DNA of 37,208 nucleotides from Myxococcales bacterium (GTDB lineage: Bacteria; Myxococcota_A; Polyangia; JAHFDS01): contig JAHFDS010000021.1 of assembly GCA_023248855.1 (NCBI GenBank), positions 1-37,208 on the forward strand, in the 5' to 3' direction. The position numbers and the translations under genes were made by a program. Numbering within the stretch: the first letter of the stretch is position 1; each line of letters starts with the position of its first letter. The notes beneath the pieces were generated by a model, which had not been told where the DNA came from, made no database searches, and was given only the letters and a program-made list of their open reading frames with translations. Below are positions 1-37,208 of this stretch, piece by piece.

Positions 1-1949
1 AAGTCAGGCGCCTCGCCCGCCCCGGCGGGGCTGCCCGCGGCGAGCGTAGCCGAGACCCGCGCACGATCGGCGTCGGTGAGCTCCGGGGCCTCGTCGCTCG
101 CGAGAAAGCCGCGCACGAGCTCGGCCCGGCGGCGCTGCCACTCGTCGTCGGCGTCGGCGGGCAAGCGTGCGCGACCGAGGACCTCGCGCACGCGAGCGGT
201 CGATCCGAGCGGCCGGCCCGCGGCGACGAAGATCCAGCCGAGTCGCTCGACCACGTCGTCGAGGGTGGGCAGCCCGGGTGCGCGCCGCAGCCGCTCGGCG
301 ACGAAGCGCTCGAGCGACGGCACCACGCCCGCCGCGTCACCTCGCACGCGTACGTGCACGAGCGCGTCCTTGCGCTCGGGTGTCATGAGGGCCCCCACTC
401 CGGCCTCCGTCTCGAGGAAGAAGTGAAAGCTCGCCGCCTCGGTCACCGTCCAGGGCAAGCGGCGGCCGCCGCCCATCATCTCGCTGATCTGCCGGAGCGG
501 ACCGACGACCGAGCTCACGCTCGTGACGTGGGGCAGCGAGCGCGCGTAGTCCTCGAGCCGCGCCAGCTCGCGTAGCGCCGCGGGGTCGTCGAGGTCGGTC
601 GCCACCGCCACGTGCACGAACCGGCCGCCGCCGAAGCGATCCTCGAGGAAACGATCGGCCAGCCACGGCTCGGAACCGGGGCGGAAGAACGCGCGCGGCT
701 CCATGCGCACCTCGACGCGCGCGGTCGGCAGCACGAGCAGCGCACCGACGAGGAGCGAGCTCGCCGCGACCACGATGCGGTGGCGCTGCGAAAGGCCCCA
801 CAGCCGCACCAGCACGCGGCCGATGCGGCCGAGCTCCGGCTGGGCGATGGCGCGCCTCGGCCACAGCACGAGCGCGGCTGGCACGAGCGTGAGCGACGAG
901 ATCCAGCACAGGATCACGCCCGATCCGCAGGCGAGGCCGAAGGCGCGCATCGGCGGCACGTCGGTGGCGGCGAAGGCGAAGAAGCCCACCGCGGTGGTCC
1001 CCGCGGCGACCAGCAGCGGCGGCCCCACGATGCCGATCGCCGCCTCGATCGCGGCCTCGGACGGCAGCGAATGCCGGAGGAGATAGTAGCGGCCGAGCAC
1101 GTGCACGGCGTACGAGCTGCCGGACGCGAACAGGATCACCGGCAGCGTCGCGGACGCGACGTTGAACTTCGAGCCCACAAAGCCCATCGCGCCGACGACG
1201 ACCAGGACCGAGAAGCCCACCGACGCGAGCGTGAGCACGACGCCAGCAACGTCGCGGAACGACAGCACGACGACCAGCAGCAAGACGAGGAGCGCGACCG
1301 GTGAGAGCCTCGTGACGTCGGCGCGCGCCTCGTCGTAGATCGTGCGCGCAGCGAACGGCGCGCCTCCGTAGTAGATGGAGAGCGGCGCCAGCGTCTCGGC
1401 CGCCACCCGGCGCACGGCGTCGGTGACCGCGCGATCGCTCGCCCCGAGCACGAGGAACACCATGATCGCCGCCGCGCGGGCGTCTCTGGACACCAGGCTC
1501 CCGGCGACGTGGGCCCGGGAGAGCACGCGATCACGGAGCGCGCGGTGCTCCTCGGCGGACGCCGGCAGGCGGTCGACCAGCGACGTGATCTCAGCGCCCG
1601 CGGGTCCGCTCACGACGTCCGCGATCGACGTCACCGAGACCACGTGATCGACCCCGCCGATGCGACGGATCTCGTCGGTGGCCGCCCGAATACGCGCCAG
1701 CTGAGCGGCCTCGAGCACGTCGTGACCGGGCGGCGCCTCCACGCCCACCATCGCCACGCGCAGGCCGCCGAAGCGGCGGCTGACCTCGGCGAAGAGCTGC
1801 ACGTCCGGATCCCCGGTGGGCAGGAAGGCGAACGGATCCTCCTCCTCCCGCAGCCGCGAGAGGCCCAGCGTGGCCACGAGGGCCACGCCGAGGAAGCAGG
1901 CCAGCACGGCCCGCGAGCGGCGGATCGCGAACGCGGTAAGCGCGCTCAG
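1..1949 (-). CDS. MMPL/RND-family transporter, N-terminal two thirds (cut by left edge)
   Basis: Predicted inner-membrane RND/MMPL exporter (COG1033-like). The frame is open from about 1955 to the window edge, giving roughly 649 residues. In order I see an N-terminal membrane helix, a large periplasmic loop, a block of five hydrophobic helices forming the sterol-sensing-like domain (helix text such as VALLVLLLVVVLSF and VILFASGSSYAVHVLG), an intracellular stretch, helix 7 and most of a second periplasmic loop. The last helix bundle lies outside the window. It is the third gene of the operon kinase, LolA-like carrier, transporter, and such transporters are commonly paired with LolA-like proteins. 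The start is unclear: the frame has a stop at 1956-1958, then a CTG at 1947-1949 that keeps the whole first helix, and the first ordinary start is a GTG at 1905-1907 that would cut into that helix. Substrate unknown; hydrophobic lipids are typical for the family. Confidence 0.85.
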   Translation of the reverse strand, partial: MSALTAFAIRRSRAVLACFLGVALVATLGLSRLREEEDPFAFLPTGDPDVQLFAEVSRRFGGLRVAMVGVEAPPGHDVLEAAQLARIRAATDEIRRIGGVDHVVSVTSIADVVSGPAGAEITSLVDRLPASAEEHRALRDRVLSRAHVAGSLVSRDARAAAIMVFLVLGASDRAVTDAVRRVAAETLAPLSIYYGGAPFAARTIYDEARADVTRLSPVALLVLLLVVVLSFRDVAGVVLTLASVGFSVLVVVGAMGFVGSKFNVASATLPVILFASGSSYAVHVLGRYYLLRHSLPSEAAIEAAIGIVGPPLLVAAGTTAVGFFAFAATDVPPMRAFGLACGSGVILCWISSLTLVPAALVLWPRRAIAQPELGRIGRVLVRLWGLSQRHRIVVAASSLLVGALLVLPTARVEVRMEPRAFFRPGSEPWLADRFLEDRFGGGRFVHVAVATDLDDPAALRELARLEDYARSLPHVTSVSSVVGPLRQISEMMGGGRRLPWTVTEAASFHFFLETEAGVGALMTPERKDALVHVRVRGDAAGVVPSLERFVAERLRRAPGLPTLDDVVERLGWIFVAAGRPLGSTARVREVLGRARLPADADDEWQRRRAELVRGFLASDEAPELTDADRARVSATLAAGSPAGAGEAPD

Positions 1950-1975
1950 AGAGTCCTACGCAGTGGGGGCAACAC

Positions 1976-2800
1976 CTAGTGCTTGCCGCCGCCCCCGGTC
2001 CAGTCCGCCTTGCCGAGCGAGCGCACGGAGAACACGCTGTCCGGCACACCGAGCTCGGTGTGGAACTCCTCCACCAGGAGCTCGGTGGCGTGGTTGCGCT
2101 TGAAGTCGACGTACATGACGGACTTCGGCCACCAGGTGCGCTTGCTCATGCCGGTCTCGACGAAGTTGGTGGAGCTGCGCCGCTTCCAGCGCTGGCCCTT
2201 GTCGTCGTAGTAGTCGAGCGTCTGGAACAACCGGTACCTGAGGTTGGCGACCGCGACCACCTTGGACAGGTCGGAGCCCTTGGCGCGCGGGCGCAGCTCG
2301 ATCGTGGCCTCGTCGCCGCGCTGCGACAGGAGCCTCGCGGTGTAGACCGGACCCATGCGCGTGCGCGTGAGATCGTCCGTCGTGATGTCCGAGCCGAGGA
2401 AGCCCTGCTGCTCGAAGTGCATCCCGAGCCGGCGGATCCGCCCGCTGTCGGGGGTGTAGACGTACATGAGCTCCGGGCTCTCGACGAGGACCTCGAGGCC
2501 ACGCTGATCGGCCGGCGCGAGGAAGCGAATGAGGCGCTTCGACTCGCCCTTGAGCAGCGTACGGACCCGCCGCTCCCGCACCTGGCCGCTCGCCTCCACG
2601 AGCCGCATGCGAACCACCATCATGCGCTCGCCGAGCGCGCTCTGAGCGGCGTCGATCTGCGCGACGATCTCCTCGCCGCGCCGGATGGCCTCCGCCTCGT
2701 TCGCGGGCTCACCCTCGGCGCCGGCCGGGCGCGCGGCCAGCACGAGGACGAGCGAACCCATCAAGGCGAACGCGCACCTGCCGGCGTCAGCCCGGGTCAT
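1976..2800 (-). CDS. LolA-like outer-membrane lipoprotein-sorting protein
   Basis: 274 residues, predicted periplasmic carrier of the COG2834/LolA-like superfamily. A Sec signal peptide with an AGA cleavage site at about residue 28 precedes a beta-rich domain. The segment VYTPDSGRIRRLG followed by GFLGSDITTDDL is the hallmark of the proteins that accompany MMPL/RND exporters: a printed-out strand pair, then a phenylalanine/GSD loop. The ATG overlaps the kinase stop codon as ATGA (2797-2800), so the two are translationally coupled, and the transporter follows directly. I infer that it shuttles a hydrophobic molecule or lipoprotein between the transporter and the outer membrane. Cargo cannot be read from the sequence. 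Confidence 0.85.
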   Translation of the reverse strand: MTRADAGRCAFALMGSLVLVLAARPAGAEGEPANEAEAIRRGEEIVAQIDAAQSALGERMMVVRMRLVEASGQVRERRVRTLLKGESKRLIRFLAPADQRGLEVLVESPELMYVYTPDSGRIRRLGMHFEQQGFLGSDITTDDLTRTRMGPVYTARLLSQRGDEATIELRPRAKGSDLSKVVAVANLRYRLFQTLDYYDDKGQRWKRRSSTNFVETGMSKRTWWPKSVMYVDFKRNHATELLVEEFHTELGVPDSVFSVRSLGKADWTGGGGKH

Positions 2801-4422
2801 GGCGGTGCATCCCGCCTGAGATCGACCACGAGCTCGCCGGCCGCGTCGTCGTCGACCCAGTGCTGCCAGGGCTCGAACCCGCTCAGCTCGAGGCGCACCA
2901 TGTGAACCACGTCGTACGCCAGCTCTACCTCGAGCGGCGTCACCCCGCTCGGCGTGTTGTCCACCGCAACGAACGCGCCCGGTGGGCGGCTGCCGACGCG
3001 CAGGACGCGCCGCGGCCGCCCGAGCGACACCTCCTGCCGCTCCTCGACGCCCCCACGCAGCGCCAGCTCACGCCGCACCGGCGGCCGCTTGGGGGCGCGG
3101 AGCTCGAGCCCATGCGGTCCGGCGGGCAACACGCCATGCAGGGTCAGCGGCGTGTGCCCGAGGCTCTTGCCGTCGATGAGCACCTCGGCCCCCGCGGGAT
3201 CGCTCGCCACCACCAGGTGCGTGGCGGCCGGGCGCAGGACGCCGAAGAGCGCACCCGCGAGCGCCACCCCAGCCACGGGGATCGCGAGCAAGAGCCGCCA
3301 CTTGGGCCGCCGGGGCGGCACCGAGGCGCTCGCGGGCATCTTCGTCACAGGCAGCTCGGGCAACCGGCTGAGCCGCACGGTCGGCTTGTCCGGGACCGAG
3401 GCAGGACCGACGGCGCCCGACGCCGGCGCGGCGCCGCTGCTGCCTTGCCGGCTCGTGCGCGTCTTGGGACGCCGCGACGGCACCTTGGGCGGCTGCAGCG
3501 CGACCCCCTCGGCGCTCGCGATGCTCCGGAGCGTGGTCGCCATCTCGGCCGCCGACGCGGGGCGCGCGGTCGGATCCTTCGCCAGGGCGGCGAGCACGAG
3601 CTCGTCGACCGCGAGGGGTATGCGCGCATCGGGGCGCCGTGTGCTCGGCGGAAGCGGCGGCTCGTTGGCGTGGCGGTAGAGCAGGTTCGCGATCTCCTTC
3701 TCCGGGAACACCATCTCGCCGGTCAGCATCTCGTAGGCGATGCAACCGATCGCGTAGAGGTCCGTGCGCACCTGCACGCCGGCGCCGGAGATCTGCTCGG
3801 GGGCCATGTAGCCAGGCGTCCCGAGGAATTGGCCCGCCTGCGTCAGGCGGCGGGTCGAGGGCGCGAGCTCGGGCGACTTCGCGAGCCCGAAGTCGAGGAC
3901 CTTCACCATGCTGCCGCCGCCCGACTCCGGCACCAGGAACACGTTCTCGGGCTTGAGATCGCGGTGAATGATCTCCGCCGCGTGCGCGGCCGCGAGCGCG
4001 TCGAGCAGCTGCGTGAGCAGATCCAGGGTCGTCGCCAGTGGCAACGGGCCACCGGTCGCCTCGATGCGCTGCCCGAGGCTCTCGCCCTCGAGCAGCTCCA
4101 TCGCGAAGAACGCCTCGCCGCGCTCGGTGGTGCCGAAGTCGAGCACATCGACGATGTTGGGATGGCCGATGCGGCTCGCGGCGCGGGCCTCGGCGCGGAA
4201 CCGCTCGAGGGCGTCCGGATACCCCGAGTACGCGCGGTGCAGCACCTTGAGGGCGAACGCGCGGTCGATCTCGACGTGCACGACCTCGTAGACGACGCCC
4301 ATGCCGCCCTCGCCCAGGACGCCGAGGACGCGGTACCGCTGCGCCAGCACCGCGTCAGGCGGGTAGCGCCCGGCCTCCACGCTCGCTTCCCCGTCCTTGG
4401 GCGCCTCACCCGATTGACGCAA
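2797..4422 (-). CDS. Ser/Thr protein kinase with membrane helix and two PEGA domains
   Basis: 541 residues. The cytoplasmic kinase domain (about 30-300) has all Hanks motifs: glycine loop GEGGMGVVY (37-45), catalytic Lys59, HRDLKPEN (153-160), DFG (177-179) and APE (207-209), so it should be active. A basic, Pro/Ser-rich linker leads to one membrane helix (about 383-405), followed outside the membrane by two PEGA-type beta domains (about 408-470 and 478-532). This is the usual myxobacterial transmembrane eukaryote-like kinase layout. The start is TTG at 4420-4422 with GAGG just upstream; the nearby ATG at about 4438 is in another frame that ends at 4406. It is the first gene of the operon with the LolA-like protein and the MMPL transporter, so control of envelope export is the likely role. 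The phosphorylation target is unknown. Confidence 0.9.
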   Translation of the reverse strand: MRQSGEAPKDGEASVEAGRYPPDAVLAQRYRVLGVLGEGGMGVVYEVVHVEIDRAFALKVLHRAYSGYPDALERFRAEARAASRIGHPNIVDVLDFGTTERGEAFFAMELLEGESLGQRIEATGGPLPLATTLDLLTQLLDALAAAHAAEIIHRDLKPENVFLVPESGGGSMVKVLDFGLAKSPELAPSTRRLTQAGQFLGTPGYMAPEQISGAGVQVRTDLYAIGCIAYEMLTGEMVFPEKEIANLLYRHANEPPLPPSTRRPDARIPLAVDELVLAALAKDPTARPASAAEMATTLRSIASAEGVALQPPKVPSRRPKTRTSRQGSSGAAPASGAVGPASVPDKPTVRLSRLPELPVTKMPASASVPPRRPKWRLLLAIPVAGVALAGALFGVLRPAATHLVVASDPAGAEVLIDGKSLGHTPLTLHGVLPAGPHGLELRAPKRPPVRRELALRGGVEERQEVSLGRPRRVLRVGSRPPGAFVAVDNTPSGVTPLEVELAYDVVHMVRLELSGFEPWQHWVDDDAAGELVVDLRRDAPP

Positions 4423-4436
4423 ACTGCCTCAGCCTC

Positions 4437-4442
4437 ATCCTA
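4437..4442 (-). promoter_or_regulatory. candidate -10 element of the kinase operon
   Basis: TAGGAT on the minus strand, 14 bases before the TTG start. The predicted transcript would have an 8-base leader beginning with the GAGG that serves as ribosome-binding site. It overlaps by two bases the rightward candidate TATCAT at 4441-4446. Confidence 0.35.
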
Positions 4443-4446
4443 TCAT
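4441..4446 (+). promoter_or_regulatory. candidate -10 element of the outer-membrane barrel gene
   Basis: TATCAT, predicting a start near 4453 and a leader of about 22 bases that contains AGGGG before the ATG at 4475. A TTGACG lies at 4414-4419, but its spacing of 21 bases to TATCAT is longer than usual, so the -35 is uncertain. Confidence 0.3.
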
Positions 4447-4474
4447 CCCGCGCGCGCGCCTTTGCAGGGGTATC

Positions 4475-6124
4475 ATGCGGTCGGTGATGGCGTCCTTGCG
4501 GATCGCGGTCCTGGTCGGTCTCGCGCTCCTGCCTGTCCCGGTGGCCGCCGCTCCGGGCGATCCAGCCCCGCCGACGGCGCCCGAGGCTCCCGCGCCGGAT
4601 GACGACCCCGTGACCGCCCGCATGCGGGCCGCGCTCGAAAGGCCGGTGGCGCCGGAGCCCGCGGCGCCCACGGAACCGACCGCGGGCCCGAGGCTCGAGT
4701 GGTCCGGGCTCGTGTCGAGCGATGTGCGCTACGTGGTCATCCCAAAGTCGGACCTCGTGGCCGGCACGCGCCAGACCCTCATCGACTACGGCTTCGCGCG
4801 CAACGACAACGTGCTCAAGCTCAAGCCGACGGCCACGCTGTCGCCGCACGTGCGTGCGCACGCGAACGTGGACTTCGTCCTGCGCGGCTTCTCCGAGGCC
4901 GACACGCTCGGCGACCTGTCGCGGCGCGAGCGCACCGATCCCTTCTACCTGCGCACCTACGCCCTCTACGTCGAGGTGAACGAGGTGCTGCCCGGCCTCG
5001 ATCTGCGCGTCGGCCGCCAGGTCGTGACCTGGGGCGCCTCGGACGCGTTCTCCCCGCTCAACGTGGCCAACGCGCGCGATTTCGACAACGCGCTCCTGTT
5101 CGGCGACCCCATCGGCACCGACATGCTGCGCATCGACTACGCCCCGGCGGACTGGCTGCGCGCCACCGCGGTGGCGATCCCGGTGTTCCGCCCCGGTCTC
5201 ATCCCGCCGAGCGCGCGCCTCGGGCTCGGCACCGCCGACCGCATCCGCATCCAGGGCGACCGCTTCCGGCGCGAGCTGGCGATGCTGGTGGCGCTCGGCC
5301 CCCCCAAGGAGATCACCGTCGCGGTCGAGCGCCCCGTCGCGCTGGCGGAGGACGTCGCCGCGGGAGCGCGCGTGCAGACCCGCGTCCTCGACATCGACCT
5401 TGCGGCGCTCTACTTCCGGGGCCACTTCGACCTGCCGAGCCCCACTCGCTCGGTCACCTCGACCGCCGACGACGGCACGAGGACCACCGCCGTCACCCTG
5501 GGCTTTCCGCGCTTCCAGCTGGCCGGGCTCGAGCTCTCGAGCGAGCTCCCGTTCGGCCCACGCCCCGGCCTCTGGGCGGACGTGGCGCTCTACTTCCCCG
5601 AGGAGGCCCGGCTCTCGCTCGAGACCCCGGGCATGTTCTCAGGAGAGATCCGGGAAGCCGCGGACGGCTCGCTGTCCCTCGACGGCACCGGCGCGCGTCC
5701 CGTGGTCGTGCCGTCACGGCCCTTCCCGAAGTGGACCGTGGGCGCCGACGTGACGCTGTTTCACCACCTCTACGTGAACCTGCAGTGGGCGCACGGCTTC
5801 CTCGACGAGTACGGAAGCGGCCTCGAGGTCAGGCGCGTCGCCTTCGGTACGAGCCCCGAGGTGACCTGGGACCGCATCGGCGACTACCTCGTCGCCGGTG
5901 GCGACCTCAAGCTCCTGTCCGACCAGCTGCTCTTGCGTGTCTTCGGCATCTGGAAGGTCGGCCACGCGACCGGGATCGGCTTTCCGCAGGTGTCCTGGCT
6001 GGGCTGGGACGGCGTGGACCTGTCGGTGGGCGCGTTCCTCTTGCTCGGCGACGAGAACACCAAGTTCGGCGATCCCGCCGCGGGCGGCTCGCAGGCCTTC
6101 GCACGCGCCACGCTCTCCTTCTGA
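4475..6124 (+). CDS. DUF1302-like outer-membrane beta-barrel protein
   Basis: 549 residues. A signal peptide (hydrophobic core IAVLVGLALLPVPVAA) is followed by a Pro/Ala-rich stretch and then alternating strands of an outer-membrane barrel ending in the aromatic-type C-terminus ARATLSF. The segment LDLRVGRQVVTWGASDAFSPLNVANARDF resembles the conserved early region of DUF1302 barrels (GRQ..WG...AF...N). Proteins of that family are often encoded beside MMPL/RND exporters and LolA- or DUF1329-type proteins, which matches the divergent kinase/LolA/MMPL operon 52 bases away. I infer an outer-membrane partner or porin for the same export route. The start ATG at 4475 has AGGGG upstream; the second ATG (4487) would still leave a signal peptide. 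Confidence 0.8.
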   Translation: MRSVMASLRIAVLVGLALLPVPVAAAPGDPAPPTAPEAPAPDDDPVTARMRAALERPVAPEPAAPTEPTAGPRLEWSGLVSSDVRYVVIPKSDLVAGTRQTLIDYGFARNDNVLKLKPTATLSPHVRAHANVDFVLRGFSEADTLGDLSRRERTDPFYLRTYALYVEVNEVLPGLDLRVGRQVVTWGASDAFSPLNVANARDFDNALLFGDPIGTDMLRIDYAPADWLRATAVAIPVFRPGLIPPSARLGLGTADRIRIQGDRFRRELAMLVALGPPKEITVAVERPVALAEDVAAGARVQTRVLDIDLAALYFRGHFDLPSPTRSVTSTADDGTRTTAVTLGFPRFQLAGLELSSELPFGPRPGLWADVALYFPEEARLSLETPGMFSGEIREAADGSLSLDGTGARPVVVPSRPFPKWTVGADVTLFHHLYVNLQWAHGFLDEYGSGLEVRRVAFGTSPEVTWDRIGDYLVAGGDLKLLSDQLLLRVFGIWKVGHATGIGFPQVSWLGWDGVDLSVGAFLLLGDENTKFGDPAAGGSQAFARATLSF

Positions 6125-6132
6125 GCCGCGTG

Positions 6133-6151
6133 TTCCGGCCCGCGGCCGGAA
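6133..6151. terminator. GC hairpin after the barrel gene
   Basis: An 8-base-pair perfect stem (TTCCGGCC with GGCCGGAA) with a 3-base loop, nine bases after the barrel stop codon. There is no U-tract, so it may be a factor-dependent terminator or a 3'-end stabiliser rather than a classical intrinsic terminator. Confidence 0.35.
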
Positions 6152-6161
6152 TGGCCCGTGG

Positions 6162-6167
6162 TACGAT
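6162..6167 (+). promoter_or_regulatory. candidate leaderless -10 (TACGAT)
   Basis: TACGAT stands exactly six bases before the GTG at 6174, placing the predicted transcription start on the start codon. No Shine-Dalgarno sequence lies between them. Confidence 0.45.
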
Positions 6168-6173
6168 GTCCGC

Positions 6174-7142
6174 GTGAAGGTGGTATCCACGTGGGTCCTG
6201 GTCCTGGTCGGGTGTGGAGGGACCACGGATCACCGGATCCAGCCCGGCACGGGGGAGGCGACGGACGGCGGCGTCGTGGCGCGCTGCTCCGAGACGCTGA
6301 GCTTCGTCATCGATCACATCATGCTGCCGTCGGACCGCGCGGACGCGCGCCTGCTCGGCTGCGATCTCGACGGCCAGGGCGGCATCGACAACCAGCTCGG
6401 CCAGGAGCTGGCCGACTTCTCCGCGCTCGGCGTCAACGTGCAGCGCGCGCTCGAGCAGTCGGTGGCGACGGGCAAGCAGGTCCTGCTGGTGGACCTGTGC
6501 GCGGCCGATCTGAAGAACGTCGCGGCGGCGAGCTTCCGTGTCTCGGTCGGGCGCTACCTCGGGCCGACCTGGGATCCCGTGGTGGCGTTCTCCGGCAACG
6601 GCGAGTTCGCGCGCGATCCCACGCGCGGCGCCATCCTCGACGGCGTCATCCGCAACCGCCTCGGGCAATTCGGGCCCGGCGCGGTGGACCTTCCGGTGGC
6701 GCTGGTCGCCGGGGCCGAGCCGCTACACCTGACCCTGCAGAGCGCGCAGGTTTTCGCGGTCGCCATCGCCGAGGGCGGGCGCCGCATCGACGGCGCGCGC
6801 GTCTGCGGCGGCCTGTCGGAGCCCGACATCAGCGCGCAGGTGATCCCGGCGATGGCGCAGCTGCTCGTGCAGCGCATCGCGCAGGGCGGAGATCTCGCGG
6901 TGCAGCTGTGCGCGACCTTCGACGGCGCCCACCGCTGTGCCCCCGACGCCGCGTCGTGTGGACGCTTCAGCGCGGGCGCCGCGGGCCCGCCCACGGACTG
7001 CATCCGGCCGAGCGAGCTCGAGACCAACGCCACGGCCAGCGCCGCGATCAGGCCCGACGTCGTGGTCGATGGCCTGCCCCTGATGTCCTTCGGCATCGGC
7101 TTCTCGGCGGTGCCGGCGGTGATCCGCGCGGACGTGCCCTGA
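6174..7142 (+). CDS. secreted lipoprotein of unknown function
   Basis: 322 residues. GTG is the chosen start because it gives a compact lipoprotein signal: a short basic N-terminus, hydrophobic STWVLVLVG and a lipobox LVGC at about residues 11-14, followed by GG. The frame is open further upstream, but that part is antisense-like sequence with no signal peptide. The mature part has several Cys residues (RCSETL, LLGCDLDG, DLCAAD, RVCGG, QLCATF, HRCAPD, SCGRF, DCIRP), probably disulphide-bonded in the periplasm or at the surface. A central stretch speaks of a compact alpha/beta domain (VVAFSGNGEF, PVALVAGAEPLHLTLQSAQVFAVAI). I do not recognise a family. It lies between the barrel gene and ybiT on the same strand, each with its own likely promoter. 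Confidence 0.75.
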   Translation: MKVVSTWVLVLVGCGGTTDHRIQPGTGEATDGGVVARCSETLSFVIDHIMLPSDRADARLLGCDLDGQGGIDNQLGQELADFSALGVNVQRALEQSVATGKQVLLVDLCAADLKNVAAASFRVSVGRYLGPTWDPVVAFSGNGEFARDPTRGAILDGVIRNRLGQFGPGAVDLPVALVAGAEPLHLTLQSAQVFAVAIAEGGRRIDGARVCGGLSEPDISAQVIPAMAQLLVQRIAQGGDLAVQLCATFDGAHRCAPDAASCGRFSAGAAGPPTDCIRPSELETNATASAAIRPDVVVDGLPLMSFGIGFSAVPAVIRADVP

Positions 7143-7174
7143 CGGTTCCACGGGCGCGATCGCCCCGGGTGGCG

Positions 7175-7180
7175 TATAAG
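7175..7180 (+). promoter_or_regulatory. candidate -10 (TATAAG) of ybiT
   Basis: TATAAG lies eight bases before the ybiT ATG, predicting a leader of only about two bases; no Shine-Dalgarno sequence is present. Confidence 0.35.
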
Positions 7181-7188
7181 GCGCCGCC

Positions 7189-8783
<1,595 letters not shown>

Positions 8784-8787
<4 letters not shown>

Positions 8788-9179
8788 CCGCAATCGTGCC
8801 TCCAGTCGTCGTGCCTCCGGTCGTCGTGGAATTCATCCCGGGCACCCGTGTCGAGCGCGAGCCGCCGCACACGACCGGGCTGCCCATCGTCGGCAATGGG
8901 CCTCCCGGGACGTTCGTGGTGTTTGCAGGCAATGCGCGCGTCCCCTTGCCGACCGACCAGATCGTGAGCGCCGACGACACGGGCGGCGCCGCGCGCGTGG
9001 GCTTCGGCGGCATGCGCTTCGATGGTGTCGAGGACGGCCTGCTGGTCTTTCGCCGCGTGCGGGACCTGTGGCCGCCCGAGCGCCTCTCACCCGAGCGCGG
9101 TGTTCGGATGACCCTCGAGCCGGCGATGGTGACCGTCGTGCTGGTCGAGGGCCACGTCGTCTGGCCCGCCGTGCACTGA
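8784..9179 (+). CDS. small unknown protein downstream of ybiT
   Basis: 131 residues. The GTG start overlaps the ybiT stop as GTGA, a typical coupled arrangement, and codon use has the high third-position GC of its neighbours, so it is probably real. It opens with a short internal repeat (PPVVV twice, encoded by near-identical 15-base units at about 8799-8830). A Gly/Val-rich beta-like body follows (PGTFVVFAGNARVPLPTDQI, FGGMRFDGVEDGLLVFRRV) and it ends VVLVEGHVVWPAVH. No signal peptide, membrane helix or known family recognised. It ends five bases before the stop of the convergent gene at 9185. Confidence 0.6.
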
Positions 9180-9184
9180 GGCAA

Positions 9185-10048
9185 TCAGCTGTCGTAGGTG
9201 AACCGAACGCCCGGGCAGCTCGCGACGATCCAGTCGTGGTACTCGCCGTGGCACGCCTCGAGGTCGCCGACAAGGACGCGACCGCCGCAGCGGAGCGTCC
9301 CCGCAGGCGGACAGCCGTAGGGCTGGCACGACGGCGTGGTCGGCGGGCACGGGAGGCGGAAGCATCCGGCCAGCAGGTCCTGGCAGCGCGTCCCGCTCGG
9401 ACAGGACGGCGGCACGAGCGCGCACGTGGCGTAGGGAATGCATTGAGCGCTCCCGGAATGCGCGCTGCAATAGCTGCCACGCACGCAATGGAGCACGGCG
9501 CAATCCGCCGCGGCGGGGGGCGCGCAGTCGCGCGACTCCGCGCCGCGAATCCAGCGGATCGCGCCGATCGGCGTGGTGGGGCGCGCGATCCTGACCAGCG
9601 TCTGCGGGGTCGATGAGCGGGCCTCGGGCACGCAGAAGCGACCCGGCGCCACCAGCGCCGTCGTTGCGACGAGCGAACGGAAGTCGTCGGCGATGCGCAC
9701 GCCGCGCACCTCGGCTGAAAAGCCCTGCGTCGGCTGTGTCCCGGCGCCGTAGTAGATCGCCCACTCGTGGGCGAAGTCGATGCCCGCCGGATCGGTGCGA
9801 AACAGCGCACGCCAGTCGCTGGCGCTCGCGATCAGCCTCCGGCGCGGTGCCGTGCTCTCCGGCGTACCCGCCGGAATCGGCAGCAAGTCGAACGCGAGGT
9901 CGCGCGAATCGGCCTTGCCGGCCTCGCCATCGGGCAGCGCGTCACCGAGATCGACCACCTCGCTGGAATCGTCGAAGTCGCCCGGCTCTCGCGCTGCACA
10001 AGCGAGCGCGCAAAGGATGCCAAGCCCCAGGAGCCTCGTCGAACGCAT
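9185..10048 (-). CDS. lipoprotein with PrcB-like domain and Cys-rich tail
   Basis: 287 residues. The ATG at 10046-10048 gives a good lipoprotein signal (RSTRLLGLGILCALACA, lipobox LACA); longer reading would place 23 untypical residues before it. Residues about 65-145 (SDWRALF...IDFAHEWAIYYGAGTQPTQGFSAEVRGVRI...GRFCVPEARSSTPQTLVRI) follow the pattern of the PrcB C-terminal domain, a beta-sandwich found in protease-associated lipoproteins. The last 120 residues hold about 16 Cys in short-spaced pairs (CVRGSYC, CIPYATC, CPSGTRC, CRLPCPP types), as in myxobacterial secreted Cys-rich repeats. Function is not known; a peptidase-regulating or surface-binding role is possible. It converges on the small gene at 8784 and diverges from the propeller-like gene at 10381. 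Confidence 0.75.
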   Translation of the reverse strand: MRSTRLLGLGILCALACAAREPGDFDDSSEVVDLGDALPDGEAGKADSRDLAFDLLPIPAGTPESTAPRRRLIASASDWRALFRTDPAGIDFAHEWAIYYGAGTQPTQGFSAEVRGVRIADDFRSLVATTALVAPGRFCVPEARSSTPQTLVRIARPTTPIGAIRWIRGAESRDCAPPAAADCAVLHCVRGSYCSAHSGSAQCIPYATCALVPPSCPSGTRCQDLLAGCFRLPCPPTTPSCQPYGCPPAGTLRCGGRVLVGDLEACHGEYHDWIVASCPGVRFTYDS

Positions 10049-10061
10049 GGTCGGCGCATCA

Positions 10062-10077
10062 AGCAACCCCCGTGCCC
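10062..10077 (-). promoter_or_regulatory. sigma-54-like -24/-12 element
   Basis: Minus strand GGGCACG-N4-TTGCT: one mismatch (first base) to the TGGCACG-N4-TTGCW consensus, with correct spacing of the GG and GC dinucleotides. Predicted start about 10051, three bases before the ATG at 10048. It shares 13 of 15 bases with the element before the divergent gene. Confidence 0.4.
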
Positions 10078-10171
10078 ATTGCCCCACATGTAGGCCCTGT
10101 GCGCAGGCCGACTGCAATTGGATCTGAGAAGGGGCTGGCGCGCACGGATCCAGCCGGTTGTGCAGGCACGG

Positions 10172-10205
10172 AAAAACGCGCGCGGGGGACTCGAGACCCC
10201 CGCGC
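10172..10205 (-). terminator. terminator-like hairpin with T5 tract
   Basis: Nine-base perfect stem (GCGCGGGGG at 10180-10188 with CCCCCGCGC at 10197-10205) and an 8-base loop containing CTCGAG. On the minus strand the stem is followed by GTTTTTC. It lies about 125 bases upstream of the 10048 start and not behind any leftward gene, so it could be an attenuator or the 3' end of a short RNA. Confidence 0.45.
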
Positions 10206-10352
10206 TGGCGCCCACACTGGCCATGTGGAAAGTTTCTCAGGGCGGCCGCGGCCAGAAGCCCTGGGGCAAGGCGTAGCCAGTAGGCCCGAGCGCACCCGGG
10301 GTCAGATCACCCCGGCCACAGCTCAAACGCTCGAGATCGCTGACGCGCGGCG

Positions 10353-10368
10353 CGGCACATGGGTTGCT
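10353..10368 (+). promoter_or_regulatory. sigma-54-like -24/-12 element
   Basis: CGGCACA-N4-TTGCT, two mismatches to TGGCACG-N4-TTGCW but exact TTGCT and exact GG/GC spacing. Predicted start about 10379, two bases before the ATG at 10381. Confidence 0.4.
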
Positions 10369-10380
10369 CCAGGTAACTGG

Positions 10381-11889
10381 ATGGCTCTGCCGACGCTCCG
10401 GGGAATCGTCATTGGCTGCGGGCTGCTGCTCCTGCCCTGCGCGTGCGAGGTGACCGAGCCCGCGCCCCCCGGTCAGGGCGCGGGCGGTGCGGCCGGGCCT
10501 TCGGCCGGAGGCTCCGGGCAAGGCATGCCGGGCGCGGGCGGCCCGGCGGATCCAGGCACGTCCACCGTGCCCACGGATCCGGGCTACTGCCACGGCGACG
10601 TGCCGTGCGCGCCCACCGCGATCGCGCGCCCGAGCGCCGGATGCATGGGCGCCATGCCGACCTACAGCGCGGGCTCGCCCTTCGTGGTGAGCACGGCGCC
10701 GCACGTCAACGGCTACGCGGAGGCGGCGCTGACGCTGCCTGAGGTCGGCCAGACCGTGCGGGACCCCGACTTCGGCACCTGCCTGACCCGCGCCACCCCG
10801 CGTGGCTGGATGAACGGCTACTCGCGGTTCTCCGCGTTCAACGCGGACGCCACGCGGCTGCTCGTGCGCAAGGACGGAGGCGACTGGTACGTGCTCGACA
10901 CGAGCCGCCTCGGCGAGCCCACGCAGGCCATCGTGACGGGAGGCGACGCCGCGGCGGCGCGCTGGCACGGCCGCGACCCCGACGTCCTCTTCTACCTCAG
11001 CGACAGCAAGCTGATCCGCTTCGACGTCCGTTCGCGCCAGCCGCGGACGGCGTTCGATCCGGCGACGCTCCCGGAGCTCGCGGGCTGCTCTCTTTCGGCC
11101 GTGACCTTGGGCGGAGACGAGGGCGAGTCCAGCGCGGGCAGCCGCTACTGGGGTTTCCATGTCGAGACGTCCGGCGCGTGCCACGGCAGTCGCTTTCACC
11201 TCGTGACGACGGACCTGCAGGCGGGCCAGTCGTGGGTGCACCACATGCCCGCGGTGAGCGAGCTGCCCAACAACTCCGCGATCAGCCCGACCGGGAAGTA
11301 CCTCATCGTCAACTTCCAGGAAGACCGCTCGTGCGGCGACCGCAAGGCCACGATGGCGAACCCGTGCGGCGTCATGGCCTATTCGCTGCACCTCGATCAG
11401 GCGAAGATGCTGGCGCCGGTGGCGGGCCACCACGACGAAGCGCTCGGCAAGAACGGGCACGACTTCGTCGTCGTCAAGTCCGACGTCAGTGACTTCATCG
11501 AGGCCATCGACGTCGAGACCCTGGAGGTCATCCAGATCGCAGCCATGAACCCCGATGGCGTCGCCGATTACGAGTATCACGTCAGCGGGAACAGCTGGGC
11601 CACGCCCGGCTGGGTCATCCTGTCGGAGGACTCGCACAACCCGAGCGGGCACTACCTGAATCGTCAGATCGTCGCGGTGGAGATCGCACCGGTCGAGCGA
11701 GCACGCGTCATCCACCTCGCGCATCACCGGACGCGCTCGACCAACTACTGGACCCAGGAGTGCCACGCCAGCGTCAGCCTCGACGGCACCCGCGTCGCCT
11801 TCCACTCCAACTGGTACGGCGGCGAGGAGGAGGGCGACAACATCCTCTTCTACCTCGAGCTGCCGCCCGGCCTCCTCGCTCAGCCCTAG
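10381..11889 (+). CDS. secreted beta-propeller-like protein
   Basis: 502 residues. Start ATG at 10381 gives a signal peptide (LRGIVIGCGLLLLPCAC) that may be a lipoprotein signal, though the lipobox is weak. A Gly/Pro/Ala-rich linker (about 25-65) leads to the mature domain. Repeated blade-like phrases occur: FSAFNADATRLLVRKDGGDWYVLD, DVLFYLSDSKLIRFDVRSRQ, NNSAISPTGKYLIVNFQED, and HASVSLDGTRVAFHSNWYG. The aspartate/serine-glycine turn before a strand is typical of TolB- or oligogalacturonate-lyase-type seven-bladed propellers, and the last blade with H.SVSLDGTRVAFHS is particularly like the latter. I infer a seven-bladed propeller at the surface; enzymatic activity is not established. The upstream frame continues to 9613 but is antisense to the neighbouring gene and was left out. 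Confidence 0.75.
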   Translation: MALPTLRGIVIGCGLLLLPCACEVTEPAPPGQGAGGAAGPSAGGSGQGMPGAGGPADPGTSTVPTDPGYCHGDVPCAPTAIARPSAGCMGAMPTYSAGSPFVVSTAPHVNGYAEAALTLPEVGQTVRDPDFGTCLTRATPRGWMNGYSRFSAFNADATRLLVRKDGGDWYVLDTSRLGEPTQAIVTGGDAAAARWHGRDPDVLFYLSDSKLIRFDVRSRQPRTAFDPATLPELAGCSLSAVTLGGDEGESSAGSRYWGFHVETSGACHGSRFHLVTTDLQAGQSWVHHMPAVSELPNNSAISPTGKYLIVNFQEDRSCGDRKATMANPCGVMAYSLHLDQAKMLAPVAGHHDEALGKNGHDFVVVKSDVSDFIEAIDVETLEVIQIAAMNPDGVADYEYHVSGNSWATPGWVILSEDSHNPSGHYLNRQIVAVEIAPVERARVIHLAHHRTRSTNYWTQECHASVSLDGTRVAFHSNWYGGEEEGDNILFYLELPPGLLAQP

Positions 11890-11942
11890 CGCTCGAATTC
11901 CCAACTTCCGATTGTCGATTTCCCAGGGTCTGCCATGCTGGG

Positions 11943-11948
11943 TATCGT
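11943..11948 (+). promoter_or_regulatory. candidate -10 (TATCGT)
   Basis: TATCGT ten bases before the GTG at 11959, predicting a leader of about four bases. The 69-base gap 11890-11958 is locally less GC-rich, as expected for a promoter. Confidence 0.3.
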
Positions 11949-11958
11949 GGTGTCTTAG

Positions 11959-12771
11959 GTGTCCGAAGCGATCGAGTCTCGCGAGCTGGCGAACGACCTC
12001 CGCGAACAGGCCAACGCCACCCGCGAGCAGCTCAACCAGGCGCGCGAGCGGGACAACCAGCTGCGAGAGCTGTCCCTCACGATGGCCGCCTACGACATGC
12101 GGCTGCCCATCAGCGCGATCGGGCGCGCCATCGCCAGGACCGCCGAGGGAGCGGCGCTGGACTCCGATGGCATCGCCACGCTGGCGCGATCTTCTCAGCG
12201 CCTCGAGCACATGATCGCGCAGCTGCTCGACTTCGCGGGCCTGCGCGCCGGCAACGCCATGTTCTTCGGCCGCGTCGAGGCAGACCTGGCCCAGCTGTGC
12301 ACCGATGTGATGGGAGACGTCACGCTCAGCCACCCGCGCTGCAAGGTCTCGTTCGAGGTCCGCGGCAACACCCGCGGGCGCTGGCATCCTTACCTCATCG
12401 GTCGCGTGGTCTCGAACCTGCTCGACAACGCCGTCCGGCACGGCTCCGACGCCAACGCCGACCTCGTGCTGTCGGACGCCGGCTCCGCGGTCATCCTCGA
12501 GGTCTCGAGCGCCGGGCCGGTCCCCGAGCGCGTGCTGCCGCATCTGTTCGAGCCGTTCCGGCGCGGGCCCGGGGCGGATGCGGTCGAGCGCGGCGGCCTG
12601 GGCCTCGGCCTCTACATCAGCAAGCAGATCGTGCTCGCGCACGGAGGCTCGATCCGTGTCGAGACAGACCAGCCGACGAAGACCACCTTCGTCGTCGAGC
12701 TCCCCCGGGTCAGCAACTCGGACCTGACCGCCGCGGGTGGTGCCGGCGCCACGAGGATGGGCACCCAATGA
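11959..12771 (+). CDS. histidine-kinase-like protein lacking the phosphoacceptor His
   Basis: 270 residues, soluble, with no membrane helix and no input domain. Residues about 3-40 form a charged coiled coil; 41-105 align with the HisKA dimerisation region; 110-255 form a HATPase_c fold with N-box NLLDNAVRH (Asn157), LPHLFEPFRRG and a full G2 box GLGLGLYISKQIVLAHGG (about 213-230). The H-box reads AAYDMRLPISAI: Tyr45 (TAC at 12091-12093) stands where the autophosphorylated His belongs. The G1 loop reads VSSAGPVPE instead of a DxGxG form, similar to the N/S-type loops of phytochrome-like kinases. The start GTG follows an in-frame TAG directly, which fixes it. The last bases overlap the next gene (ATGA). 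It may bind ATP but probably cannot autophosphorylate in the usual way. Confidence 0.85.
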   Translation: MSEAIESRELANDLREQANATREQLNQARERDNQLRELSLTMAAYDMRLPISAIGRAIARTAEGAALDSDGIATLARSSQRLEHMIAQLLDFAGLRAGNAMFFGRVEADLAQLCTDVMGDVTLSHPRCKVSFEVRGNTRGRWHPYLIGRVVSNLLDNAVRHGSDANADLVLSDAGSAVILEVSSAGPVPERVLPHLFEPFRRGPGADAVERGGLGLGLYISKQIVLAHGGSIRVETDQPTKTTFVVELPRVSNSDLTAAGGAGATRMGTQ

Positions 12772-12968
12772 ACCAGGTCTGCTCGCTGTGCGATCAATCG
12801 ATCGAGCGGGGCTCGAAGCACAACCTGCCCAAGGACGAGGCCCGGCGCAAGCGGCAGAGCTGCCCCTATTGCAGGGAGGTCGGGGTCCCGACCTGCCTGC
12901 AGGTGGAGGGCACACACTCGTTCCTGTGCGGTCGCTGCCGGGCGCGCTGGACGACGAAACCCGATTGA
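12768..12968 (+). CDS. small zinc-ribbon-like protein
   Basis: 66 residues. ATG overlaps the stop of the kinase-like gene (ATGA at 12768-12771). It has three CxxC pairs (C5/C8, C32/C35, C54/C57) plus C43 and His residues at 18 and 50, enough for two zinc sites. A basic stretch (DEARRKRQ) and the Arg-rich end (CGRCRARW) would suit nucleic-acid or protein binding. No family recognised. Coupled translation ties it to the His-less kinase-like protein. Confidence 0.7.
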   Translation: MNQVCSLCDQSIERGSKHNLPKDEARRKRQSCPYCREVGVPTCLQVEGTHSFLCGRCRARWTTKPD

Positions 12969-12980
12969 TCGAGGTGAGCC

Positions 12981-13250
12981 ATGGCGAGCAAGTCGATCAA
13001 GCAGAGCCCGCGCTGGTTGCGCGCCTGGACCACACGGAAGATCGGAGTGGGCACCCGTGTCGTGCTGCTTCGCGGCATGGAGGACCCCCATCCGGCGGGC
13101 GTCGTCACCGAGATCCGGATCATGCCCCACCTCAAGCGATTCGTGATTCTCGTAGACGGCGGCACGACCCGTTACGCGTCCGAGAACGACGTGGCCCTCG
13201 AGGGCGATCCGACGCTGGCGCCGCTTGGCCCCAGCATGCACGTCGATTAG
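12981..13250 (+). CDS. 89-residue unknown protein, third gene of kinase-like operon
   Basis: The ATG at 12981 has GAGGTGAG just upstream, 12 bases after the zinc-ribbon stop. A basic N-terminus (KSIKQSPRWLRAWTTRK) precedes a small all-beta-looking domain with glycine turns (VGTRVVLLRGMEDPHPAGVVTEIRI...RFVILVDGGTTRYASENDVALEG), reminiscent of small SH3-like barrels such as KOW domains, though I cannot assign it. Its TAG stop overlaps the TAA stop of the convergent exonuclease gene (shared TTAG at 13247-13250). Confidence 0.65.
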   Translation: MASKSIKQSPRWLRAWTTRKIGVGTRVVLLRGMEDPHPAGVVTEIRIMPHLKRFVILVDGGTTRYASENDVALEGDPTLAPLGPSMHVD

Positions 13251-14008
13251 GGCCTCGCCGGTACGGGAAAGCCGATCTGCGCAGGCATCTCGGCGGCCAC
13301 CATTTGCGCCAATGACGCCAGGTTCACGACGTCCTCGCGCGTGTAGGCGAGCAGCGTGTCCAGCGCCGACGCGTCGCCCTGCACGTGCTCGTGCCAGAGC
13401 CGCACGGCATCGAAGCCGCTCAGCTCGGCGAGGTGCCCGGGGCGGCGGATCCCGGCGCGGCGCTCGATCTCCTTGAGGCCGCCGCGGTAGCCGAGGCGCG
13501 CCAGCGGATAGCGCAGGTCGAGGTGCGCGCGCGGTGCGAAATCGGGGAAGGTCGCCTGCAGGAACGGCAGGTCGAAGGTCGCGCCGTTGTACGAGACCAG
13601 GAGCGCATGACGCGCCGCCGCGCTGGGGAACTCGTCGAGGTTCTGCCCTCGCACGAAGGCCTGGAAGTGCCGGCCGTCGAACAGGCCCACCACCGTGACG
13701 ACGTCCACCCCCGGGGACAGGCCCGTGGTCTCGATGTCGAAGTACGCGGCGCGTGACGCGAAGGGCCCGTGCAGGCGCCAGAGCTCGGATGGGGGCAGCC
13801 GCTCACCGAAGAACTCGATCTGGCCGGTGTCGAGCGCCGCCTGCGAGGCCTTGACCATCTCCGTGAGACGCGCCATCCGGCTGCCGCGCAGCCGACCGCG
13901 GCGCGCGAGGGCGAGGAAAGACTCCCAGTCGTGGGCCCCCGAGCGCCACAGCCGCCGCTCGGTGGAAGGTCCGACGCCCTGGCCATGGATGAACGAGCTC
14001 GAGAGCAC
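13247..14008 (-). CDS. RNase H-like DEDD 3'-5' exonuclease domain protein
   Basis: 253 residues. About 85 N-terminal residues are helical and basic. The rest is the RNase_H_2 / YprB-type domain: ExoI motif YFDIETTGLSPG (about residue 88-99), middle motif LLVSYNGATFDLPFL, then HLDLRYPL, and ExoIII YTREDVVNLASL near the end. These supply the DEDD acidic residues that bind two metal ions. Stand-alone proteins of this kind are thought to act on structured or hybrid nucleic acid; the actual substrate here is unknown. The GTG start (14006-14008) lacks a ribosome-binding site but has CAGGAT exactly six bases upstream. It meets the 12981 gene tail to tail. Confidence 0.85.
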   Translation of the reverse strand: MLSSSFIHGQGVGPSTERRLWRSGAHDWESFLALARRGRLRGSRMARLTEMVKASQAALDTGQIEFFGERLPPSELWRLHGPFASRAAYFDIETTGLSPGVDVVTVVGLFDGRHFQAFVRGQNLDEFPSAAARHALLVSYNGATFDLPFLQATFPDFAPRAHLDLRYPLARLGYRGGLKEIERRAGIRRPGHLAELSGFDAVRLWHEHVQGDASALDTLLAYTREDVVNLASLAQMVAAEMPAQIGFPVPARP

Positions 14009-14014
14009 CCCGCC

Positions 14015-14020
14015 ATCCTG
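14015..14020 (-). promoter_or_regulatory. candidate leaderless -10 variant (CAGGAT)
   Basis: CAGGAT six bases before the GTG of the exonuclease gene, the same geometry as the T-A-N3-T leaderless sites but with C as first base. Confidence 0.3.
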
Positions 14021-14083
14021 GGGGATGCCTATGACAGCCCTCCGGGCACGGTCACGGAAGGCGCGACCGGCCGGGGCCGTCCG

Positions 14084-15301
14084 TCAGCGCTTCTTGCCGC
14101 CCTTCTTGCCGCCGCCGCCCTTCTTGCCGCCCTTGCCGCCCTTGATGAAGCCGGCCGCCTCCAGGCGCGCCTTCTCCTCGAGCAGCCCCTCGCCCGGCGG
14201 GCACGCGCCGCGTTTCTCCTCCACGGTCGCCGTGGCGCCGCTCACGACCCACACCATCTCCGGTTGCACGAAGCGCCGGCGAAAACCACCGCCGCCGATC
14301 TGCATGAGCGCCAGCACGGGCGCTCCCACGGTGGGCCCGGCGTCGCCGCCCTTCTTCTTGCCCTTCTTGCCCTCGGCCGCCTTCATCGGCGGCACCTTGG
14401 CATTCGCGAGCGGTACGCTCACGAGGTCGCCGCGTTGCAGGGGATCCGACTTCTGCAAGAGCAGCGTGATGCGGTTCGACACATCCGGGGGCGTCTCGCA
14501 GTCCACCGACACCGGAAACCCCGGCAGATCGGCCGCGGCCGTCTTCTCCGACGCCACCCACCGCGCGTCCTTGACCACGCAGTAGAACTTCTCGGGCACG
14601 CCGCCCTTGGCCTCGAGGCGGCGCATGAGCTCAGGCTTTCCTGCCACCGTGGTGCCCGAGTACAGGTTCTTCGGCGTGCTGTCGCCCCCCTTCTTGCCCC
14701 TGCCCTTGGCCTTCGGCCCCACGCGCTCCTCGAAGTCGTAATCGATGCGCAGGTGGTTGTTGCGCTCGTACTGGACGAAGAAGTCGGTCCTCTGCTTCCA
14801 GGTCGCGTACTCGCGCAGAAGGCCCCCGACGACGACGTTCATCGCCGGATCGAGCGACGCCATCTGCTGGGTCACGCACGACTTCGTGAGCGCCTCGGGT
14901 TTCGGCTCGTAGCCGCGGAAATCACGCAGCAGCTCGGGCCAGTCGACCGTCCAGCGCGCCGACTCGAGCGCCTTCTTCTTCGCGCCCTCGAAGTTCTGCA
15001 GGTCCTCCTCGGCCGTCTGCTCCGCCGGCGGCTCGCGCCCCTCGATGATCGCGACATAGCGCGGCACCTTGTTGCGGATGCAGTGCTCGCGACGCGAGTC
15101 GAAGCGATTGACCAGGCCCTTGAGGTCCAGGCAGCGGATGACCTCGTCGAGCGCCGCCTGGGCCTTGGCCGAGCTGGCGTGCGAGGCCTCCTTGCCGCCA
15201 GCAGGGGCCGCAGCGCCGGGCTTTTGCGCATCCGACTTGTTGCAGGCCATTCCGAAAAGGCCGCTTGCCGCGACCAGGCACAACGAGACACGCATCGACA
15301 T
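14084..15301 (-). CDS. lipoprotein with Lys/Gly tail, unknown function
   Basis: 405 residues. ATG with GGGGGAG upstream; a second ATG lies two codons on. The signal peptide ends with a lipobox-like GMAC and the mature N-terminus is NKSDAQ. A helical charged region follows (about 45-150), then a mixed domain with paired Cys residues (EHCIRN, KSCVTQ, FYCVVKD, VDCETPP, GACPPGE). Lys/Gly-rich tracts interrupt it (KAKGRGKKGGDS, AEGKKGKKKGG) and the protein ends GKGGKKGGGGKKGGKKR. Such low-complexity basic tails could bind DNA, RNA or acidic polysaccharide outside the cell; that is inference. No family recognised. TAGGAT at 15329-15334 is a plausible -10 with a 21-base leader. Confidence 0.75.
   Translation of the reverse strand: MSMRVSLCLVAASGLFGMACNKSDAQKPGAAAPAGGKEASHASSAKAQAALDEVIRCLDLKGLVNRFDSRREHCIRNKVPRYVAIIEGREPPAEQTAEEDLQNFEGAKKKALESARWTVDWPELLRDFRGYEPKPEALTKSCVTQQMASLDPAMNVVVGGLLREYATWKQRTDFFVQYERNNHLRIDYDFEERVGPKAKGRGKKGGDSTPKNLYSGTTVAGKPELMRRLEAKGGVPEKFYCVVKDARWVASEKTAAADLPGFPVSVDCETPPDVSNRITLLLQKSDPLQRGDLVSVPLANAKVPPMKAAEGKKGKKKGGDAGPTVGAPVLALMQIGGGGFRRRFVQPEMVWVVSGATATVEEKRGACPPGEGLLEEKARLEAAGFIKGGKGGKKGGGGKKGGKKR
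14088..14150 (-). repeat. simple Lys/Gly codon repeat at the lipoprotein C-terminus
   Basis: Repeated AAG-AAG-GGC-GGC type codons (seen as CTTCTTGCCGCC on the plus strand at least three times) encode the basic tail. Prone to slippage. Confidence 0.7.
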
Positions 15302-15328
15302 CGACTCCCCCTTCGCGATTGGAGCGCC

Positions 15329-15334
15329 ATCCTA
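15329..15334 (-). promoter_or_regulatory. candidate -10 (TAGGAT) of the Lys/Gly-tail lipoprotein
   Basis: Predicts a start near 15322 and a 21-base leader containing the GGGGGAG ribosome-binding site. Confidence 0.3.
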
Positions 15335-15340
15335 GCAGCG

Positions 15341-15378
15341 AACCTCGCGCTCGACCGCTCGACCGCTCAGCCGCTCGC
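15341..15378. repeat. degenerate CGCTCGACC tandem repeat
   Basis: About four copies of an 8-9-base unit (CGCTCGACC, CGCTCGACC, CGCTCAGC, CGCTCGCG) between divergent genes. Short and imperfect; may be chance. Confidence 0.4.
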
Positions 15379-15469
15379 GCGATTTGCCTGACCACTGGCT
15401 GCTCCGCCTGCCACTCGCAGCATCGATGACATCTTCGGACCAGTGGGCTGCATTGCTCAATTTTTTCCA

Positions 15470-15475
15470 TATTCT
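15470..15475 (+). promoter_or_regulatory. candidate -10 (TATTCT)
   Basis: TATTCT within the only clearly AT-rich patch of this intergenic region (15450-15480). It predicts a start near 15482 and a 14-base leader that carries GAGGA before the TTG at 15496. Confidence 0.35.
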
Positions 15476-15495
15476 TGCAACCACGAGGAATTGCT

Positions 15496-16485
15496 TTGGG
15501 GCCGGGACTGGGATCGGACCTTGCTTGCGGAACCGCTGTGCACGAGCGCTCTGACACGCCGGCGGGGGGGCCGCAGGAGCAGAGGACCATCGATGGAGCC
15601 TTCCGGGAGCTCGGGCTCGAGCCCTTCGACCCTGCGCGCTCCGAGCGCCTGCGGAAGGCCACCTCGCCGCAGATGCGGCTGCGCCGCGCCGAGCTGGACG
15701 CGTGGCACCTGCCCACGGAGCAAACCGCGGATCTGGTGGCCGAGGCGCTGGCGGACGGCGCGTCCGAGAGCCAGGTGCAGGCAGCCCTCCGCGTCGTGCT
15801 GTCGCTGCATCGCCAGAATGCTCCGCACGACGCCCGCCGCGCGCTCGCCAGCGTCGGCAGCGCCCTGTGTCGAGGTGGACGCAGCACCCCGCAATCCATG
15901 ACGGTGGCCGCGTTGCTCGATCTCTGCCTCGAGCTCGAAGCCCTGCCGGACCTGCCGCCCGAGCTGCGGATCGCCGCCGCCTGCGCTGCGCTCAGTGGCG
16001 AAGCGGCCACTGCACGCCGCGCGGGGAAGGCCTTCGCCCTCCACGCAGGCCTGCGCACGGCGCGCAGCTGGCAAGCCGTCATGGCCTCGTCTGCGCCCAC
16101 GGTGCGCTCGATGCTGGGCTGGCACCGGCGCCTCCAGCCGAGGGTCGCGCCCAGGATGTGGGGGTACCTGGGCATCTCGATGGTGCTCTTCGGCCTGTCG
16201 CTCGCGGGCGTCGGCGACGACGCACCCCTGCCCGGACGCAGGGACACTCCGACGCTGGATCCGCTCGAGCGCGCGGCCGATCAGGTGGCCCGGCGGTGCG
16301 AGGCCAATCCCCGGCCCGACTACTGCGACGCGGCCGAGCGCCTCGTGCGCTCGGTGCGGGACCACGACTGCCTGCTCATGGAGGCGGATCTGAAGGTCTT
16401 TGCGGCCCAGGCCAGCGCCGGCGCCTCGCCCGAGCCTGCGCTGGTCGACACCTTCGCGCAGATTTGCCGCCGGTGGTGTCGCTAG
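15496..16485 (+). CDS. unknown protein with one central membrane helix
   Basis: 329 residues with the chosen TTG start, which has GAGGA six bases upstream and a plausible -10 before it. An in-frame TTG at 15475 and GTG at 15538 are alternatives without a ribosome-binding site. The N-terminal two thirds are Ala/Leu/Arg-rich helices suggesting a soluble helical repeat domain (AFRELGLEPFDP, EQTADLVAEALADG, ALRVVLSLHRQ). One membrane helix (WGYLGISMVLFGLSLAG, about 220-236) follows, then a short outer domain with five Cys (VARRCEANPRPDYCD, DCLLM, QICRRWC). The N-terminal part is thus probably cytoplasmic. No family recognised. It ends just before the terminator shared with the cold-shock gene. 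Confidence 0.7.
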   Translation: MGPGLGSDLACGTAVHERSDTPAGGPQEQRTIDGAFRELGLEPFDPARSERLRKATSPQMRLRRAELDAWHLPTEQTADLVAEALADGASESQVQAALRVVLSLHRQNAPHDARRALASVGSALCRGGRSTPQSMTVAALLDLCLELEALPDLPPELRIAAACAALSGEAATARRAGKAFALHAGLRTARSWQAVMASSAPTVRSMLGWHRRLQPRVAPRMWGYLGISMVLFGLSLAGVGDDAPLPGRRDTPTLDPLERAADQVARRCEANPRPDYCDAAERLVRSVRDHDCLLMEADLKVFAAQASAGASPEPALVDTFAQICRRWCR

Positions 16486-16496
16486 CGAGGCACACC

Positions 16497-16533
16497 AAAG
16501 AAAAAGGGGCGGCCCTTGCGGAGCCGCCCCTTT
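16497..16533. terminator. strong bidirectional intrinsic terminator
   Basis: An 11-base-pair perfect stem (AAAGGGGCGGC at 16503-16513 with GCCGCCCCTTT at 16523-16533) and 9-base loop. On the minus strand the stem runs into TTTTTCTTT, ending the cold-shock transcript; on the plus strand it follows the 16485 stop with a short T3. Confidence 0.9.
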
Positions 16534-16553
16534 CGGTGATCCAGTCGCCCGGA

Positions 16554-16760
16554 CTACGCGTTGACGCGACGGACGTTCACGGCCTGCAGACCCTTCGGGC
16601 CCTGCATGACGTCGAACTCGACCTTGTCGCCCTCGGTGAGGGAACGAAAGCCGTCCGCCACGATCGCGCTGTGGTGCACGAACACGTCGGGACCATCGCT
16701 CTGCGTGATGAACCCGAAGCCCTTGGCGTCATTGAACCACTTCACACTGCCTTGCTTCAC
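16554..16760 (-). CDS. CspA-family cold-shock protein
   Basis: 68 residues, one OB-fold cold-shock domain. RNP1 is KGFGFIT and RNP2 is VFVHHSAI; the aromatic surface residues W (VKWFN) and F are all present, so it should bind single-stranded RNA and DNA as an RNA chaperone. I chose the GTG at 16758-16760 because AGAGG lies six bases upstream and the length then equals the family norm. A GTG eight codons earlier would place that ribosome-binding site inside the coding region. Followed by a strong intrinsic terminator. A leader of about 97 bases is predicted from a TTGACA upstream, in keeping with long 5' leaders of cold-shock mRNAs. Confidence 0.95.
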
Positions 16761-16863
16761 GACGTACCTCTGACAGATGGCCACGTCGAATGGGCCATCC
16801 TACTGGGGTGCTTACGCTGTATCGGGGAACTATTCCGGGATGCTGCGTATTTCGACTGACGCC

Positions 16864-16892
16864 AGGATGAGGCCAATCGTCGTCGGTGTCAA
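16864..16892 (-). promoter_or_regulatory. candidate promoter of the cold-shock gene
   Basis: A perfect TTGACA (16887-16892) with CATCCT 17 bases downstream. The -35 hexamer overlaps the rnd stop codon. The predicted start near 16857 gives a leader of about 97 bases. The -10 is weak. Confidence 0.4.
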
Positions 16893-18043
16893 GCACACAT
16901 GTGCTGGAGCAGTCCGAGCAGCTCGTGGCCGATGGCGCCAGCGCGCCAGCCCACCAGCAGCGACGGCAGCTCGGCTGCCTGGGGATCGAGCGCAGCACCC
17001 GACAGGTGGGCCCGCGCAAGGTGCTCGAGATCGGACATGGTGGCCAGGGTCGCGGGAGCGATCGCGAGCTCCTCGGCGCGTTTCGCGAGGTGCCCGCGCA
17101 GGAGCTCCACGGCCGGGCCGGTATCGGGGCCGCTTGGCCGGTCGATGCTGGGCAGAGCCTCCTCGGGCAGCTCCCGCGCGTGACGCACGCACGCGACGAG
17201 CTCGACGACGTAGCGCCGCGCCTCTCGCTGCGAAAGGCCCGGGACGCGCTCGAGGTCGGCCGCGGCCGCCGGCTGACGTCTGGCCAGCTCCACCAGGACG
17301 GGATCTTTGACGATCCACGAGGGACGCATGTCACGCGCCCGCGCCGTGCGCTCGCGCCACGCCGCCAGCTCGCGCAGCACCGCCAAGCCCCGCCGATCGA
17401 GGCGATGGCGGCCCTTGACCTCGCGAAAGCGCGCCTCGTCGGGCGGCGTCACGTACGCCTCGGGCCGCACGAGCGGGGCCATCTCCTCCTCGGCCCAGGC
17501 GAGCCGGCCCGCCTGCTCGAGCTGCGCGATCAGCTGGTCGTACGCGTCGAGGAGCGGCACCACGTCGCCGAGCGCGTACTCCACCTGCTCGGGGCGGAGG
17601 GGCCTTCTCGTCCAGCCCGACCACTGCTCGACCTTGTCCACGTGCAGCCCGAGCGTGCGTTCGATCAACGTCGCATAGCCGACCTGGTGCCCGAAGCCGA
17701 GCAGGGCCGCCGCGCGCTGCGTGTCGAAGACGGGACGCAGGGGCGCGCCTGCGTGCCCGAGCAGGATCTCGAGATCCGCGCGCCCGGCGTGGAAGACCTT
17801 GAGGCGAGCCGGATCCGTGAGCAGGCGCACGAGCGGCGCGAGGTCCACGCGCAGTGGATCGACGGCGATCGCGTGCACCTGGCCACCTGGCGTGCGGCCA
17901 GCCACCTGCACCAGCGCGAGGATGGGGCCATAGGTGCGCTCCCAGGTGAACTCGGTGTCGACGGCCAGCCGCGAGGCGCCGAACAGCGGTGCGAGGGCGG
18001 CCTCGAGGGCCTCGGGGCGATCGACGAGACGGGAGTCGGACAC
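16889..18043 (-). CDS. rnd: ribonuclease D
   Basis: 384 residues from the GTG at 18041-18043, with another GTG two codons upstream. DEDD exonuclease domain: ExoI AVDTEFTWERTY, ExoII VFHAGRADLEILLGHAG, FDTQRAAALLG, WSGWTRRPLRPEQVEYALGDVVPLL (ExoIII with the YAxxD form). This is followed by an HRDC domain (about 205-285: LRELAAWRERTARARDMRPSWIVKDPVLVELARRQP) and a second helical HRDC-like segment to the end. Known role of the family is 3'-end trimming of tRNA and other stable RNAs. Length and order match bacterial RNase D. TAGGCT lies exactly six bases before this GTG and there is no ribosome-binding site, which favours a leaderless start here. Confidence 0.95.
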   Translation of the reverse strand: MSDSRLVDRPEALEAALAPLFGASRLAVDTEFTWERTYGPILALVQVAGRTPGGQVHAIAVDPLRVDLAPLVRLLTDPARLKVFHAGRADLEILLGHAGAPLRPVFDTQRAAALLGFGHQVGYATLIERTLGLHVDKVEQWSGWTRRPLRPEQVEYALGDVVPLLDAYDQLIAQLEQAGRLAWAEEEMAPLVRPEAYVTPPDEARFREVKGRHRLDRRGLAVLRELAAWRERTARARDMRPSWIVKDPVLVELARRQPAAAADLERVPGLSQREARRYVVELVACVRHARELPEEALPSIDRPSGPDTGPAVELLRGHLAKRAEELAIAPATLATMSDLEHLARAHLSGAALDPQAAELPSLLVGWRAGAIGHELLGLLQHMCA

Positions 18044-18049
18044 GCGCAC

Positions 18050-18055
18050 AGCCTA
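18050..18055 (-). promoter_or_regulatory. candidate leaderless -10 (TAGGCT) of rnd
   Basis: TAGGCT on the minus strand, six bases before the GTG at 18043. Confidence 0.4.
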
Positions 18056-18064
18056 CTCGCCTCC

Positions 18065-18101
18065 CTAGCAAAAAAACCGCTGGTCGCTCCGGATTTGCTA
18101 G
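18065..18101. repeat. perfect 8-base inverted repeat between rnd and the metallopeptidase
   Basis: CTAGCAAA (18065-18072) and TTTGCTAG (18094-18101), centres 29 bases apart. The right arm overlaps the candidate -10 TAGCGT of the peptidase and the left arm lies just upstream of the rnd -10, so a shared operator is possible. Confidence 0.45.
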
Positions 18102-18104
18102 CGT
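18099..18104 (+). promoter_or_regulatory. candidate -10 (TAGCGT) of the metallopeptidase
   Basis: Predicts a start near 18111 and a 19-base leader carrying AAGGAGG (18118-18124), the strongest ribosome-binding site in the window. Confidence 0.35.
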
Positions 18105-18129
18105 GCGGCGCGCCCCCAAGGAGGTCCCC

Positions 18130-20508
18130 ATGGCTCGTTCGCTCCCCCGCCTCGCCATCCTCTGCTCGTCGCTCTTCTGGTCGCTGCCCGCGAGCGCCGC
18201 GACGGCGCGCATCGTCCGGCCGGGTCAAGCGTCGCCCCGCGTGACCGTCGGGCTGCTATCCCCCGCACGCAGCCTGCCGGTCGAGCAGATCGCGCGCGAG
18301 CACCTGCTCTCGGCGCCGCGTGCGCAGGGCGGCGTGGGCGCCGTGGAGCTGGCGTCGCCCGAGACGCACCAGCTCGGCTCGCTGCGGGTGGTGCGCTTCG
18401 CCCAGACGGTGAGCGGGCTGACGGTGGTGGGCGGCGGGGCCGCGGTGCTGGTGGACGAGGGGGGCCGCGTGCGCGCGACCACGGCCACGCTGGTGCTGCA
18501 TCCGCCGGCGGCGCTCGCGCCGGCCATCGCGCTCGACGACGCGCTCGCTCGGGTCGACCGCGCCACGGTGCACGAGGGCACGCTGCGCCCCGAGCACGCC
18601 ACGCTGGCCCTGCTGCGTGAAGGTGAGGACGGGCGGCTCGTGTGGGCGGTGACACCGCCGCCGTCGCTCCTGCTGCGCTCGGCGCCGATGGTCCTGGTGG
18701 ACGCGCGGACCGGCGCCCTCGTGCGCACGATCGAGCGCGCGCGGGACGCGAGGCTGCGCGTCTACCCGTCGAACCCGGTGGCGACGCCGATGACGATGGA
18801 GGTCGACGTCACGGATCTCGTGACGGCGACGCCGCAGCACCTCAAGAGCGCGCTCGTGGACGCGCGCAATTGCCCCGACCGCCACGCGCTCACCAACGTG
18901 TCGATCATGGGCCTTCAGATCGGCATTCATCTCTGCAGCGAGGAGGCGGTCGCGACCGCGGACGCGATGGGCAACTTCGTCTACGACCCGTCGATGCCGA
19001 ACGCGCCCGACGACCTGTTCGCCGAGTCGCACATGTACTGGCACGTCTCGGGCATCTATGCCTTCTTCAAGGCGCTCGGCTTCGGCGACGTCAACTCGCT
19101 GCCGCTGCGCAGCGTCGTGAACTTCCGCATCCCGATCGACGTCGCGCGCGGCGGCTTCGACATCGCCAATGCCACAAACCCCAATGGCAACCTCTACGCA
19201 TTCGACAATGCGTTCTTCCTGCCGGGTGCGGGTGGGCTCATCCCCGGCGTCGACCGCAACTTCGACTCGATCGTGTTCGGGCAAGGGTCGCTCGTGGACT
19301 TCTCGTACGACGGCGACGTGATCTCGCACGAGTTCACGCACGCGGTCATCGGCGCGACCTCGCATCTCGACATGCAGGATCTCGACGAGCAAGGGCTCGA
19401 CCCTTCGACCGGCGGGATGAACGAGGGCTACGCGGACTACTTCGCGGCGGCGCGCACGGGCGACTCGCACGTGGGTGAGTACGCGGCGACGGGTCTGCCC
19501 ACCACGGGCGGCGCCATCCGCGACGTCGCGAACACCGAGCGCTGCCCCGACACGCTGTGGGGCGAGGTCCACCAGGACAGCCATCCCTGGTCGGGAGCGC
19601 TCTGGCAGATCAGGAGCGCGCTCGGCGCGCCGGCGGACCGCGCGATCCTGGCGGCCATCACGATGCTGCCGCGTGACGCGGACTTCGACGACGCGTCCAT
19701 GATGACGGCGCAGGCGATCACGACGGCCCTCGGTGCCCAGGCAGGCATGCAGGCACGGCAGATCTTCGAGCAGCGCAACGTGTGGGCCTGCAAGCGCGTG
19801 GTGCGGCTCGACGCGCCCCGGCCGATCCTGTTCGGACCGGGCCGCGCCGAGGCCGGCACGATGCCTTACGCGCCGCCGCCGCTGCAGCTCGAGGCGGCGA
19901 TCATGGCCGGAGGCGGCCTCAAGGTGACCTTCGGCGTGCAGAACGGCGCCGCCGCGGCCATCCCGGGCATGGGCGCCGCGCCCGCGCCGCACGTGCTCGT
20001 CAAGAAGGACAGCGCCATCAAGTTCTCCTACGCCGCCGGCACGGTCACGAGCGACGCGACGGCGGACGTCACGGCAGTGCTCTCGGCGGACCCGATGCAA
20101 CCGGGAATGCAGCAGGGCGTCGCGCAATGGTTCGCGACCGCGGCGGCAGGCACGTATTATCTGGCGATCGTCAATGCAGGCGATGCGGCGATCTATCGCA
20201 ATGTGGCCGTGACGTCGCTGCCCATGGGCGCAGGTGGAATGGGTGGCGCAGGTGGCATGGGTGGCGCGGGCGGCATGGGCGGTGACGGTGGGGCGGGCGC
20301 GGGCGGCGCAGGCGCAGGCGGTGATGGCGGCGCGCCGATGGGCGGTGACGGTGGGGCGGGCGCGGGCGCGGCAGGAGCCGGAGCCGGAGGGTCTGCAGCG
20401 GCACCGAACAAGAAGGATGCCGGTGGCTGCGCAACCGGCGGTGGGGGATCGGGCGCGTGGTGGTTGCTGGCAGTGGGGCTGTTGCTCAGGCAGCGAAGGC
20501 GGCGATAG
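18130..20508 (+). CDS. gluzincin metallopeptidase (thermolysin/fungalysin-like) with MYXO-CTERM tail
   Basis: 792 residues; ATG with AAGGAGG upstream. Signal peptide (LAILCSSLFWSLPASA), then an FTP-like propeptide (about 50-220: LRVVRFAQTVSGLTVVGGGAAVLVDEGGRV, ALVRTIERARDARLRVYP). The catalytic domain has zinc motif HEFTH (H400, E401, H404) and the third ligand in GGMNEGYADYFAAA (E432), with WGEVHQDSHPWSGALWQIR downstream as the likely proton-donor/substrate region. This order fits M4/M36 secreted proteases activated by removal of the propeptide. A beta domain (about 575-695), a Gly/Met/Ala-rich stalk with nucleotide repeats and the C-terminal signal follow: GGCATGGGGSGAWW, membrane helix, RQRRRR. 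That is the MYXO-CTERM type, thought to anchor or sort proteins to the surface. The frame continues upstream to 17989 inside rnd, which I ignored. Confidence 0.92.
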   Translation: MARSLPRLAILCSSLFWSLPASAATARIVRPGQASPRVTVGLLSPARSLPVEQIAREHLLSAPRAQGGVGAVELASPETHQLGSLRVVRFAQTVSGLTVVGGGAAVLVDEGGRVRATTATLVLHPPAALAPAIALDDALARVDRATVHEGTLRPEHATLALLREGEDGRLVWAVTPPPSLLLRSAPMVLVDARTGALVRTIERARDARLRVYPSNPVATPMTMEVDVTDLVTATPQHLKSALVDARNCPDRHALTNVSIMGLQIGIHLCSEEAVATADAMGNFVYDPSMPNAPDDLFAESHMYWHVSGIYAFFKALGFGDVNSLPLRSVVNFRIPIDVARGGFDIANATNPNGNLYAFDNAFFLPGAGGLIPGVDRNFDSIVFGQGSLVDFSYDGDVISHEFTHAVIGATSHLDMQDLDEQGLDPSTGGMNEGYADYFAAARTGDSHVGEYAATGLPTTGGAIRDVANTERCPDTLWGEVHQDSHPWSGALWQIRSALGAPADRAILAAITMLPRDADFDDASMMTAQAITTALGAQAGMQARQIFEQRNVWACKRVVRLDAPRPILFGPGRAEAGTMPYAPPPLQLEAAIMAGGGLKVTFGVQNGAAAAIPGMGAAPAPHVLVKKDSAIKFSYAAGTVTSDATADVTAVLSADPMQPGMQQGVAQWFATAAAGTYYLAIVNAGDAAIYRNVAVTSLPMGAGGMGGAGGMGGAGGMGGDGGAGAGGAGAGGDGGAPMGGDGGAGAGAAGAGAGGSAAAPNKKDAGGCATGGGGSGAWWLLAVGLLLRQRRRR
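20224..20390 (+). repeat. Gly-rich coding repeats with a 31-base exact duplication
   Basis: GMGGA-type repeats of the protease stalk. A 31-base segment at 20275-20305 recurs exactly at 20338-20368, 63 bases (21 codons) apart, keeping frame. Confidence 0.85.
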
Positions 20509-20540
20509 GCACGTCGATGCCCGCGTGGACCTCGAACCTC

Positions 20541-21554
20541 CTACCCTGACAGCAGCCGATCCGCCGCGCGCACACTCTCCTGGGCCAGCGTCAGCTCTTC
20601 GCTGAGGGCGCCGAGGAGCCCCTGCTCTGCCGCGTCGCTGGACGCGGGCGAGCCGACCTTCATCGCCGTGATCTCGAGATGCGTGGCGATGCGGTCGCTG
20701 CGGGCGTCGCATTGTACGAGTCGGTCGCGCCATTCGTGAGCGAGGCCAAGCTGCTGCATCACCAGCTCGGCCTCCGAGACCTCCAGGCCCGCTATGGCAC
20801 GCGCGCGGCGCTCGAGGCGGTGCTGGTCGTCGCATCGTGCCAGCTCGGCGCGCAATGCGGCCCGCTGGGCTGAAATGACGTCGAGCTGACGGACCAGGTC
20901 GGCCCCGAGGTCGAGCAGGCCCGCATACACCGGCCGGGCGGCCACGCAGGCCTCGAGCCGGCGCAATGCGCGCAAGGCACGGGCGCGCGGCCGGGAGCGG
21001 CGCCACCGAATGGCCAGGGCGCAGACGAGGAGGCCAAGCGCCGACAGTGAAAGGATGCTGATGCGCACTGGCGAGCCGAGGGTCCGGCCGACGACGGTTG
21101 CGCCCACAGGTGCCACGGGTATAGCCGCAGACTCCAGCTCGAGCCCGCCGTCGAGGCGCCCCACCAGCTCGTCCTGCGTGATGAGACGTGTCACTGCCAG
21201 GGGGAGCGGTCGCCCCACCAAACAGGCGCCCTCGAGCCCCACTGCGACGCACGCTCGGCCCGTCCGGCCCGTCGGCTCGAACGCGTAGGCGTGAGCGTTC
21301 TCGTCGGAACGCACGAGGCGCAGGCCCCCGGCGTCCCAGTCGAGCAGGCCCGGACCCGGGCTGGCGCCGGCGCGGCGATCCGTCACGGCGTCCACCACCG
21401 AGCCGTCGGCGCGGTCGCGCAGGCTCCCAAGGACGCGCACCGGACCGGCGACGGGCAGAACGAAGGCGCCGGGGGGCAGGCGCACGCGCTGCTCGGCCCG
21501 CGCGCCGGCGGAGGCCAGGAGGAGGGTGCCGACAATACATGCGTGCATGCGCAT
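20541..21554 (-). CDS. membrane protein with extracytoplasmic beta domain and coiled coil
   Basis: 337 residues. Signal peptide (MRMHACIVGTLLLASAGARA), a beta-rich outer domain (about 22-155), one membrane helix (ISILSLSALGLLVCALAIRW, about 167-186), a basic RRSRPRARALRALRR stop-transfer stretch, then a long helical, probably coiled-coil cytoplasmic domain (AQRAALRAELARCDDQHRLERRARAI ... TAMKVGS). Third gene of the ECF sigma / vWA operon; its ATG is one base past the vWA stop codon. No family recognised. The topology, an outer domain joined to a cytoplasmic coiled coil, would suit passing a signal across the membrane to the sigma system, which is inference. Confidence 0.75.
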   Translation of the reverse strand: MRMHACIVGTLLLASAGARAEQRVRLPPGAFVLPVAGPVRVLGSLRDRADGSVVDAVTDRRAGASPGPGLLDWDAGGLRLVRSDENAHAYAFEPTGRTGRACVAVGLEGACLVGRPLPLAVTRLITQDELVGRLDGGLELESAAIPVAPVGATVVGRTLGSPVRISILSLSALGLLVCALAIRWRRSRPRARALRALRRLEACVAARPVYAGLLDLGADLVRQLDVISAQRAALRAELARCDDQHRLERRARAIAGLEVSEAELVMQQLGLAHEWRDRLVQCDARSDRIATHLEITAMKVGSPASSDAAEQGLLGALSEELTLAQESVRAADRLLSG

Positions 21555-21555
21555 A

Positions 21556-23748
21556 TCAATGCAGCAGCTGGTAGGCGGCGCGGTCGAGCAGCAGGGAGAG
21601 CACCAGCGGATCGCGCGACAGCTCGCCGCTGCCGAGAACGCTGGCGTACTGCTCGAGCAGCTCCGCGTCGCGACCGAGGGTCGGGTCGTGCCAGCGCGCG
21701 GCCGCAGCCCGCAAGAGCTGCGCGCGCTCGGCCACGCGCGCCGCCCAGGAGGCGTGCCGGCTGCCGGAGGCGCCGAGCAGGGTCATGCCCGTGCGGAAGC
21801 CAAGCACGGTGCGCGCGACGCTCGGGCTCTCGGTGGCGGCCGAGGCCTCGGCGCTGCCGGCCGTGTCCACGCGCACCACCAGCTCCTCGACGTGGTTCGC
21901 GCCGCGGACACGGTCCTTGTAGCGCAGCTCGACGGTCGCCAGGGCCTGCTGGCCGTGCCCCGGGGGCGCCTCGAGCTCGAGCAGCATCGTGTGGCTGTCG
22001 GCGCGGGCGAAGCCGGGGATGAAGAAGCGCATGCCGCCGTGCGCATCGACCTGGCGGTCGGCGCGGATGCGGTCGTGGCGCTCGGCGCGGCGGTCGATGG
22101 CGACCTCGCTACCGCGCACGCGCGCGGCCTCGGCCTCGCCCAGGCGACGCGAGCCGTACGTTTGCAGGAGGCGCACGCCGGGCGCGACGCGCACACGCAG
22201 CTCCACCGCGCGCGCCACGGGCTGGGCGCGCAGCTCGATCTCCTGCGCCAGGATCGCGGCGATCGACGCCAGATCCTGCACGTAGTAGTAGCCACCGCCG
22301 CCGTGCTCCGACAGCGCCACCATCTGCCGGCCGTCGTACGACGAGCCGATGCCGATGGTCGTGGTCTCGATGCCGTCGTGAAACGCGCGCGCGGCACGTG
22401 CCGAGAGCTGCCACGGGTCGGTGTTGCCCACGTTGGCCTCGCCGTCCGAGAACACCACCGCCAGACGCACCACGTCCGCGCGGTCGGGCGCGCGGCGCGC
22501 CTGCGCGTAGCCGGCGGCCAGGCCCGCCTCGAGGTTCGTGCTGCCCGCGGTCTCGATGCGGTCGATGGCCTGCAGGATGGCCTGCTTTCGCGCGCCCACC
22601 GGACCCTCGGGCACGACGACGCGGGCGCCGGTCTCGTAGGTCACGATGGCGACTCGGTCGGTCGGCTGCAGCCGCGCGACCATCTGCCGCGCCGCTTCGC
22701 GCGCCTGACGGATGGGCTCACCCGACATGGAGCCTGAGACGTCTAGGATCAAGGTTGCCGCAATGACGGGGCGGCCCATTGGCAACGCCTCTGCCCCGCG
22801 CAGGCGCAATCGCAAATGCACGGGGCCACCGGCGGGCGGCAATGCGGCGCGCTCGGTGTCTGCGCGCAATGACAGTGCGGTCTCGGTCGGCGCGGCGAGC
22901 GGCTCGCCGTAGCGGCCGCCGAAGTCGGCCGCTAGCTGCAAGGCACGCGGCGGTGCGTGCCCGCGGGCGAGCGCCTCGGCAAAGCGGGCGAAGCTGCCAC
23001 CGCCCGGGCGATACGTGGTGGCGAAGCGGCCCTCGGGGTCGAGGTACCTGCGAAGGGGCGGTCCGGAGGCGGTCGGAAGGGTGGCGACGTAGCCGCCGCC
23101 GCCACGACCGGTGCCAAGGAAGCCGAGGGTGGTCTCGCCGCCGCTGCCGGGGCGGCCGTCGCGGTCGTCGAGGCCGAGGTCGGGCAACCCGCTGTCACTT
23201 TTCTGCGCCTTGTTCCTTGCTCTCACGATGTCGGAGCCCGCGAGGTCATGGAGGCTGTTCGGATCGCGCGTGCGCTTCGGCGTCATCTCCGGCTGCTCGC
23301 CCCCGGCGTAGTGGCCGGGAGCGTCATTCGCGTTGTCCTTCCAGACGCTGTCGGCAATTCCAACGCGCCTGCGCTTGGGGGCATCGGCGCGAGCGCGAGC
23401 GGGCTCGAGAGTCCCAGGCACGTCGGCGGGAGATGGCGCCCCCCAGGCCTCGTACTTCCCCTCGGAGTCCTCGGACTCCTGGCGCGCCACCTCCGATCGC
23501 GCCGCCGGTGACGTCACCACCGCCTCTGGCGGCGAGCGCTTCAGATAGCGCGTGGAGCCCACCCCCAGCAGGAGCGCTGCCGCGCCGGACAGCGCCAGCG
23601 CCATCGGCCCGAGGCGCGTCGAGGGTCGTCTATGCACCCGGCCCGCGCGCAGCCGGGCTCGCACGCGGGCGTCCACGGCGTCGGGCATCCCCGCGCGCTC
23701 GAGCTCGGCGTCGGCCGCTCCGAGGGCCGTGCGAAAATCACTTGGCAT
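21556..23748 (-). CDS. membrane-anchored vWA-domain protein, candidate anti-sigma factor
   Basis: 730 residues from the ATG at 23746-23748, which overlaps the sigma-factor gene by 11 bases. A short helical cytoplasmic segment (1-45: FRTALGAADAELERAGMPDAVDARVRARL) precedes one membrane helix (about 50-66). A long low-complexity outer linker runs to about residue 210. The vWA domain (about 325-510) has a complete metal-ion-dependent adhesion site: D336-V-S338-G-S340, T404 in STNLEAGL, and D435 in FSDGEAN. A C-terminal domain resembles that of YfbK-type proteins (about 520-730). The position right after an ECF sigma gene, with a small N-terminal cytosolic part and one membrane helix, is that of an anti-sigma factor. 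The outer vWA domain would be the sensor. It lacks an obvious zinc-binding HxxxCxxC motif. Confidence 0.85.
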   Translation of the reverse strand: MPSDFRTALGAADAELERAGMPDAVDARVRARLRAGRVHRRPSTRLGPMALALSGAAALLLGVGSTRYLKRSPPEAVVTSPAARSEVARQESEDSEGKYEAWGAPSPADVPGTLEPARARADAPKRRRVGIADSVWKDNANDAPGHYAGGEQPEMTPKRTRDPNSLHDLAGSDIVRARNKAQKSDSGLPDLGLDDRDGRPGSGGETTLGFLGTGRGGGGYVATLPTASGPPLRRYLDPEGRFATTYRPGGGSFARFAEALARGHAPPRALQLAADFGGRYGEPLAAPTETALSLRADTERAALPPAGGPVHLRLRLRGAEALPMGRPVIAATLILDVSGSMSGEPIRQAREAARQMVARLQPTDRVAIVTYETGARVVVPEGPVGARKQAILQAIDRIETAGSTNLEAGLAAGYAQARRAPDRADVVRLAVVFSDGEANVGNTDPWQLSARAARAFHDGIETTTIGIGSSYDGRQMVALSEHGGGGYYYVQDLASIAAILAQEIELRAQPVARAVELRVRVAPGVRLLQTYGSRRLGEAEAARVRGSEVAIDRRAERHDRIRADRQVDAHGGMRFFIPGFARADSHTMLLELEAPPGHGQQALATVELRYKDRVRGANHVEELVVRVDTAGSAEASAATESPSVARTVLGFRTGMTLLGASGSRHASWAARVAERAQLLRAAAARWHDPTLGRDAELLEQYASVLGSGELSRDPLVLSLLLDRAAYQLLH

Positions 23749-24301
23749 CGTCGACCTCCCAGCCGTGCGCGCGCAGATGCGCCTCGGCACGGGCGATGAG
23801 CTTGGACACGTAGCCCTCGGACACCGAGAGCGCCTCGGCCACCTCGCGCTGGCTCTTGCCGTCGAGGAGCTTCATGCACAGCGCGATGCGCTGCTGCCCA
23901 GGCAAGGTCGAGAGCACTGCCAGGGCCGCCCTCGCCTGCTCGTGCTCGGCGAGCTGTGCCTCGGCCGAGAGGTCGGCCTGTCGTTCGGGCTCCCGGGCGG
24001 CGCCGAGCATGCGCCGCAACAGCGATTTCTCCCTGCGGATGGCCGAGACGGCGACGTTGGCCGTCACGCGGTACAGCCACGCGCCGATGTCCTCGTGCGT
24101 CGACAGCCGCGGCAGGTGCTCCCAGAGCTTGAGGAAGACGTCATGCGTCACGTCCTCCGCGAAGCCGCGCTTGCCACCGCTGTAGCGCAAGCAGAGCCGG
24201 TAGACGCGCTGGCGGTGCTGCTCGTAGCAGGCCTCGAAGGTGGCCGCATGGGCGCGTCGGTCCCCCTCCGCCATCTCCAGGAGCCTCGCTGCAGCCGGCA
24301 T
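23738..24301 (-). CDS. ECF-family RNA polymerase sigma factor
   Basis: 187 residues. Region 2 (about 20-85) reads FEACYEQHRQRVYRLCLRYSGG...AEDVTHDVFLKLWEHL...IGAWLYRVTANVAV; region 4 (about 130-185) reads LSTLPGQQRIALCMKLLDGKSQREVAEALSVSEGYVSKLIARAEAHL with its helix-turn-helix. No region 1 or 3, as expected for ECF. An alternative ATG nine codons in (24272-24274) begins MAEGDRR and would give a better-spaced leader if the promoter at 24311-24338 is used. First gene of a three-gene operon with the vWA protein and the coiled-coil membrane protein. Confidence 0.93.
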   Translation of the reverse strand: MPAAARLLEMAEGDRRAHAATFEACYEQHRQRVYRLCLRYSGGKRGFAEDVTHDVFLKLWEHLPRLSTHEDIGAWLYRVTANVAVSAIRREKSLLRRMLGAAREPERQADLSAEAQLAEHEQARAALAVLSTLPGQQRIALCMKLLDGKSQREVAEALSVSEGYVSKLIARAEAHLRAHGWEVDDAK

Positions 24302-24310
24302 TCAGAAGCT

Positions 24311-24338
24311 ACCACGCGGCTGGGGGCAGGAACTTTCC
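24311..24338 (-). promoter_or_regulatory. candidate ECF-type autoregulatory promoter
   Basis: Minus strand GGAAAG (24333-24338), 16-base spacer, CGTGGT (24311-24316), close to the GGAAC / CGTC pattern of ECF promoters, directly before the sigma gene. Its first base lies in the methyltransferase stop codon. Confidence 0.35.
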
Positions 24339-25030
24339 TACCGGACGCCGCCGAAGACCGCCTGCGACCCCCGGCGCCAGAAGCACTCCGGCTCGGAGAA
24401 GCCTGCATGCGCCAGCGCCGCCAGCTCGACATGGAGCGGCAGGTAGCGGTCCTCCTTGGCCCAGGCGGCCAGGTGCCCGCGCGCTTCTTCGGGGCCGATC
24501 CCGGCGGCGCCCATCCACGCCACCCAGCCCTCGTAGGTCCTTGCCGCCAGTGCCGAATCGGCGCTCACGGTCGCGTCGAGGCTGAGAAACACACCGCCCG
24601 GCGGCAGCGCGCGATGGATCGCGGCGTAGAGCGCGGTCTTCTTCTCGAGCTCGTGCACGTGGTGCAGGGACAGCGACGCGACGATGGCGTCAGCCGGCGG
24701 CAGCGCGCCGAAGTAGCTCGCCTCGTGGAAGCTGGCGCGCTCGCCGTAGGGCGCGAGCCGCAGCCGCGCCTGCGCCAGCATGTCCGGATCGACGTCGAGC
24801 ACGGCCGCGCGCGACCCCGGCACCGCGGCGAGCACCGCGGCGGAGAGCGCTCCCGTGCCCGCCCCGAGGTCGAGCACTGCCAGCGCCGGCGGGGCGAGCG
24901 CCGCCAGCACCTCGACGCCGGCGGCGAGCATCTCCTCGTAGTGCGGCACGAAGCGCCGGATCTGAGCGTCGTAGCTGTCTACGCTCAGGCGGAGGTGGCT
25001 CTCGACCGAGTGCTTGGGGGGCGAGCTCAT
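24338..25030 (-). CDS. class I SAM-dependent methyltransferase
   Basis: 230 residues. ATG at 25028-25030 chosen over in-frame upstream codons, because TACACT lies exactly six bases before it and the upstream part looks non-coding. Motif I VLDLGAGTGALSAAVL (about 52-67), acidic strand-2 end VLDVDPDML, motif with ADAIVASLSLHHVHELEKK, and PPGGVFLSLDA typical of post-motif III. Arrangement is that of UbiE/CmoA-like small-molecule methyltransferases; the substrate cannot be read. It sits between the ECF operon and the divergent SprT gene. Confidence 0.88.
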   Translation of the reverse strand: MSSPPKHSVESHLRLSVDSYDAQIRRFVPHYEEMLAAGVEVLAALAPPALAVLDLGAGTGALSAAVLAAVPGSRAAVLDVDPDMLAQARLRLAPYGERASFHEASYFGALPPADAIVASLSLHHVHELEKKTALYAAIHRALPPGGVFLSLDATVSADSALAARTYEGWVAWMGAAGIGPEEARGHLAAWAKEDRYLPLHVELAALAHAGFSEPECFWRRGSQAVFGGVR

Positions 25031-25036
25031 GGCCCC

Positions 25037-25042
25037 AGTGTA
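25037..25042 (-). promoter_or_regulatory. candidate leaderless -10 (TACACT)
   Basis: Minus-strand TACACT six bases before the methyltransferase ATG. Confidence 0.45.
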
Positions 25043-25098
25043 CGTGAACAGGCTCCGGCCGGGCTTGCCGCGCCGGCGCCACTGGCAGACCCGCGTGG

Positions 25099-25104
25099 CA
25101 GACT
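25099..25104 (+). promoter_or_regulatory. candidate leaderless -10 variant (CAGACT)
   Basis: CAGACT six bases before the GTG at 25111; first base is C rather than T. Confidence 0.3.
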
Positions 25105-25110
25105 GGGTCC

Positions 25111-26193
25111 GTGCCCCCTGCCCACGACGTCCTGTCACTCTCCGCCGAGCTCGAGGCCGCCTGCGTCCGCGCGCTGCTGTCCGAGTGGCGTCGCTGCAAC
25201 GCCGCGCACTTCGGCCAGCGCCTGCGCGCGCCGGTGCTGGCGCTCGAGGATGTGGCGACGCGGCTCGGTTGCTGGAGCGCGCGGGACCGGACGATCCGCA
25301 TCGGCCGGCGCCTGGTGCTGGATCACTCGTGGGGGGTGGTGGTCGAGGTGCTGCGCCACGAGATGGCGCACCAGTACGTCGAGGAGGTGCTCGCCGTGCA
25401 TGGCGAGGCGGCGCACGGGGAGTCGTTTCGCCGCCTGTGCGCCGAGCTCGGCATCGACGGCCGCGCCAGCGGTCTGCCGGATGGCGAGGGCACCGCCGCC
25501 GACGAGCGCGTGCTCTCGCGCGTGGCCAAGCTGTTGGCCCTGGCGCAGAGCCCGAACCTGCACGAAGCCGAGCTCGCGATGAACGAGGCCCAGCGCCTCA
25601 TGTTGCGGCACAACATCGAGGCCGCCACGGAGCACCGAGCGCGCGCGTTCGGCTACCTGCACCTCGGCCAGCCGACCGGCCGCGTGCAGGTGCACGAGCG
25701 GGTGCTCGGCGCCATCCTGTGCACGCACTTCTTCGTCGAGGCCATCTGGGTGACGGCCTACCGGCCCCTTGCGGGCAAGAGCGGCAGCGTGCTCGAGGTG
25801 TGCGGCACCAAGGAGAACCTCGCGCTCGCGGAGTACGTGCACGGCTTCCTGTCACACACCGCGGAGCGCCTCTGGCGGGAGCACAAGCGCCGCCACGCCC
25901 TGCGCTCGGACGTCCCCCGGCGCAGCTACCTGGCGGGCGTCATGCGCGGCTTCTTCGACCGGCTGGCCGAGGCGCGCACCGCGCAGCGCGCCGCGGGTCT
26001 GGTGTGGGTGGGCGACGCGGACCTGCGCCGCTACTACGATGCGCGCCACCCGCGCCGAGCCAGCGTCGGCAAGTCGCGCTTCGCCAGCGCCAGCGCCTTC
26101 GCCCAGGGCCAGGCCGCCGGCCGCGACATCGTGCTGCAAAAGCCGATCGCGTCGTCCGGGGGCCACGGCGGGCGCCTGCTGCCGGGACGCTGA
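25111..26193 (+). CDS. SprT-like zinc protein with DUF2786 domain
   Basis: 360 residues, no signal peptide. The N-terminal SprT-like domain (about 15-120) has HEMAHQYVEEV (H83, E84, H87) with a likely third ligand in HGEAAHGESFRRLC (His after about 20 residues), the form seen in SprT/Spartan-type zinc peptidases. A DUF2786-type segment follows (about 130-170: LSRVAKLLALAQSPNLHEAELAMNEAQRLMLRHNI), and a longer C-terminal region (VCGTKENLALAEYVHGFLSHTAERLW) that usually accompanies DUF2786. Spartan-like proteins cleave DNA-protein crosslinks; whether this one does is inference. GTG start fixed by a valid gene opening and CAGACT six bases upstream. Confidence 0.85.
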   Translation: MPPAHDVLSLSAELEAACVRALLSEWRRCNAAHFGQRLRAPVLALEDVATRLGCWSARDRTIRIGRRLVLDHSWGVVVEVLRHEMAHQYVEEVLAVHGEAAHGESFRRLCAELGIDGRASGLPDGEGTAADERVLSRVAKLLALAQSPNLHEAELAMNEAQRLMLRHNIEAATEHRARAFGYLHLGQPTGRVQVHERVLGAILCTHFFVEAIWVTAYRPLAGKSGSVLEVCGTKENLALAEYVHGFLSHTAERLWREHKRRHALRSDVPRRSYLAGVMRGFFDRLAEARTAQRAAGLVWVGDADLRRYYDARHPRRASVGKSRFASASAFAQGQAAGRDIVLQKPIASSGGHGGRLLPGR

Positions 26194-26289
26194 GGGCGCT
26201 GACTGCGACCGAAGTTCCGGGCCTGCGGTCTGCCGCGCAGACGGTTCGCAAACCATGCGCGCGGAGGCCGGTCCGCGCGGCCGTGGCGC

Positions 26290-26305
26290 TGGCACGCGGC
26301 TCGCA
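26290..26305 (+). promoter_or_regulatory. sigma-54-like promoter of the YtxH-like gene
   Basis: TGGCACG-N4-TCGCA: one mismatch to TGGCACG-N4-TTGCW, with correct GG/GC spacing. Predicted start about 26316; the 12-base leader contains GGAGG. Confidence 0.5.
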
Positions 26306-26327
26306 TTCCGCGGGCGTGGAGGTGACC

Positions 26328-26627
26328 ATGTTTGGACGAACCACAGAGGCATCCGGCGCTTCGACAATCCAGCTGCTCATCGCGTTCGCAGGCGGTACCG
26401 CGGTCGGAGCGGCCCTTGGCGTGCTGCTCGCACCGAGCTCGGGAGAGGAGACGCGAAGGCGCATCAAGGGGATGGTCTCGGCGCGCAGCCGCGCGACCGC
26501 ACGCATCCCACACGCGCTCGGCGAGGCGGCTGCGGCCGCCCTCGAGACGTTCGCGGTCGCGCTACGCGGCCCCGAGCACCACGACGCAGAGGTCGGCGCC
26601 GAGGCCGCCAGCATGCAGGCGCACTGA
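26328..26627 (+). CDS. YtxH-like small membrane protein
   Basis: 99 residues. ATG with GGAGGTG upstream. One Gly-rich membrane helix near the N-terminus (IQLLIAFAGGTAVGAALGVLLAP, about 15-37) is followed by SSGEETRRRIKG, the signature of YtxH/gas-vesicle-like proteins, and an Ala-rich amphipathic helix. In other bacteria such proteins are stress-induced. The frame is open far upstream (to 25014) but that part is antisense-like within the SprT gene. A sigma-54-like promoter precedes it. Confidence 0.8.
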   Translation: MFGRTTEASGASTIQLLIAFAGGTAVGAALGVLLAPSSGEETRRRIKGMVSARSRATARIPHALGEAAAAALETFAVALRGPEHHDAEVGAEAASMQAH

Positions 26628-26632
26628 CCCCG

Positions 26633-27058
26633 TCACCACTCGCCCTGGTTCGGCATCGAGGCCCAGGGCTCCCGCGGCGGCAGGCTCTCTCCGCGCTGCA
26701 AGAGCTCGATCGAGTGGCCGTCGGGCGACTTGATGAAGGCCATGTGGCCGTCGCGTGGCGGCCGCAAGATGGCCACCCCTTGCGCGCGCAGGCGCTCGCA
26801 GGTGGCGTAGACGTCATCCACCGCGAACGCCAGGTGCCCGAAGAAGCGTCCGGTCGCGTACGGCTCGCCCTGGTCCCAGTTGTACGTGAGCTCGATCTCC
26901 GCGCCGTCGCCCGCGGCTCCGGTGCCGAGGAAGACCAGCGTGAAGCGGCCCTTTTCGCTGTCCTTTCGCCGGATCTCGCGCAGGCCGAGCTGGCCGACGA
27001 AGAAGCCGAGAGCGGCGTCGAGATCACGCACCCGCAACATGGTGTGGAGAAATCGCAT
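26633..27058 (-). CDS. gloA: lactoylglutathione lyase (glyoxalase I)
   Basis: 141 residues. The start ATG at 27056-27058 opens [14 protein letters not shown], the standard start of the family; upstream codons in frame are not family-like. Metal ligands are all in place: H5, E56 (AEIELTYNW), H75 (GHLAFAVDD) and E118 (HSIELLQ), with the substrate-shaping [15 protein letters not shown]. The enzyme isomerises the hemithioacetal of methylglyoxal and glutathione to S-lactoylglutathione in the cytoplasm. TACGAT lies exactly six bases before the ATG, without a ribosome-binding site. Confidence 0.95.
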
Positions 27059-27064
27059 TGGTAG

Positions 27065-27070
27065 ATCGTA
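27065..27070 (-). promoter_or_regulatory. candidate leaderless -10 (TACGAT) of gloA
   Basis: Minus-strand TACGAT six bases before the gloA ATG, the same hexamer and spacing as at 6162-6167. An 18-base hairpin-forming palindrome (CGCGGG...CCCGCG, 27090-27107) lies further upstream. Confidence 0.45.
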
Positions 27071-27135
27071 CCTCCGCCGGCGCGCCGTGCGCGGGTTTAC
27101 GCCCGCGGCGAACTGTGACACCGTCGGACGGTCGC

Positions 27136-28710
27136 ATGGAGCGCGCGCGCCTCGAGGCCCTGGCCAGCCGACCGGGCCCCGCGACCGCGCTGCTTGCGGC
27201 CGCGACGCTCCTTGCCCACGGCGTCGGGCTCGGGAACGGCTTCGCGCTCGACGATGGCATCGCGATCCTGCAGCACCCGGTCGTGGGCGGGCCGGCGCCG
27301 CTGTCCGACCTCCTGCGCGTCAGCAACTGGGGGCGGCCCCTCGGATCCGATCTCACCGGCTTCCGGCCGCTGACGACGCTGACCTTCTGCCTCGACCGCG
27401 CGATCTCGAGAGGACCGCTCGTGATGCACGCGATGAGCCTCGCGTGGGCCCTCGCCCTGCACGTGGTCGTCTGGCGCCTGGCGCGGCGCTTCCTCCCGCC
27501 GCTGCCCGCGCTGGCGGCGGCCGTGGTGTTCGCGACCATGGGCATCCACGTCGACGCCGTGGGGGGCATCGCCAACCGCGGGGAGCTGATCGCGACGACG
27601 CTGGGGCTCGGCGCGCTGCTCTGCGCGCTGCCCGCGCCTGGCCGCAAGGCGCGGCCGCTGCTCGCCGCGGTGCTGTTCGGTGCGGCGCTGCTCGGCAAGG
27701 AGTCCGCGTTCCCGATGGGCGCGACCTCGGTGTGGTGGCTCGTGTGCGTGCCGGCGTGGCGGCGCGATCGCAGGACGCTGGTGGCCGTCGCGCTCCTCGC
27801 GCTCCTCGCGCTCGGCTACCTGGGCGCGAGGTCGCGCCCGGGCCCCAGCCTCGATCAAGCCCTCGGCGCACCGGCGCTCGTGACCGGGGACGGCGCCGAG
27901 GCCGGCACACCGGACAACCCGGTCATGCGGCTGTCCCGGCGCGCGCGTCTTCCGACGGCGCTGGCGCTGGCCACGCGCTACCTCGGCACCTCGCTCTGGC
28001 CGGGTGCCCTGAGCCACGATCACACCTACGCGGCGATCCTGCCCTCGAGGCTCGCGGATCCGCTGGCGCTGATCGGGCTCTCGCTCTTGCTCGCTGGCGC
28101 CGGCGTGGCGCTCCGCGATCTGCGCCGCGGCGACGGCCGCGCGGCCATGATGCTGGGCGCCCTCGGCGTCACGCTGGCGTTCGTCACGCACGTCGCGGTG
28201 CCGCTGTCGGTCATCTACGCCGATCGCCTGTTCACGCTCGGCTCGGTGTGGCTCGCGCTCCTGGTCGGGCTCGCGCTGGACCACCTGCGCCCCCGCGTGC
28301 TCGCGCTCGTGCTGGGGCTCTTCGTCATCTGCCAGGTCCCGCCCGCGATCCTGCAGACCACCGCGTGGCACGACGACGTCACGCTCAACGTGAGCTGCCT
28401 CGAGGCGCTGCCGCAGAACGTCCGCTGCCACCTCTACCTGGCACGTGCGCTACACGAGCGGGGCAGCGCCGTCGAGGCCACCTGGCACTTCGCGATGGCC
28501 GCGCTCGGCCGCAAGGCCTATCCGGGTCCGTGGGACGCCGCGCCACAGCGAAAGCTCGCGGACGCGCCCTACCCCGAGCGGCTCGAGCGCCTGCCCGCGC
28601 TGCTCGGCCCGCCCGCCGAGGCGCGCGCCTGGCTGGCCGCGCTCGCCACCTACCTCGACGCGCAGGGCGCCCTGGCCGAGCGTGACCTGGTGCGCGGGAT
28701 GATGCGATAG
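27136..28710 (+). CDS. multi-pass membrane glycosyltransferase-like protein (TMTC/GT-C type)
   Basis: 524 residues with about ten hydrophobic helices. The first loop after helix 1 has [17 protein letters not shown], the Asp-Asp motif and NP.V-like context of TMTC/ArnT-type GT-C glycosyltransferases that use a polyprenyl-linked sugar donor. It is followed by [12 protein letters not shown] and [23 protein letters not shown] later loop has [24 protein letters not shown], matching the E/DR-loop helix of TMTC proteins. The C-terminal part (about 430-524) is helical, in the place where relatives carry TPR repeats. I infer transfer of a sugar in the periplasm; donor and acceptor are unknown. Divergent from gloA. 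Confidence 0.8.
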
Positions 28711-28746
28711 GGCAGGTAGGCTCGAAGAATGTCTCCCCAGTAAGGT

Positions 28747-28881
28747 TCAGTTGGGCGGTCGCGGGAACCTGCGCGCGAATTCGTCGCGCAGGTAGCCCGT
28801 GACGTCGTTGAGCGTGTCGGAGCGCGAGTGCTCCTCGCATTCACGGATGAAGAGGAGCTCCTCCGCTGGAGCCCGCAGAGC
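28747..28881 (-). pseudogene. C-terminal remnant of an unidentified gene
   Basis: The last about 42 codons of this frame read like real protein (APAEELLFIRECEEHS, then DTLNDVTGYLRDEFARRF, ending PRPPN and TGA). Upstream (higher coordinates) the frame decays into Arg/Ser-rich antisense of the next fragment. I take it as the surviving end of a truncated gene. The parent family is not recognised. Confidence 0.4.
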
Positions 28882-28979
28882 GTCCCGTTTCGTCCCACGG
28901 TCCGCGGCCGGCGATCGCGCATCGCGCGAGCTCGACGGGCTACGGCGAGGACCTCGTCGCGTGGTCGGATTCGAGCGGT

Positions 28980-30242
28980 GTGCGTGGCGTCCGTGTCGAC
29001 GCGGTGACCGGCTTCCCCATCGCCTTCGACAATCCCCCGCTCGTGTTTCGCGCCTCGACGACGGCCGTCGGCTTTCGCGTGGCAGTCGCCGCAACCGGAA
29101 GCTCCTACCTGCTGGTCTGGCAGGAAGGGGTCGATCCTACGACGAGCCTCTACGGCGCGTGGGTCACGGATGGCGGCGCCGGGACGCCGTTTCTCATCGC
29201 GACCGTCCAAGGCGCCAGCGTGAATCCGTCCATCGGGTTCGACGGTACGAGCAACCTCATTGTGTGGACCGATAAACAGGGCCTGTGGACGTACCGCACG
29301 AGCCCTTCCGGTGTCGTGTCTCCCGCCACGCTCGTCCTGCCCAACCCGTTGGCCGGCAGCCCTGGCCCCGCGGTCTACCCCGCGGACGCGGCCTCTTGCG
29401 GCAACCTGACCGTCCTGACGTGGCAACGGATGGCCGACGCCTCTGGATCGACCGCAGCCATCTACTCCGCGCCGCTCACTGGCGGCGTCATAGGGGCACA
29501 GCAGCAGCTCACGCCGAGCATGCAGTTCCTGTCGTGGCCGCTGCTCGCGTGCAGCAATGGGGGCTACCTCCTGACGTGGGAAGAGCCGATCGGCGTCTAT
29601 GGCGTCACCCTGAACGCCGCGGGCGCCTCCACTTTCCCGCCGCTCTCGGGTCAGCCGCTCGCCACGAGCTCGACTGACCTCATCGCCACCCTGGCCAGCG
29701 ATGGCGGAAAACGCGCCCTCTTGGCGTACGTGCGCAAGACCAGGGCTGGTGGCTCGATCCGCACCCGCCTCCTCGACACGAGCCATGCAACCTGCGCGAA
29801 CGTGCCCGACGGCACATTCTGCACCGATTTCAACCCATGCACACAAACGGATACGTGCCAGGGCGGCGTGTGCGTGGGTGGCAACCCCGTGACGTGCGCG
29901 CCACCCACCAACCAATGCCTCAACGCCGGAGCGTGTACGGCCATGACCACTGGTGGCTGGGTCTGCTCGTATTCCAACAAGTCCAACGGGACGGCCTGCA
30001 ATGACAACACAGCCTGCACGACAGGCGACACTTGCCACAAGAGCCCAATACTCGCCATCTCGCAGGGTCGCTACGGCCCCGCTTCGAACTGCACCCGGCC
30101 GGCCACGATCGTCATCGCCACCTTCGCCGTCCGCAGCGCTTCGAGCGCCTCGGCCTGCGCCCCCGTCAGGTCGAGGACCGTCAGGTCGGCCAGCGCTCCG
30201 GCGACGAGGGTGCCGCGGTCGGCCTCGGCGTGGGCCGCGTAG
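28980..30242 (+). pseudogene. truncated secreted Cys-rich repeat protein
   Basis: Coherent protein-like sequence runs from about 28881 to about 30045. It starts mid-domain (TGYGEDLVAWSDSSG) with no ATG, GTG or TTG and no signal peptide before the GTG at 28980. About six beta repeats of the kind YLLVWQEG...LYGAWVTDGG follow. Then come Cys-rich units typical of myxobacterial surface proteins (NVPDGTFCTDFNPCTQTDTCQGGVCVGG, GTACNDNTACTTGDTC). After TGDTC the expected GVC never comes; from about 30046 the frame simply runs antisense through the amidohydrolase end to 30242. So both ends are lost. Base composition is visibly less GC-rich than the flanks. I read it as a gene fragment; a shortened but functional gene is less likely. 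Confidence 0.6.
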
Positions 30243-32416
30243 GCGGCGCCCGCCGTGTACGCGCGCAGGGCCTGGTCGAGCGAGAGGCGCTCGTCGGTGC
30301 GATAGGCGCCTGCCGACTTCCCGTCGGCATCCTTGCGCGTCGTCGCGGCGTAGAGGCCGAACAGCGGCGAGGGCGCCTCGACCGGGAAGTCGCTGCCGAA
30401 CGCGAGCCGTGCGCCGGCCCGCGACAGGGTTCGCCACGCGTAGGCTCCCGTCAGGCGCTCCGTCCCGAGGCGCGCGGTGGCCCAGGGCGCGTCGCTCGTG
30501 GCGTGGGTCGGTTGCATCGACGCGATCACCCCGAGGCGCGCGAAGCGGGCACGGTCCTCGGGCGACACCACCTGCGCGTGCTCGATGCGGAAGCGGTGGT
30601 CCACGCCGAGCGCGTGCTCGCCGAGCGCGTCGGCGTAGGCGTCGAGCACGGTGCGCACCGCGCGGTCGCCGATCGCGTGCGTGGTGATCTGGTAGCCGGC
30701 CGCACGGGCGCGCCGGGCCGCCGCGGCGATCTCCGCGCGCGACGACATCTGCAGGCCCGTGTTCTTCGGATCGTCGCTGTAGGGCGCGAGCAGGGCCGCG
30801 CCCCGCGAGCCGAGGGCTCCGTCGGCGAACAGCTTGACGCCCTGCGTGCGGAAGAACGAGTCGCCACGCTCCGGCTTTCGTGCGAGCGCCCGATCGAGCT
30901 CGCTCGCGCGGAAATATGCGTATATGCGGATGGGTAGCTGGCCTGCGTCGGCGAGCCGGCGCATCACGGCCGCCGCTCGCATCGAGGTGCCCATGTCGTG
31001 CACGCCCACGAGGCCGACGCGAAGGCAGTGGCGGGCCGCGGCGAGGATGTACCGCTCGAGCGTGGCGTCGTCGAGCTCGCCGGGCGCCGCCCGGTCGAGA
31101 AGGGCGATGGCGGTGTCGACCAGCACGCCCGTGGGCTCGCCGTCGGCGCGGCGCAGGATGCGCCCGCCGGGCGGGTCCCCGGTGGCGCGGGTGATGCCGG
31201 CGGCGGCCAGCGCCGCGCTCGAGGCCCACGCGGCGTGTCCATCGACGCGCGAGAGCACGACGGCGCGGCCAGGCGCGGCGGCATCGAGCGTGCGCCGATC
31301 GGGGAACGCCGCGGGCGTCCAGCGGTTCTGGTCCCACGCGTGCCCGAACAGCCAGCCGGTGGGATGCGCGCGGGCGTACGCGGCGAGCCGCGCGCCGGCC
31401 TCCTCTTGGGACGGCACGGCGCGCAGGTCGAGCTCCTCCTGCTCCTGGCCGAGCGACACCAGGTGCGCGTGCGCATCGGTGAGCCCCGGCACCACCAGGC
31501 GACCGTGGAGCTGCACCACGCGCGTCTTCGGTCCGATGAGCCTGCGCACCGCGGCGTCCAGGCCCACGGCGCGCAGGTGCCGGCCGGTGATGGCGACCGC
31601 CTGCGCCACCGGTTGCGACGGGTCCTGCGTGCGCACGTCGCCGCCGAGCAGCACCAGGTCGGCCGGCTCCGAGGCCACCGTGCGGCTGCGCACGTAGTCG
31701 ACGATGCGACGGCGCGTGACGTCGAGCTGGCAGTCGCGCAACAGCGTCAGGTGGCCCTGGTGGCACGAGACCGGCCAGAGCTCGACCCCGGCCGGGTAGG
31801 TCTCGGGCAGAAAGCGCAGCTCCTCGGGCCGGTTGAACGGATCGTCGGCGTAGGCGATGACGAGCGCCGCCATCGCGCGGGCCCGCAACATCTGCTGGAC
31901 CTGCGCCGGCTGGACCTCGGCGAGCCACGCCGGGTAGACGTCGCGCTCGGAGCGCGGCCCGCAGCAGGCCGGCGCAAACAGGATGGCGGCGTTGAACTTC
32001 TCGCCGAGGCGGCCCATGAGCATGAGGCTGCTCCAGGCGCCGGCCGAGTGGCCCACGAGGAAGAGCCGGGACGGCGCGGTGCCGCGCGCGAGCTGAGCGT
32101 CGAGGGCCGCCTCGATCTCCGCGGCTCGCTTGGCGATGTACGAGCCACGCACGCCCCCGTCGGTCGCCTGGGGGCAGACGTAGACGATGCGGGCGCCGAG
32201 CTCGCGCGCGGCGTCGGCCACCGAGGTCGGGACCTGGTTGAACCCGGCGCTGCAGTCCTCGCGGTCCCTCGGCCGGCGCGTGCCGGGGGAGTAGAGGAAC
32301 ACGACCTCGGCCGAAGCGACCGGGGCGTCCGGGCGCGGCGGCGGGGCCGGCGGCGAGGGAGCGGTGGCGCAGGCGGAGAGGGCGAGGAGCAGAGCGAGGG
32401 CGCGGCGCAGGTCCAC
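30071..32416 (-). CDS. lipoprotein fusing an alpha/beta hydrolase to a YtcJ-like amidohydrolase
   Basis: 781 residues. A lipoprotein signal (RRALALLLALSAC, lipobox LSAC, Cys16) and a Pro-rich spacer lead to domain 1 (about 35-240), an alpha/beta hydrolase with nucleophile elbow GHSAG (Ser124), ALVIAYADDPF (acid region) and SCHQGHLTLL (likely catalytic His). Domain 2 (about 243-781) is a YtcJ-type metal-dependent amidohydrolase: ADLVLLGGDVRTQDPSQPVAQAVAITG entry, PGLTDAHAHL (H316, H318), GVHDMGTS, KLFADGALGSRGA, TTHAIGDRAVRTVLDAY, HRFRIEHAQVVS, FGSDFPVE, and the closing ADLTVLDL strand. The two are in one uninterrupted frame with no internal start of note. It follows a DctP-like gene by nine bases, so they form an operon. 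The substrate is unknown. Confidence 0.88.
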   Translation of the reverse strand: MDLRRALALLLALSACATAPSPPAPPPRPDAPVASAEVVFLYSPGTRRPRDREDCSAGFNQVPTSVADAARELGARIVYVCPQATDGGVRGSYIAKRAAEIEAALDAQLARGTAPSRLFLVGHSAGAWSSLMLMGRLGEKFNAAILFAPACCGPRSERDVYPAWLAEVQPAQVQQMLRARAMAALVIAYADDPFNRPEELRFLPETYPAGVELWPVSCHQGHLTLLRDCQLDVTRRRIVDYVRSRTVASEPADLVLLGGDVRTQDPSQPVAQAVAITGRHLRAVGLDAAVRRLIGPKTRVVQLHGRLVVPGLTDAHAHLVSLGQEQEELDLRAVPSQEEAGARLAAYARAHPTGWLFGHAWDQNRWTPAAFPDRRTLDAAAPGRAVVLSRVDGHAAWASSAALAAAGITRATGDPPGGRILRRADGEPTGVLVDTAIALLDRAAPGELDDATLERYILAAARHCLRVGLVGVHDMGTSMRAAAVMRRLADAGQLPIRIYAYFRASELDRALARKPERGDSFFRTQGVKLFADGALGSRGAALLAPYSDDPKNTGLQMSSRAEIAAAARRARAAGYQITTHAIGDRAVRTVLDAYADALGEHALGVDHRFRIEHAQVVSPEDRARFARLGVIASMQPTHATSDAPWATARLGTERLTGAYAWRTLSRAGARLAFGSDFPVEAPSPLFGLYAATTRKDADGKSAGAYRTDERLSLDQALRAYTAGAAYAAHAEADRGTLVAGALADLTVLDLTGAQAEALEALRTAKVAMTIVAGRVQFEAGP

Positions 32417-32425
32417 CGCGCGAGC

Positions 32426-33460
32426 TTACCGGTTCGGGGCGCGGTATGCCTCGAGCGCGACCTCGATCGCGCGCAGGAGCTTGCGGCCGGCCGGCGTGGT
32501 GCGACGGCGGAAGCTCTCCCACTCGGGCCGCAGGCGCTGTCTGAAGGCCTCCCGCTCGGCCCCGGTGAGCTCGACCACCTCGATGTGCTCCTTGACCAGG
32601 TGGGTCTCGATCTCGCGCGCCTGATTGCGCAGGGCCTGGAAGCACCCGGCCTCCACCTCCTCGCCGGCAGCCACGAGAGACTTGAGGAGCCAGGGCGGCA
32701 GCTTGCGCAGGCGCTCCAGCCGGACGACCGCGAAGGCGGGCTGATAGATGTGGCGCGAGCGCGTGTAAAAAGGCGTGTGCTGGTACCACGAGGTCGCGAA
32801 CAAGAGGACCGGCGACTGGTCGAGCGCGGTGACCGCTCCGTTCTCGAACGCCGCCATGACCTCCGTGATCGGCAGCGCGGTCGGCCGGGCCTCGAGCAGG
32901 CGCCACATCTCGAGGTGCAGGGGGGATTCCTGGGACCGCACCGCGACCCCCTTGAGGTCGGCCGGGGAGCGGTACGGCCGATTGCCAGCGAAGCTGCGCC
33001 AGCCCACCTCGGTGAAGATCACGGGCGCGAGGCCCGCGCGGGCCATGAGCGACTTGATCTGCGCACGCGCCGGCGATCGCAGCACCGCGTCGACCTCCGC
33101 GTCGCTCGTGAACAGGAAGGGCAGCTCGAGCGCGTCGAGCTCGGGCACGAGCCCGGCGAGGGCCCCCGCGCTGCCCGCCCACAGATCCACCCGGTCCTGC
33201 TGCAGCATCCCGAGCATGGCGCGCTCGTCGCCCAGCACGGCGCCCCAGTACGGCTTGATGCGCGCGCGTCCCTCGGTCAGCGCGATCACCCGCTTGATGA
33301 AGGGCTCGAAGCAGTCCGACACCCAGGCCGTGCCCTCGGGAGCGGGAGCGCCGAGGCGCAGCGTGATGGGCTCCGCGGCCCGAGCCATTGAGGAGAGGGC
33401 CAAGAGCAGCCCGAGGCAGGCAAGGGCGCGGCGCCGCGTGACGAGCCCTTGGCCGAGCAT
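32426..33460 (-). CDS. TRAP-type (DctP family) solute-binding protein
   Basis: 344 residues. Sec/Tat-like signal peptide starting TRRRALACLGLLLALSSMARA. The mature domain follows the DctP pattern: ITLRLGAPAPEGTAWVSDCFEPFIKRV, AVLGDERAMLGMLQQDRVDLWAGS, LELPFLFTSDAEVDAVL, EVGWRSFAGNRPYRSPADLKGVAVRSQESP, ALPITEVMAAFENGAVTALDQSP. These include the Arg-containing carboxylate-binding strand. No DctQ or DctM membrane subunit is encoded in the window, so it is an orphan and may deliver a ligand elsewhere or serve as a sensor. It heads the operon with the hydrolase/amidohydrolase lipoprotein. No ribosome-binding site; CAGGAT lies six bases before the ATG. Confidence 0.88.
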   Translation of the reverse strand: MLGQGLVTRRRALACLGLLLALSSMARAAEPITLRLGAPAPEGTAWVSDCFEPFIKRVIALTEGRARIKPYWGAVLGDERAMLGMLQQDRVDLWAGSAGALAGLVPELDALELPFLFTSDAEVDAVLRSPARAQIKSLMARAGLAPVIFTEVGWRSFAGNRPYRSPADLKGVAVRSQESPLHLEMWRLLEARPTALPITEVMAAFENGAVTALDQSPVLLFATSWYQHTPFYTRSRHIYQPAFAVVRLERLRKLPPWLLKSLVAAGEEVEAGCFQALRNQAREIETHLVKEHIEVVELTGAEREAFRQRLRPEWESFRRRTTPAGRKLLRAIEVALEAYRAPNR

Positions 33461-33466
33461 GGGAGC

Positions 33467-33472
33467 ATCCTG
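33467..33472 (-). promoter_or_regulatory. candidate leaderless -10 variant (CAGGAT)
   Basis: Minus-strand CAGGAT six bases before the ATG of the DctP-like gene. It overlaps the rightward sigma-54-like sequence at 33471-33486. Confidence 0.3.
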
Positions 33473-33486
33473 GCACGAAAGCCGCG
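33471..33486 (+). promoter_or_regulatory. weak sigma-54-like element before the NtrC-type gene
   Basis: TGGCACG-N4-CCGCG: perfect -24 half and correctly spaced GC, but the TT of the -12 half is CC. Predicted start about 33497, competing with the leaderless site at 33526. Confidence 0.25.
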
Positions 33487-33525
33487 GGCAAGCAGGTGCG
33501 GTCCGTCGCGGGGTGCCTGCTGCGC

Positions 33526-33531
33526 TACGCT
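33526..33531 (+). promoter_or_regulatory. candidate leaderless -10 (TACGCT)
   Basis: TACGCT exactly six bases before the GTG at 33538. Confidence 0.45.
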
Positions 33532-33537
33532 TGCGAG

Positions 33538-34935
33538 GTGGCTCGCATCCTCCTGGCCGATGACGAGGTCAAGCTTGCGAAGTTCCTGGCCACCGTGCTC
33601 GAGCAGCAGGGGCACGAGATCGTGCGCGTCGAGGACGGCCGCGCGGCCCTGGCCGCGGTCGCCCAGGCGCCCTTCGACCTGGTCGTGACCGACCTCCGCA
33701 TGCCGGGTCTGGACGGCCTGGAGGTCCTAAAGGGGGTCAGAAAGCGCCCCGAGGCGCCCGACGTGATCGTCATGACGGCGCACGGCACGCAGCAGATCGC
33801 GGTGCAGGCCATGAAGGAAGGCGCCTCGGACTACCTCGTCAAGCCGGTCGCCGTGGACGAGTTCCGGGTCCGTATCCAGAAGATCCTCGAGCGGCGAGCC
33901 CTCATCGCGCGTGCGGACCGGCTCGAGCGGCAGCTCGAGGCGCGGGACGGTCTGTCGGGCGTCGTGGCCCGGAGCGAGGCCATGCGCGGCGTGGTCGCGT
34001 CCGCGACGCAGGTCGCGCGCACCGACGCGGCGGTGCTGCTGCTCGGCGAGAGCGGCACGGGAAAGAGCCTCCTGGCGCGGGCCATCCATCGCGCGAGCCC
34101 GCGCCGGGAGCACCCGCTCGTGGAGATCCATTGCGCGGCGCTGCCGGACGCGCTGCTCGAGAGCGAGCTGTTCGGACACGAGCGCGGCGCGTTCACGGGC
34201 GCCGACCAGACCCGGATCGGGCAGCTCGAGGCGGCCGCGGGCGGCACCGTGTTCCTCGACGAGATCGGCGAGATCCCGGCCGCCACGCAGGTCAAGCTGC
34301 TTCGCTTCCTGCAGGCGCGAGAGATCGTGCGGATCGGCAGCAGCCAGGCGCGAACGGTGGACGTCCGCGTCGTGGCCGCCACCAACCGCGATCTCGAGGC
34401 GGCCATCCGCGAGGGGCGCTTCCGCGAGGACCTCTACTACCGGCTCAGCGTGTTCCCCATCGTGGTGCCGCCGCTGCGCGAGCGCGCGGACGACATCCCC
34501 GAGCTCATCGCGCGGTTCCTGGCGACGCGCGGGCAGAGCAGCGCGCGGCTCGACGAGCAGGCGCGCGTGCGCCTGGTCAAGCACCGCTGGCCGGGCAACG
34601 TTCGCGAGCTCGAGAACGCGCTCGAGCGCGCGCTCATCCTGGCCGGCGACGGACCGGTCACCACGCAGCACCTGCCGGCGGGCACGCGCCCGGAGGCGGC
34701 CGTGCCGGGCTACTCGGACGTCCTGGTCGAAGGGTTCAACCTCGACGACTTCGAGCAAGGCATCCTCGCCTTCGCGCTCGCGCGCACCGGCGGCAACAAG
34801 GCGGCTGCCGCGCGCCTGCTCGGCATCTCGCGTCGCAGGCTGTACACGCGCCTCGCGCACCTGGACGGCGATGGGGCCTGCGAGGACGACGACGACACGC
34901 CTGATCCGGGCGTGCAGATCCGGCAACCACGGTGA
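33538..34935 (+). CDS. NtrC-family sigma-54 activator (response regulator)
   Basis: 465 residues from the GTG at 33538; a longer in-frame reading from 33496 adds 14 residues that do not belong to the receiver fold. Receiver domain 1-115 with acidic pocket D8/D9, phosphoacceptor D52, T80 and K102. The AAA+ domain (about 145-375) has Walker A GESGTGKS (170-177), sigma-54 contact loop GAFTGA (217-222), Walker B GGTVFLDEIGE, and arginine-finger region FREDLYYRLSVFPI. The C-terminal Fis-type helix-turn-helix (about 410-450) reads GGNKAAAARLLGISRRRLYTRL. All residues for phosphorylation and sigma-54 activation are intact. The next three genes follow with overlapping or near-abutting ends, and the last appears to be a sensor kinase, so this is probably one signalling operon. 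Confidence 0.95.
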   Translation: MARILLADDEVKLAKFLATVLEQQGHEIVRVEDGRAALAAVAQAPFDLVVTDLRMPGLDGLEVLKGVRKRPEAPDVIVMTAHGTQQIAVQAMKEGASDYLVKPVAVDEFRVRIQKILERRALIARADRLERQLEARDGLSGVVARSEAMRGVVASATQVARTDAAVLLLGESGTGKSLLARAIHRASPRREHPLVEIHCAALPDALLESELFGHERGAFTGADQTRIGQLEAAAGGTVFLDEIGEIPAATQVKLLRFLQAREIVRIGSSQARTVDVRVVAATNRDLEAAIREGRFREDLYYRLSVFPIVVPPLRERADDIPELIARFLATRGQSSARLDEQARVRLVKHRWPGNVRELENALERALILAGDGPVTTQHLPAGTRPEAAVPGYSDVLVEGFNLDDFEQGILAFALARTGGNKAAAARLLGISRRRLYTRLAHLDGDGACEDDDDTPDPGVQIRQPR

Positions 34936-35690
34936 CCCCAGGCGCGCGTCCCCGGCTCGCGCTCGCGCTCGGTCTTCTGGTCCTGGGCGCAGCCACGCCA
35001 CGTGCAGCAACGGCCGAGGCCCCCCTGCTCGCGACCTCGGCGCGCGCGGAGCTGCTCGCGGCGATGGAGCTCCACATCGACGGTGGCTCGAGGGTCGCCT
35101 CGGTTGCGGCCGCGGTGCAGTCGATCCTCCATCTGCTCCTCGAGGCCCCCGCGTCGTTCGACCCGGCGGGGCACCTGCTGGCAGGCGCGCGCCACTTCCG
35201 CGCCGGCCGGTTCGAGGCGGCGCTGGTGGAATTCCGGCTGGTCGAGCGAGCCGGCGCACCGCCCGCCGATCTCGGCCTCTATCTCGGCCCCACGCTGTAC
35301 AAGCTCGGGCGGCTCGCGGAGTCCGTGGAGGCCTTCGCGACGCTGCCTCCGACGGCTGCCGATCCGCTGGCGGACTACTACCAGGGCCTCGCCGCGTTCG
35401 ATCTGAAGCTGTACCGGCGAGCGCGCGCCTCGTTCGCGCGCGTCATCCGGGACGGCGGCCCGAAGCTCGCAGGCTCGGCCAGGCGCTTCCTCTCCGAGAT
35501 CGATCACGTCTTTTCGCGCCCCGTCGGCGCCGGCACGGTGGACGCCTACCTCGAGTGGGCGCGACAGGCCCTGGCGCTCAGGCGCCCTGCGCTGGCGCGC
35601 ATCTACCTCGAGGAGGCACGACAGCTCTCGGCGCTCGCCGCCGGCGCCCGCGCCGCGGAGATCCGGGCGCTCGAGCCAGCCGTGCGGTGA
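34932..35690 (+). CDS. secreted TPR-like protein
   Basis: 252 residues. GTG overlaps the regulator's stop as GTGA. Signal peptide (RPRLALALGLLVLGAATPRAATA). The rest is helical with TPR-style pairs: HLLAGARHFRAGRFEAALVEFRLVERAG, LGLYLGPTLYKLGRLAESVEAFATLPP, DYYQGLAAFDLKLYRRARASFARVI, and YLEWARQALALRRPALARIYLEEARQL. Probably periplasmic and a protein-protein scaffold for the next gene product, which also begins with TPR repeats. Confidence 0.8.
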   Translation: MTPGARPRLALALGLLVLGAATPRAATAEAPLLATSARAELLAAMELHIDGGSRVASVAAAVQSILHLLLEAPASFDPAGHLLAGARHFRAGRFEAALVEFRLVERAGAPPADLGLYLGPTLYKLGRLAESVEAFATLPPTAADPLADYYQGLAAFDLKLYRRARASFARVIRDGGPKLAGSARRFLSEIDHVFSRPVGAGTVDAYLEWARQALALRRPALARIYLEEARQLSALAAGARAAEIRALEPAVR

Positions 35691-35693
35691 GGC

Positions 35694-37058
35694 ATGATCG
35701 GGCTCGCCTTCGTCCTTCTGGGCCTGGCCGCACCGCCTCCGGATCCGTGCGCGACGGCGCCGACGCCGGAGCCGCCGGACCGGGCGACCGCGAGGGTCTA
35801 CGCCGAGGTCGGCGCCGCCGAGCTCGAGGCCGGCCACGCGGAGGTCGCGGCGATCGCCTACGCGCATGCGGTCGCGCTCGATGCGAGCCTCGGCAAGGCC
35901 AGCGCCGGCCTCGCGGCGGCCTGCGCGGCGCTGCGGGAGCAGGGCACGAGGCAAAGGCGTGCCGACGCGGAGGGGGCGTTCGCGCTCGGCGTCGAGCGGT
36001 TTCGCGCAGGCGACGACCCGGGCGCGACGGCCGCGTTCGATCGCGCGGCCGAATGGCCGACGCTCGCGGCGCCGGTGGGCCTCTATCGCGCGCTCGTGGC
36101 CCTGCGCGCCGACGACTGGCCCGAGGTGCGACGAGAGCTCGACCTTCTGCGCAAGGATCCGGCGCTGACCGAGGGTGTGGCGACGCTGCGCCGGCTGGCG
36201 GCCAGGCAGGGCCGGGTGATGCTCACTCTCGGCGGCGAGGCGGGGTACGACGACAACGCCGAGCTCCTGCCCGAGACCCCGCCGGCCGGCACGACCCGCA
36301 CGCCGCGCGCAGATGCGCACACCCTGCTCGCGGGGAGCCTGGTCGCGCGCCCGGTGCGCGGGCTCGGGCTGCGCCTCGAGCAATCGGTGTCGTGGCGCGA
36401 TCAGCTCGAGATCGACGCGCTGGATCTCCTGGCCTCGACCAGCGACGCTTCGCTCCGCCTGCCGATCGCGCGCTGGCTTCGCTCGCGGGCCGCGGGCGGG
36501 CTCGACTACCTCGTGCTCGGCGGCCAGAGCTACCTCTTCGCGCCGCGCGCCGACCTCGGCGTCGAGGTCGATCTCCTGCCGTCCCTCCGCGGTGCGGCCT
36601 CGTACCGGCTGCGGTGGCGCGATTTCCTGGCGCCGGCGTTCGCCGGGTTCACGGGGAATAGCCACGAGGGCACGCTGAGCGTCGCCGTCGAGCCCGCGGG
36701 CTGGCTGCGCGCCGAGGCCGCCTACCGCCTGGCCAGGGAGGGCGCGCGCGACGCGTTGTTCTCGGCCACCGCCCAGGGGGCGGCCCTGGATCTGTGGCTC
36801 TCGCCAGCCCCCTGGCTGCGCGCGGGGCTTTTCGCCGGGTGGCGGCACCGCGCCTTCGACGGCCTCGATCCGAACGTCGGCTTCCGCCGCGGCGACGACG
36901 AGGTCACGCTCGATCTGCGGCTCGAGGCCGACGCCAGCGACCACGTCACCTGCCAGCTCGGCGGTGCCTTGCTGCGCAACCAGTCGAACGTGGTCGACTT
37001 CGAGTTCTCGCGGCTGAGCGTGCTCGGAGCCTGTAGCCTCATGGTGGGGCTCTGGTGA
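35694..37058 (+). CDS. TPR plus outer-membrane beta-barrel protein
   Basis: 454 residues, starting three bases after the previous stop. Short signal peptide (MIGLAFVLLGLAAPPPDP), then TPR-like helices (about 30-165: ARVYAEVGAAELEAGHAEVAAIAYAHAVALD, AFALGVERFRAGDDPGATAAFDRAAE). From about 178 a run of alternating strands follows (VMLTLGGEAGYDDNAELL, LRLEQSVSWRDQLEI, LRAEAAYRLAREGARDALF, LRAGLFAGWRHRAFDG), ending LGACSLMVGLW with a C-terminal aromatic residue as in barrels. The TPR-then-barrel order recalls outer-membrane surface or secretion proteins such as PgaA/BcsC-like barrels, only much smaller. Its stop overlaps the GTG of the next gene. Confidence 0.8.
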   Translation: MIGLAFVLLGLAAPPPDPCATAPTPEPPDRATARVYAEVGAAELEAGHAEVAAIAYAHAVALDASLGKASAGLAAACAALREQGTRQRRADAEGAFALGVERFRAGDDPGATAAFDRAAEWPTLAAPVGLYRALVALRADDWPEVRRELDLLRKDPALTEGVATLRRLAARQGRVMLTLGGEAGYDDNAELLPETPPAGTTRTPRADAHTLLAGSLVARPVRGLGLRLEQSVSWRDQLEIDALDLLASTSDASLRLPIARWLRSRAAGGLDYLVLGGQSYLFAPRADLGVEVDLLPSLRGAASYRLRWRDFLAPAFAGFTGNSHEGTLSVAVEPAGWLRAEAAYRLAREGARDALFSATAQGAALDLWLSPAPWLRAGLFAGWRHRAFDGLDPNVGFRRGDDEVTLDLRLEADASDHVTCQLGGALLRNQSNVVDFEFSRLSVLGACSLMVGLW

Positions 37059-37208
37059 GCCCAGGGAGGCGCTCCTTCGCGGCCATCGGCACGGCCCTCG
37101 CGCTCGCGCTGGTGGTGAACGTCATCGTGTGGTCGCTCTACGAGCGAGCTCGCCGCGCGCTCGAGGGCGTGCTCGACCAGCGGCTCGAGGCGACGGGCAC
37201 GGCGGCCG
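37055..37208 (+). CDS. probable sensor histidine kinase, N-terminus only (cut by right edge)
   Basis: 51 codons visible. GTG overlaps the preceding stop as GTGA. A basic start (SPGRRS), one membrane helix (FAAIGTALALALVVNVIVWSLY) and a charged helix ARRALEGVLDQRLEATGTAA follow, the usual opening of membrane sensor kinases in this group (helix, then sensor loop). Position as last gene of an NtrC-type operon supports that. The kinase domain itself lies outside the window, so the call rests on context. Confidence 0.5.
   Translation, partial: MSPGRRSFAAIGTALALALVVNVIVWSLYERARRALEGVLDQRLEATGTAA

Follow-up and report, generated by a model that had tools for sequence, protein, structure and literature searches.

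We lean towards reading the gene at positions 11959-12771 (+ strand) of the window, by which we mean the whole 37,208-nucleotide stretch of DNA analysed here, as encoding a soluble, sensor-less pseudo-histidine kinase that acts by binding other proteins. Its product would retain the DHp hairpin and the ATPase-like CA fold and, with Tyr at position 45, would be unable to autophosphorylate on His. The nucleotide pocket is probably weakened by a change in the G1 box, where nucleotide binding would probably be weak because the residue is Ser184. Such a protein might use its DHp helices to pair with a second histidine kinase, or might dock a response regulator and leave it unphosphorylated, and could thereby tune a pathway encoded elsewhere in the genome. 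An earlier sequence-only reading had proposed an ATP-dependent switch or scaffold, or a kinase-dead partner, rather than a two-component kinase. The scaffold or kinase-dead partner is favored by the missing phosphoacceptor, the missing sensor and the missing neighbouring regulator, whereas the ATP-dependent switch is less likely because of the serine in the G1 box. A kinase-dead histidine-kinase-like protein would probably be of an already known kind, with the support here coming from a single genome.

The open reading frame and its predicted fold

The features discussed below are as follows.

11959-12771, + strand: histidine-kinase-like ORF of 270 aa, with a GTG start directly after an in-frame TAG
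11962-12090, + strand: N-terminal helix without a sensor or membrane domain (AlphaFold helix 2-64; Pfam)
12091-12093, + strand: Tyr45 (codon TAC) replacing the phosphoacceptor His that relatives carry
12385-12387, + strand: His143 (codon CAT) replacing Asp ahead of the N-box helix
12415-12429, + strand: N-box with N153 and N157 intact, from alignment to relatives
12508-12516, + strand: G1 box with Ser184 replacing Asn/Asp and Gly186 kept, from alignment to relatives
12601-12612, + strand: G2 box GLGL, intact, from alignment to relatives
12768-12968, + strand: cysteine-rich ORF of 66 aa, zinc-ribbon-like by eye, its start overlapping the kinase stop (ATGA)
12981-13250, + strand: ORF of unknown family, 89 aa, with GAGGTGAG ahead of its ATG

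Direct reading of the sequence gives TAC (Tyr) as codon 45 of the ORF, and the H-box of the protein is MAAYDMRLPISAI. In sequence alignments Y45 falls on the phosphoacceptor His of relatives, so the earlier claim of a Tyr at the phosphoacceptor site, encoded by TAC at 12091-12093, is confirmed. The frame is open across 270 codons with normal coding composition (GC by codon position 0.711/0.485/0.915), and its third-position value is comparable to that of four neighbouring frames (0.865-0.976). No clear ribosome site could be seen by eye ahead of the GTG at 11959. Judged from the sequence, this and the position of the GTG right behind an in-frame stop leave expression unproved, which is a point against the reading as a pseudo-histidine kinase. 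A 7-codon frame (ATG ... TAG) at 11935-11958 lies in the same frame as the kinase and ends immediately 5' of the GTG start; it could be a leader, a chance occurrence, or the remains of a damaged original start. We also considered a frameshift-truncated upstream sensor and dropped it, since nothing domain-like could be seen by eye in any of the three frames from the preceding stop to the start codon.

A Pfam search matched HATPase_c at residues 147-250 with 75.2 bits (cut-off 26.4, E 6.9e-21), while HisKA at residues 40-97 scored 15.8 bits, under its cut-off of 26.9. The protein thus carries an HATPase_c domain and lacks a HisKA domain with a phosphoacceptor His; nor are the N, G1 and G2 boxes all intact, the Asn/Asp of G1 being Ser184. 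No sensor domain scored above the Pfam cut-off and the AlphaFold model shows no sensor or membrane part, bearing out what had been noticed from the sequence alone. In the AlphaFold2 model (mean pLDDT 83.6, pTM 0.72, with residues 206-210 under 50) a long helix at the N-terminus extends into the DHp hairpin (2-64, 69-96), and the CA domain is of the standard form. Its fold matches are ordinary kinases; HK853 (Z 21.6, rmsd 4.7, 214 aligned) is tied with DivL, 4q20 (Z 21.1, rmsd 5.7, 217 aligned). The model and its fold matches therefore have the fold kept, while catalytic residues are lost at Tyr45 and Ser184, as in a pseudo-histidine kinase.

Catalytic positions compared with relatives

We compared the catalytic positions in two sets of relatives. 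The first, alignment A1, was picked by hand, mostly from the best matches, and contains 43 of the 130 relative loci fetched (L002-L131). Loci L068, L025 and L077 were left out for their stops, L058, L074, L086, L076, L079, L084 and L102 were also dropped, and L023 (with Ala at position 45) was never part of it. The wider set comprises all 131 loci (L001-L131) and yields 146 tblastn matches besides self, in 130 loci; its counts come from pairwise alignments, some possibly misaligned, with some loci giving more than one match and near-identical species counted apart.

Position 45 is His in 43/43 relatives in A1 and in 139/140 readable matches of the wider set, the remaining one being Ala and none Tyr (6 of the 146 matches do not cover the site). 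At position 184, where the window protein has Ser, 38 of the 43 aligned relatives have Asn and the other 5 Asp; Asn or Asp is found in 132/145 matches of the wider set, so that 13/145 depart, none of them with Ser. This changed G1 box had been overlooked in the sequence-only reading, which described the N-box and the G2 box as intact; for those two the alignments agree, with N153, N157 and the G2 glycines kept. Position 143, His in the window protein, is Asp in all 43 aligned relatives, but we rejected it as an invariant position, as the wider set has Asp in only 103/124 readable matches, with His in 4 (19 further matches have a gap and 3 do not cover it). Fourteen columns are identical across the 43 relatives, and the window protein keeps 12, including N153, N157 and the G2 glycines, departing at Tyr45 and His143. 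When each row of the 44-row alignment was left out in turn, the window protein departed at 2 otherwise invariant columns and the other 43 at 0 or 1. On these alignments the change that stands out is Tyr45; Ser184 is unusual too, and His143 only when set against the closer relatives. Since positions 184 and 143 both vary in the wider set, neither Ser184 nor His143 alone need kill a kinase.

The Asp/Asn of the G1 box contacts adenine in known kinases. The class relatives L012, L013, L014 and L016 share with the window protein a G1 box shortened by one residue (NAG-xVPPE or similar); the shortening is therefore not peculiar to the latter.

These counts bear on a further explanation, which we consider improbable: the kinase is functional and its His codon appears as Tyr owing to a single base, through faulty assembly or because a minority variant was captured. 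Tyr and His codons are one base apart, the assembly is in 724 contigs with 5.46% contamination, and the His143 and Ser184 departures have some precedent in distant kinases. Nevertheless, Ser184 and His143 also depart from all 43 aligned relatives and one error cannot cover both, so that with several positions changed a single base-calling error is a poor explanation.

To gauge how rare a Tyr at this site is, we inspected the HisKA matches listed for the same genome by eye and found His at the site in 69/69 (30 + 39). This count is biased in that PF00512 favors His; it includes 3/69 that score below the family cut-off and does not include the window protein. When a Tyr-type H-box was searched for as a codon pattern, which covers only some codons and may miss other Tyr kinases, 3 matches came up in 317 class genomes, and only that of the window sits in a kinase-domain frame. 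The other two (L204 and L205) were rejected as kinases and taken as chance because their frames are without a kinase domain (no Pfam match; aminotransferase). The His version of the pattern was matched in 227/317 genomes, its matches not each being checked as kinases, and a backward-read control gave 0 matches for the Tyr pattern and 10 for the His pattern. By these pattern counts, the Tyr-type H-box in the window is more than chance. A kinase core at L023:1501-2205 has Ala for the phosphoacceptor His (VAAEIGAPL; HisKA 27.9 against the cut-off of 26.9), making it another candidate pseudokinase.

Relatives and known pseudo-histidine kinases

The nearest relatives of the window protein are kinases with GHDLRNPL-like H-boxes from the same class (Myxococcaceae among the named genomes, every other genome in the relative sets being identified as "same class" only). 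Identity tops out at 41% in the 317 class genomes and at 41.7% for the single best tblastn match, and no search gave more than about 42%. The 59 relatives' genomes, the window's own included, yielded no orthologue, and neither did the 317 class genomes at a threshold of 1e-30. A search of 329 phylum genomes, partly overlapping the other sets, returned no match at 1e-38 besides the window itself, and the best 80 matches of a GTDB contig scan, which may omit records very near the window's own genome, held no orthologue. The lack of an orthologue in these sets counts against the pseudo-histidine kinase reading, since purifying selection, whether on the Tyr or on the gene, cannot be demonstrated. 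In a tree of 44 rows the window protein belongs to a clade of 39 (98/94) that is unresolved, and its end branch is the longest of all (1.36 against a median of 0.55), with no branch flagged as long by the tool. The long end branch may reflect either fast repurposing or relaxed constraint.

Relaxed constraint would suit a dying gene, that is, a sensor-less orphan kinase paralogue gathering substitutions at catalytic positions with no new function. We regard this as rather unlikely, if still deserving of weight: neither an orthologue nor conserved gene order was found, the end branch is the longest of the tree, conserved positions are changed, and the 7-codon frame places a TAG, in frame, immediately before the start. 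In contrast, the frame stays open for its 270 codons with a strong codon-position bias, the N and G2 boxes and 12/14 invariant columns are retained, and the stop overlaps the next ORF (ATGA).

Returning to the pseudo-histidine kinase reading, we compared the window protein with known systems. Searches of the open-access literature turned up few bacterial pseudo-histidine kinases besides DivL and ChrS. The best precedent is DivL of Caulobacter crescentus, which with its Tyr550 has no kinase or phosphatase activity, binds TNP-ATP weakly and binds DivK~P specifically; the authors of that work call its Tyr "unique" (PMC4211667). The window protein shares with DivL a Tyr at the phosphoacceptor site of an ordinary DHp-CA core and the same predicted fold, and by analogy kinase activity would be expected to be lost in it too. 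In contrast, identity to DivL is about 20%, and the window protein, at 270 aa with one long N-terminal helix, has no PAS match (Pfam, AlphaFold). Among solved structures searched with phmmer, the closest is the kinase core of a Pseudomonas aeruginosa bacteriophytochrome (9eut, 3.1e-25), while DivL (4q20, E 1.2e-8) ranks 25th among 44 distinct solved sequences; some of the higher-ranking entries, several in number, are constructs of one kinase. Because of this rank and the missing PAS domain we have not filed the window protein as DivL; by analogy it may work like DivL, but it would not be DivL by descent.

Closest by sequence are the 9eut core and the myxobacterial GHDLRNPL-type kinases found in the genome searches; unlike the window protein, these carry His. 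The best-matching relatives lie mostly in frames longer than 270 aa, with a few matches in frames of 267-319 codons.

The reported loss of activity in DivL also bears on the explanation that Tyr45 is itself phosphorylated, making the protein an ATP-dependent tyrosine autokinase or switch. A tyrosine kinase claim was reportedly made for DivL at first, in the title of a 1999 paper. For the window protein we find this explanation very hard to credit: the Tyr does stand at the phosphoacceptor site with the N and G2 boxes intact, but the G1 residue is changed, and DivL, as the precedent, lacks autokinase activity and binds nucleotide weakly (PMC4211667).

Control of a partner kinase, as the pseudo-histidine kinase reading would have it, is described for two other proteins. 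RetS is a hybrid kinase that acts through a partner kinase (PMC12189002), and the ChrS pseudokinase works by way of HrrS, its partner kinase (PMC9491836). As a point against the reading, heterodimers were seen with the native ChrS and not with the pseudokinase variant; that variant, ChrS_CA-fs, arose by laboratory evolution through a frameshift in the CA domain and keeps its His (PMC9491836). The likeness to the window protein would lie in the proposed control of a partner kinase instead of phosphotransfer of its own; the differences are that RetS is a hybrid kinase and ChrS_CA-fs retains the His, whereas the window protein has Tyr45. RetS is not known to carry a Tyr replacement at the phosphoacceptor site.

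As a more specific and only tentative proposal, which we think unlikely as it stands, the window protein could be a DivL-type repurposed kinase that arose independently and outside the alphaproteobacteria, serving as a stand-alone cytosolic adaptor co-translated with a cysteine-rich protein. The change of His to Tyr together with the loss of the G1 contact would then have converted a myxobacterial-type kinase core into an adaptor, and the small cysteine-rich protein could be its output or its partner. If this were true, a second, independently arisen Tyr-type core with an altered pocket would show that the adaptor route recurs. The importance of the window protein is conditional because it is known from a single genome, and it will matter only if orthologues or activity turn up.

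Neighbouring genes

The cysteine-rich 66-aa ORF (cysteines arranged CxxC...CxxC...C...CxxC) is likely translationally coupled to the kinase-like ORF because of the ATGA overlap between them. It matched no family above cut-off, and with E 0.001 as the threshold none of the 316 remaining class genomes (of 317) gave a match. The 89-aa ORF that follows is a possible third gene of the operon, and the kinase-like, 66-aa and 89-aa ORFs probably form one operon; scans for Sigma-70-type promoters and terminators found nothing. One relative of the 89-aa ORF was found in the other 316 class genomes; inspection by eye of the 3.2 kb retrieved there showed no adjacent kinase, and no conserved linkage of either neighbour to a kinase was seen in the class genomes.

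None of the neighbouring frames scanned contains a receiver domain. The only Response_reg match listed on the contig, with 150 of 219 candidates scored, is at 33547-33876, about 20.8 kb off, in agreement with the earlier remark that no response regulator adjoins the gene. The protein thus has neither a sensor region nor a cognate response regulator nearby; orphan kinases also stand without such a neighbour, and this feature is not a strict one. The distant match belongs to an NtrC-type response regulator at 33547-34932, with Response_reg, Sigma54_activat and Fis HTH domains.
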